Source of the DNA: Zygnema cylindricum
Lineage: Eukaryota; Streptophyta; Zygnematophyceae; Zygnematales; Zygnemataceae
DNA length: 64,000 nucleotides
Reading direction: 5' to 3'
NCBI GenBank assembly: GCA_037447655.1
Contig: JBBHKE010002582.1
Coordinates: 1 to 64,000, forward strand
Under the pieces are notes generated by a model. The model saw only the letters and a program-made list of their open reading frames with translations, was not told where the DNA came from and made no database searches. Within the stretch, counting starts at the first letter, position 1. Each line of letters begins with the position of its first letter. Made by a program: the position numbers and the translations under genes. Shown piece after piece: positions 1-64,000 of this stretch.

Positions 1-2559
1 TTTACTGAAGGGCGTGGCTTCCATTAGGTCGTGTCTGTAAACCACTTAATTTGCTTGGCTCATTCTGGTTGGTAACACGTAGGTTAATATTCGATGCTTA
101 AAATCTTGAAAGAATCTTCGAACGCAATATCTGTACAAGCAGAGGTAATATATATACCAGCGGAGATAATATCAAACCAGCGGAGGTAATTAATGACTTG
201 TACAGAGGGCATTAAATGTACTACCCAAATTTCAAAACACAACGATAAAAAGGCGGCGACAAACTTTGATGGTGGGAGCGTGAAGGGATAATTTTGGCGG
301 ATGCGCAACCACCCTGGCGGAAGGCACGTGGGTCTTGCGATGGTACGGACATATGCGCGCGCTCCTCGTGGATTTTTTTTACCTTTTCCACGCGGCCTAT
401 TTTGACACCTTGATTTTGGTATCCTCCTTACCGATCTTGCAAGCGTAAGGTTGGTGGCGTGGCGTCTTGGATAAAAAGTGTAATAGAATCGAGGTCAAAA
501 TTCGCCCCAACAATAGACATTTTTCTGTAATATTGTTTTCCTTGGAAAAAAAAAATTGTACAAACTTGTGCACGTCGTACATGCCATGTGCCTCCTGCCA
601 CGTTGAATGCAGGTCACGTGAAATATCATCGCACGCTTTGTCTGACATCCGCCGACATTCAAAGTTTGCCGCGACCTTCAAAGTTTGTCGCGTCTTTTTG
701 CCATTCTGTTTCGACATTTTGATTTCCACTTTCAAAATCAAAATCTAGCAGAAAACTTTATGTACGAATCATTAATTACCTCCGGTGGTTCAGAAATTTC
801 GTACAGATATTCCATTTGTAGATTTTTTTCAAGATTTTTATAATCAGGATTGTAACTTACGTGGCGCCAATCGTAATTGAGGAAGGTTTGTTACTGGCCC
901 GACACAATGGAGCGGACTTCTAGTAAACGCTGCCAGTAGACTTGTCCGTACATTTACTGGGACCGCCTAATAGAACGTCACCCTTAGGCCACTTCTCCAT
1001 CAGGCGCTGACAGTAATGTTACGGATATGTTTACTGGCACTAATATTTCGTTCACTATTTCGTTCACTTCTCCATCAAGTCGTGTCAGCAAGGAATCGGC
1101 CGGGTACGTGCTTTCTTTTGATTGGATGCACGTAGATTCCTGTTCTAACGGCGAGCGTCGTCAAAGATTCCAAAAGCAAAATGTCTAAACTTTAAAGTAG
1201 TATCCGTACGGCCAGCCACAAAATAAAATTACGCGAATGTACATTTTGTACATTCGTGTTTTGTTGTTGTACCAGCGGTGTACAATTTCTACATTCTTGT
1301 TTTGTCGTAACCAAATCGTAAATTTAAAGAAAGTAGGCGCAGCAAATTCCGGTTGACGATGAATGGTGGTGTAGCCGTCACGACACATTCTTCAACAAAC
1401 TTTTTGTGGTCGTTTTCGGCGGATCTGATTTCGGCATGTCTAAAGGCGCGTGGCATATGTCCGAAGGCGCGGCTCGTACGCGACATTTCCACGAAATCCG
1501 TAATACAGGAATGTCCTCTGAGGGGCCTATCCATTAATGGACGAAGTATTTTTGCTTCAAAACAATCAGGGTCGATGTCATCGCCCAAAGTTTGAGAATC
1601 TCGACGAATCTCCAATAATCATGTTTTGAAAAAAAAAAAAAACATTACGGTATTGTACAACAATGAGCTGGATTTGTACGGAAATGCAATTTTCCTGTAA
1701 ACAACCCCACTTTTAGCCTGATAGAGGTTCACCCACAGTCGATGTTCCTTCACGAAGAGTCTGTAAGCCACGTGTTCTAAATTGACTGGCGCCACAAAAG
1801 CTACGATTGGATATTGATTATCTTTCAGAATTTAGCACCGACAAACTTAACTTCAAATTTTCACTTTCGTACCATGTACCTCCGTACGAAGTTAATATAC
1901 GACATAAATTTTATACTTTTTGCAGACGCTAGTCTATATGCTAGCTCGATTTTTAGGGTTTCTGTTTTCGAACATAACGAGAGTCATTTAAGAGAAATAG
2001 TGTGACATACAAAAGTTACCGAAAATAGAGTGACGAAAGAATGTTACCAAATTTCGTTTTTATTTTTTGTTGTATTTTGGAAAGTGCGTGTCATGTGCAA
2101 ATCTTAAGATTTTTCGTTGGTTTTCCATCATGACCGTAGTTTAATTGTCAACGTGTCGGAATTTTCTGTATCTACAGAAAAGTGGGTTAACAGTGGAACT
2201 GGGACAGGCTAGATTATAAACCTTCATATTACTGGGTTGGAACCAGCAAGACAGACGAATCGTATTTCCGCCTGGTGGAAACTTCGGTGGGGATGGTGTT
2301 CGTTCTGGGTTCGGGCGGCGGAAAGGATGGCTGGACGCCATCGCTTCTAATTTCACTAATCATTGGTGGGTTCCTTGATGACTCGTTATCATAATATCTG
2401 ACAATTTGTACGCCAAAATCTGAATAGTCGAGTTTGCGTCTCTTTTCCAGTGCACATTCACATGCTTGGGCAATTACATTAAATGACTTTTTGTACATTT
2501 GTATTTTAAAAAGTACATTTTGGTTCGGAAAAAGTTGTCTTTTCACCACACTATAAACA
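1..2559. other. intergenic, no gene seen
   Basis: No reading frame here looks like a real protein: the longest open frames are about 110 codons, overlap on both strands and show no recognisable motif. The only visible structure is a short phrase resembling ACCAGCGGAGGTAAT, present three times around 139-190 with a reversed version near 776-790, and many GTAC-containing words. I read this as decayed repeat-rich spacer DNA. Confidence 0.5.
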
Positions 2560-2711
2560 TTGCGGTGTACTTCCGCTATTAACGCTAATTAAAAAAAGAA
2601 CCCCAAAAGGCGTAAAGGAAAAAATTGAAATATGGATTCTATTTCATGTTTTTTGTTTAAAAGTGCACCAAACTAACGTTATTTACTTTAATAGCGATTG
2701 GCGGTGTACTG
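2560..2711. mobile_element. short MITE, GTAC-ended family
   Basis: The left edge reads GCGGTGTACTTCCGC and runs into TATTAACGCTAATT. The right edge reads AATAGCGATTGGCGGTGTAC, so the two edges are inverted relative to each other apart from the outermost flank. The same end sequence, GTACACCGtGAATCGCTATTAGCG, marks at least nine other places in the window. There is no coding capacity. Assignment to the family is by end similarity only. Confidence 0.5.
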
Positions 2712-2830
2712 TACAAAAATGTATTGTACTGTAATAATATTGTATTGTATTGTATTGTACTGTATTGTATTGTACTGTAGTACTACGGTACCGTAGTGTA
2801 GTGTAAAATGTTGTACTATCTAGTAGTACT
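2712..2830. repeat. low-complexity GTATT/GTACT tandem repeat
   Basis: A run built from TGTATTGTAC pentamers and hexamers follows the MITE directly and grades into alternating GTAC/GTAG words near 2790-2830. It is a simple-sequence expansion with no sign of coding. Confidence 0.7.
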
Positions 2831-4186
2831 CGGGGCCCGATTCCATGGACACAAAACCATGTTGATGACACTAATCCATACATCGTCTTATAACAAACAT
2901 CACATCAACGTTTAAAAATTTGACACTGAAAGTCCAAAAAGAGAGGCAAGACAAAAAATACAGATTCCATTGGTTTCTACCAGTTTACGCTATCGTTTTC
3001 ACTTCACTTGCGCCACCACAGTAGACCATAAACAACTATTTGTGTAATGAAATTATTTTTGTGGGAGAAAAAATAGCGTTATGACCTAAAGCCAACAAAA
3101 CATTACCACTAGTTGACATACATAACACTAATTTATTTACACAAAACCATAACTCATATAGTAAACGTCTAAGTATGTGAGGACAAGTTCGCGACTTCAT
3201 GCTTATTCCCGTACTCTTTATTACTACGAATCAAAGCAGGGTGCACTTCCTGATTCGATTCGATTCACATTCGGTGTTAACGCCGTTTTACACCAAAGAA
3301 TTTGTATGTTCTGTCTATATCGGGTAAAATGACATCTACAGTGATGTACTGCAATGTACTACAGTAGTAGATGACGGCGAATGAGCCATGCAACACATGT
3401 CAACGACGACATCTGGTTTTGGACGTGACTAAGTAGATGTTGTTTCAATTCGTACAAGAGAAGCTCGAAGACTCCCACTCTCCAAAACGTCAAAGAAATA
3501 TTTTGACAATATACCTCATACGATATATGTACAAAGCGTATTGTGATTTTAAATGTTTTTCGTGCGATTTAGAGCGCGCATATCGAAGAGAAGCGCATCG
3601 CGATATGAAGGTACAAAAAGTGCAATTTTGTTTGTGTTGATCTATGACTACTGGTGCAGGTGGAGCTGCAGTAGTAGATGTAGAAGTTGACATGACTAAA
3701 ATAGAAGCTGGGAAGAATCCTTTCAAATAGCAATTTTGCACTCAACACAAATTATGTCTGATTTGTCCAAATTGTACCGAAATTCAGCATACACTCAAAT
3801 CACTATACAAGCTGTCAATTCCCAAAATTAGAATCCAATTGATCCATTAAACCATAAGATATGGTGTCTGCAACTTTCCCAAAAACTGCCTCTTAGATTT
3901 CCATATTCCCAAAACAGGATATCAAAATATTTCTAAGACCTATACTTTATACATTGAGTGAGTATCTACTGCTCATCGACCAATCAGGTGTCTATCCTTG
4001 GAATAGTAGTACTGTACTATAGTACGAAAGAGTACGTTAACATAGTTTTAAAAACCTAGTTGCAACTACCCTAAAGGTGAATAGAAAACACTATTTACTA
4101 ATGCACTACACTACAAAAATCTGTTACTTTAAGTATTCACAATTTGGTACCGTACATATAATGTTGTTGTTTAGGCAGCAACAGTC
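2831..4186. other. intergenic, no gene seen
   Basis: AT-rich sequence with short open frames on both strands and no recognisable domain. It ends where the copia LTR similarity begins. Confidence 0.5.
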
Positions 4187-4596
4187 AAATAAGTCCACAC
4201 GACCGTGGTTAACTTGTACGAATATCTGGAGTGCTTACGAAACACCTCGTCACCTGTGGTCCCCACTTGAATCTCAACGGTTAAGCTAGGTTAAAATCGG
4301 CGTCCCGTATTTGTCCTTTTACAATTGTGTTCGCAGATGCTCGGTTCACATTTTGTCCATCTGATCCGCCGAATTCCCTCGTTCGATAAGTGACATTTGT
4401 CCAGGACCATTCAGCACTTCCTCCGTTGTGTGTAATGTTGACGTGTGTTTATGTGACCGTACAATATACTATAGAGTTACTTCTTCACTGTCAGACTATT
4501 TAAGATAAGTATTACAATCACTCTGAATCAAAAATATTCTAAGTTATAAACCTCCCCTCACAGCTGTATCTACTAAGGACAGCTTTAAAACCAACA
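4187..4596 (-). repeat. 3' LTR of copia element 1
   Basis: On the minus strand the LTR opens with TGTTGGTTTTAAAGC at 4596, directly after a purine-rich CTTTAGGGGAG at 4607-4597 that fits a polypurine tract. It follows the RNase H stop by a short gap, as in copia elements. It matches 8157-8573 along its length, for example in the GTCCCCACTTGAATC block and the TCTAGAGTTAC block. The outer end near 4187 is set only by where the similarity stops. Confidence 0.7.
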
Positions 4597-4623
4597 CTCC
4601 CCTAAAGTTTTAGACTCAGTTAT

Positions 4624-4875
4624 TCACTCAATCCTACAACATTTCTGCAGAACTAGTTTAGGTGCAGGCAGAGTTTTAGTTAGCATATCTGCAACCATAT
4701 TTTCATCTGGCAAATAGCACAATTTCATGACCCTAGCAAGCACCTTTTCTTGGACAAAATGCAGTCTGACATCCATGTGCTTACTCTTAAAATGATGGTT
4801 GGGATTGGAGGCAATAGCAATGGCTGTCTGGTTGTCACACCAGATCACTTGAGAACGAGTTTGCATATACCCCAA
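4624..4875 (-). pseudogene. copia RNase H fragment
   Basis: The 83-codon frame reads like the end of copia RNase H: a CDNQTAIAIASNPNHH block, then a KHMDVRLHFVQEKV block, then DMLTKTLPAPK close to the C-terminus. These are typical for the copia RNase H, which removes the RNA template during reverse transcription. Upstream (higher coordinates) the sequence continues in other frames to about 5000, so the domain is broken by frameshifts. Confidence 0.8.
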
Positions 4876-5327
4876 TTACTTTAAAAGTGCCTTTACCCAT
4901 AGGAGTTCCTTGAGTGCAAAATTTGCTGCCATATACTCTGACTCCATTGTTGACTGAGTTGTAACCTCTTGAAGTTTGCTACTCTGGCAACAGGTTCAAT
5001 TTCCAATCTGCAGAACAAATGCGGTAGTTGATTTTTTGCTAGGCATGTCGACATAGCTAGCATCACTCTAAGTCTGCAGCTTTATTTCTCCTCCTCCAAG
5101 AACAAGTTTTGCAGACTTCTACTTAATGCACCAACAGCTGTTGCAATATCGAGCCTCGTACAGTTCATAAAATAGATGAGGCTTCCAACTACTTGTCTGT
5201 ATGGTTTTGAGGCCATAAACTCCTCTTTTCTTTAATCTAGACTATCATTGATTACAATACCTGAATCAGAGTCGTCTCCCTCTAATTTTTGCCTGAAGTC
5301 CATAAGAGTTACACATCTTTTAGCTTC

Positions 5328-5940
5328 CTACATCTCAATTTTTCCCAGGATTGTTCCTATAGCCTCATTTTGGGTTAACATTATTTGTTTCTTATTTCGA
5401 TCTCTTTCTACTTGTATCCATAAGATGTATTTAGCTTGACCGAGGTCTTTCATCTCAAATCTGGATTTTAAGGCTTCCTTAATACGGTTTATTTCATTTA
5501 TAGATTTGCTAATAAGCAGCAGATCATCTACATATACATCAATATAGAGTACACCATCCTCACCGTGCAAAACATACACCGAGTGATCTGAGCTGATTCT
5601 CTTAAAACCTAGTCCAGTTAGGAACTCCGTTGTCTATTGTCTGGGGGCTCGTTTAAGCCCATACAAAGATTTCATCAGTTTACAGATTAGTTTTTCCTTT
5701 CCTTTCTCTCCATACATTTATTGTTGTTGCATATGGATGGTTTTTTCAACCTCTCCATGAAGGAAAGTTGTTTTAACATCTATTTGATGTACTTCCATGT
5801 TTTCAATTGAAGCTAAACTTAATAAAATTTTGACAGTTGGAAACCTTACCACAAGAGAGAGTCTTCTCAAAGTCAATTCTTTCTTTCTAATTGTAGCATT
5901 TAGCCACAAGTTTTGTTTTGTATCTGTCAATGGTACCATC
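5328..5940 (-). pseudogene. copia reverse transcriptase fragments
   Basis: The frame 5328-5579 contains YIDVYVDDLLLISKS, the catalytic YVDD region of copia reverse transcriptase, followed by a FEMKDLGQAKYIL block. The frame near 5718-5920 contains VVRFPTVK and HQIDVKTTFLHGE, the conserved strand just upstream. The pieces are in different frames and include stops, so no polymerase can be made. The coding sense resumes at 7306 across an inserted element. Confidence 0.8.
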
Positions 5941-7305
5941 TGTTGTTTTTGAAAACTTAGTTTCGTGCGTACCGAGCGTTTCGTGCGTGCGCGTGTTCGC
6001 GTGCGTGCGCATTTACGCGATGTAGTGTGGAGGTTCGAATAGATTTGCGGATTGGGGAGTAAATGTACGAAGAAAATTAAATGTACGTGAAGGACTAATT
6101 GAGTGGCGCGGAATGCGCAATGTAAATGGACGGCGGATCGCGAAGCGATCCGATTTGAAATTTTCGAAGTGTGAAAATGTACGCATGGCGTACGAAACAA
6201 AATGCGACAAGCGCATTTATTACAAGGGACGCGCTTGCGGTACGAAAATGATTTCGGCTGTACGAGGTTTCGACAAGTGGATTTTTATGACCACGCGGCG
6301 CGACATCAAGGGTGCCGATTAAGAGCGACGGAGGGCGGATATAGGCCGCCGAGATTTTTATGTAGTGGTGACGCGAAATCGCGTCAATCACACGATATTT
6401 ATTTTTGGACGTTCCGGATTGTTTGACAAGTGATTCGTGGTACACGTGGAAGGTGGATGGCATCCGCCGATATTTCCAAGGGATCGTATTGTTTGATGAC
6501 GTGTTAATTAGGTGGACAGTACATATACGATGTCGGTTCACTACGTTGATTTATCTGCAAGTGACTAAGCAAGTTGTCGCTTATGACGCGTATTTTGCGG
6601 ACGCGTCGGTGTAAATATTTGAAACAATATTGTTTTGTCGTATGTGTATTATTAATTTAGTATTGATTATGACATTTTTATTTTAAGTGATCAATTAGGG
6701 TTTTCGATAGTGTAATTTGTGTGTGTACGATGTCGTATTTGCATACAAGTGTACGCTTACGATTGCTTGACTTTCAGGTGTACGCTTACGATTAGTTTGA
6801 TTTAATGACAGTTACGTAATTTACGTTGGTTATTTTGACACTTAGTGATTTGTTAACAGCTCACAAGTGTATATATAGATTTGAGCTTCATTAGAATAAT
6901 TAATCAATGCTGGTTAGTAAAGTGGGGACCGAAGATGTAGACTTTTAGGGTTGCCGATTAAGTTATGCACTTTGAATGATATAATGATTATTTGATTATA
7001 CTTTTGTTTATGTGTGATGCATTTGTTTGTTATTATTTATTTATGTTATTTTATATATGTTTGATATGCATTGTTTATGCATTTGTCCTAGGGTTTGTTT
7101 ATGTCGATTATTCCATCAAACCTTAGATGTTGTCATAGGGTTTATTTATGTTGATTATTCCATGAACCCTAAATGTTGTTTGTTGCGTCTGTGTACGCAT
7201 ATGGAGGATGCATTTCATATGATTGTTCGTCGACCTATTTTTGCTTAGCTTCTTGCATGATAGTTTGGGTGGCTTCTGCGGTTTATTTTAGACCAAAGAA
7301 CAACA
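5941..7305. mobile_element. solo-LTR-like insertion with target duplication
   Basis: The element begins TGTTGTTTTTG and ends AAAGAACAACA, giving the TG...CA ends of an LTR. The 5 bases on each side, CCATC and CCATT, match at four of five. Shifting the border by one base gives a perfect ACCAT pair. Removing the element brings the two halves of the copia reverse transcriptase back into one continuous sense. The interior has no pol-like coding, so a solo LTR is the simplest reading. A partial reverse-oriented copy lies at 11716-12215. Confidence 0.75.
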
Positions 7306-8130
7306 CCATTTGGGTTTAGCTTCACTTTGAATACCCATTTGTTGCCGATGGCTTTTTTGTCCGAAAGAAGATCGACCAACTCCCACGTTTGAGCCTCCAT
7401 TATGGACTTCATCTCATCATTTGCCGCCTCAATCCAGTGGGTTCTTTTGGGTGATGAAAAGGCTTCCCGAATGGTCAGAGGTTCCCCGAGGTTGCAGAGA
7501 ATGCAAAGTGGGGGCTTGATTGAAGACGGCTGCTAGATCTCTTTCCTCCAGAAATTTCTGAGGGGGAGACCGAAGGATGTCTCTCGATCCTTGTCAGTCT
7601 GGTGACTTGTTTTGTTGGCTCCTAGAGCTATTCAGTATGTTCCGCCTGAGTTGTAACAAGAGCCTGAGTGTGAAATGAAACCTCTTCTGTAATGGGCTGC
7701 TGAACAACCGAAAAATAAATTGTTTTTTTCATGTCAAAAATAACATATTCATGTGATTTTTCTTCTGCATGTTTTTCTGTCATTGTAAATACATCGGCTG
7801 AATCTGCTTCATCTTTGAGAATTTTATTTTGAGACACAACTATATTTTTCTTTTCTTTTTCTATATCTTTCTTAATTATCATCATACCCTATCAGAATAC
7901 CCGATAGACCTTTCGGTTCCTTTTTCCAAGTAAGTGGGGATGTGTCTAAAGTAAAGCATTTACTTCCGAATACTCTGAAATGACTGACCTTAGGTTTTCT
8001 TCCTGTCCATAGTTTAGAAGGTGTAGTACTACTTGAACTAGAACAAATCCTATTTTTAATGTAAACTACACAATTGAGGGCTTTAGCCCAGAATTTTATA
8101 TCAACATTCTTATCTGCTAACATAGATCTA
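7306..8130 (-). pseudogene. copia integrase C-terminus and RT start
   Basis: The frame 7872-8123 has MLADKNVDIKFWAKAL, then a PSKLWTGRKP block and HFRVFGSKCF, the typical C-terminal part of copia integrase. Below 7600 the minus strand reads EAANDEMKSIMEAQTWELV, followed by KAIGNKWVFKVKLNP, the start of copia reverse transcriptase. A stop lies just before MLADK, and upstream integrase sequence is absent because the LTR-like block starts within 30 bases. Confidence 0.75.
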
Positions 8131-8156
8131 GCACACTCTGCTTAGTTAGCTACACG

Positions 8157-8573
8157 CAAATAAGTCCAATCGATTGTGGTTATCTTCGTACAAATTTTTG
8201 GAGTGCTTACAAAATAACTCGTCAACATTGGTCCCCACTTGAATCGCGACCGTTTGTATGATTGAAATCTGCGTCTAGAATTTGTGCGAGACAATTGATT
8301 TCCCGAATGTTTTGTTCGCTTTCTGTCCGTCTGATTTGTAGATATCACTTGTCTGATGTGCGACATTTGTCCAAAGTAATTCTGCAATAATACTCGCGCT
8401 ATTCTCAAACGCTGACCCGTATCTATGTGACCGTACCATACACTCTAGAGTTACTTTGTCACTGTCACAGTGTTTTAGGTAGGTAATACAACAAAGTTAT
8501 CAAAAAATATTCTAAGTCAAAAACCCTCCCCTCATAGCTTTATGGTTTTGAGGATAAAGCTTTCAAACGAACA
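8157..8573 (-). repeat. 5' LTR of copia element 1
   Basis: This block matches 4187-4596 in the same orientation, starting TGTTCGTTTGAAAGC on the minus strand at 8573. Identity looks roughly 70-80 percent by eye, so the element is old or the two ends come from different copies. It abuts the integrase fragment, with no primer-binding site or gag between them. Confidence 0.65.
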
Positions 8574-8966
8574 CTAGTACTAAAAGAAGAGTCAAGAGTT
8601 ATAGCTCTTAATCCAAAAAAGCCTTTTGTAGCCATTAATGCAATGTATCAAGGAAGCAGATCTCAAGGCTACCAAGGTTTTGAACAATATAACAAGTGTG
8701 TTTATTGTTAAGGTCAACAACATTTGTAAAAACAGAGTCCTAAGTTTCTCAAAACTTGTGAGACAAGTGTGTTCAGAAATAGATGGAATTTGAGAGAGAT
8801 CTACACACCACAAAGGCCACTTTTCACACCTTAGACACCTCCTTCCAAAACTGAGGCGTTTTTAGTGTACACACTAGAGCCAGAGTTGGTCGACAATTGA
8901 AATGCGAAGGATATTATTAGTTTTCCAAAAATTGACGACAAAGAGTTCTTCGCTCTTGCAAAACTG

Positions 8967-10136
8967 ATGGAGGGAGACAAAGACCACGGGTGGATCATGG
9001 ACTCCGGAGGCTCTTCTCATATGTCTTGGAACAGGGCTTCCTTCACATATCTGAAACCTATTCCAACTAAGCATATGTATTATGCGTGTGGTGCCACAGT
9101 TGACGCAAAGGAAGAACAAAATATCATCCTTATGTGTGAAATAGCTGGACAGGCAGTTCTTAGAACACTCTGTGATGTGTTGTATGTCTCTCAGTTCAAA
9201 AAGATTTTATCCTACCTTAGTTGCAAAAAGTAGAGGTTTTGAATTACTTCAGAAACAAGGAAAGAAAATAGTCAGCAAAGAGGGAAGGGTAGCAGTTATA
9301 AGAATTAGAGGCCCAAACAACTTGTACGAGATGGACCTGGTGAAAACAACTTCTTTTGCTTACTCTAGTGTCTTATCTGATAATGTTTTCTGGCATAAAA
9401 GACCGGGTCATGTGCATAATGACAGGTTGGAAAAGATGGTAAAGAATGATATGGTAGAAGGAATTATACTTGGTCAGCAACAGTCGAATATTTGTGATGG
9501 TTGTGCTTTAGGTAAGCCTCACAAACTTCCCTTACCTCATGCCGCATATTTCAGAGCAACTAACCTCTTAGAGATTATTCATTGAGATGTGTGGGGACCC
9601 TCCAAAATACCATCTCTTGCTGGCAGCAAATACTTTGTTACATTCACAGATGACTTCTCCAGATTCAGCAGGATTTATTTCACGATGGAGAAAAAGGAGG
9701 ACTTCACCCACTTCCAACACTTTCGGATCTAGGCGGAAAAGATTCATGGTAAATCCATTTTTTCCTTAAGATTTGAAAATGGAGGTGAATATACTTCCAA
9801 TGAGTTTGATGCTTATTTAAGAGAAAATGGTATCTCTCATCAGTTAACATTACCATATACTCATGAGCAGAATGGAGTCTTAAAATGCTAGATAGAACTC
9901 TAAATAAGAGTGTTAAATCTATGATGGTGGCCAGAGGAATAGATACTAAGTTTTGGGTTAAAACTTACCAAATTGCAGCCTATATTAGGAACAGATTAAA
10001 AACTAGATCTGTTCAAAGAAAGACACCTTATGAGGTGTGGACTGACAAAAAACCAGATGTCGGTCACTTTAGAATTTTTGGTAGCAAATGCTTTGTTCTA
10101 GATAACTTACAAGCTGAAAATAAGTCCAAAATCTAA
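8967..10136 (+). pseudogene. copia protease and integrase region
   Basis: The protease signature DSGGSSHM sits near codon 12 of the first frame, with the aspartate that would be catalytic. The second frame carries the zinc-binding H...H and CDGC pairs of the integrase N-terminus. The third frame, from 9885, has the FWVKTYQIAAYIRNRL and HFRIFGSKCF blocks of its C-terminus. In-frame stops separate the pieces, for example near 9583 and 9732. They would have formed a polyprotein that cuts itself and inserts cDNA. Confidence 0.8.
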
Positions 10137-10593
10137 ACCTGGAATCTTCATGGGATATGATGATGAATCTGTAGGATACAAAGTTTATTGTCCTCGGAAA
10201 CATACGATCCAGATTGGCAGAAATATTCAGGTGAAGGATGAGAGTGGGTCCATATACGTATTTAGTATGGATGAAAATGAAAAGATAGAAAAACTGCATG
10301 AATATGTCATCTTGGATAAAATTCCTTTTCAGTCTACCGCAACTTCAACTTCTTCTTCGACTGGAGTGCAAAATACTAAAGTACAACCAGCTACAGAACA
10401 GCAAAGAGCAACTGACACACATCTTCATCCAACCCAGAATCAAAGTCGGGATCTAACAATTCCAGCCTCAGAAATTTTGGGGGAAGAAGACAAAGTTCTC
10501 GCTTGAGGGGAGAACATGTTGAATATGCTTTTTCAGCAAGCACTGGGGAGCCTCTTACCATTCGAAGCCATTTTCTATTCCTGAAAATGATCA

Positions 10594-11716
10594 TTGATTG
10601 CAGCTGCAAATGACGAGATGAAATCAATTATGGAAGCTCAAACGTGGGAGCTTGCGGAGCTTCCACCTGATCGAAAAGCTATTGGCTGCAAGTCGGTCTT
10701 CAAAGTGAAGCTCAATCCAGACATCACCATTGAAAGGTATAAAGCTCTGTTGGTTGCAAATGGCTATACTAAAATGGAGGGAATATACTATGAGGAAAAC
10801 TTTCTCTCCTGTTGTCAGGTTTTCTACTGTTAGAGTCTTGTTGTCCTTAGATGCAATTGAGAATATGGAGCTGCATCAAATGGATGTAAAAGTTGCTTTC
10901 TGGCATGGAGATTTAGAGGAAGAGATTTATATGAAACAACTGAAAGGTTTGCAGATAAAGGAAATGATAATTTAGTCTGTAAATTGTTGAAATCAAATCA
11001 CTCAATGGATTGAAACAGGCTCCACGGAAATCTAAAGTTGATGAGTTTCTATAATCTAGGGTTCACAAGGATCAGCTCAAATCACTCTGTTTATGTCATG
11101 AAAGGAGGGTTTCACAAGGATCAGCTCAGATCACTATGATTCTGTCATGAAAGGAGAGGATGGTGTGATCTATGTAGCAGTATATGTGGATGATCTGTTG
11201 CTTCTCAGTAAATCTATGAATGAGATAAACAAGATAAAAGTAACTCTGAACGTCAGGTTCGAAATGAAGGACTTAGGTGAGGCAAAGTATATCCTAGGCA
11301 TTCAGGTAGAGAGAAATATGAACTAGATTGTGATTTATCTCACTCAGAGAGAAGCCATTGGAAATGTAATTGAAAGATTTGGCATATCAGAGGCAAAGGG
11401 GAGTGCCACCCCTATGGAGTTCAGGCAAAAAATGGAAGGAAATGGGACAGATGGAGGAATGTTACTCAAGGACGACATTCAACCAGGGGAGTTAGAGTTG
11501 ATGTCCACAATTCCCTAGACAGACGTTGTTGGGAGTCTTATCTATTTCATGAAAATGGTAGTTGGAGCTGTGAGCCGAAGCCTTCAGAATGCGAAGAGAT
11601 CAGATTGGGAGGCAGCAAAACGAGTTCTTATATATTTTCCACGAACACGGGATATTTGACTTTCTCTCGGAGGAGATGAAGTGAATATCAACACCTGGAG
11701 CGATGTGAGTTATGGT
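10594..11716 (+). pseudogene. copia reverse transcriptase region
   Basis: It starts with AAANDEMKSIMEAQTWELA, then GCKSVFKVKLNPD, FSPVVRFSTVRVLLSL and HQMDVKVAFWHGD, and later the YVDD catalytic motif. At 11060-11160 a stretch of about 47 bases is repeated in tandem (GGTTTCACAAGGATCAGCTC in each), a local duplication inside the domain. The RNase H is cut short at 11716, where an LTR-like sequence begins. Confidence 0.8.
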
Positions 11717-12215
11717 TCTTGTTCTTTGGTCTACAAGAGACCGCATAAGCGACCTAAAATATCAACCGTAAAGCTAAGCAAATCTAGTCTAATGAACAAT
11801 CTCTTGAAATGAATGCCCTCCAAATATTTGAATGCATTCCCAGATGCATTACCAGAAAATCCTCATCAAACACACCATAGGTCTCCAAAAAACACAGATC
11901 AGACACACCATGGGTCTACAAACCTGCAACCATTTCGCACAGACCAAACACACAATACGTTTCCAAATCTGCCGAAAACCTACGACCACCCTAGGACAAA
12001 TGCATACACAGATGCATTAAACAACAAAACAAATACATGCACAATGCATGACCAACAAACATAAAATTAACATATATAAATAATAATAAATGAATGTTAT
12101 CCTACTTAACCAAATGTATAATCACAAAAATAAATAAATCACTTAAGTGAAAGACCTATTCGGCAACCCTAAAATACTACATCTTCGGTCCCTATTTTTC
12201 ACGCTTACGGTCGGT
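11716..12215. mobile_element. partial copy of the 5.9-kb LTR-like element, reversed
   Basis: Read forward, TTGTTCTTTGGTCT followed by AAGCTAAGCAAAT, a GACAAATGCAT block and GGCAACCCTAAAA...CTACATCTTCGGTCC match the reverse complement of 7305 down to about 6920. It begins inside the RNase H of copia element 2. The far end cannot be placed, because similarity fades after 12215, so it may be truncated. Confidence 0.65.
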
Positions 12216-12766
12216 TTTGGTTATGTAGAATTTCGACTTTTGCGACCTCCAAACTCTGGGTAAGCTAAAAAATGGGACATGTAGGATATTGGCAAAACTC
12301 TACCGATGGACAACACTACATTTTTGTCTTCAACACAGTATGCCCAACGTGACAAAAATCATTACAAACACGAATCGTGTGTTATGTACTAAAGTGGATA
12401 TCTTAACGTGACACATAGACTAGTCTATTCGTTTATGGATGTTTCTTGGGTCCACAGGTGTAGGAGTTTGACCATATGTGGCGAACAACTTCGAGCTCGT
12501 ACATAGCTTGTCACTAACAAGTCGAGTTCTGATTCGCCAATGAGATTATGTTTTCTTTAATTACGGAATTTGAATTAAAGACTTGTCCTCCAGTAAATTA
12601 AAAGACTGTTGGTCTTAGAATCACCTCTGACATAAAAAAAGACGTGGAGGAAGCGATCGTGTTCTTATGACGACAAATCTATTACAGAAGATGACAAAGA
12701 CTAATGACTTCTTCGCTGTCCCGTTTATTATCCGTTGTGTCTAGGTTTTGCGAAATGCATTACGGT
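12216..12766. other. intergenic, no gene seen
   Basis: No coding frame or repeat that I can support. It lies between the LTR-like fragment and the tandem duplication, and may include the remainder of that LTR. Confidence 0.4.
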
Positions 12767-14165
12767 ATGTCCCCATGTACTCGTAACATAAAGCAAATTT
12801 TCTTTGTATTTTAGCGCGGATCCTCCGGACCCGGTTTTCAAGTGTCCCTATGTGTAAGAACGTAATCGTAACTTACGTTTGTGACGATTGTATATGTCGA
12901 CGATGTCATCGTCTACAATCTGTGTTGCCGCACGTTATTTTTTGGAACTGCTTGTGACGTCGCATGTCTTACCGTGACATTGTAGACGTACCGCATTCCA
13001 GCTTGTGTCGTTTCACGGTTGAAGAAGATGTGTTTTGCCTTCGCGTCTCCTTTCCGGTAGACGTGAAACAGCATTAGAATTACGAGACACGTGCAAAAAA
13101 AAAATCCTTACTGAGCGAAAACGGACAAAACCAAGCAAACTGTGTACTTTTTTTCGTCGTATTGAATGCAAACAAACAAAACATAGCAAATTCTGTACTC
13201 TTCTTTGTCCTTGGAATTCGCATGAAAATTTTCAAAAATTACGGCACGTGCGAAAATATGTTCCTATTTGTTTATCGAAAATACCTAGTTTTAAAACTTA
13301 TCGCGCATGTGTTTTAAACATAAGTTTGAAGATGACGTTTTTTATCGTGGAAGTGGGTTGAAAAATACAAGACGACAAATTCTCGTACATCCTAAGTTCG
13401 AGGATGACGCAAATTGTACGGTACAAATTTGCGATTCCTTCGTACGGTTGCAACTTAGGGTTTGTCCCCATGTACTTGGAACTTAGCGAACTTGCTTTGT
13501 ATTTTAGCGGTGATTTGCCATACCTGGTTTTCAAGTGTCCCAATGTGTAAATAACGTAATCCTTACTTACGTTTGTGACAATTGTATACGTCGACAATAC
13601 TTGTGACGGTGTCAACGTCTACAATCTGTGTTGTCGCACGTTATTTTTTGGAACTGCTTGTGACGTCGCATGTCTTACCGTGACATTGTAGACGTACCGC
13701 CTTCCACCCTGTGCAGTTTCACGGATGAAAAAGATGCGCTTTGCCTTTGCGTCTCATGTCCGGTCGATGTGAAATGTCATCGGAATTTTGAGAACCCTGC
13801 AAAAAAAAAACCCTACTGAACAAAAGCGAACAAAACCAAACAAATTGTGTACTTTTCTTCGTCGTATTGAACACAAACAGACAAAACATAGCGAGTTCTG
13901 TACTTTTCTGTCCTTAGAATTCGTATGAAATTTTTTGAAAATTATGGCACGTGCGAATGTATGTTCCTATTTGTTTATCAAACATATATAGTTTTAAAAC
14001 ACATTGCGCATGTGTTTTAAATGTAAGGTTGAAGATGACGTTTTTTGTCGTGGAAGTGGGTCGAAAAACACAAGATGACAAATTTTCGTACATCCTAAGT
14101 TCGAGGATGACGCAAATTGTACTCGACAAATTTGCGATTCCTTCGTACGGTTGCAACTTAGGTAG
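12767..14165. repeat. two-copy tandem duplication, about 0.7 kb unit
   Basis: Copy 1 (about 12767-13463) and copy 2 (about 13464-14165) share long blocks. These include TGTCCCCATGTACT at the start, TTATTTTTTGGAACTGCTTG, GTGACATTGTAGACGTACCG, a block with AAGATGACGTTTTTT and a final TACGGTTGCAACTTAGG. The unit has no open frame that is conserved in both copies. The opening motif TGTCCCCATGTA recurs at 14220, 14290 and 63726, so the unit probably belongs to a dispersed repeat family. Confidence 0.8.
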
Positions 14166-14312
14166 GACGGCGCTAAGTTTTACTGGAAAACGACAGAAAT
14201 ATACCCTTACTTATGCACATGGGGACATACCCTTATGTTTTACAGGAAAACGACAGAAAAAAACCCTTACTTACCCTTACTTTATACACATGGGGACATA
14301 CCCTTACTTTTG
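14166..14312. repeat. short tandem repeat with GGAAAACGACAGAAA
   Basis: Two copies of a unit of roughly 60-70 bases hold GGAAAACGACAGAAA, then ACCCTTACTTA, then CACATGGGGACATACCCTTA. A related reversed block with TGTCCCCATGTA and TTGTCGTTTTCCCCC occurs at 63722-63770, so this may be the end of a dispersed element. Confidence 0.6.
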
Positions 14313-14575
14313 AATTTTGGACCCTAAATTGCCGTACCACTCTATGATTGACAACTGTACGACATGCTCTACATTGTTCGAAGACTTCGACTGTAATAGT
14401 ACAAAATTGTATTTTTCATGGTCTGAATTTCGTCTTGTGATTCTTGAATCCTGTCCTAAGAGCCAGAAGATCTCCTTTGGATCCAACATTTGAAAATGAC
14501 AAAGAAACACGGCTTAACTCTGACTGCCTGGTGTATCTGTACGGCTGTACTATATGTACTTTTGAGTTCTGAACT

Positions 14576-14780
14576 GTACACCTTGAATCGTTATTAGCGT
14601 TGAGAAATTATTAGTGTAAAGAAAAAATTAGCGTCATTCATTCTAATTTAGTGCTAGGAGACGTGGCAGATTATGGTCCACGTCCTTAAATAGTGTAGTT
14701 TATTCTATTTAAGGTATTAATGTCAAAATTTTGGGGTGCCGATATAGAGTTCATAACGCTAATAACGATTCGCGGTGTAG
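14576..14780. mobile_element. MITE, GTAC-ended family (second subtype)
   Basis: The left end reads GTACACCTTGAATCGTTATT and the right end reads AATAACGATTCGCGGTGTAG, so about 20 bases at each end are inverted repeats. Inside are ATTTAGTGC, CCACGTCC and TTAAATAGTG words that recur, reversed, in the element at 38186-38401. It has no coding capacity. Confidence 0.7.
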
Positions 14781-15465
14781 CTTTTAAAAATGAACGGCCA
14801 ATGTGGGCAAAAGAACACTAACAAGCAACTTCTCACTTCTTAGAGAAATCTACACTAGATTATTAGCTACTACTTTAATCAAGCTAAGGTTCGCAACCAC
14901 GAAGGTCATCAACGCGGACGGTCTTCGTGGTGTAAGATTTGAAAGGCCACGTCACACATCTGCCACACCATAGTCAGTTAAATGAGGGCCGCACTTGATC
15001 TCGTTGGAGGACAACATATGGATGTTGACAAGAGAAACCAATAACGGGGCTCAATGGTGGGCTCTCTAATTCTTTCGATTTAAAATATCTTCGGACACTA
15101 TCACTGCCAAAATAATTAAATGATTTGTCAAAAGACCCAAAACTCTCCACCATGAACCGAACGCACTAGGTTGCATTCACTTCCATCCATATGAACCAAG
15201 AGTAAATGAACTCTTTGGGCATTAATATATTGGCAGTTGACACAAGGTGGGTAACATAAAAGCAACATATGTGGGCAACCTAAGCGTAGACAAAGAGCGC
15301 GTAGCATATTGTGTCTACCCTGAAAAGTACCCATCAAGGTAAATTTTAAGGACATCCACAAATTTAACGCTTATCTCAAGCACTTTATGACATGTTTTGG
15401 TTAAGTTGTGACAAACGACGGGTATATTTGTCTCACTAGTGTGTGATGTCCAAAGTCCTATTGTC
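14781..15465. other. intergenic, no gene seen
   Basis: No recognisable coding region, RNA gene or repeat in this stretch. Confidence 0.4.
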
Positions 15466-15645
15466 GAATGTCTAATACCGGATGTCCAATGTTTGTCCCA
15501 TGTCCTACTTCCACCGTACAATGTTCCAAGTTCCAGGTCCCATGTCCTACTTCCACTGTACAATGGTCCAAGTTCCAAGTCCCATGTCTAATGTCTAATG
15601 TCCAAATGCCCAATGTCCACTATCCTCTGTCCTCAATCCACCCGT
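15466..15645. repeat. degenerate TCCAATGTC minisatellite
   Basis: A short repeat of phrases such as GTCCAATGTC, TCCAAGTTCCA and CCCATGTCC, including two near-identical blocks with CATGTCCTACTTCCAC. The same vocabulary fills an intron in each of the two GH16 genes near 50800-51190 and 60365-60545. Confidence 0.65.
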
Positions 15646-16422
15646 CACTATCCATCGTCCACCACTACCACTACCTTTTCACTACCTTGACCACTACCTT
15701 GTTGAGTCAGTGATTGTTTAGTTGGTTCTTGTTTAGTTGGTATTGTTTAGTTGGTACTCGGTCATGGTCATACAGGTGGCTGGTTGACGATCAAGTTAAA
15801 CAATTTTTCCAATAAAATTCAGTTTAGATGTTCCGTAGAAAACCAATGTTCCTCTAAGCTTGTCTATGGAATGCTGCAATGCCTATTTTTATTAAAGTCA
15901 ATCACACTAGGCCACGACTTATATTCAACCGAAAACATAAAATAGTGGTAATAACGTTTTTCAAGGGAGTGGGCTACAATGTGCCGCAGCTCCTTGCACT
16001 AAATCAGTATGCCATATTATAATTTCACATTAATACTGATAAATCCTTACCGCTGTGTAATGTGTTTTTGTGATTAAGAGAGGCTCAAGACTCATCGGAT
16101 GATCATGATTTGCCTCATGTGTTGATCCAATATCGCAGGTTTCCCCTTGACAACAATGTTCCACGGGTTAAATTGTTGCTTTCAAGATTTAATTCTTTCG
16201 AACCAAACGTTAGAGATTGCAATATTTATTTGTCATATAATAACAATATCGGTATTAATATATTTCATTACTAACGCTTATGTTGTAGCTCTTTTTATAT
16301 TACTGCAGTTAAGGACCACGTTTATGTAAAGTTAAGCTACAAGTTAAGCTACAATATTTGCGTTGAGAAACTTCCGTCATGATCTTAGTTTTTTATTTTT
16401 TTAACAATTAATACCAATCTAG
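15646..16422. other. intergenic, no gene seen
   Basis: No supported gene. Short frames near 16147-16329 are rich in hydrophobic codons, but they come from AT-rich sequence and match nothing I know. Confidence 0.4.
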
Positions 16423-17165
16423 TTATCCTTCAAAAGGTACCATCCACACACCAAATGGTGTTAATCCAATGGTCCTATGGTTGAAGTCGGCTATTGACTG
16501 ATTAGGGCAAAAATTTTGGTAAAACTTGCCCAAAGTTTTTCTTCGATCGTGATTCCAAATGTGCATGGTAGGGAGTTTCTTGTCTTCACTCCTGAATTCA
16601 TTTTTTGACAAATCATCGACAAAGATTATGCTTGGAACTTCTCCATAAAATGTAACTCCAAATTCCAGATCCAGTAAAACAAAGTTTCTCGAGCAATGCC
16701 ATATTAATTGCTGAAATATAGCCATTATGTACAGCAACACACGTGTACACACATAAAATGTAACCAAAAAATCTGTTTTCATAATGCAGATGGAAAATCC
16801 ACAAACCGCAAAGAAAAACTACTTGGAAAAAACTACGTAAAAAAAAATCAGAAACAAATTGGCTGGAAAGCTCCTACCTTTAAGAACTACCTTCCGACCT
16901 TTTCGCAAGTATTTTTAAACTGGAGTTGATATCTCGCAATGTTACTGATGTATCTCTTACGCATAATAGAATTGCTGCACTTCCTATATAAAGAAAACCA
17001 CTATCATCATCCCACCATAATCTCGCAAATCCCACCAGGGTTAGGCACAAAGATACACCGAGAATGACTTTGTCTCCATCATCCATTTTTGAAGATGGAT
17101 TGACAAAAGTAACAAACCTTTTCAGCTTCCAGCGTTGAGAATTCTGCTCACAAAACAAAGCCATA
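16423..17165 (-). repeat. inverted, diverged relative of the 34-49 kb array unit
   Basis: On the minus strand this resembles the array units: a small protein reading frame, then a noncoding tail with TACATAATGGCTATATTTCA and GGAGTTACATTTTATGGAG, which in the units read GTACATAATGGCTATATTTC and GGAGTTACATGCC. It is therefore a fifth member of the same family, lying about 18 kb away and in opposite orientation. It is more diverged than the array copies are from each other. Confidence 0.65.
16880..17086 (-). CDS. small predicted two-helix membrane protein
   Basis: I do not recognise this family. The frame from the conserved ATG codes for 68 residues. A hydrophobic stretch (GVSLCLTLVGFARLWW) is followed by an acidic turn (DDD), a second hydrophobic stretch (GFLYIGSAAILLCV) and a charged tail. 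The array genes at 44.9 and 48.4 kb have the same plan. An ATG further upstream at 17163 would add a segment with WKLKRFVTFVNPSSK. This segment is also present in the array copies, but there without an in-frame ATG, so part of it could belong to a spliced upstream exon ending at a CAG just before AATTCT. A GT that could be a splice donor also lies near the 3' end. Function is unknown. Confidence 0.45.
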   Translation of the reverse strand: MDDGDKVILGVSLCLTLVGFARLWWDDDSGFLYIGSAAILLCVRDTSVTLRDINSSLKILAKRSEGSS

Positions 17166-17179
17166 ACAAAAAATAACAA

Positions 17180-17848
17180 AAAGTAACAATTTTTTGAATG
17201 TATAACGTTTTTAGGTCAAGTGGCTACTTGTTTCTAAAAAGAGTAAAGATCTTGCAAAACATGCTTGTAACAATAATTAGGGCAAAATTTCAACATTTTA
17301 AAAAGCGAGTGTTTTTTTCAGTTAAAATGTTCGTGTTTGAATAACAATAAAACTCAAGATAAAACTATCAGTGGAGATACATACCGTTCAGTTCTAATTA
17401 GTGTGTATTATTAATTGGTGAAGCGAATTGATGAATCCAGCTAATAGATCAGAGCCCTAATTGAGTAATTGCACTTCTCTGTTTAAAAAGAGTTTAGCAA
17501 CGCAAACTTTGCTCCTATTTTGCCAAAGAAAGAAAGAAAGGAGGAGAAAGAAAGGTAATTATACTTGGAAAGATACTGCAGCCATTCGGCCTTGTCTTGT
17601 AGCTAGCAGGAATATTTCAAAATTTGTAACTGGCTCGGGGCAGAAAACTGCAACTTGCAAGTCTGAAAATGGTATAGCAGTACAGTTACAGTACTGTACT
17701 ACATATTCTGTACAGCTCCACTGTACAGCTCCACTGTTCATACAGGGAATGCTTTCTGGTACGAATGTCCTAAAGAACGAAAAAATCGCGAGGTCGTACA
17801 GTATTGACGCGTACTTTAAGTGGAGATACGAAACAATACATATTGTAT
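17180..17848. other. intergenic, no gene seen
   Basis: Short frames only. Around 17690-17745 there is a small repeat of TGTACAGCTCCACTGTACAG. Nothing is assignable. Confidence 0.4.
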
Positions 17849-18443
17849 TATTGCACGATTCACACTAGAAATGGATGACGAATGAGATGAGGAAACGAAT
17901 AATCCCGTACCATTCAGGCCCCAAAAAAACAAAAACAGAGGCGCCAATCAGGTCGACCGCTCGACTGTCAACCTTTTTTTTGGAGCATAGGGACGGACAA
18001 AACATACGGTCAAGTGCGTCAAAACTTGACAACTGTGATAAATCATCTTCTTTTACGGATAACCTTTTCGGAATGCAGAAATGCGACTTTGAAAAAAGTC
18101 GTATCCCGAATGAATGATGCGTACTGTAACGATTTTTTTTTAAATGATAACCCAGAAACAAATAGCCAATCAAAATCATCTAAAACAGAACGTAAAAAAA
18201 TGTAAACCTAAAACTTTTTTGGAACTTTGACGAAACGTCCTCCCCGCTTCTTACGGGGGAAAAACGATGGTTTGGTACGAACGGATTTGAGTCATCTGCG
18301 ACTAATCGTACGGCAACATGAATCGCATCGCGACATTTTTGTTGACGTGAAGTGACGTCAAGTGCGATTCACGTCCAAACAAAAAAACGACATTCATTTC
18401 CTCATCTCATCCGTCATCCATTTATAGTGTGAATCGTGCAATA
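17849..18443. mobile_element. inverted-repeat MITE with TA flanks
   Basis: The first 52 bases (starting TATTGCACGATTCACACTA) return as reverse complement in the last 52 bases, with three mismatches. If the repeat is counted from TTGCACG, each side is flanked by TA, as expected for Tc1/mariner-type non-autonomous elements. The 490-base interior has no transposase-like frame. It lies upstream of the ethylene receptor gene. Confidence 0.8.
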
Positions 18444-19669
18444 GAAAAGGTTGGAAATATGTACGGTGCCTTATTCAAAGAATATGTACGGTGCTTATGG
18501 CGTCAGCGGCATTAACGTTCAGCGGTAAACAACAACTAGCCGTCCAAGAGACGATCTGGACGGCCAGAAGACGCCGACTCTAATCTCACGTCAACAATAT
18601 CGAACCTGCAGCAGAAGTTTCAGTAAAGCACATACGAATACGTGACGAACGATGATGTAACATACGAATAGCTCCGCACGGACGATGTCAGAAATCGACC
18701 TCGAATACTGCTTCAATTCTGTACTGAGATTTGAACGGCTCATCTTGATAGGACACCGTACGGATGATGCAATCGTTCTCAAGAACACTAACAGTAATGA
18801 TGACAAAGCTTTATCTGCAAGATATTTCAAGTTGACAAAGTCCCAGCGGCCCCGGATTTGGGGCAAGCATCCATGACGGCTTTTTGTGGTACTTCCTGTA
18901 CCTTTGGCCACGTAAACATGAGTGACATGCAGCTAAACACGTACTGACTACTAAAGGACAAAGTCATTCTGTGATAAAGGGTTTCAGTACTTCGCTCACA
19001 AAAATGTTAGATAGGGATCCTACAGAAAACAATTTGTACTGGTTTTGATTTGCAAAATGCTGCGGCATTAGAACTTCGCCTTACGATCTACTTGCATTGG
19101 CTAATCCGACAGTCACAATACGCCCAATTTCAGCACGCTAAAACGTTTTTTCCGTCTGGTACTTCGGCTATCTTGCAGCCTATCGCGCTTTTGCTAAAGT
19201 GGCCACAAATCCATAAACCATGCTATGAATCTTTTTTTTCCATCGCATCCGTCAGATTCATAATTAAACAAGTGTGCACGAAGAACAAACAGGCAGTTTA
19301 AAGGCCTGAAAAAACGTTAATGCTACACGGTCTACTGTATCCACTGAACTTGCTGAACCACTTTTTGTCCCTTTTGCCAGCTTTTTACCTAGGATTTTTT
19401 TGTCACACCATAAATGGCAAATTCTCCGTATTTCTGGAAAGGAAACCGTACGCTAATCGTATATTTTACTAGTACTTTAAAATCTGAATGATTATACTGT
19501 AATTTTGTGACCAACCGTAAAGTACACTCCTGTACGGTCGTACCTTTTTTCAATTGCTTTGCAGGGGATGATTCTGTAAACCTTGCTCCATGATTGCTTA
19601 CTGCTCGACTGTAGCAATATTTGCTTGTAGGAAAAGTCTGTCAACTATCGAATCAGCAAGCAAGCGTCT
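18444..19669. promoter_or_regulatory. upstream region of the ethylene receptor gene
   Basis: About 1.2 kb without a supported gene separates the inverted-repeat element from the receptor start codon. It should hold the promoter and 5' leader. I see no convincing TATA box or known hormone-response element at a fixed distance, so no site is annotated inside it. Confidence 0.35.
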
Positions 19670-22600
19670 ATGGCACAAAAATGGCTCGGAATCAGTACTT
19701 CTTTGGCTGCTCTTGCAGCCATTACTGCAGCAGCTTCAGCGGCGTCTAGGGCATCCGGAGGAGAGGGAGGAAGGTAATATAAAAAAAGCAGTCTTCCTTG
19801 AAAAAAGAGGAAAGGTCAATTATGTTTTTTTTTTTTTTGTTTTAGAAGCTGTTGTTTGTGAGAGTAATTGGACTGGTAGTGTTTTTGTTTTTGCTTCTGT
19901 ATTCTTGGATTTTAAGAACTGCTTGGGTTATGGAAATTTGTTCGTATTTGCCTTCTTTCAGTTTTTTTAAAGCAGGTAGAGAGGTGGTGTTTGATTTCCG
20001 ATATTCAGTTTTCTTCTTTTGGTACTCTGCATGGGGTTTTCAGTGTAGATGTGGCCATTTCCTACATCTCCTTATACCTTTATTTCTGTTGACTGATGTC
20101 TGAAGCATTTCTTTGTATTTTCTTCTTCTTCTGCTACTCCTGCTGCTTTGTTTAAAATGAGCAGTAGGAGTGGTATCACCTAATCAGTATATATGTATTA
20201 TCATATCTTTTTATCACTATATATCTTTGTATTAGCATTATCATTATCATTGTCATCATTTTTATTTATTATTATGTTTATTAAATATATGCATATTTTT
20301 TTCCCCGGAGCAGTTGGAATATTAATTTGTTTTTTTCTCCTATGTGTCTCCCAATTGAAATTGCATTCCAATAGCTGTGCAGTTTTTCTCACGAGATTCC
20401 TTACCTGACTGCACAACAAGAAGAGATTAAAAGAACGTCAAAGAACGCATCTTAAACGCCTAGTTGTTCTTTTAACCAAAAGAACACACATTTCCATTTT
20501 TTTGCTCCATAAAGCACTTGTAGCTTTCTCTCAGACAAGCACTATTGCCATTTGTTTGTCGGTACGCTGTGTATTGCTATTAGTGCTAAGGTTTTTTCAG
20601 ATTCTGTACTCTTTTTTTCGTGGACACGGTTGGATTATTAATCCAAAGGCTGTGATATAAAGGTACGATTTTTAGATTGGTGATCTCCAAATGAAAATCG
20701 GACGTGTGTGCACGAAGAAAAGCTGGTTCAAAGGGCGAAAAAAACATTAGCACTTCTAGCAATACACGGTTTAGGTCAGCCGATAAGTGTAGGGGAGATT
20801 TCCAGGAGATTTTTAGAACCAAGATAGACATAAAATAGCAAGGTAACAAAGCTTTCCAGCAGTGAGGATTTACAGTGGCCATTTTAATGCCATGAATCGG
20901 TATCGGCACCATCTTTATAGTTGCATGAAGGTCACACTAATTTTATGCATTTTGTTAGTTGGATTATTGGTTTTATGAAAGGGGCAATAACATGTTATTG
21001 ACGCTTTAGTAACAAGTGCATACATATGTCAACAATTGTGTGTTTAATGATAAACTCTAGTTTATATTGAGCATGAACAAAATATTTCAGTTGGAAAAGT
21101 TTTATAGGATGCAACTATTCAAGAAAGTTTGTAGCTGCCGAAGTTTTAATTTTGAATTGGATGCAAGTCTAAGCAAAATTGTATGTCTCACATCGGAGGA
21201 GTCAAAGTTGTTACTTGTTTGAAAATGTTGTTTGTGAAACTTTTTTGTGATTATTGGAGGTTGTATTTGACTTAGTTCTAACAAGCATTAAAAGCCATTG
21301 ACGAAGCTTCGGATTGGCGGTCATGGTTTAGGCCATGTGAACTAGCAACAATTTGTTGGACTCTCTTGTATTTCTTTGATGTTTTTTAATGGTCCTTTAT
21401 TCTTTTGCTCGTGTTAGGGGAAATTTGCAAGTAAGTTACAGTGCCCATTGCTATTACTGTTAAACATTTTTCGGGTACCCGGACTTTTTTAACTTTCTTG
21501 TCAACTGTTGGCAACCATTGTTTTTGTAGGGGTGCAATTGAAAGATAACGGTCTCTCGATTGAACTTGGAAAATTCTGTGATGAGGAAAAGTAATTTTAG
21601 TACCCTGAAAATATTTAACACTAATAGCAATGTAGCAGGCAGTGTAGGCAGTGTAGTTGTGCTTAGGCGATGAGTCACTAATGTTTTTGTCTGCCTATGT
21701 ATCAGGTCCTCTAATGGTGCATATTAAAAATGTTAACACTTTTTGGTTCTTTCTGTTCAGTTAGCCATGAACGCTATTTGTTGTTTCCACTTTCTCTAAG
21801 ATGGTATCTTTCAAGATGACATGGAATTTCTAAGACTGCAAAACACATCTGTTGAACTTCTCTCTACACTTCTTTGTATTGGCCGCTTTGTCTTGCTGCT
21901 GCACAGTATGTATTGGCATTTGCTTCACTAATTTCCTACTGCATTTTTCTTTGGGAGGCTTCTCCTCTGTGTGTGTTGGCATTTGCTTAACTTAGTTTCT
22001 TATTGCATTTTTTGGTGGGATGCAGGCTCCGCCCTCTACCTCGGGTTCTGCCAGCTGTGTGCTCATGTGATGATGATGGATATGGCTTAGACGAAGGAGT
22101 TGCAAGATGTCAGTTAGCCAGGTATGTTTTACAGTTCAGCAATATCTTTTCCTTGAGCCTTATAAGAACAACTTTGAAACTGTAAAACTTCAATTGATGG
22201 ACATGAAATCCATGCCAGGTCATTGAGGTAATGCATTGGTCTAGTGGTTCACGATACTTGTTGGTTGACTTCACTACTTATGCGACAGAAAGAGTCTTTT
22301 GTTCTCGCGGACCGCAGATGTTCCGTAATCGCAAAAGGGTGTTACCCAGTATTGTGGTTCAGCTTATTATGGAGAGAGGTGAAGTAGGTCAATGAATTTT
22401 TTTAGAAGGTTTCTGTTTGAATGAAAAATATCTCTCTCCTGTTATTGTTGTTTAACCTTTAGATGTATGACATTTCAACCTTCAAACTTGTCTTCTTTCT
22501 CATTTTATCTTACAAGTGAGGTTTTTCCTTGTATGCAGTGACTTTCTCATAGCACTTGCCTACTTTTCTATCCCGCTTGAGCTTCTATATTTCTTTCTCC

Positions 22601-25600
22601 GGTCAAAAATTTTCCCACATCGATGGGTTCTACTCCAATTCGGTCTCTTCATTGTACTCTGTGGTATGCACCCTGTATACCTATTGAGTTTTAACTGACT
22701 GAGTGTTACACTTCACTGATTCTCTAGTTCGACAAGTATTGTAGTGTGGATATTATGCCAGTCGTAGTCCATCAAGGTGCAGAAATTGTGAAAATTAGCA
22801 AATTATTTAAGAACTTAAAAAAGGTAAAATTCAGCAGGAAGCTACGCTGAGCTGTGCGAGATATTATAAAAACCAGTATGAGGCAGAACTTTTTGTCATA
22901 CTTCTTTGATAAGGCATTATAAGGGAGTTGAAAACAATTGCAAGTGTAATGCAATTATCCCATGAGCTCCTGACACCCGTGTGTATCTACGCCGAATGAA
23001 CTAGTTATAAGATGTTCGTCTTTTATTAGGGCAAGAAACATTAGGGATGGCTCACAAAGCATTCTTAGGTAGTAATTTGAAAGCATTCAGATGGACGTGG
23101 AAATTAACGCTTGCCCTCTAATGTGAGTATTGAAATTCTTGGAGGTCAAAGGAGATTGCTTGGTTGAATGGGTGATCTATGTTATTTCTATTTTCTCTGA
23201 AATCTAGGCAGCGATCGACAAAATCTTAAGAAACACTGCTTGGAGTTCATGCCATCCACTTACTCCATTTAGAATTGAGTTCTCTTGCCGGTTTTTGTTT
23301 TGCAGTCGAAGTCACTGGTGCCACTGATGACAGGAACTCTAGGAGGGTATAGGTCTTTGTGATGATCTTGTATCTTTTTTTTTCTGAGAGCGACTCTAAA
23401 AGCTTGATGGTGTGGTTGGATAGCACCATTCACTTCTTTTTTGGCCGAGAGCCTTTTAGTTCTGTCGGCAGTTGATTTTGTTGCTGTGGAAAATTACTAC
23501 TTTTGTCAAGTTTCTCCTTGGAAACCCAACTCAGGAAGCTCTGCTCTCTAGCTTTCCATATATTGGTTGGGTGGCATCATTTACATCTTCTTTTTGGCTA
23601 AGATCTTCCTTTTTTCGTGTATAGGTCTGACTCACTTTGTGTCCATTTGGACATATGGTCCACATCCTCGAAGTGTGGCTCTCACTCAGACAATCCTGAA
23701 AGTATTGACGGCGGCTGTCTCATGTGCGACAGCTTTCCTTCTTGTGCGCATAATTCCTGCTCTTCTCAATATCAAGGTACATGTTCCGCTCCTAATTTTC
23801 TTTTTTTACTTTTAATATATCATTTGAGAGAGAGACATGATAAACCACCTCTCTCCTTCATGGAAGATTTCAAGGTGGTCAGGCATTGCGCCTGCATACA
23901 CTTTAAATATTTCTGACACTCCCGTTCACTCCCGTTTTACATGCTTTCTTGCCATGTTCGCCTTTCTCCTTCCCTTCCCCTTACATTTGTAAATGTGTAT
24001 CTCTACATTCATCGTCCATAGCATTAGGTCTTCCTTCATATTTGTGAAGGACTTAAATGTTTCCTCAACTTCCTTACACCTTTCCTTTTGGAGTGAGAGC
24101 AGGTTCGAGAGCTTTTTCTTCAGCATAAGGCAGCACAATTGGACCGAGAGATGGGATTAATTAGGCGACAAGAGGAAGTTGGGCGGCATGTTCGCATGCT
24201 TACCCATGAAATTCGTTCAACACTTGACCGACACACTATCTTGAATACGACTTTGATGGAACTGGCACACAGTCTCTCCCTCGATAATTGTACCATTTGG
24301 ATGCCTGACTCATGTAATGAGCTTTACCAGTTGCATGCTAATTCTTGTCTTTCTGAGTTGCACGTTTCCCTTTTTCAGACTACTCCTTGATCTTTTGTTT
24401 TGGTTCTCAGATATTGGTGTTCTCCCATTTTTATGTGCAAGTCACGTTTTCTTCAGCAGTTTGGTATATTGTGCTTTTCTCCTTGTAGATGCCTCTTGTA
24501 AGGTTTGGGAATCTCTTGTATCTGATGTATTTTTTTTTAAAGACAATTTCATGTTCCAAGAGCTGTATTCAAGCTGAATTATGTTTCGAAGTCGAAAGCC
24601 TGTCACTGTATGACTACTTCAATGCCCTTTTCAATTTTCTTATTTTCCCCTTTTTGTTCTATTTAAATACTTCCAGCTGGCAGTTATCTAGAGCTCACTC
24701 ATGAGCTAGAGAGGCGATTAGTCCAAGTGCCGGTCAGAGTACCATCTTCTGACGCAATGGTTCAAAACATCATTTCAACTCCACGAGCAGTTAGAATCCC
24801 TGGTGATTGTCCACTTGGGAAGGCTAGCTCGTCAAGAGGGTCAGTGGAGTCGCCTATGGCAGGTATGGGTAAATTTGAACTTTTACAGTAAAACTACGGG
24901 AAAAGGGTCATAAGGATAGTTCACTTATGGAAGTGAATTCTGACGTCGTTATTTTAGCATTTTGGTACCTACTGTCAGATGGAAAATTCACATGAGGCAG
25001 TGCATTTTGTTGTTATGTTAGGATTCGATAGCTACGGCCATAAGGAAATAATGCACTGACTGTGAATTCTGTCGTTGTTATGTTACAATTTGATAGCAGA
25101 GTCCCATGACAGAATATCTCCAGTAGTAGATGCTCTGGATTGTGTGATTTTAAAGGAATATAACATATTGGGCGACAGGAAGCTCTAGTAGTTGCAAAGT
25201 GTTTGGCGAGAGTGGACAGTGAATTTGCCTTTTGTTTGTATGGAGGCTATTTGGTCTTCTCTTAACAGGAACTATAGAGAATTGTATCTCCTTGTGGTTA
25301 TTTTTGTGCAGCTGTTAGGTTGCCATTGCTCCAAGTGTATGATCTCAAAGTTGGTGGAAGCTCAGATGAGTCGGATTCGTCGTATGCCATCATGGTTTTG
25401 GTACTTGCTGCAGATTCTAGAAGGTAGTCATTTTTAGACTCTTTCAAATTTTTCAGATTTATGTATGTTTGTGTGTGTTGTTGATACTTGCCGGAGATTC
25501 TACGAGGTAGCGATTTCTCCTGACACTTTTGACTTTCCCAGATTAAAATATGTTTTAGTTATGGACAGTTTTATCATGATTGTGCATGGTAGCTTTTTTG

Positions 25601-28600
25601 CAGATTGATTAGGCACCATTAGGGCATGTCTCATGGTAATGTTTTGAATGTGTTTTATTTAACACCAAAAGTTTCCCGTTTCGAATAGTCTGAAAACTGG
25701 GCAGACAGGGAGGGAGGAGAAATTGGCCGGACTGAGGCAACGTAAATGAGGCTGGTTTAGAAAAGCAAGGAGGTTTTGCAGTGTAGTCATGCACAGGTCA
25801 GTGAGTTATGATTGCGATTGACAAATATGAGAGTGATAGACTGCATCATTTAGTTGTCAGCCTTTTTTCTAACTACAGAGTTGCCCCTGTTTGCAGGCAA
25901 TGGAAGCCGCATGAAGTAGAGATGGTGGAAGTTGTCGCTGATCAGGTGGCAGTCGCACTCTCTCATGCAGCTGCTTTAGAAGAATCACAGGTATGAACGA
26001 AGTTTTTCTTACGATTATTCATGTCTTTGTTGTTGAACTTGGGAGGCAAACTTGTGATGATTGATGTCTTTATTGTTAACCTTTGGAGACAAATTTTTCT
26101 TGCGATTTTTGATGACTTAATTGCTGAACTTCAAAGACATACACAAAAATACCTGAAATGAGCCATGGACGTGTTTGTTCTTACTGATTTATTTTGTACG
26201 CTGCTTGAATTCAACGATCAAGATAAGGTTTCACATACTTCATCTAACGGCCAAAACAAATAATATGATGCATTTGCAGAAAATTACGTTAATTTTAATC
26301 AATGGCCAATATTTATTACCTTTTTATGTGTAGTACAGTTGCCTATGTATTATGTACTATTACAGCGTAGAAATTGAACAAGTACTTCAAATCAGAGGAA
26401 TTATGTAAAACTGAAATTATATAACTGAAGTCAGTCTGTACTAAAAGTTTCTTTGCTGCGTCAGGATATTCTATGTGATTACTGCATGACATCTTTACTA
26501 TATCAGACAATGCATTATGCTTGTTTTTCTTACTTTTTAGGTCTGTATCAAATATCGCAGCCTGTTTTTATCGCTGTATTGCATGTTATCATGTTTTTCT
26601 CGATATGCATCATAAAGGACATGTCAGATTGACATGAAAGTTTTGTCAGTAACAGCAAAGCGGAGGCAAGCAGAAGGCTAAAAAGCACGACGTGTAGACT
26701 ACAAAACTCATATAAATGCAGAAGTATGTAATTCTGGCAATACAAAAAGAAGTCACGTGCTATTCTTATACGTGACTTTTACACTAAAGTTTTTCCTGAA
26801 ATTTGTGAATGATCATCATGGTCTTTTCGTCTCGTATTCAGTTCTTTCATCTTTGTTTGTTTAACAAAGTTAGATTTGTTTGTTGTTTCCCGGATTCTTA
26901 TGATCACTATTAACTTACATTCGGTCTGGGTCAGGTTTGTTCACATCTGAGGGGATGTCCCCATCAGCTTCTTGCTGCAAAATACTTCTCTTGACTCGAT
27001 AGAGTTCCTAATAGTGTTGGCCACCTATCAGATTGAAGAATGTGTTTTGTCTCCTTTTTTATGACAGAAAACAAGAGATGCTCTTGTGGAACAAAATCGC
27101 GCTCTTCAAACTGCTCGTCAAAAGGCAGAAACTGCTGTTCGTGCTCGAAACGATTTTCTTGCGGTTATGAATCATGAGATGAGGACTCCTTTACAAGCTA
27201 TAATTGCTCTTGCCTCTATATTACAGGCAAGTTCCACTTAAATTTATAAACAATATGCCTTGTTAGTCATAGGCGGGTTGGGATAAGGTATGGTGGGGAA
27301 AGAGAGGAATAATGTCCAGTTTTTTTTTGTTGTTTTGGTTAGTTCAAGGAAACTTTCCAAATATATTCTCTTACATAGAGATGTGGAATGTAACAGGAAG
27401 GGGATTTGACCACCGAGCAATCGCCAATGGTAGAAACAGTCATAAAAAGCTCTTCTCTTCTGTCAACTCTTATTAATGATGTTTTAGAATTCACTCGACT
27501 TGAAGAGGGCAGGTATGAGGAGTCCGTTCTACCTTCGTGTAAAGCCACTTACAATAGTTTGAAAGTTTAATGTAAAGTCTGTTTGCTCATTGAAAACTAA
27601 GTTAGGCTTTTGCTTTAGTTTTTTGTGAAAGGAGTCCATTTGAGGAACTCATCATGCTATTTTGAGTGTGGATTTACAAAATAATTAAACGTGGACTGGT
27701 GTTGTTCAGTTGGAGATATGTTTATGCAATGACATGGGAATGATATAGCATATACGGGTTTAGAAAAAGTTAGACATTTCTGACTAATGGCATTTTTTCA
27801 TAACTTGGTGCATATTCTTTCTGCTTATCATTTGTATCGCCCAATATTTTTCTACTACCCAATCTTCCTCTTCTGTAATCCCGCTTGTTCCCTCAAAAAA
27901 TCCAAAATAAAGATATGAAGATATTCGATGTTTTTCTTTTTTTTCCTGCTTTCTAAGCCTATCCAGACTATGTTGAAATCTTGGATATTGACTGAGGTCT
28001 GTGCCTTTTGGTATATAATTTACAACTTTTTTGTTGTTTTTCTGAACAATTTTGTACCAAAAGGGTACAAATCTTGACTAGCACCCTGAGATTTCATTAT
28101 AGTCCAGATAGGCTTACTTAGGAAACCAGATTTGTGTTCCTAAACTAACTCTGTGCTTGATTTTTCTCAAATTACAATTTCTTCTTAAATTATGGCAGTC
28201 TTGAACTGGAGATGAGACCGTTTGACTTGCCGGCAATGTTACAAGAAGCTGGAAAACTTGCTTGGCCTATGGCGCGAAGCAAAGGATTGGAATTTTCTTT
28301 ACAAGTAATGAATGGAATTCCTCATTGGGTGGTTGGCGATGAAGAGCGACTTTTGCAGACCACACTAAATGTTGTGGGGCATGCTGTAAAAGCAACAGAA
28401 AAGGTACACCGGTCTTTTGCTGTTAGAGTAAAGAACTATTAATTAGTATTCGTGCAAGGTTGAATCAACAATGCTAATTTAAGTTTGGGTGATGTGACAA
28501 CATGCTAGCTGCTCCTTCAATTAGTGTTGGTTAACAGTTACAATTCTTGTGTCGATAAAACCCACTCTCAGTTAGCGCCGTTACCGCCGACGGTGATGAA

Positions 28601-29028
28601 TGTGGAAATTATGCAATTTAAATGTTTTTTCTTGTTCCTTTTCCTTGTTGTGACCCTTTATCGGTGTTGAGTATGGGCATCACAGCCTTCTGTAGATTGA
28701 GAGTAAGAAGTAAGGTCAACATCGTATGTATGGGAATATTTTTTCTTGGATGCCAAAGGGGCATAAAGAAGCCTAAAGTGTTAGTGAAAGCTGAATTGTG
28801 TTAGTGAAACAAGACTACCACTGATAGGAGGAAGAGAAGGACGGAGGGATGGCTAGTTTTCTCTTGTGATTTGATATTTTTCATTATTGTGAGTATTGTA
28901 ACCAAGACTGTCTTCTTCTGAGGGTTTATGTTTTTCCAGGGGTCTGTTTCGATGAGAGTGTGTTTAGATGGACCACAGACCTCAGGAGATCCACAGCACC
29001 CTTCATGGGAGGTGAGTTATGTAGTTTT

Positions 29029-29067
<39 letters not shown>

Positions 29068-32000
29068 CCTCTTTCCCCCTCTCCCTCTCTCTGATCAGCA
29101 TGATATTATTTAGCAATCAAAATTAGTCTGAAGTGAAAGAAAAAAAACAATGTTTGGAAAGGGAAACACATACTGGTAGGGATAAAGCACATTGGTATTT
29201 ATTGTAACAGTCACCTTGTGAAAAGGATGTTAATTGGGTTCTTTATTTGTTGTAAAAAGCTTTTTCTTATCTGCCAGCCTTCTGAAAGGTTATGATTAGA
29301 GCCGTTTTTCCCGAAATGGAGAATTATAGAAAGGCAGTTGCTTTAAAATTTTGTGATCTGATAAAGTAACCGTGGGAAGAAAAATGGCTGTAATAACGTA
29401 CATGGTTGTTTTGCGGTTTAATGACCTCGGCTGATGGTATTCATGGGGATAAATGGGGTAAATGGGGTAAATGGGGTATGTGATGCAGCCTATTCCGGAA
29501 ACTAGACATGTCTTTATTCGTGTAGAGGTTCAAGATACCGGAAAAGGGTTGACTGAGAGTGAGTTTTCGCGACAGATTCAAAAGTTTGGGGCAGGAAACA
29601 AAAATAATGCTTTGGGCAGCACTGGGGGAACTGGCTTAGGCCTCGCTATTTGTCAAAAGTTTGTGGAGGTGAGTCTCATGCCTCAAATATTGAATATAGC
29701 AAGTATACGTTGAATATATTGAATTTAGCAAGTATATCCTGAATATATTGATTATATTGAATGTATTGAATATGTTGATTATAGCAAATATATATTGAAT
29801 ATATTGACTAAAGCAAATTTATATTGAATATATTGAATCTAGCAAGTATATATTGAATGTGTTGAATATGTTGACGATAACAAGTGCCACTGTGATGCAT
29901 CTGGTCGTTAATTAGAAATAAATGCGGATGCAATTTAGTGTAGGATGTTTTGGTTTTTGGGAGGCTTTTCTTTTGGACTTGTTGAAAAGAGACTCCTCCC
30001 GACTCTCCCCCTCCCTCCCCCCTCCCCTTCCTCGAGAGAAAGAGAGGGGGAGGCGGAGGGGGGGAAGGAGAGGAAGAAGTGGGGGGAAGGGAGAGCCTAG
30101 AGAGGGAGGGCCGGGACATGGGTGGAGGGAGAGGGAGGGAAGGAGAGGGGGAGAATCGTTACTTTTGACATGTCCCACAAAAGCATTGTCTTTTTAGCTG
30201 CTGTTAAATACAGTAAAGCTTAGTTTCACTCCAAGTTGTAATAAGGACAATTTTAAAGAAGTGTACCTTGTTGATTGACAAACCATCTGTTGTCGATGAA
30301 AAATAGTGAAACAAACATTACATTAACTTGATCAAATTACATCTACCACTGGCTTGCTAGTTTGACAAGAGAATTGCACGTATATTAGATTCTTGCTGAA
30401 GTTGGAATAGCTAGCTGGAAACAGACATGAAGTGCGTCATTTCCTGTAATTGGTGGAGCTACTAGAGCATCTGCTATTGCGGATTTACTTTGGAGGATCA
30501 ACATAGAGGATTTATCATGGTAAATTTACTATGGTGGGTTTATTACGGAGGATTTACAGCGGTTGATCTACTGTGTAGTTTTTCTTATGGAGGATTTACC
30601 ACAGAGATTTACTATGATCTACTATGGAGGACTTATTATTTGGAAACTGAAAGATAGTGTGGGTAAGGGTGTCTCTGCAGTTAATGGACGGTCAAATTTG
30701 GATCAGCAGTGACGAGGATGGCTTTGGGAGTACTATCACATATGTGGTCCGGCTACAACTAGATAATTCACCCAAAGATGCTCATGCATCCATAGAAACG
30801 TTCATCCAGGAATTGGCTGGCCTTCATGTATTGGTATGTATATTGACATTTCTCTCTCCATTTCGTTGTTGTTTCAGTCATGGTATTTCCGTCCTTTTTT
30901 TCTTTTATTGAGATGGATACCCAGTTTGGTAACTTTCGGTAAAGCCACTAGAATCGTACATTCTGGTTCAGAACATTGATGTTGTATTGCGGTAGTTTAC
31001 ATTTCTATTTTATTTTGTTTTTAAATTGAAAGGCTGATGAATCAGTGGGTGATTGTTTTGTTTATTTTTTATTCAAAGACTGTTGGATCGATGAGTGATT
31101 TATAACTTTTTTTTTGTATTTTTACAAGACTGGTAAATCATTGGCCAATTGATAACATTTTTCTGTTTATTAAAAATAGGAAAACTGGCAAATTGGTGGG
31201 TGGTAGGTAACATCTTTTTGTTTATTTTTAAACTGAAAGACTAGTCGATAGATGGATGATAGATAATGTTTTTTGGTTCATATTTAAACCAAAGGACTTG
31301 TGGATTGGATTGGATTGGATTGGTGGGGACTTGCAGGTGGTTGATGATAATAATGTGAACAGGTTTGCGATTCAGTCGTTATTAGAAACTTTGGGGTGTG
31401 AAGTGACAGCCGCAGAATCTGCAGTAGAATGTCTCGCAGAATTGGGAGTGAGGAGAAGTCATCCAATAGACGCTCTTTTGCTTGATATTTGTATGCCGGA
31501 AATTGATGGTTTTGACGTAGCGCGGAGGATTTTACAGCTTTTCAGGTACTTATCTTTTCTTTTTGTTTCGTGCCATCTCCCAAAATGTATTATCTTTTGC
31601 TTAAATGGAGGAAACAGGGGACAGAAAATTTGATGTGGGTTGTGTATGACAGAAGGATGAGAGGAGTGAGATCGAGATGGTGGGAGATGTTTGACTTGGA
31701 TGCAGGTATTGAAGATATGGCTTGCTTCTTTTTAGGCAACATGGTGAAGTAACGATAAAAAAAACATTAAGTTAGCTTGTTGCTGAAGTTGCCCTTGTTT
31801 TGGAGATCTCAGCTGTTTGGGCGATGTTACTTCTGATAAGATTTGTGTTAGTTAAAGGAAATTATTTTTGAATTTGCTTGTATTCTTACTTTCACCCTTA
31901 CTTTCCATCTTTTTCTTCATCCTAACTTTCATCCTTTTAATCCTTGCTTTTTACTCTACGTTCATCTGTACTTTCATCTTTTTCTTCATCCTAACTTGGT

Positions 32001-32606
32001 TTTTCATCCTTACTATCATCTTTACTGTCATCCTTACATCCTGATGGTCATCCTTAGTCTCGTCCTTACCATCAACCCTACAATCATCCTTACGAACATC
32101 TCATTTTCATCCTTGCTATCAGGCTTATGATCGTCCTTGCTTTCATCCCTACTATCATTCTTACCGTTCATCCATGCATCCATCGTTATATTCATCTTTA
32201 CGTTCACCTTTACGTCCTTGATTTCATCTTTGTTTTAATCCGTACCTTCATCCACTCTTTCAACCTTATTTTCCTCAATGTTTGCACATGCATCCTTGAC
32301 CTTCTTTCTCTTCCTTCCTTGCCTCCATACCAACATCCTTCCTTACACCCTTTTTTCTCATCCTTACTTCCTTGTCCTTAGTCCTCACATCCTTACATGT
32401 AACCTATTCATTCTTTCTTGTTTGTGCTGGTAAACAGGCCGGAAGGAAGGCCTTTGATAATTGGGCTCACAGCTCGAACAGATAAGGGAATTAGGGAGGC
32501 GTGTCTGGAAGTTGGAATGGATGCCGTTCTTCTTAAACCGGTGACTTTACGGGAATTGGGAACGACTCTTATGGAACTCATTCAAGCAAACGGTAGACCA
32601 CAGTAA
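19670..32606 (+). CDS. ethylene receptor, hybrid histidine kinase
   Basis: Ethylene receptors sit in the endoplasmic reticulum membrane, bind ethylene through copper and repress the response through CTR1-type kinases. Exons chosen by eye join in frame: 19670-19773, 22026-22121, 22539-22663, 23625-23776, 24103-24313, 24677-24862, 25312-25423, 25897-25990, 27068-27226, 27397-27512, 28199-28403, 28940-29011, 29489-29668, 30681-30833, 31337-31545, 32438-32606 (780 codons plus TAA). Residues 1-30 look like a signal peptide, followed by the CSC dimer cysteines (47, 49). The ethylene site matches ETR1: Asp68, Tyr75, Ile78, Pro79, Ile105, Cys108 and His112. A GAF region spans about 190-345. The kinase has His396 in NHEMRTP, DTGKG (560-564) and GGTGLG (590-595), but the N-box asparagine is His513. 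The receiver has Asp658/Asp659, phospho-acceptor Asp705, Thr736 and Lys758. The extra hydrophobic N-terminus recalls subfamily 2 (ETR2/EIN4), while the kinase recalls subfamily 1 (ETR1/ERS1). I give no symbol because orthology is unclear. An AATAAA lies at 32624. Confidence 0.93.
20562..20774. mobile_element. MITE in receptor intron 1, GTAC-ended family
   Basis: The left end reads GTACGCTGTGTATTGCTATT, then TAGTGCTAAGGTTTTTTC. The right end has GCGAAAAAAACATTAGCAC and CTAGCAATACACGG, its inverted match. Inside, TGTGTGCACGAAGAAAA resembles the inner boxes of the other family members (GTGTACGGAGAAAA). The insertion lies in the 2.25-kb first intron of the ethylene receptor gene, well away from splice sites. 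Confidence 0.75.
29035..29095. repeat. CT microsatellite in receptor intron 12
   Basis: A run of about 20 CT dinucleotides, extending into CCCT-rich sequence, starts 25 bases after the GTGAGT donor at 29012. It resembles the CT tracts that follow donors in the GH16 genes. Confidence 0.85.
29685..29885. repeat. AT-rich minisatellite in receptor intron 13
   Basis: Directly after the exon 13 donor there are about eight degenerate copies of a 20-30 base phrase, TATATTGAATATATTGAATA with AGCAAGTATA. It has no coding role. Confidence 0.8.
29985..30165. repeat. polypyrimidine/polypurine inverted tract in intron 13
   Basis: About 45 bases of nearly pure C/T are followed, across CCTCGAG, by about 120 bases of nearly pure G/A containing several GGGG and GGGAGGG runs. 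The strand switch allows a hairpin, and the G-rich part could form triplex or quadruplex structures. The open frames seen here on both strands are by-products of the composition. Confidence 0.75.
30485..30645. repeat. GGATTTA minisatellite in receptor intron 13
   Basis: Degenerate repeats of GGAGGATTTACTATGGT-like phrases, about 18-22 bases long, lie just before the acceptor of exon 14 at 30681. Confidence 0.7.
31010..31330. repeat. tandem repeat, about 57-bp unit, in receptor intron 14
   Basis: Four to five diverged copies contain GTTTATTTTT, then a purine-rich GAAAGACTGG block, then a GATGGATGAT-like block and GATAACATTTTT. They run up to a GGATTGGATTGGATTGGATT tract that ends just before the acceptor at 31336. 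The array fills most of the 0.5-kb intron. Confidence 0.75.
31885..32400. repeat. CATCCTTACTTT minisatellite in receptor intron 15
   Basis: Over 500 bases of pyrimidine-rich sequence are built from CATCCTTACTTT-like phrases with variable length. It ends about 30 bases before the last acceptor at 32437. The plus-strand frame at 32127-32381 is an artefact of this repeat. Confidence 0.8.
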
Positions 32607-34529
32607 AATTAGTTTTTTCGGAGAATAAAGGAAGTTCAGGGCAGAAGGCGAGAATCGGAAAAAAGGCAGATGGTCAAGGATGAGAGAAGGTTTTCCGGTC
32701 TGTTGAACTTCCATGAGTGTTTGCCAACTACTTCACATGATATGGAAGTTGTTGAAGCACCGTTAAATAGTGTGTAGTGATGCTCTGCCGTTGTTCTAAT
32801 TGATTGGTTTTACCGTTGTTTTGGTACACTGTGAATCACTATTAGCGTCAATGTTTTTTTGCCAGTTCAATTGAATTTTCTGCGTGCACACCACCGTTGG
32901 AGCAGTTATCTGACAGGGGTGCACAGAGAAAACATGTTCTAAGTGGCGAAAAAAACATAAGACGCTAATAGTGATTCATGGTAGAGTTTTGATTTTCGTC
33001 TCTTTTGCCTTACTGTTGTTTTTGTTATTCTTTACTTGAAAGTGATGTACTGAAGTTGTATATCTCCGGTCGTTATTGATTATGCGACAACTTCAGCTGT
33101 ATACTAGTTTTTCATTTAACAAGCTGTGGATGGGAACTTGTCTTTTAAGGTTGTTCCATGTAGGTATTAACACCCAAATCCTCTTCTTACCTCTCTCTCT
33201 CTCTTTCCTCCGCGCCCCCCTCCCCTTGCTCCCCATCCGCATCTCCCACTCCCTTTTTTTTGCATTCTCCTTGTTCTTTTCCCTTTCCTTGTTCTTTTCT
33301 GTTCTTGACAACTTTACACCGTGATGGCAAACTATCTTGACCAATGGAGTAAAATAATAGCCAAAATAAATGTGAAGTGAAATTAAATGACAAAACTAAG
33401 AAGATCTGATGATACGTCAGAAGGCGAATGATAAATGGATGAAACAAACTATGTAACTAGAGAAGGAGAAAGTAGTCGGAGTTGAACAAAAAAATGAGAT
33501 TGAGTCATAGTTAGCGTGAGAAACAAAATGAATGAAAGCTACCATTCTAAACAGCTGACCTGCTATTAGGATGATTGATCTCTTTTCTAATCTCTATGCC
33601 AGTCTTCCAAATCCCTCAGTCACCTATACTTGGTGAAGCTTGGTCCGGGAGATTCGGAAATTGTCCAAGATTTAATATTGCAATGCTGGTTTTGAAAGAA
33701 GGATGAATGCCTACAACACAATAGACAATGGGATGACGATGGATACAAATTGAATGTTATCACTGTTAATTTTACCGTACACTTGTTGTACAAAGCAGCT
33801 CAAGTAAAACTTAGCCAGAATCCTCGCTCTAATAGAACTGCTTTCTATCCAGTCCCACGAGGAAATGGTCCAAAAGTAGGATCCACCCAAATTCGAGTCT
33901 GCAATGTGTGCATAGAGCACACCGCATCATGTCGCAGACATGCATGTACATACTTGCCCATGTGCGTGGGCAACCGCTGCGCTAATTTAGGGTTTGGTGT
34001 TATTCGGGTTCCTCGTGTCCTTACAAATGTTTCCGACGAATAATACAGGAAAACTCCGACCACGAGAGAATTTTTTCTGTCACGAGAACTACGCTTGCCA
34101 CCGTCTGTGCGCGTACTGACCAGCGGCAATAGTGATTGCGATTATATTGACCTAAAGGACAAGCGAACCGGACCAAAAATGCCGACGGCCACACGAGAAT
34201 GGCCACGGTATTGAGCCGAATCATGAAGTCGTGGAACCTTATAGTTCCACGCAGTGCCATGTAGCATAGATAGGACATTTGTGTAATCAGACTAATCAGT
34301 TTTTTAGATTTTTCGAACTTAACCGGATTGGTTCAAAGCGTCAACTAATTCGCGAAATCGAACTGAGGAAAAATTGGCTTGGTTTTGGTTTGAAAAAGTT
34401 TTGTACTTTTGTCTCAAACCGGACTGAGTGCTAGGTTAAGAATAGACACATATATACCCAACCACCCCCAGGTTAATTTTGATACTGGGAAATCGTCCCA
34501 TCCTCTTATATTTTCATTCTCTCTCTTAA
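32607..34529. other. receptor 3' flank, mostly unannotated
   Basis: Contains the presumed 3' untranslated region of the ethylene receptor, one small MITE (32824-32984), pyrimidine-rich sequence at 33185-33310 and otherwise nothing I can assign. A stretch near 34310-34430 with AACCGGATT and AAACCGGACT words looks like degraded repeat. Confidence 0.45.
32824..32984. mobile_element. MITE, GTAC-ended family
   Basis: The left end is GTACACTGTGAATCACTATT, then AGCGTCAATGTTTTTTTGCC. The right end is GTGGCGAAAAAAACATAAG, then ACGCTAATAGTGATTCATGG. The terminal inverted repeats span about 38 bases. At about 160 bp it is shorter than the usual 210-220 bp, so the centre seems deleted. Confidence 0.8.
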
Positions 34530-34698
34530 TCCACACGTGTAAGAAAATAAGTGGTTTTCCAATTTTTCACCGGAACATTGAGCTTTCGCTGTCTACTTTT
34601 TCGGGTAATCGGATCGCACAAAACGACAATTGATTCCACACGAAACTTGGCCCTAATGGACCCCAGCACCTACTACAGTTCTAACTGTCAAGTATAAG

Positions 34699-34919
34699 AT
34701 ACTCGTTATCGTTATTAGTGTTTTTTTTTTTTTGCCGCTTAAAACATCTTTTATCCGTACACGCTTCTCGAATTATGGATCCGACGGTTGAGATTGAAAG
34801 TCAAGATTTTCACCTTACCAATGGCGGTATCCATGTGAAAATCGGACAAGTGTGTACGGAGAAAATATATTTTAAGTGGGGAAAAAATTATTTACACTAA
34901 TAGCGATACATGGTGTACC
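34699..34919. mobile_element. MITE, GTAC-ended family (array unit 1)
   Basis: Left part: TTATCGTTATTAGTGTTTTT, TTGCCGCTTAAAACATCTTT and a CCGTACACGCTTCTC box. Right part: GTGTGTACGGAGAAAATAT, TTTAAGTGGGGAAAAAATTA and CACTAATAGCGATACATGG, ending GTGTAC. It has long terminal inverted repeats of about 70 bases and no coding. Confidence 0.8.
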
Positions 34920-35039
34920 ACCCTAGCTATACTGTAAAAGATTTTATGGTACTTTAGTATATCCGTACCAAAAGCATCCCTTCAAGCTTAATGAACTTTT
35001 GCAGTACAATTTTGAGACTTCGTGAGGTTGCACTTGCAA

Positions 35040-35275
35040 CAGTGAACGGCTTTTGGCGTCAATGTTAAAAAACACGCCACTTTATTCTCGGTGCACACTT
35101 GTCCAATTTTTGTTTGGAGACGTACTGTACCAATCGGAACGTAAGATCATTACCTTTCTATTGCAAACGTCAGATCAATAATCCGCCGAGCGCACGGAGA
35201 AGATGTATATTGTTATATTATTTCGATAAAAATTATGGCATTCAACAGCGATTGATAGTGTACTTTGACAATGAC
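35040..35275. mobile_element. degraded MITE, GTAC-ended family
   Basis: GGCGTCAATGTTAAAAAAC, then GCCACTTTATTCTCGGTGCA and CACTTGTCC on the left, and GCACGGAGAAGATGT with CAGCGATTGATAGTGTAC on the right, fit the family plan but with many changes. It may be a chance merger of fragments. Confidence 0.5.
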
Positions 35276-35844
35276 AGATCGGTTGTAGCAACTTTTTAAG
35301 TAAAAGTCGCAAGCCTGTTTTCAATAATTTATAAACATATTACAGCCTCTGGCTCTTCAACTTATATTCTGAAAATTAGGGTTTCTTTTCCATGTCATCA
35401 TTACTTCTCCCTTTTCATGTCCAAGAGGTCTTAGCCTTGCAGCTTGACAATATCCAGTATATTGGCCTACAGTACAAAACAATACAAAAACAACGCGGTG
35501 TATTTGACATTTAATTTTGTAAGAGCTCTTTTTTCTTGTAAGGGTCTTTTGGCCTAAGGTTCGCCCGCTCGTCAGTTTGATGCATCAGTTTAGTTTACCA
35601 GCTGATTAATAAACACTAAATGTTGCTAATAAATGTGAATCTCAAGTGAAATTTGTTTCCATGTGATTGCTGACTATTAAGTTTCATGAATTTCAGGTGA
35701 AATTGATTCTTCATGCGATTGAAGACTAATGGTAAATGGTGTGAATCCTTTTGAAGTGGATGTTTCAAAATTCTTGTTGGATGCAGTGAATTTGTAACTT
35801 AACTATTTGTTTCTTTCTGTTTTGGTTTAGTTTTATGACCAGAA

Positions 35845-36030
35845 TTCTCCACATTGGAAGCTGAAATTTTGTCTCCAAAAATAGTGATGAAGAAGTCCAT
35901 TTTTTTGGCATTTGCAGCAGGTTTTATGACTGGTTTTGGATTTTGTCGTTTATTGAGAAAGACTCGACCGTTTCGATTTTGTCGGTGGAAGGATTCTTTA
36001 TTACGAGGCACATATGGTGGATAAAGTGCA
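35845..36030 (+). pseudogene. small membrane-protein gene, array copy 1, frameshifted
   Basis: From the family ATG at about 35887, MKKSIFLAFAAGFMTGFGF matches the first hydrophobic segment of copies 2 and 3. After CRLLRK the frame is lost. The second segment (VGG...LYYEAHMVDKVQ) lies in another frame and lacks the one base present in copy 3. The upstream WKLK segment is followed by stops. Probably not functional, unless the altered C-terminus is tolerated. Confidence 0.55.
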
Positions 36031-37962
36031 AAAATGCAACCTTACTAATAAAGAATTGCTAGATAAATTAAATATGTTTATAGGAAGGTTGAACAAGATT
36101 GTGTATGTGTAGACTGGTTTCAATTAGTTTTGGAAAATTTTATAGAACATTCTTCAAGATAATTTAGTCTGATGTTTTTTTTTTATGGTTGTTTTTACAG
36201 TTTTTGTGAATCTGCCTTGTGAATTATGGGAACAATGTCCTGGTTACAAAGGCAATTCTTTTGTACATAATGGCTATATTTCAACATTAATGATGACATT
36301 CCTTGAGAAAACATGTTTTATTGTCGCTGGATTTTGGAGTTACATGCCATTTCCATGGAGGAATTCTTGGCAAAATTTTTGCACATTCTCTTTTTCAAAA
36401 ATATTGGAATTGTAACAGTAGTTCCCGGCTCAAATATTGTAACCTAAACCTGCCGTTTATCCAAACGTCGGTGTTTAAACACTGTACAATATATGAAAAA
36501 TATATGCTTGCTCCTGAAAATTTATATTAATAACAACATTTCTAATGTTTAAACAATGTTATGAAGCAAGCAATACAAGCAGGGCATTTAGTTTTTCTGC
36601 GTCACTTTGCTTCAATATGGTATAACTTAATACCTTCACAGTGAATTTACTAAAACACTATTGGAGTGGTAGAAGTGGCTGCCACATCAGGAGCTACAAA
36701 AGAAGATGCCGTTCCAAAACCAAGAGATAAAAGAGAATAAAAAACGTAAGCATACAGAAAGGAACAGGACAAATAATGTTAAGGGTAATTTAGCGTTGAT
36801 CCTCATTGTTAGTTTCACATGATGTTCAAGTATGTATTTCTCTTTTTGTTTTGTACATGCCTGTTCGCAGATTTTCATTTTTATTGCGTCCTACAGTTTT
36901 TTGTCTTTTGTGTAAATATATTTCATTAAACATTTGTTTCTGATTATTTTGGTCCATTAAATGCGGTTTCAGTTATCGATGTAGTTCACCACCTAGTACA
37001 CAACATTAGTATCAGATTAGAATCTTTTAGAAACAGTGCACTGTAAACGCACATTATCATCCACAGTAATTAGCACTGAGACACTTTTTATTTAATGATC
37101 TCTTCTCATTTAAAGAGGCATCCCAAAATCAACATACTCATCAAATGTATTGAGAGGCCTTTCCGCATCTGCTTTCATGGCTTCAAGTACGCCAAATCCA
37201 ATAAAAAGAGCCCTGTGTCGATTTTTAAAGCGATGCTTTTCATACGAGAAAACTCCAAATCAATATAAATGAATGGACGTCACTTTTGGTGACATGCAAT
37301 GTAACGAAGTGTCCTAATTTGACTAAACAAAAGAAGCGCTGAAAAAAGAAAAGGCACTAACTGTGGAAGCTAGAATTGGCAATAGATGGGTAGATTGATA
37401 GCAGCAATGACCCACACTAAAACAGGTAACAGATTATTTCAGCGTATCTAGTCAATATTTTTAGTCAATGGGTGAATCGGTGAGCACCAAAGGAAGCCTA
37501 ACCTCAATGATAAGCTGATTTTTTCATAAATTGGGTAAAATTCTGTAATTGTGGCAAAATGAGCTCGTGTGACTTATGTCTTTCACCTACCCTTAGCTAC
37601 TTTAGATTCCCAAACCCTATTCGGCTGCGCAATTCCTATCTAGCGACTAAGTGCTAACTTGTCAACACCACTGCATGCCATGTTGCCAATACGCCAATTC
37701 TAAGTCGTGTGGTTTGTCGTCGATCCAACGGTTCTGGTTTTACCATCGCAAGATTGTTTTACGGTTCATTCAAATTGCTGCGACGTGCGCCCGGTAATTC
37801 CGGTTCACCGTGACGCAGCGTCCTGTGACGTGACTGTTACTGAATTGGTTCGCCAGTTTCGGTATCGCGTGAAGTCGCGCTTCTCAACAATTCCTACACC
37901 AATTTCGGTACAATACTGCGTGAGGTCTCAACAATCGGTGCGTCGATAAAGACTATTGGAAG

Positions 37963-38184
37963 GTACCACCGAGTAACGCTAAGAGTGTTAACAATTTTTT
38001 CGCCACTTAAACGTCTTTTCTCTGTGCACACTTGTCCGGTTCTCAATTGAGACCGCCAACCGGAAGCTGGGAATCTTAACTTTCAATCGCAACCGTCAGA
38101 TCCACAATCCGACAAGTGTGTACGGAGGAAAGAAGTTTTAAATGGCGGAAAATTTATTAACACTAATAGCGAAACACGGTGTAC
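37963..38184. mobile_element. MITE, GTAC-ended family
   Basis: The left end GTACCACCGAGTAACGC, TTTTTTCGCCACTTAAACGT, and CTGTGCACACTTGTCCGG are matched inversely by GGACAAGTGTG-type sequence, TTTTAAATGGCGGAAAATTT and TAGCGAAACACGGTGTAC. About 222 bp. One base separates it from the next element, so two family members sit side by side. Confidence 0.85.
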
Positions 38185-38185
38185 T

Positions 38186-38401
38186 GTACACCGCGCATCG
38201 TTATTAGTGTCAACGACTCTAATTTGGGTTCTTAAAATTTTGATTTTTTTCCAAAAATAGTGTACATGATTTTCAAAATTAAATAAGCAACGCTATTTAA
38301 GGAAGTGGACAATAATCTCCCACGTTTCTTGCACTAAATTAGAAGTGTTAACACTAATTTCTCTTTTACACTATTTAAACCTTGACACTAATCGGCGATA
38401 A
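38186..38401. mobile_element. MITE, GTAC-ended family (second subtype)
   Basis: It starts GTACACCGCGCATCGTTATT, then AGTGTCAACG, and ends near TTGACACTAATCGGCGATAA. The internal words CTATTTAAGG, CCCACGTTTCTTGCACTAAA relate it to 14576-14780 in reverse. The right tip is worn. Confidence 0.65.
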
Positions 38402-38989
38402 CTTAAAAAAATATAGTATGCATACAATAGTACTTTATAACATACTGTATTATATTATTTACTTTATATAGCGTGGCATGCCACGTATAAGAATCTGTTC
38501 CGTCTCTGTTTAACTGCGCTTTCTTACGGACAGCGCAGCACATAAGCGTTGGCCGGTTAACTGAACAGGAATTTTACGGTAACCTACGGAATTGTATCGA
38601 CAAACTGGTGAACATGGAACGGTAAAAGTACAACGGACGCAAAATAACATTCTGCGCGCCCCAGGAATCGAACGGACAACTTGGAATGAGAAAATACGAG
38701 CGGACGACCAGCGTGAGCGCCGGCATCCCAGAATGGCTCTTTTGGCATCTTATGCCAAAATGCCAACAGATTGACACGTGACAGGTCCCCAGTGGATCCC
38801 AAGGAAGAAAGGGACAAAGCCATGGCGTCGGATGTGAAAGGTACATCGTTCTTACTGGATCCGTACCAGAGCCGTACAGATCTCATGGCGGCTACTGTAC
38901 TTTCTGTGTACTTTCTGTGCGATCTGATTGGTAGGCACCTCAGTAGATAGGGGTTGTTAGAAGGGCGCGTCCGGGGAATGACACGTACA

Positions 38990-39190
38990 GTTGAGTGTAC
39001 TAGCCGTACATTTACCTGTACGGTCCGTACAAATATCGCCAATAGTTATCGATATCGGTGTTATCGCCGATAAAACCGATAAATATCGGGTATTTATCGG
39101 CGATAACACCGATAGCGATATATCGTACCAATATATCGATTATCGGGTACCCGAAAAAAGGTCCATATCGGTTATCGGCAAATCCTTACC
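38990..39190. repeat. palindromic TATCGGCGATA repeat block
   Basis: Around 39035-39190, TATCGGTGTTATCGCCGATA and similar phrases recur in both orientations, giving a block that can fold on itself. The TATCGGGTACCCGA core is itself palindromic. It could be the end of a transposon, but I see no target duplication. Confidence 0.6.
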
Positions 39191-39696
39191 GATACACAAC
39201 ACTAAAAAAAATCCCGTGGTAACAAAAACATGTCATTTTATTTTTATGCACCATTGGTTTACGTGTCTCAAGTTTTTCTTGTGGTCAACGCCCAGATTTT
39301 GGGCAATCAATCTCCTTTCCGAGGTTTTTCAATTTTTTAACGGGCAGCATTCTTATGTTCTTCTTTTTATTTACATTTCTCCATAATTCACACGTGTAAC
39401 AATGAAAGGTGGTTTGCCAATTTTTTGCGGCTGTGACTGAGCTTTCGCAGGTCTATTTTTCCAGGTCGTAGAATCGCGCAAAACGACCTTTGATGTGAAC
39501 CCGGAACTTGCAGTGCACGGTACGACTGTACGGTGCACACTTTTCGTGCTTGCGTACAGCTTCAAGCAAACAAACAAACACAAACACAAACATCCGTACA
39601 TTAACTTTGTAAACGTACCATTTTGACTCTTGTCAGTTTGTCATTATATTACTGGCCAAGCAAGTTACAACCTTTGAAATATTCCTGCAAGGAAGC

Positions 39697-39920
39697 TACA
39701 CCGTCGATCGCTATTGGCGCCGATGTCTTTCCGCCGCTTAAAACATCTCTTCTCCGTGCACCCTTGTCGGATTACATAACCGGCAGTTGAAAGACGAGGA
39801 TTCTACAGTACAGTACCTTGATTGGCCATCTCCAAACGGAAACTGAACACGTGTGCAGTCGGATAAGATGTTTAATGTTGTGAAAGAAACCGTTGACGCC
39901 AATACCGAATTACGGTGTAC
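39697..39920. mobile_element. MITE, GTAC-ended family (array unit 2)
   Basis: Left: TACACCGTCGATCGCTATTG, TTTCCGCCGCTTAAAACATC, TCCGTGCACCCTTGTCGG. Right: ACACGTGTGCAGTCGGATAA and CGAATTACGGTGTAC. Nearly identical, with its flanks, to 44062-44277, so it was inserted before those two units separated. Confidence 0.85.
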
Positions 39921-40619
39921 TTGTGACATGATAGATCGGCTGTAGTATCTTTTCAAGTTGTGGATTTGCGTCTTGCTTTCTTACTACTGTTTTCTTTTCT
40001 TGGAAATGTAGGAACAAGGTTGGAGATGAAAAGGTTGCATTAGCCCTTTGTTTTTTTAGTTTAAAATAGAAAGAAGCACATTGTAGCCTCTCTGCCACTT
40101 TAGTCATAGGTGGTTTACTTAATTTGAAATTTGAGTTTTTCTTCCTTTTCATTATAGCTTCTTCTCTTCTTCTTGTCATGTCCAAGAGGTCTTAATTTTA
40201 TAGCTTGACATTATCTAGTATATTGAACCTACCGTAAATTAATTTAAGTAAAATACAATCCCATTACCGTGATGCTAAAATAATACAAAACAAATACAAA
40301 AACAACGCGTTGTATTTGACATTAAATTTTGGTAAGTGTTATTTTTTCTTGTAAGCGTCTTTTGGCCTAAGGTTTGTCCACTCGTCAGTCTGATGCATCA
40401 GTTTATTTTATCAGTTATTAGTAAACTCTATATGTTGTTACAAATGTGAATCTCAAGTGAACTTTGTTCTTATGTGATTCCAGACTACTAAGTTTCATGA
40501 ATGTCAGGTGAAATTGATTTTTCATGTGATTGAAGACTAATGGTAAATGGTGTGAATCCTAATAAAATGGATGTTGCAAAATTCTTGTCGCATGAAGTGA
40601 AATTCTTGTTTTATGACCA

Positions 40620-40835
40620 GAATTTACCACTTTGGAAGCTGAAATCTTTCGTTACTTGGATCGACTCGTCTCCAAAATAGTGATGAAGTCCATTGCGTTG
40701 ACATTCGCAGCAGGTTTCATGACTGGTTTTGGACTCGGTCGATTATTGAGAAAGAACTTGACGGTTTCTTTATTGTCGGTGAAGGAGCGTTGCTTTATTA
40801 CTAAGCAAATATGTTGGATAAAGTGTGAAAATTAA
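40620..40835 (+). pseudogene. small membrane-protein gene, array copy 2, frameshifted
   Basis: From the ATG at about 40683, MKSIALTFAAGFMTGFGLGR is intact, and the upstream FVTWIDSSPK-like segment is also visible in one frame. After RLLRKN the frame runs into the wrong register (NLTVSLLSV) and stops at 40835, because one T of the TTTTTT run found in copy 3 is missing. The second hydrophobic segment (FFIVGEGALLYY) survives in another frame. Likely inactive. Confidence 0.6.
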
Positions 40836-41824
40836 ATCTTACTGATAGGTCATTTCTGGAAAACTCGAGTATGTTTCCAGGAAATTCGAGCAAGCTTCTG
40901 TTTTTGTAGACTGGTTTTCGATTTGTTTTGCAAAAGTTCATTAACTATTCTTTTAACGTATTTTAGTCCAGTGTTTTTTTTTATGGTCGTTTTTACAGTT
41001 TTTTTTATGGACCTGCCCTATACATTGTGGGAACAATTTTTTTTGTTATAACTGCAAGTTTTTTGTGGCTTGTTATACAATGGCTATGTTTCAACATTAA
41101 TAATGACGTTTCTTGAGAAACGTTGTATTATTGTGGTTGGATTTTGGGGTTACATGCCCTTTCAATGGAGGACTTTCTAGGCAATTTTTTTGCTCATTTC
41201 CTCTTTCAAAAATAGTGGAATTGTGACAGAGAAATTCCCGCCTCAAATATTGTAACCTAACACTGCCTTCTCTTCAAACATCGGTGTTGAAACAGTGTAA
41301 CAACATATGGAGAATACTTGCTTGCTCCTAAAAACAGATATTAATAACAACATTGCTAATGTATAAATGATGCTATGAAGAAATCAATACTGACGGGGAA
41401 TATATTTTTTCTGCCTCACTGTGCTTCAAGATGATAAAACTAAATGCCTTGATAGTGAATTCTCTAAAATACTATTGGAGCTAATGGCGGCCAGCTGCAA
41501 AAGAAGATGCCATACTGAAAGGAAGAGATAAAGAGAATAAAAAACGTAAGCATACACAAAGGAATAGGTCCTACAGTGTTAAGGGTCGTTAGTCCTCTCT
41601 GTTAGTTTCACCTGATGTTCGCGTATGCATTTCTTTTTTTGTTCTACATCCTACAACCTTTTGGCTTTTGTGTAAACATATTTCATTAGTCATCTGTGTC
41701 CAAGTCTGTTGGTACATTAAACAAAGTTTTAATTATCGTTGAAGTTCACCTCTTAGTACACAACATTAGTATAAGATTAAGATCTTTTAGATACATACAT
41801 TTCACTTTAAATGCACACTATTTT

Positions 41825-42050
41825 TGTTAAGATTTGTAGAACTGAAGGATAGAATTGACAATTCTATTAAAGGGAATGATGAGCCGGCCAAGATTTGAAC
41901 TTGGGACCTTTCAATGGAATTGTGAATGCGCCAACCACTATGCCACCAGGCTAAATGTTGAGACTGGTGGGTCCAATTTTATTAGGTTTTAATGTGGATT
42001 GTACAACAAATCCGGGTATCGATTAGCACGTTTGACGTACGTCAACAATT
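41825..42050 (-). mobile_element. tRNA-derived SINE-like element
   Basis: On the minus strand it has a tRNA-like head: TGGCATAGTGGTTGGCGC as an A box and GGTCCCAAGTTCAAATC as a B box, the two internal promoter boxes of RNA polymerase III. It is not a proper tRNA, because the anticodon arm does not pair well. A related copy with matching tail words (GGTATCGA...TACGTACG) lies at 46225-46425. Ends are approximate. Confidence 0.65.
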
Positions 42051-43141
42051 TTCATAGGAATTATGAATGAGATAATTTGTAGTTAATGACCCCTTCTCAA
42101 TTAAAGAGGCATCCCAAAATCAATATACTCATCAAATGCATTGAGAGGCCTTTTCGCATCAGCTTTCATGGCGCAAACACTCCACCTCCGATAGAAAGGG
42201 TGTTGTGTCGGTTTTTAAAGTGTTGTTTTTCATACGAGAAAACTACAAATCTACATAAACAAACGGGGGTCACTTTTGGAGACATGCAATGTAACGACGT
42301 GGCCTAATTTGACTAAGCAAAAGGAGATCTTAAAAAAAAGAAAAAGCATTAATTGTGGAAATTACAATTAGCATTAGTATAGAACTAGGATTATTGGACG
42401 CCATAATGAAAGACAAAAAGAATCATAACATTTGGGAATTTTGTTGATCGAGTGATAATTTCATCATGAAACGAGATCCTTTAATACAAAGTCGAAGTTG
42501 ACCAACGAAAGAAAAAGAAAGAAAAAGACCAAACATACAATTAGGAGACCGCACTTGAATAGGTGGATTGGAGACGTTAAATTAGGACAAAAGAGACTAA
42601 AGTGGACATACTTATTCAGGAGAGAAAAACATAACGTGAAATTACCATTAATAAATAGATGGGTGGATTGATAACATAATTGACCCACACTAAAACAGGT
42701 AAACTATGAGTTCAACTTATCTAGTCAATGCATAGTCCATAGGTAGGAGCCTCAAATGAAGCCTAACCTTAATTATAAGTTTTTTCATAAGTTGGATAAA
42801 ATCCTCTAATTGTTGCAAAATGAGCTCGTGTGATTTACGTCTTTCACCTACCTTGCTACTTTAGATTTCTACACCCTGTCCAGCTGCGACTATCTAGCAA
42901 CTAACTGCTAATTTGTCAACACCACTACATGCAATGTTGCTAATCGGCTACTTAAAGTTGTGGTCTTCCCTTTGATCCAACGGTTCATCCAAATCGCTGT
43001 GACATGTGCCTGGTAATTCCGGTTCACCATGACGCATTGTCTTGTGACGTGACTGTTACTGAATCGGTTCACCAATTTTGGCATCGTGTGATCAACAATT
43101 TGTAAACCAATTTAGGTATTGCGTGAAGTCTCACCAAGCGG

Positions 43142-43588
43142 CAGAGGTCGCAAACGGTTACCCGAAACCGTAACCGACCGTTACCCGACAGGCCGCGTCG
43201 GATCCGGAATGGATTCGGGTACCAAATTTGGGGGGGTTGGGCGGATTCGGGAGGGTGATTCACATAAAAATTAAAAAATCGGTTACGGTCGGGTAACCAA
43301 AAAACGAAAAAAATTGAAGGTTTTGTAGTGTCCATACTATTGAACATTATTGTACTTTGTACTCTTGGTATCGTGGAAGGTATAAGGGAGATGTACCACT
43401 AATTTTGTACTTATTCGGGTACGGGTAGTCGCGGAAAATCGAGTTTCGGTTAGCTTAGTATACGCGTTTCGGGTAACGGTTAACAATTTAAGAGCGTGAG
43501 ATAACCCGGTCGGGCGTCGGGTACTCAGATTTTGAAAAAAAAAATGGTCGGTTTCGATTGTCTAAAATTTTGATTTTTGCGACCTCTG
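43142..43588. mobile_element. hAT-like non-autonomous element with 8-bp target repeat
   Basis: Termini CAGAGGTCGCAAA and TTTTTGCGACCTCTG are inverted repeats. The 8 bases outside are CCAAGCGG on the left and CCAACCGG on the right, matching at seven of eight. The empty site is recognisable in unit 1, where the flanks are contiguous around 37930. These features are those of the hAT superfamily. The interior is 447 bp, with TTACCCGA-type inverted words and no transposase. Confidence 0.85.
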
Positions 43589-43759
43589 CCAACCGGTTCG
43601 TCGATAGAAAATATTTGCGGTGAATGGTAAAGACTAAAGAGAACCTGAAAGAAGAAAATTCGTGAGTCACGATTTTTTTTTTTTATGAATCAGGGTGAAG
43701 TTCCATCAGGGAAAAAATGTTGTTTATAAACAGCCGTATTGTTTTGTACAGTGCCATAC

Positions 43760-44061
43760 CACACGTGTTAGAAGTGGCTTGCCAATTTTCCGCGGCAGTC
43801 GCTGAGCTTTCGCAGGTCTATATTTCCAGGTCGTAGATTCGCGCAAAATGACCTTTGATGTGAACCCGAAACTTGCAGTGCACGGTACGACTCTACGGTG
43901 CACACTTTTTGTGCTTGCGTATAGCTTCAAGCAAACAAACAAACACAAACACAAACATCCGTACATTAACTTTGTAAACGTACCATTTTGACTCTTGTCA
44001 GTTTGTCATTATATTACTGGCCAAGCAAGTTACAACCTTTGAAATATTCCTGCAAGGAAGC
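43760..44061. repeat. near-identical block shared by units 2 and 3
   Basis: Matches 39393-39696 almost base for base, including GCAAACAAACAAACACAAAC and CCAAGCAAGTTACAACCTTT. It marks the most recent duplication step in the array. The minus frame MYGCLCLCLFV, present in both copies, is a shadow of the CAAACAAAC repeat. Confidence 0.8.
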
Positions 44062-44277
44062 TACACCGTCGATCGCTATTGGCGCCGATGTCTTTCCGCC
44101 GCTTAAAACATCTCTTCTCCGTGCACCCTTGTCGGATTACATAACCGACAGTTGAAAGACGAGGATATGACCTTTAACCGGCCATCTCCAAACGGAAGTT
44201 GGCCACGTGCGCAGTCGGATAAGTTGTTTAAATTTGTGAAAAAAAACGTCGACGCCAGAAACAAATAACTGTGTACT
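44062..44277. mobile_element. MITE, GTAC-ended family (array unit 3)
   Basis: Same layout and flanks as 39697-39920, with a short deletion after GAGGATATGACC and scattered changes. Ends TACACCGTCGATCGC and AACTGTGTAC. Confidence 0.8.
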
Positions 44278-44919
44278 CATGACATGACGGATCGGCTGTA
44301 GCATCTCTGAGTTCAAGTTGTGTTGCCCTTTTTCTTTCTTGGCAATGTTAAAACAAGGTTGCAGATGAAAAGTTTGCATTAACCCTTTGCTTTTTTGCAT
44401 CTTGACTTTATCCAGTATATTGGACCTACCGAAATTAATTGAATCAAAATTCAATACATTATTGTAATACTAGAACAATAAAAAATAATACAAAAAAAAT
44501 TACAAAAAATACAAAATAAGCAACGCGGTGTATTTGACATTAACTTTTACTAAGTGTTTTTTTTTATTGTAAGCGTCTTTTGGCCTAAGGTTTGTCCACT
44601 CATCAATTTGATGCATCAGTTTATTTTATCCGTCGATTAATACACTCTAAATGCTGCTTATAAATGTGAACTTTGTTTTCATGTGATTGCTGACTTCTAA
44701 TTTCATGAATTTCAGGTGAAATCGATCATCTAACTGAAGACTGATGATAAATGGTATGAATCCTAATAAAATGGATGCTGCAAAGTTCTTGTTGCATGCG
44801 GTGAATTTGTAACTTTAACTATTTGTTTTTTCTGTTTTGGTTTGGTTTTATGACCAGAATTCTCCACATAGAAAGGTGAAAGATTTCGTTATTTGAATCG
44901 ACTCATCTCCGAAGTTGTG

Positions 44920-45105
44920 ATGATGTCCATTGCATTGGCATTCGCAGCCGGTCTCATGACTGGTTTTGGACTTCGTCGATTTTTTGAGAAAGAACTTGAC
45001 GGTTTATTTTTTGTCGGTGGAGGAGCACTACTTTATTACGAGGCAAATATGGTGGATAAAGTGCAAAAATTCAACCTTACTGATAAATCATCTGTGGAAA
45101 CATAA
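44920..45105 (+). CDS. small predicted two-helix membrane protein, array copy 3
   Basis: Unrecognised family. The frame from the conserved ATG codes for 61 residues. Residues 3-19 form a hydrophobic stretch with AAGLMTGFGL, then RRFFEKELD, then a second hydrophobic stretch LFFVGGGALLYY, then EANMVDKVQ and a short polar tail. The frame is open, unlike copies 1 and 2. An upstream stretch in the same frame (WxxK...FV...) is conserved in all copies but has no ATG, so the true start may be in an unseen upstream exon spliced to the CAG before AATTCTCC (about 44862). The cell location would be a membrane, but the role is unknown. Confidence 0.45.
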   Translation: MMSIALAFAAGLMTGFGLRRFFEKELDGLFFVGGGALLYYEANMVDKVQKFNLTDKSSVET

Positions 45106-46224
45106 AATATTTTTCGAGGAAGGTCGAACAAGCTTTGGTATGTGTAGATTAGTTTTTGACGTGTTTTGGCAAAGTTCGTAAACTATTCTTTTAATATAAT
45201 TTAGGCCAATGTTTCTTTTTAATGGTTGATTTTACGGGTTTTTAATTGGACCTGCTTTTGCATTGTGGGAACAACATTTTCTGTCATAAATGCAAGCTTT
45301 TTGTGGCTTGTTATACAATGGCTATATTTCGACATTATTATTGAGATTTCTTGAGAAACATTGTATTATTGTGGTTGGATTATGGAGTTACATGCCATCT
45401 CCATGGAGGAATTTCTAGGCAATTTTTTGCACATTTTATTTCGCAAATTGTGATGGACATATTCCTGACTCAAATATTGTAACTTAACAATGCATTTTTT
45501 CCAAATGACAATGTTTAAATATCGTAACAACATAAGAAAATAGATGCTTCTTGCTAAAATATACACTAATAACAATGTTGTTATGTATAAATGATGCTAT
45601 GAAGCAACCATTACCCGCAGGGCGTTTATTTTTTCCTCACTTTGCTTCAATATGGTATAAAGTTATTGCCTTCATAGTGAATTCCCTAAAATACTATTGG
45701 AGTTGTAGAAATGGCTGCCACATCAGGAGCTGCAAAACAAGATGCCATAATGAAAAGAAGAGATAAAGAGAGTAGAAAAAGTAAACATACATAAAGGAAT
45801 AGAACTTACGTGAAAAGGTAATTTAGCGTTGGTCCTCTTTGTTTGTAAATATTTTTCATTAATTATCTGTTTTCGATTATGTTGTTCCACCGCCTATTGC
45901 ACAACATTAGTATCAGATTAAGACCTTTTAGAAACAGTGCACTGTAAATGCACATTATTATCCACAAAAATTGGTACCGAGGCAAGAATTGGTACCAATA
46001 GAAAGAGACTTGTGTCAGTTTTCAAAGTGATACTTTTCATACGAGAAAACCCCAAGTCTATATACACGAATGGACATCATTTTTGGACACATGCAAGGTA
46101 GTGAATTCTAATTTGACTAAACAAATGGAGAGGTAAAAAAAAGGAAAGAGCATTAACTGTAGAAACTAGAATTGGAAGTAGATGGGTAGATTGATAGCAA
46201 AATTCAGCTTATCTTTTAAGATTC

Positions 46225-46425
46225 GTAAGAGGTATAGAGTGAACGATCACGTTAAATGGAATGATGAGACTGCCAATATTTGAACCTATGACTGTTTGGA
46301 GTTGAGAATGTACTAGCCACTGCGCCACCAGCTCGGATATTGTGGTTGGTAAATCCTTTTTATTAGTTCCTTTAGTGTGGATCTGGGTATCGAGCGGTAC
46401 AATTTACGTACGCCAACATTATCTA
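46225..46425 (-). mobile_element. tRNA-derived SINE-like element, second copy
   Basis: On the minus strand TGGCGCAGTGGCTAG and a CATAGGTTCAAATATTGG block stand in for the A and B boxes, with tail words GGATCTGGGTATCGAGCGG and TTTACGTACGCC shared with 41825-42050. More decayed than that copy. Confidence 0.55.
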
Positions 46426-46738
46426 GTCAATGTATAGTCAATGGGTGAATGAGCAAGCCCCAAGGAAGCCTAACCTCAATGATAAGCTAATTTTTTCATA
46501 AATTCGATGAATTTCTCTGATTGCTGCAAAATGAGCTTGTGTGACTTATGTCTCTCACCTACCCTTGCTACTTAAGATTCCCACACCCTTTCTGGTTGCA
46601 AATTACTATCTAGCGACTAACTCCTAACTTGTCAACACCACTGCATGCAATGTTGCCAATCGGCTACTTTTGAGTTGTGGTTTGTCGTCGATCCAACGGT
46701 TCATCCAAATTGTTACGACGGTTCACCGTGACGCAGCG

Positions 46739-47414
46739 CAGAGGTCGCAAAAGTCAAAATTTCAGATACCCGAATCCGACATTTTTTTTTCAAAATCTGA
46801 ACACCCGAAATACGGCCGGGTTATTGGACGCTCTCCTAAGTTGTTACCCGATACCCGATAAAAGTTTAAGAAAAAACAAAGTTAACATAAACTCGACTTC
46901 TAGCGACTACCCGTATCCCAACAAGTACAAAAGTAGTGGTACAAAGTACATTCATGTTGGATAGTATGGACAATTTGTTGAGGATCGACGATATTCTACG
47001 TATCGCATGGTCGCCAAAGTGAAAACTTTGGACAATTGCCAAGCCGGGAAGCGAACCCGGAACCTTGTATTAGCCGTACCCTAGCTCCACCAACTAAGCT
47101 ACCCGGCCGATTGTGTATGCAAGCGCCTGAAATAAAATTTAATGCAACGAACGGCGCACTAGCGAAACCACCATATACTGCGATACACACGTGTGGAGTC
47201 CGAAGTGGACATTCCTCCAACACAATATAGTACCGTAGTAGTACTTACCTACGAAACCTTCAAATTTTTCGTTTTTTGCTTACCCGGCCGTACTTTTTTT
47301 TTTTTTTTGAAATCACCCGGCCAAATCCAGCAGGCCCCCGAATCCGTTCCGGATCCGACGCGGCCGGCCTGGTACGGACTGGATACGGATTCGGGTACCT
47401 GATTGTGACCTCTG
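46739..47414. mobile_element. hAT-like element, second copy, with nested insert
   Basis: It starts CAGAGGTCGCAAAAGTC and ends TTGTGACCTCTG, the same termini as 43142-43588, and shares TACCCG and CCGGATCCGACGCGGCC interior words. The flanks (ACGCAGCG and ATCTCTTC) do not match each other. The right flank runs directly into a GTAC-ended MITE fragment, so a deletion has removed the right target copy. A tRNA-like sequence sits inside. Confidence 0.75.
46990..47228 (-). mobile_element. second type of tRNA-derived SINE inside the hAT-like element
   Basis: On the minus strand GGGTAGCTTAGTTGGTGGAG and GGTTCCGGGTTCGCTTCCCG form excellent A and B boxes with a 5-bp T stem (CCGGG/CCCGG). The anticodon stem pairs at only about three of five positions and the acceptor stem is poor, so I call it a SINE rather than a tRNA gene. 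Boundaries are approximate. Confidence 0.6.
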
Positions 47415-47585
47415 ATCTCTTCTCCGTGCACCCTTGTCAAATTATTTAAACTGACAGTTGAAAGCCGAGGATACTACAGTACCTTGATTGGCCATCTCCA
47501 AACGGAAACTGAACACGTGTGCAGTCGGATAAGCTGTTTAACGTTGTGAAAAAAACAGCCGACGCTAATAGCGATTCGCGGCGTA
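47415..47585. mobile_element. left-truncated MITE, GTAC-ended family (array unit 4)
   Basis: It begins inside the element at CTCTTCTCCGTGCACCCTTG, directly after the hAT-like terminus, and keeps the right end GACGCTAATAGCGATTCGCG, ending GTAC. The missing left third was lost at the junction with the hAT-like copy. Confidence 0.8.
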
Positions 47586-48410
47586 CTTATGACATGACAG
47601 ATCGGCTGTAGCATCTTTTTAAGTTCAAGTTGTGTGAAGTTGGCTTCTTTCTTCTTACTACTCTTTTCTTTTCTTGGCAATGGAGGAACAAGGTTGGAGA
47701 TGAAAAGGTTGCATAAGATTTCTTTTTTGACATAGGAAAAAGCACATAGAACGAAGCACATTGTAGCCTTTTTTCCACTTTAGTCATAGGTGGTTTAGTT
47801 TTTTTGAAATTTTGGGTTTTTCTTCCTTTTCATTATAGCTTCTTCTCTTCTTCTTGTCATGTCCAATAGGTCTTAGCTTTGCAGCTTGACATTATTCAGT
47901 ATATTGGACCTACCGTAAATTGATTCAATAAAAAACAATACATTACCGTAATACTAAAACAATGCAAAACTATATAAAACAATAAAAAAACAACGGCGTG
48001 TATTTGACATTTACTTTTGGTAAGTATTTTTTTTTCTTGTTAGTGTCTTTTGGCCTAAGGTTTGTCCACTCATCAGTTTAATGCGTCAGTTTATTTTATC
48101 ATTTGATTTATACACACTAAATTTTGTTTACAAATGTGAATCTCAACTGAACTTTGTTTCCATGTGACTCCTGACTGTTAAGTTTCATGAATTTCAGGTG
48201 AAATTGATTCTACATGTGATTGAAGACTAATAGTAAATGGTATGCATCCTAGTAAAATGGATGTTGCAAAATTAATGTTGAAAGCAGTGAATTTGTAACT
48301 TTAACTATTTGTTTCTTTCTATTTTGGTTTTATTTCATGGCCAGAAATTTCCACATTGGAAGATTAAAAAATTCGTACCTTGGATCGATTTCTCACCAAA
48401 AATAGTGAGG

Positions 48411-48665
48411 ATGAATACCATTTCGAGAGCATTCCTAGGTGGTCTCTTGACTGCTTTTGGAATTTTCCGATTATTCCGCAAAGATAAAGAGGCTATCTTG
48501 GCGATTGGTGGAGGAATTTTCCTTTATTTGCAATCAGAGGTTTTTGAGATATTGCAAGTAGACAATGCCAGAGTGGAAAATGAGTTAAAAAAAGTTCGGG
48601 CTAGTGTGAGAAAATTCGGGCTAGAGTTGAAGAAAAATCGACAAAGTGAGGAGAGGAGGGTGTAA
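48411..48665 (+). CDS. small predicted two-helix membrane protein, array copy 4
   Basis: Unrecognised family, and the best preserved member: 84 residues from the conserved ATG. A first hydrophobic stretch (FLGGLLTAFGIFRLF) is followed by RKDKEA, a second hydrophobic stretch (ILAIGGGIFLYL) and a long charged, probably helical tail of about 45 residues rich in Lys, Arg and Glu (ending SEERRV). The tail is far longer than in copy 3. The same frame is open upstream to about 48309 but without an ATG. The segment WKIKKFVPWIDFSPK is the shared upstream block, and a CAG at 48342-48344 could be a splice acceptor. A TA microsatellite follows 60 bases after the stop. Confidence 0.5.
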   Translation: MNTISRAFLGGLLTAFGIFRLFRKDKEAILAIGGGIFLYLQSEVFEILQVDNARVENELKKVRASVRKFGLELKKNRQSEERRV

Positions 48666-48734
48666 ATAGAGGAGATTATTATGTATTGGTTCCATTTGGT
48701 TTTGGAGGAGGTTATCCAACATTCACTACAAAAA

Positions 48735-48783
48735 AAATATATATATATATATATTATATATATTATATATATTATATATATTA

Positions 48784-48825
<42 letters not shown>
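48735..48825. repeat. TA microsatellite
   Basis: An almost uninterrupted run of TA dinucleotides with TATTATATATATT interruptions of regular spacing. Both-strand reading frames full of Ile and Tyr come from this repeat. Confidence 0.95.
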
Positions 48826-48827
<2 letters not shown>

Positions 48828-48960
48828 TTTTTTATGCGTTGATTTTATGGTTTCTTTACCAGTTTTTATATCTGCTATCTGCATAATGAAACTATATTTT
48901 CGGTTACATGATATTCCGTGTGTATACAAGTTTTTTGTACATAATGGCTATATTTCTACT

Positions 48961-50025
48961 TTAAATATGGCATTGTTTGGTTAACCTTGTTTTATTGTGG
49001 GTAATTTATTGATTTTTCATTGATTTTGGATTTTATGCCGTTTCCATGGAGGAATTCCTAGGCAGTTTTTTTTGTACAATTTTTTTTTTTCAATCATTGG
49101 ATTTTGAAGTTATATGTCATTTTCATTGAACACTTCATTGGCATAATCTTCGTACAGAATTTACCCTCACTAAAAAAAATTGCCTTTAAAAGTCAATGAG
49201 AGCCATCGACCATTGATCGATAAATTAGAAGAAGACACCATTTGTCTTTTGAATGTATAAATTTTTTCATTAATTACAAAAAAAATAAATTAAATAAAAA
49301 ACAATTGAAGTAATGAAGGATAAATTCTTGGCTCAAATAATGTACCCTAGCACTATCCTTTATCCAACTAGTATGTTAATAACATGTCTAATATATGCCG
49401 TGGTCATACAATATAATTATAAAAATATTGCAAATATAACCTTCAAATGTTGCCATATTATAGCAATACAGTCATCCCTTTACTTTTTGTCTCACTTTGC
49501 TTCAAGATGGTAAACCCTGATTCCTTCTTATTGAACCCAGGGAAACATATGCTAAATTTGCGCCCTTTACAACAAATAATATTAATATTAAAAATTAGAC
49601 TCCCTTTGGAATCTCTTTGAGTATTGTAAAAAATGTGAGATGGACCCATATGTTTCTAGACTCATGTGTAATTTCATGTCTTAGCAATAAAGCGAGAGGC
49701 TCGAGGATTGAATTCTGTACAGAGTAAAAAAAAAAATTCTGCGATACTAAATCTTTTCTTTGTATAAGTACGAGATGTTCTAAAGAACCACAAAAAGAAT
49801 ACATATTTAGAAAAAAAAATTGGAAACATGTCGACAACGCCATCGTGGAAATCTCGACTCAAATGAAAACTTTCATCGTCAAAATATTGACGTGATTGTT
49901 GTCGCTCAAACCTTTATATTTTCCGCGAAATCGTCGCCGACGTCCAAAATAGTATTTCAAAACAAAAATTGTTTTTGAAACAAACAGATATTGTTTCGGA
50001 AAATAGTCATTTGTACACCAAAAGT
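48961..50025. other. spacer between the array and the GH16 gene
   Basis: AT-rich DNA. The first part (to about 49200) still resembles the unit tail (CCATGGAGGAATTCCTAGGC). From about 49700 on it should include the 3' untranslated region of the minus-strand GH16 gene. No other gene is seen. Confidence 0.45.
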
Positions 50026-52246
50026 TTAGCCCATGGTTCTTCGTCGCCACGGGGAAACCATAAGATTGCGATATTGGATAAGATGAGGCAAATCTTGATC
50101 GCTCCAAGGACCCGTCCAGCCTCCGTCAATCACAAAACTAGCGTTCCATAGAGAAGCGTAGAGGAACACAGGTTTTACTGGGAATGTGGGAACGGAATTC
50201 TTTTGGACAACTCGTTTGACTTCATCGTCAACCAACCACCTGTCGAACCGTGAGAGGGAAACCGTCAAACGGTCAGCTATTGAAAGGAAAAAGGTAAGGT
50301 TTTAAATTTGTTCATCCTGATGGTTTTCACCACACTTGAGGTAAAACTTCAAAGATTCAAAGAGCTTATGATATCCAGGCTGTTATGAAGAGGTGTCCCA
50401 TATGATAATTGAGAGAGAGGGAGAGAGAAAAAAATAAAAAGGTAAAGAGTAAAACCATGTTGTGTTTGAGAGTGAATATCGTAGAGCCACTGAAGCTGCC
50501 TCCAAACCAAGAGAAAGAGGGAAAGCGGGAAAGAGGGAGAGAGAGAGAGAATCTTACGTGAGTGTAGTATTGGTATAACGAATGGTGTATTTATGGAATG
50601 CTTCCGAACAATCGAAGTCAAGGTTTAGGAACACCTCATTCCCTCCCACTCCGTTCACATAATAATTGGTTTGAACTCCCATTTTGTTGTATCCTAACCA
50701 CTCAAAGTCGATTTCGTCTTGCTCGGGGTACCCTTCCATGGAGGACAGCTGGACAGCCGAATGATTGGGATTACATTGTAAGATTTGGGAGGTTAACATT
50801 GTGGTTGAACATTGTGGACATTGGACGTTAGACATTGGACATTGAAGACATTGGCCATGCGATATGTGACGTTGAATGTTAGACATTGGAAATTAGACAT
50901 CGAGCATTCGAAATTATGCGTTGAACGTTAAGAATTAAACATTAGAAATTTCAAATCGGACATTGGACATTGAATATTAGATATAGAACATTAGACATTT
51001 GAAAATTGGAGCTTCGATGTTCAACATTGGACACTGGAAGTTGGACAATGGAGACATTGGACGTCGAAAACGGTCATAGGAAATTGGAAAGTAGGGTTTA
51101 GACACTATACGTCAAACATTGGATATTAGAACCGATTGTGGGTATTGATCATTAGATGTTAGACATGACAAATGTGACATTGGACATCATGTTAATATCC
51201 TCTTCATTACTGGAATTCAGCATCGGATTGTGAAAGAAAATTGCAGAAAACTATACTGACAATAACAAATGTCCAACTACAATAACAATTACATATGAGG
51301 CTTTTACAATGACAATGTAGAATTGCAATGACAATTTCATATATCTCAGGCGCTTAAAAGTGAACATACTAGAGCAATGAAAAGTGTTGATGGCTTTGAC
51401 CATTACTTAAATGCTTATACGTTTATTTAAGCTTAATATTAAAAAAATTCAAAAGACAGTCAATGTTAATCTAAAATTCTAACTTACATAGAGAGAAGAT
51501 AAAGCTCCACTGGTATTCCCCTCTGAGCATTTAAACTCTCCCGAAAATTCTCCATACTGGTAGTTACGAGTTGTACGAAATCGTCCACCTGTCCATTCTC
51601 TCCCAAACCATAAGTTTGATAAAGAAGACTTTCAACAACTGACAAAAAAAAAAAACATAAACAAAAAGTACTTCGACAACGAAAAAGGAAAAACCTTTCC
51701 CCAATGATTCTTACTAATTACTTCTATCAAATGAAGTATAAATTATTTTCGCTTGTAACTCACCGCATCCCGATTGGTCGAAAGTGATATTTGCCGCGTC
51801 ATTCAAAATCGATATTTTTTCGGCGCAATAATCGATTCCGAGGGGATAAACCGACGAGCTGGAAGTGACAGCTGGCAGAGAGGGAGGAGTAAGAAGAGGA
51901 GATAAACCGCTGACAGCATTAAATGTGGACGTCGCATTAGTGGGTATCACTATAGAAGACGAGGGAGAGGAGAGAGAGAGGTAGAGCTGGAGGAGAGTCC
52001 CAGGATAAGGAGTCGGACAAACCCATTGACGGTTGTCGTACATGTGGAGAACTTTGTTGTCCACTTTCCATCTGAAAACCCATTTGGACCCATGTACATG
52101 TAAGAAGAGATTCATAGGAGGAAAAGGTGACTTAAGGGTTTTGGGAGGTAAAGAGTGTGATGTGATGTGATATGGTGGAGAGGGAGAGAGAGGAAAGCAG
52201 GAAAATAAAATGGACAGAGAGAGAGAGGGAGAGGGAGAGAGAGAGA

Positions 52247-52297
<51 letters not shown>

Positions 52298-52586
52298 GTA
52301 CAAAATGACGTCGGGAGTCCAAAAAATAGTGTAGATGTGGGGCTCGAGAGAGCAGTCATAGTCGAGAGGCACGAGGAGAGTCCATGAATTCACCCCTCCC
52401 AAAATACTGCTAAGCTTCACATAGTGGCGATTGGAGTCCGGAAATTCCATTGTTATGGCCGTAAGGGAGGGAGAGGGAAAGGAATCGGAAGCCAACTGGA
52501 TGAAAAAAGAGAGAGAGGGAGCAGGAGGGAGGGGGAGAGATTTAGGAGGTGAGAGTGGAAGGCAAGCGAGTGAAAGGCTACATTAA

Positions 52587-52642
<56 letters not shown>

Positions 52643-53812
52643 GAAAAAAGAGGGGGAGAGAAGAGACTATCTCACATAAAATGCAGTAGTGAATCCAGCC
52701 GGAGGACAAGTGATATTCGCTGAAAATCTCCCGGAGGAAAAACTTTCCGCTGATTTCACTCGGGCACCTGGAGAGGCGTTCATAGAAATTTTAAGAAAAA
52801 AAAAAAAAACTCACTTTGGGATAAATTTTTCAGTTTTCCAAAGTTCATACATTCCTTTTATCCTACAGAAAAAAACACACAGACACACGCAGACACTTTT
52901 TGATCAATTTCCCCATAGACACATTTGTTTCTCATAAAAAAAAAAAAACATTCGGATTTGAAGAAAGGCCAATCGCATACCTGAGCCTGTGATTGGATCA
53001 AAATTGAGAAAATAATTGTTTCCTTGTTGAATCACATTACTGGGTCCGTAATCCATAATGGCTGTTTCCATGGGTGTCCCTGTTAAAGCATCTTTTATGA
53101 CCACATCTGTAGCCAACGAGTCCAAACAATACATCGTAAAATTTAAATTTTTTATGCCGGTTTCCACCTGGTTTTGTCCTTTATCTGTCGTCTCTGTTGA
53201 AATCTCCTGACCACACACCTGTACTTCCGTTAAAGCCCAACTTATTTTATTTCTCGCCTTCGCCACATTCCCCGTCTCCGAATTTTTTTCGGCTTTTGCG
53301 AGCATTTGAATCGTATCTCGCAAACTTTTGCGACAAATCGTCACGGAGTTCGCTAATTTTTGCGCCTCCGCAAGACTTGCGGAAATCTCATCAAAAACTG
53401 CCGAAAGATCTGACGCTGTTCGACAGTTCCAGAGCATTGAGTCCTCTGACGTGGATTTAGCTAATGGGATACTGCCACGTGGCAATGCTGACGTGGCATA
53501 TGATGTGGCACCGGCCAACGTCGATGCGCTACCCGTGTTTATCTGATTTGGGTTCCGATAGGTACTGCCACGTGGCGCAACTCCGTCGGTCCATTTGGGA
53601 TCGTGCGATCGAAAGCGGTTCATAGTGCTGGCAATGGCTAGTGCCACGTCAGCACTTGAGGCATGCTTGTTGGGTCGGAAGGAGGAGAGTTGGGGAGGAA
53701 GTTCCCACCAATTGTGGTTCGGGGGAAATGTAGTGTTTTGGAGTTGGGTAGAGGAGGAGAGGGAAAGGAATGTAGCGGAGAGAGAGAGAAAGAGGGCTAG
53801 AGAGGGAATCAT
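50026..53812 (-). CDS. secreted PMEI-like plus tandem GH16 protein
   Basis: Exons read on minus: 53812-52981, 52767-52676, 52495-52302, 52071-51764, 51588-51488, 50748-50558, 50239-50026. All introns are GT-AG and the frame joins to 643 codons. Residues 1-22 look like a signal peptide, so it should act in the wall. Residues 126-240 resemble a plant invertase/pectin methylesterase inhibitor fold, with Cys130, Cys160, Cys200 and Cys229 (a 40-residue spacing between the middle pair). Residues 243-430 form a first GH16 module with the GRFSANITCP...AFY and HIYTIFWTPD...VD blocks, but the active-site region reads TAITMEFP in place of DEIDFEFLG. Residues 476-643 form a second GH16 module with YGEF, QDEIDFEWLG (Glu521, Asp523, Glu525), VQTNYY, FHKYTIRY, WLVDD and YASLWNAS. 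GH16 enzymes cut or transfer beta-glucans or xyloglucan. The C-terminal module is XTH-like, but the substrate is unknown. I know no family with this full architecture. Confidence 0.85.
50790..51195. repeat. ACATTGGACATTG minisatellite in GH16 intron 5
   Basis: About 400 bases of degenerate ACATTGGACATTGGA phrases fill the end of intron 5 of the minus-strand GH16 gene. The plus-strand paralogue has the same kind of repeat (TCCAATGTCC, coding-strand sense) in the same intron at 60365-60545. Confidence 0.8.
52205..52296. repeat. GA/CT microsatellite in GH16 intron 3
   Basis: Nearly pure GA repeat on plus, CT on the coding strand, beginning right at the GTACGTCTCTCTC donor of exon 3. It is responsible for the long Ser/Leu reading frames on minus and Glu/Arg frames on plus. 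Confidence 0.95.
52580..52650. repeat. GA/CT microsatellite in GH16 intron 2
   Basis: About 25 GA dinucleotides on plus, with CT on the coding strand, roughly 25 bases after the exon 2 donor. Confidence 0.95.
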
Positions 53813-56800
53813 TTGTAAAGGGAGAAGGAGAAATAGGAGGAGAGAAGATTTTGGTGGAGAATAAGGGAGGGAATTGACGGGATTTTTATTATTTTAGGAA
53901 AAGATGGTGGTAAAAAGAAAAAAGGAAATCGGTAAGGAAGATATTTAGCCGGGGAAAATATGCCGGCAAAATGGCCGGTTGGGAAAAACTGACGTCTGGA
54001 AATGGTGAACAGATTATGAATCGTTACTCGGGGGAAATTTGACGGTGGGAATTCTTAACGGGCGGAACTTGTCGCTTATGTGAACAGGAACCATGTGACG
54101 TGACAGTGACAGATTAAGAAGGAGATATGGCGGTGGGAATTTTTAAGCCGGCCGAGAACTTTTTCCAAACTACAGTACAGTACAAGAATTACGACGGTAA
54201 GAAAAAAAGACGGTGAAAATGTGACGGCGGGAAAAGACGACGGTTAAAAAATGGCGCGATATCGAGAGAGACAAAGGATGGAAAAGCTCAAAAGGTAATT
54301 TGCTAAAAGGTTTTTGTTTTTCGTCGCAATTTGTATGCGACGAGGATGGGACAGCCGGCAGCCGTACGATTGTCAGGTGAAAAAGACAGAGGCCAGAAAA
54401 CGACAGAATAAGAAACTGTAGAAATGATGACTGTACAAATAAAGATCTCAGGACAAATTTGAAAGTACGGAGAGCGGAATCGGCAGTATTTGTCGCGGGA
54501 GTAGTACTCGGCCAAGTTCGGTTCGGTTCGTTTCCAGTGACACGAACTGTGAACCGAATTCGACCTTTAAGTTCGTCGAACCGAACAGTTAAAATTCGTT
54601 TCACCGTCGAAATCCCTCAGATTTAGAAATCTCAATATGACGTTTTGCAAGATTTAGCTTAGCATTTAGTATATTAGTAGGTTTAATACAATGTACTTTT
54701 GTACTCTATCTCTAGAGTGTTACCGTACATTTTAGCATAAAGGTCGAATCGAACCGTTTTTAAATGATCGAACTTCTAGTATTCGGTTCGGTTCGATCTC
54801 GTTCGAAAAAACGCCTACTGCTAGAATACCGTTCGATCCTCGGGAGTGAAAAAGGCAAAAAGTGTGCTACTATGCAGTACTGTAGCTCCTTCTTAACATT
54901 AATTTTTAAAATTTTGTCATTCCATAAACGACAAACGATGTGACATTTTAGCTATATAGCATAAAAGTATAAAACATTAAAAATTTTTATTTTGTGCGAT
55001 AAGCCCAAGGTCCTGGGTGGAGAAGCTGCTCCAATCGGCTTTCAGTTTTGTACGGTACTGTACAGTATTTGTCGGTGGAATTTGCTGCACCGACATTTTA
55101 TCCAGTTTGTCGTTAGGTCCTTGAAGAGATTCTAATATTCGATTGGCTTTGTCGGCCGCGGAAAGCCCTTAAAGATCGTGACACGTGTGACGCACTACCG
55201 GTCAATTTTACGTTTGGTCTGTTGTAGACTCCGAGGGATTTTTGAGTTCAAGCCGTACGGAAAAGATTTGGAGAGCCGCAAGGCAGAAGAAGACAAAATG
55301 TTTCAGCGGTTTAGATTCTGCCGTTGTTTTCTGGTCGAATGGCGTTTCACCGTTACAAATGTCACCGATGAGTCAGCTAGTTTCTAAAAATAAAACTAGT
55401 GTTTCTTCTGCTTCTTTTTCTATTTTTAGAGATGCGGACAAATTTCTGGTTTCCTTACTTAAAAGTGCTGATATAATGGTTATTATTATTAACGACACTT
55501 ATAAAAAATTTCCAGGAAAACTTTTCAAGTGCCACGTGGGTGCCTCTCCTTCACAAAAAAAATCACAAATTCTGAGAGAAATTTGCATGAAATTAAAAAA
55601 AAAAACATCAGATGTGATCAATACTACAATATTAAAAGTGAGCTATGAGTGCAATGATCAAATGTACGGTATCCCTTGTCGCGACATAACTGCCTGGAAG
55701 TTACAAAATTAAGAGACACCGGATCACGCTTCCGAAACACGGTCAGCATTTTCAGTATTCATAATGCGACAAAGATACCGTACGAAAGGGCTGGCTTCCA
55801 TGGAACGATTTTAAATTTATGTTTCGTTTTTTTTGAAAAATGCGATCGGGCGCAAGGATTTACCTGCCGAAGCTCAATGATTGGGATAGCCGCGGAAATC
55901 GGGAGAACCTTTTATTTTGCTACACGTGTTTCATACGGAAAAAAGAAGTAGCATACGCTGAAGTTGCGCGGGATTTTTTTTTGAAATGTCTTGTAGTTGG
56001 AAAAAAAAAAAAAACAATTTGATTCGCCCAAGTTTAGGGTTTCGTGCCAGAAAATGGATGAGCCGCATCAAAAGAGCGGAAAAAAACTTATGTAAATGTT
56101 GCATTTTGGAAACCGCACGTGTCAATTGGAAGAAAGGTACGTCGGATTTTCGGGCTAGATCAATCCACACTATATATTGTATAATGATCAAAAAATATTC
56201 GCATTAGTTTTTCGAACAATATTGAGATTTGTGGAACGTATATCAAATTTTTTAAGTCTAAAACGTATCTGTAAAAAATTCCAAAACTGACCGCAAAAAA
56301 ACGGTTTTCTTATTAAAACTTCACTGGATTCGAAAAATCCAAAGTTTCAAAATTGTCGATCAGTCGACCAAATACTGTTCGACGGATACGACAAAATTGG
56401 AAAAGATACTCCGAGAGTCTTCAAATTCTTTAAAAAATCCAAATCTTTAATTTACACCCACACGTGCCAAACGCTGACTTTAACTTTTTCAACGGTCAAA
56501 CGTGGCAGCATTTCCATAGTGCGGTACAACAGGAAATATACTTAATGACTTTTGTCGTATATGTGGCACTGTACTCGCATCACCTTATCTCATTTAATGG
56601 GACTCGTGTCAGATATATTCCCCTTCATTAATGTAGAAAAATACAATCTTAACTAGCCTTCTGACCGTACAAATGTGCTCCCACTCCCACATTTCTCGAA
56701 CAGCGCCTTCCCTCCCTCTCTCTCTCTCCTTACTCCGTACAGTCATTCTGTCTCCGTACAGTCATCATTCATTGCTTCATTTCGTACAGTAATGTAATTA

Positions 56801-57061
56801 ATTCCCGCCATTTTTTTTTCTGCCCGTTTAATTTCCCGGTTGCCGTACATTTGCCGTACAGATACCGTACATTTTTCGTACACATTGTCGACATTTTTTT
56901 TCCAAGAATCACGAAAAAATCTCAAAATCTGCCTAAATTTATCCTTTTTTCCCGCAATTCCATACATTTTTTTTCAAATTTTCCCGCCAAAACTTCCAAC
57001 GCTCATTCCGTACAGCTTAACTTTTCTAACTTATTATATACAAACAAAACAGCCTCAAAAT
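53813..57061. promoter_or_regulatory. shared upstream region of the divergent GH16 pair
   Basis: About 3.2 kb lie between the two opposite start codons and should hold both promoters. At 54520-54830 short TTCGGTTCGGTTCG phrases occur in both orientations, probably repeat debris. The frame at 55242-55712 (156 codons) has no recognisable domain and its codon content is like noise, so I do not call it a gene. From 56650 on, many TCCGTACAGTCA-like words precede the plus-strand start. I cannot place TATA boxes with confidence. Confidence 0.4.
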
Positions 57062-58394
57062 ATGACTTCCCTCCTCCTTCCCCTCTCTCTCGCTCTTCTC
57101 CTCTCACTTCCCCTCCTCTCCCTCTCCACCATTCTGCCACCCGTCTCTCTCGACCTCCCATGGTGGGCCCTCCCCTCTCCCCTCTCCTCCCTCCACCCCA
57201 AACCAAACTCCTCAAGTGCTGATGTGGCACTTGCAGCAGCCAGTACCATTTCCCGATTCCGTCCCTCTTCCTCCTTCCCCTCCCCAGCCAATCCTCAGCT
57301 GCCACGTGGACAAAAAAACCCACATACCCAATCAAACGCCTTAGTTTCCCCTAACGTGACACCTCCGCCACGTGTCCCTTCCCCATTGGCTGACGTCACT
57401 TCCCCGCCGTCGCCAACTGTCGCTCCGCCGTCGGCCGAAACGAACGGAACCGTACTGGGGAACTCCGTACTGGATCCGCTGACGTGGCAGTGTGAGAGTG
57501 GTTTAGATATTTTCTTTTTGTTCAACGAAACGTCGAAAAATATCGCGGCTGCCCAAGCTCGAAAAAGTCCGTTGAGAGGTTTAAAAATTTGCCGCCGGAG
57601 TTTAAAGACCGCGGCGAAGATTTTGAAAAATGTTAAAAACTTTTTGGATTCTGGGAATATGCCAAAAGCGAGAAATAAAATCCGCTGGACTTTGTCCGCG
57701 GTTCAGCGATGCGGTCAGGTGGTTTCAACAGAGATCAATTCAGCCCAGGAGATTTCAACAGAGAAGATTTCAAAAGTGGAGAGTCTAAGAGTGGAGAGAT
57801 TAAATTTGGGGAAATTGCATGTGGAAAATGCGGGAAGTAATTTGACTTCTATGTTACAATGTTTGGAAGATCTTGCGACGAATGTCGCCGTAAGTGATGC
57901 GTTGACGGGAGTTCCGTTGACTTCAGTTTTTACGGATTACGGAGCGGGAAATGTCTTACAACAAGGAAACAGTTTCACTCTCAGTTATAATCTAAGCACA
58001 GGAGAAGGTAAGGGGGGGAATTAAGTATGAGTGGAAATTAAGTCAATGGGGAATAGGGATATGGATTTTGTCTTTTTACGGAGATTAAGGTGGGTTATTT
58101 TGTTGGGTTTTTCACTTTTTTGTTATTTTTTCGTTTTTTTATGGGTATTTGTAGGCGTATAGGTTTTTCTCTTAATACTTCCAAAAAATTTCAGGGTCTT
58201 TCTGCTGTTGTTTTTTTTTGTTTTCTTGTATTTTACGTTTTCATGAAGTTTGGATTCATGGACGATAATTTTTTAGTTTTTTTTTTTTCTTTCCAGGTGC
58301 GAGAACTAAATCAGTGGACAGTTTTTCCTCGGGATAATTTTCAGCAAATATAACTTGTCCTCCGGCTGGGTTCACCACTGCTTTCTACGTAAGA

Positions 58395-58625
58395 TTCTCT
58401 CTCTCTCTCTCTCTCTCCCTCGCTCTTTCTCCTTCACTTTCCCTCTCTCCCGCTATCTTTCCTTCTCTATCTTTCACTTTCTTCCTCTCTCACTCTCTCT
58501 CTCGCTCTCACTCCTTCAGTTTCTGTTTTAACATTCTATTCTGGAAAGATTTTGTTGTCCTTGATTTCTGCCTCTCACTTACTCGCACTCTCCTCTCTCT
58601 CTCTCTCTCTCTCCCCCGCACTCTT
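58395..58625. repeat. CT-rich microsatellite, GH16 paralogue intron 2
   Basis: Starts right after the exon 2 donor (GTAAGATTCTCTCTC) and runs with interruptions to about 58620. It matches in position the CT tract in intron 2 of the minus-strand gene. Confidence 0.9.
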
Positions 58626-58889
58626 CCACAAATGACTTTAGATCTTGACCTCTAACACTATCTCTCTCCCTCCTCCCTCTTCCCCTCATAACCCAGTTGG
58701 CTACCGACTCCTCCTCTCTCTCCCCCTCCGCCATAACAATGGAGTTTCCGGCCTCCAATCGCCGCTATGTGAAGCTCGGCACTATTGTGAGTGGGCGGCC
58801 CGGATGGACTCTCCTCGTGCCTCTCAATACCGATTGCAATCTCGAGGCTCACATCTACAGTATTTAATGGACCCCCGATGTCATTTTGT

Positions 58890-59125
58890 AAGTCTCTCTC
58901 TCACGCTCTCTCTCTCTTTTTCTCTCTCTCTCCCTCTCTCTCTGTGTCAGTCTTTCTCTCTCTTTCTCTCTCTTTCTCTCTCTTTCTCTTTCTTTCTCTC
59001 TTTCTCTCTCTTTTTTTCTCTCTCTCTCTCTCGCTCTCCCTCTCTCTCTCTCTTTCTCCTCTCCTCTCCTCTCCTCTCCTCTCCTCTCCCCTCCTCTCCT
59101 TTCCTCCCGCTATCTCTCTCTCTGT
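58890..59125. repeat. CT-rich microsatellite, GH16 paralogue intron 3
   Basis: Follows the exon 3 donor (GTAAGTCTCTCTCTC) and includes a CTCTCCTCTCCTCTC pentamer stretch near 59055-59100. It matches the position of the tract at 52205-52296 in the partner gene. Confidence 0.9.
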
Positions 59126-60364
59126 TTCTTTTCCTCAATATCACATTGCGTGCCTTCCTTTTCAAAAATATCTCACAGCTTTTGTTCTTCCCTAATAAAT
59201 GAATTTACACGGGTTCAAATGGGTTTTCAGATGGAAAATGGACAACAAAGTTCTCCACATGTACGACAACCGTCTCTGGGAATGTCCCTCTCCTCCTCCT
59301 GGCACTCTCCTCAATCTCTACCTCTCCCTCTCCCCTCCCTCGTCCTCCATCCTCACACCCATCAATGCCTCATCCACATTTAATCTCGTGAGCTTCCTAT
59401 CGCCCCAACTTTCTCCTCCCTCTCTGCCAGCTGTCACTTCCAGCTCGTCGGTTTATCCCCTTGGAATCGATTATTGCACCGAAAAAATATCGATTTTGAA
59501 TGACGCGGCAAATATCACTTTCGACCAATCAGGATGCGGTGAGTGACAAACTGGACTTGAAAGTGTTTTAATTTTAAGGAAAAAGGTGGAATTTTACACC
59601 TCCCTCTCCTTTTTATTGAGAATAATGGATAAGTTGCTAAAAGAATGGGAGTTACGCCTGTTTTGAATAGTGTTAAAACAAGATTTTTTACCAAGGCAGA
59701 TTTGATACAACGAGTAGTGAATTGGTGTGGATTTTCAATCGAAAAAGTCTTTTGTAAGGTTTCTCAAAAATCTACAGAAATGTTTTACCCTTTTCATTAT
59801 GTTGTGGTAAAGTAAAATCATGATTTTATACTTGGTCGAATGATTTTTTGTACTTGAGAAAACAGTAAATTATTTACTTTATAATTAATGTGCTCCGTAC
59901 AAGCTAAGGTGGGATTTTAAGCGAATTATACAACTTTTGTGAAAGTAGTATGATGCATAGTGGAATGGCTGAAAATTGTGGATGGGATGTCGGTAGTAGA
60001 GGAAAAGTTAAATCCACGACTGATTGTAATTGAAATCTTTTGAAATAGCCATGAATGTTTCTTTTCTTGCTGGAGATTTTTTTTGGAGCATTCAGTGGAT
60101 TAATTCAGCTTGTGTATTTCGGGAGAGGTCTCAGGTGGACGATTTCGCACAGCTCGCAACTACAAGTATGGAGAATTTTTGGGAGAGTTTAAGTGTGCAG
60201 ATGGCAATACTAGTGGAGCATTGTCTTCTTTCTATGTAAGAAATAGTCGAGTTCATGTTTTTGAATGATTACTTTTCTAATTCTAGTTGTTTCAATAACG
60301 ATGCTTGAACACGTTAATATCATTTGCATACAATTTCTTATCCAATGTTGTGTTAAAATCTTCG

Positions 60365-60545
60365 TCCAATGTCCAATGTCCAAAGTGTAATGTCATGTGT
60401 CATATGTCAAGTGTCCAATGACCAATGTCTAATGTACATTTTCCATTTTTTATTTTTCAATTTGTGGTTCAATGTCCAATGTCCAATTTTTGGTGTCCAT
60501 TGCCAATTTCTAGTGCTTAATGTTTGATACCTATGCCCAATACTC
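60365..60545. repeat. TCCAATG minisatellite in paralogue intron 5
   Basis: Degenerate copies of GTCCAATGTCCAATG and relatives lie in the same intron as the repeat of the minus-strand gene, ending about 65 bases before the exon 6 acceptor. It is shorter than the partner array. Confidence 0.8.
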
Positions 60546-60837
60546 CATATCCTACTCCCAATTTCTAAACGCACGAATGCTAACACAATCCTCTTTCTTT
60601 CCGTGTCCAGCTGTCCTCCATGGAGGGATACCCTTCACAGGATGAGATTGACTTTGAGTGGTTAGGAAACAACAAAATGGGTGTTCAAACCAATTATTAT
60701 GTGAATGGAGTTGGAGGGAATGAGGTGTTCCTGTCCCTCGGATTTGACTGCTCTGAAGCCTTTCATAAATACACCATTCGCTATACCGAGTCCACTATCA
60801 CGTAAGAATTCTCTTTCTCACTCTCCTCTAACTCTCT

Positions 60838-60838
60838 G

Positions 60839-60895
<57 letters not shown>

Positions 60896-60902
60896 TCTCC
60901 CC
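60838..60902. repeat. CT microsatellite, GH16 paralogue intron 6
   Basis: A CT run of about 25 units beginning about 40 bases after the exon 6 donor at 60802. The partner gene has a GA tract (CT on the coding strand) at the matching place, 50530-50550, and more at 50405-50425. Confidence 0.9.
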
Positions 60903-61349
60903 TCCCTCATGAACATACGCACTTTTTACCATCACTTAGGACACTTTTCCACCACGTCTCCTGTGCTCTTTACATTTTTTGAACAATTCAAGGATGATTA
61001 CAATACCAGACAAATTCATGGTTGTCGGATTCAAAAGTATCTTCACGTTTCTCAAACCTGCCAATTGATTTGCTTCCCACATACCTCCCTCTTATCAAGT
61101 CTCAATCCTAATATAAACTCTCTCCTATGTCTTTCCAGCTGGCTGGTCGATGATCAAGTGGAACGCATTGTCGAAAAAGACTTAGTTCCGACATTCCCCG
61201 TAAAATCGATGTTTCTTTACGCTTCTTTGTGGAACGCCAGTTTTGTTCTTGATGGAGGCTGGTCGGGAAAGTGGAGTGACCAAGATTTGCCTCATCTTAT
61301 TCAGTATCGCGATATGAGGGTTTCTCCGTTGCCAAGTACCATGGCTTGA

Positions 61350-62751
61350 GTATTTGGGTACATTATTTAAGCAAACTTCTTTTTGGAAAGAAAAATTTGG
61401 GAATGGAAATTGGAAGTTATGGATGAAATTAACGTCACGTGGAGACAATTTTGGGTTCAATTTTCTAAAGCTCACAGATCATTCGATCGGCATGAAAGGC
61501 GATTTGTTCAGATTCATTTCATTTTTTCAATTTTTTTATTATTCCTTACGTTTTCTCACTTTTCAGATGCGTATTTTTAAAGTACGGTGCCTTTGATTTT
61601 CACCAAAGGCTAGCAATATTTTACATCTGTATCTTTTATTCTTTCTCAACAGTTTATCTCTGAACTCCTAGTAGTTTAGCTGTCTTGGTATTTAGAAAGG
61701 GTACGACACGGGGCACAGGTTACTTGGTACTCCGAAAAATAAATTTCCCATGGAACATATTATGGAATCAATGGCCCAAAATTGCTGACATCATCGCGAT
61801 GTCATGTGGGACAAAGGAAAAAATAGCTTTCGATTATTTGTACTGTCGCTTGCTATACCGTCAACTTTATTTTCTAGATTGGCTGAATTTACTATGGGCT
61901 AAGAATTTAGTTGACTTTAATTGTTTTTCCGAACGGCTTTTTTTACAACACTATGAAATGAAATTGCTAATACAATTTTGATATTTGATTTTAGTTACCT
62001 TCTATTTTGATATTCCCTATCGATGCTTTTTTTGTGTGAAATGACCAAAATCTGGTTTTAGGGGAGCTTCAAGTTCTAAATTGACTGTTTATTGTTTCAT
62101 ATGCCAAGTTTTCTTCCCAGAAAATGTTGATCAATTCTTACAGTGGTTATGTGAAGGACATGATGTGTTTTTAACTCCAAAAAGTTATATATTCGAATTC
62201 TGGCTTCAAATGTCAAGATTGAAAAAATTCCAGATTTAAATCCTGGTTTTCAATGTCAAGAAGTGCAAAGAAACATTTGCACAAAATAGCAATCAACTTT
62301 CCACTTGTAGGGAGCACAAATATAATTTTATGTATTCGAACAATTTTTCAAGAACTCACAACATTGTTTTCAGATAGTGTGTTTTTGAATAGTCAACTCT
62401 AACATTAATCGAAAAAAAACTGTCAAATCTATGTGTTCTAGTTTTGCACTAAACAAAACTAGGTCTCCAATACAGTGTACCCCACAGCCTTTTCAATTCT
62501 CGTCTTTTTAAACCTACTTGTGTTAATTAAATATCAGGAAATAATCAACCGTCAAGGAACAACTAAGAATTATACCTTAAAAAGTCCTATTTCAGCCAAG
62601 TCTATCGGAACATGTTTCAATATGTTAAGCTATCGAAAAAATAATAGTTAAGCTTTTTCCCTTACACAATTTTTTCATTTCGGCTATCTTTCAATTCTAA
62701 TTCCAATTCCAATTCTAGTTTCAGTTTCAGTTTCGGTCAATTTCATGAGTT
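61350..62751. other. intergenic, no gene seen
   Basis: The 3' flank of the GH16 paralogue, then AT-rich spacer. A 98-codon frame at 61685-61981 has no recognisable motif and is not called. Confidence 0.45.
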
Positions 62752-62949
62752 TCACTCACCGCCTTTCTCCAAAGTCTTTCTTATACTTAGTACATTTAAG
62801 CTTGCTACTTGCACAAGGACAGCTACTGAGCTAACAAAAACCAAAGCCTTGTCATCATATCTGTTGGCCAAATGAACAAGGCCGACATATGAGATGATAC
62901 CGAAAGCAATGCCGCATATATGTCCAACTGAAAAATTTCCCTCGGCCAT
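62752..62949 (-). CDS. small predicted membrane protein, possibly first exon
   Basis: Unrecognised. From MAEGNFS the frame codes for 65 residues with two hydrophobic stretches (GIAFGIISYVGLVHLA and ALVFVSSVAVLVQVA) separated by a charged turn (NRYDDK), and a polar tail (RKTLEKGGE). The plan resembles the 16.9-kb and array proteins: short polar start, helix, charged turn, helix, tail. The sequence match is weak, so relatedness is a guess. The final codons overlap GGCGGTGAGTG, a good splice donor, so this may be an exon of a longer gene continuing to lower coordinates. Confidence 0.35.
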   Translation of the reverse strand: MAEGNFSVGHICGIAFGIISYVGLVHLANRYDDKALVFVSSVAVLVQVASLNVLSIRKTLEKGGE

Positions 62950-64000
62950 TTTAGTTTGTAGCGTCACACAGAATTGGTACGGACGGGCAAAAGACTGGTA
63001 GTCACACGAAATTGGGTAAAGTTTTTGAGTTCTAAGTATTAGGTTAAACAAGAATGATTGGAGGAAGAAAGGTAAGTTGGAGAAGCGTTCTTAGATATGC
63101 GATAGTTGAGGAAGAAGGAGCTTTTGTCGACTGTTTGTTATTGATGTTTATAAATTACTAATTATACTCTATTTTTTGTACATAGAATCTGAAAAGTTTC
63201 AGCGAGAATGCCAACAGTTGCCTGGAAATGCTACTTACAAGGTTCCGGTACAGGAGATTGTCTGCCAGAAAAGAATCGGTACTTCGGTACATAGTTTGAA
63301 GAGGAAGAAAGCCTCTAAAATAGTACAGATTATCTGTCGTATTCAGAGAACTTCTGTAGGGATTCAGCCGGCGATATAATATGTAGCAAACTCCGACGCG
63401 GTAGTCCGATTACAGATTAGGGTTAAGTTCCATTGAAGCAGGCAGCCGCCGTTTCCGGGAAACGTTAATGACCAGGGGGCACTTTTCGTACTAAACAAAA
63501 AATTGACCAATAGAATGTACTCGTGCGTTGGCGTTATTGCATACGACGCCGAAACGGATTGCTCGTCGTTTAAAATATACGATGGAGTTTTATCCTTTTT
63601 CGATTTGTAAATTTTTCGTACTAATGGAAAATGCCTTTTACGTACAAAAGAATATGACAATACTTGATTCAGCCTTTCTCAACATTATGTCGCTAAACTC
63701 CTAGGTTTAGCTGTCTTAGGGGGTGTCCCCATGTATTAAAGTATCTACTTTTTTGTCGTTTTCCCCCAAAATTCAATCCCCAACCATAAAATCTTTTGCC
63801 GTACATAAAATTATTTCCACAAAACAATGAACGTCAATTCGATACTTTGAATGTACTCCATGTTTGTCGTCTTGTGAATTCATTTTGGCGTTTTCCTCAT
63901 TTCGACCACAGGGCAAGAGAATCCAGATCATCAAGAAACTTTCTAAAAAAGCACCTCGCGAGGTGATTTTAGTTAAATTATAACCGAAACAACGAATGAC
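62950..64000. other. window end, no gene seen
   Basis: No supported coding region. At 63722-63770 a block with TGTCCCCATGTA and TTGTCGTTTTCCCCC is the reverse of the repeat at 14166-14312 and so is likely the end of a dispersed element that continues beyond the window. Confidence 0.4.

What the first reader, a model, noticed from the sequence alone, without database searches (positions are those of the whole stretch)
50026..53812. Three-part secreted protein: PMEI-like region, dead GH16 module, intact GH16 module
Spliced by eye, the gene gives one 643-codon frame. Seen in sequence: signal peptide, four-cysteine helical region, a GH16-like module with TAITMEF at the active site, and a second GH16 module with EIDFE. 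Known: plant XTHs are usually about 280-300 residues with one GH16 module, and PMEI domains are normally found alone or before pectin methylesterases. Inference: this is a new architecture that joins a pectin-related inhibitor fold to a glucan enzyme, with a non-catalytic GH16 module that may act as a binding or regulatory part.
Basis: partly seen in the sequence, partly recalled or inferred. Interest (0 to 1): 0.9.

Follow-up and report, generated by a model that had tools for sequence, protein, structure and literature searches.

The report
Algal glucanase with conserved dead twin
A secreted cell-wall glucanase gene, probably from a green alga close to land plants, carries a helix bundle and a catalytically dead copy of its own enzyme module in front of the working one; another alga, a moss and a fern have the same layout, so it looks like an old plant design and not a one-off.

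Summary
On the minus strand seven exons joined by six GT-AG introns give one 643-codon frame: hydrophobic N-terminus, four-helix region, GH16 module 1 without its catalytic nucleophile, GH16 module 2 with DEIDFE. (1) The helical region resembles the PMEI/invertase-inhibitor fold: the five best PDB matches of its predicted model are Arabidopsis PMEI, and the Cys pair of helices 2 and 3 is in place. It misses Pfam's PMEI cut-off, lacks the PMEI N-terminal disulfide, and the genome gave no pectinesterase match; a pectin role is unsupported. (2) Module 2 is EG16-type, not XTH: VvEG16 is the closest solved structure, no XET_C. (3) The order is not new: paralogues in the same genome, a Closterium, a moss and a fern share it. 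It is probably the EG16-2 group, known for an N-terminal extension (recalled). What looks fresh is the content of that extension: a PMEI-fold-like bundle plus a pseudo-GH16 that lost its nucleophile in 16 of 16 sequences compared, yet looks constrained in paralogue pairs (dN/dS 0.16 and 0.23; a third pair is near saturation). A divergent neighbour, gene B, has the same exons but two in-frame stops in module 1.

The parts
52981..53812 (-). Gene A exon 1: signal-peptide-like start, low-confidence linker, four-helix region, first strands of GH16 module 1
   Evidence: Splice; predicted helices H4-19, H53-69, H133-153, H158-179, H183-207, H210-235
53108..53428 (-). PMEI-fold-like four-helix bundle, residues 129-235; Cys160 and Cys200 are the family-invariant pair, in helices 2 and 3 of the bundle
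51891..53083 (-). GH16 module 1, catalytically dead, residues about 244-433, spans exon 1 end, exons 2, 3 and start of exon 4 (introns included in range)
   Evidence: PF00722 E 6.7e-15; dead motif in 16 of 16 sequences compared
52442..52462 (-). TAITMEF, residues 320-326: nucleophile position is Ala321, middle Asp is Thr323, acid/base Glu325 kept
   Evidence: Alignment of module 1 with module 2; residue numbers
50050..51872 (-). GH16 module 2, EG16-type, residues about 440-636, spans end of exon 4 and exons 5-7 (introns included in range)
   Evidence: PF00722 E 1.9e-39; VvEG16 E 1.9e-51
50701..50718 (-). DEIDFE, residues 520-525: Glu521 nucleophile, Asp523, Glu525 acid/base (roles recalled for GH16)
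   Evidence: Same motif in module 2 of 16 of 16 sequences compared
52676..52767 (-). Exon 2
52302..52495 (-). Exon 3
51764..52071 (-). Exon 4 (end of module 1, linker, start of module 2)
51488..51588 (-). Exon 5
50558..50748 (-). Exon 6, carries DEIDFE
50026..50239 (-). Exon 7 and stop
57062..61349 (+). Gene B, head-to-head paralogue with the same seven exons and domain order; in-frame TAA in exon 2 (58335-58337, codon 329) and exon 3 (58865-58867, codon 403), none in the other exons

Best explanation
Gene A encodes a secreted endo-beta-glucanase of the EG16 type, probably a member of the EG16-2 group. Module 2 is the working enzyme. Inferred from EG16 relatives: it cuts beta-1,4-linked glucan backbones (xyloglucan, mixed-linkage glucan) in the wall by the retaining double displacement of GH16, with Glu521 as nucleophile and Glu525 as acid/base. 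Module 1 arose by duplication of a GH16 module together with its introns. It lost the nucleophile and the middle Asp and is kept as a folded, non-catalytic module. Inferred: it positions the enzyme or packs against module 2; a weak glucan-binding role is possible. The N-terminal four-helix bundle has a PMEI/invertase-inhibitor-like fold. Inferred: it acts in cis on folding, secretion or activity of the glucanase, as the PMEI-like part of PMEI-PME proteins is thought to do for its enzyme; it is not an inhibitor of pectin methylesterase. Shown by computation: gene structure, GH16 modules, loss and retention of catalytic residues, a shared layout, and signs of purifying selection on module 1 of paralogues. 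Predicted only: the bundle fold. Not shown: any biochemical role.
For: One GT-AG frame of 643 codons. GH16 twice. Module 2 closest to VvEG16, E 1.9e-51, against 5.3e-19 for the XET 1umz; no XET_C hit. A fern relative is modelled with a helical bundle and two beta-sandwiches, module 2 within 0.9 A of VvEG16 over 193 residues. Module 1: nucleophile lost in 16 of 16, middle Asp lost in 16 of 16, many fold residues kept. dN/dS of module 1 parts is 0.155 and 0.233 in two paralogue pairs, against 0.102 and 0.110 for module 2; in a third pair module 1 gives 0.086 but with dS 2.45, near saturation, and module 2 could not be computed. Bundle: top five PDB matches are PMEI. Two Cys are invariant in the 14 N-termini aligned, 38-41 residues apart, and sit where a held review places the PMEI helix 2-helix 3 bridge (PMC6213510, passages). 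The weak profile match to kiwi PMEI puts that Cys on a PMEI Cys.
Confidence: 0.62

Rival explanations
1. The helical region is a generic four-helix bundle that only looks like PMEI; it is a secretion or folding spacer with no kinship to PMEI.
Against: PMEI and invertase inhibitor take 9 of the first 12 Foldseek places, including ranks 1-5. PMEI is the best hit for gene A's N-terminal part in Pfam and NCBIfam. The invariant Cys pair lies in helices 2 and 3, 38-41 residues apart in 14 of 14 N-termini aligned, and the weak kiwi PMEI match is in register at the first of the two.
Confidence: 0.35
2. Gene A is decaying like gene B, and the dead module 1 is a remnant on the way out.
For: Gene B has two stops, its copy on C1755 has a one-base insertion in exon 1 and the exon 3 stop, and two further degraded copies exist. 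Gene A's module 1 is shortened.
Against: Gene A has no stop, frameshift or broken splice site. Module 1 parts of other paralogues show dN/dS 0.16 and 0.23, and module 1 is present in a moss, a fern and Closterium records.
Confidence: 0.15
3. Exons 2-4 are optional: alternative splicing gives a long form with module 1 and a short form, helical bundle plus one GH16 module.
For: Exons 2-4 start and end in phase 1 and can be skipped in frame in A (594 nt) and B (591 nt). Gene B's only two internal stops lie in exons 2 and 3.
Against: In-frame skipping follows automatically from duplicating a module with its introns, so it is no evidence by itself. B shows no clear exon constraint against its copy. 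No transcript seen.
Confidence: 0.1
4. The N-terminal bundle is a true inhibitor of pectin methylesterase or invertase carried on a glucanase.
For: Fold resemblance.
Against: No PF01095 pectinesterase match in the 352.8 Mb genome; the same search rang in 4 of 14 control genomes, though a many-exon gene could be missed. A paper on Zygnema, a candidate genus, lists CE8 among families it lacks wholly or in part (PMC11096116, passages). The N-terminal anchor disulfide is missing: no Cys before residue 130. An invertase (PF00251) search did not complete.
Confidence: 0.05

Closest known systems
EG16 (plant endo-glucanase of GH16; VvEG16, PDB 5DZE/5DZF/5DZG/5SV8)
   Same: Module 2: GH16 with ExDxE motif, no XET_C; best solved match, and the fern relative's module 2 superposes at 0.9 A over 193 residues
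   Different: The VvEG16 chains solved are 207-209 residues, one module; this protein adds a helical bundle and a dead GH16 module in front
EG16-2 (Behar, Graham and Brumer 2018; not held, abstract recalled)
   Same: Occurs in charophyte algae (PMC9569819, passage) and is marked by an extended N-terminus (recalled)
   Different: Whether that paper read the extension as a pseudo-GH16 plus a PMEI-like bundle could not be checked; two held papers name EG16-2, in one passage each
XTH (GH16_20)
   Same: GH16 jelly roll, secreted, wall-acting
   Different: XTHs carry the C-terminal XET_C domain (PMC6827312, passages), not found here
PMEI / invertase inhibitor (PF04043) and PMEI-PME proteins
   Same: Four-helix fold by prediction, helix 2-helix 3 Cys pair, placed N-terminal to a wall enzyme
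   Different: No N-terminal anchor disulfide, below cut-off, fused to GH16 instead of pectinesterase

Membership tests
EG16 | GH16 module with intact ExDxE, closest to VvEG16 | tested here: met
   Module 2:
EG16 | No XET_C domain | tested here: met
   PF06955 not among Pfam hits at E up to 1
EG16 | Hydrolyses xyloglucan and mixed-linkage glucan | not testable with these tools
   PtEG16 activity is reported in PMC4950035 (passage)
EG16-2 | N-terminal extension to an EG16 module (recalled) | tested here: met
   About 435 residues precede module 2; defining paper not held
EG16-2 | Falls in the published EG16-2 clade | not tested
   Published sequences not available here
XTH (GH16_20) | C-terminal XET_C extension | tested here: not met
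   No PF06955 hit; only about 9 residues follow the stretch aligned to VvEG16
PMEI PF04043 | Score above Pfam gathering cut-off | tested here: not met
   21.3-22.9 bits against 29 for the N-terminal part; TIGR01614 16.3 against 35.95
PMEI PF04043 | Four-helix bundle fold | tested here: met
   Predicted model only; a designed bundle scores nearly as high
PMEI PF04043 | Disulfide between helices 2 and 3 | tested here: inconclusive
   Cys160 and Cys200 lie in helices 2 and 3 of the model; the bond itself is not shown
PMEI PF04043 | Second disulfide in an N-terminal anchor of short helices | tested here: not met
   No Cys before residue 130; PMEI description from PMC6213510 (passages)
PMEI PF04043 | Inhibits pectin methylesterase | not testable with these tools
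   No pectinesterase match in the genome

The most novel reading that the evidence does not exclude
The PMEI/invertase-inhibitor fold was already in use in streptophyte algae as a built-in partner of a GH16 glucanase, joined to a pseudo-GH16 module, before PMEI-PME fusions and free PMEIs arose in land plants. The three-part protein would then be an ancient self-regulated wall glucanase, kept from zygnematophyte algae to mosses and ferns, and the source or a sister of the PMEI family.
Probability: 0.25. Interest if true: 0.75.

Novelty: new variant of a known kind. Interest (0 to 1): 0.5.

Why it matters
EG16-2 proteins are discussed in print as intermediates between bacterial GH16 enzymes and plant XTHs (PMC9569819, passage). 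The two held papers that name EG16-2 do so in one passage each, and neither passage says what the N-terminal extension is. If it is a PMEI-fold bundle plus a conserved pseudoenzyme, then a multi-domain, perhaps self-regulated glucanase predates land plants, and the PMEI fold has a possible older home. Both points can be tested with recombinant modules.

Tried and rejected
XTH identity: rejected, no XET_C and much closer to VvEG16. Unique architecture: rejected, 17 of 30 GH16 loci fetched from the same genome (of 56 exon-level matches) show the module 1-module 2 linker exon, two of the 17 being the window's own genes, and relatives exist elsewhere. My first splices of exons 5 and 7 used the wrong acceptors and left frame breaks; gene B and the repeat of the GH16 pattern showed the right ones. 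One ancient duplication against separate ones: the tree puts all 16 module 1 rows on one side of a branch but weakly (73/37), and grouping modules 1 and 2 by lineage is not rejected (p-AU 0.081 and 0.132), so it is left open. A search with the family alignment A1 returned nothing at E 1e-10, although its own members are in that database, so I do not read it as absence. A third search with residues 120-440 of gene A found one record, P0017. A PDB sequence search with the N-terminal region found nothing; with the family profile nothing significant. The PF04043 genome search rang nowhere, not even in gene A, so it does not show that PMEI is absent. Rfam and tRNA scans of the window were empty. 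Organism: not established. Zygnema cf. cylindricum SAG 698-1a (359.8 Mb, 3,587 scaffolds, PMC11096116, passages) is a candidate by size and by lack of pectinesterase; a matK search to test this did not complete.

Full report
WHAT IS THERE. Gene A lies on the minus strand, 53812 to 50026. Reading order: a hydrophobic N-terminus (predicted helix 4-19), a long linker mostly of pLDDT under 50 (20-56 and 64-127), a four-helix region at 133-235, GH16 module 1 at about 244-433, GH16 module 2 at about 440-636. Pfam scores module 1 alone at E 6.7e-15 and module 2 alone at 1.9e-39.

Head to head with gene A, at 57062-61349 on the plus strand, lies gene B, with the same seven exons and the same domain order. 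It has two in-frame TAA codons, in exons 2 and 3, both inside module 1. A near copy on contig C1755 (L031) shares the exon 3 stop, lacks the exon 2 stop, and has a one-base insertion in exon 1. B and this copy differ about as much in exons 3-7 (0-1.6%) as in the introns (five of six 0-1.4%, one 8.5%), and by 4.9% in exon 1 and 4.3% in exon 2, although exon 1 differences fall 15, 7 and 24 on codon positions 1, 2 and 3. The plain reading is that B is a pseudogene; a short form made by skipping exons 2-4 is not excluded. Between A and B, dN/dS is 0.22 in the helical region (dS 2.2, saturated), 0.39 in module 1 and 0.12 in module 2. Synonymous divergence is patchy, lowest in exons 3-5 (0.31-0.45 against 0.87-1.75 in the others), which suggests gene conversion.

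INTERNAL DUPLICATION. The three introns of module 1 (phases 1, 0, 2) fall at the same places as the three of module 2 (phases 1, 0, 2). A GH16 module was duplicated with its introns. When this happened is open: the tree groups all 16 module 1 rows with weak support (73/37), and lineage-specific duplication is not rejected (p-AU 0.081 for this genome, 0.132 for land plants). Within module 1, this genome's rows join P0006 and Closterium P0008 with support 99/97, which is why I think of a zygnematophyte alga.

RELATIVES. One protein search, in which only the 7993 candidates sharing most words were scored, gave 16 hits. Eleven are tandem GH16 proteins with a dead module 1: P0003 (fern Adiantum nelumboides), P0005 (moss Ceratodon purpureus), P0001, P0004, P0007 and P0012 (unnamed, alike to the moss), P0006 (unnamed transcript), P0008 (Closterium NIES-68), P0010 (unnamed, cut, alike to the fern), P0011 (cut; gene name in the style of Spirogloea, recalled) and P0013 (Closterium NIES-54). 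P0002 and P0009 are grass proteins in which both modules carry the motif, and P0014-P0016 are distant. In the window's own genome (352.8 Mb, 2689 contigs) there are 56 exon-level GH16 matches; of the 30 loci held, 17 show the linker exon between a module 1 and a module 2, two of them genes A and B. I read longer stretches around ten of those genes (L031-L036, L040-L043), two degraded B copies (L037, L038) and one place with a different GH16 pair (L039). Not all keep everything: L041 has Lys at the acid/base place of module 2, L043 has a stop in its linker exon, and of L042 I recovered neither the N-terminal region nor the module 1 motif. In L032, L033 and L041 the helical region seems split by a further intron (by eye).

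FUNCTION. Module 2 is nearest VvEG16, whose structures hold cellotetraose, mixed-linkage and xyloglucan oligosaccharides (titles), and lacks XET_C. PtEG16 hydrolyses cello-oligosaccharides, mixed-linkage glucan and xyloglucan (PMC4950035, passage). An endo-glucanase of that breadth is the best guess. A pectin link is not supported: no PF01095 match in the genome (a many-exon gene could be missed). If the organism is Zygnema, the literature agrees that CE8 is missing wholly or in part (PMC11096116, passages). The remaining idea for the bundle is a cis role in folding, secretion or control of the glucanase; this is inference by analogy with PMEI-PME proteins.

NOVELTY. The layout is shared and probably old, and is probably what the literature calls EG16-2, described (recalled abstract of Behar and others 2018; paper not held) as having an N-terminal extension. 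Two held papers mention EG16-2 in one passage each. A search for EG16 with moss and N-terminal extension returned no paper, and one for PMEI with GH16 and fusion returned two papers whose titles concern other matters (listing only). [quoted passage not shown] If the bundle is truly kin to PMEI, its presence in this genome and in Closterium NIES-68 would be an earlier sighting of the fold. I rate the gene a new variant of a known kind, with moderate interest.

On re-reading the calls I corrected my earlier view that the kiwi PMEI match was out of register (it is in register), gave the Cys positions afresh (130, 160, 200, 229), named only the one moss and one fern that the records name, and gave the saturated dN/dS pair less weight.

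Noticed in passing
window 57062-61349 (+): Gene B, a head-to-head paralogue of gene A with two in-frame stops confined to module 1 exons; exons 2-4 could be skipped in frame.
   Followed up: partly
L031, L037, L038 (contig C1755): A 95% copy of gene B with a one-base insertion and one shared stop, plus two more degraded copies on the same contig.
   Followed up: partly
L041 (contig C1462): A tandem GH16 paralogue whose module 2 has Lys at the acid/base Glu position, so both modules may be inactive.
   Followed up: no
L039 (contig C1939, 172500-182400): An inverted pair of another GH16 gene type with a motif-bearing exon QDEIDFEWLG, on the window's own contig.
   Followed up: no
window 50409-52660: Long GA/CT-rich simple repeats inside introns of gene A; similar CT-rich introns in gene B and some paralogues.
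   Followed up: no
window 5721-6284 (-): An open stretch that looks like a Copia-type polyprotein fragment (by eye, no search run).
   Followed up: no
P0013 (Closterium sp. NIES-54): Tandem GH16 protein with a different N-terminus, which by eye resembles a DUF642-like region (recalled); Pfam did not call it.
   Followed up: partly
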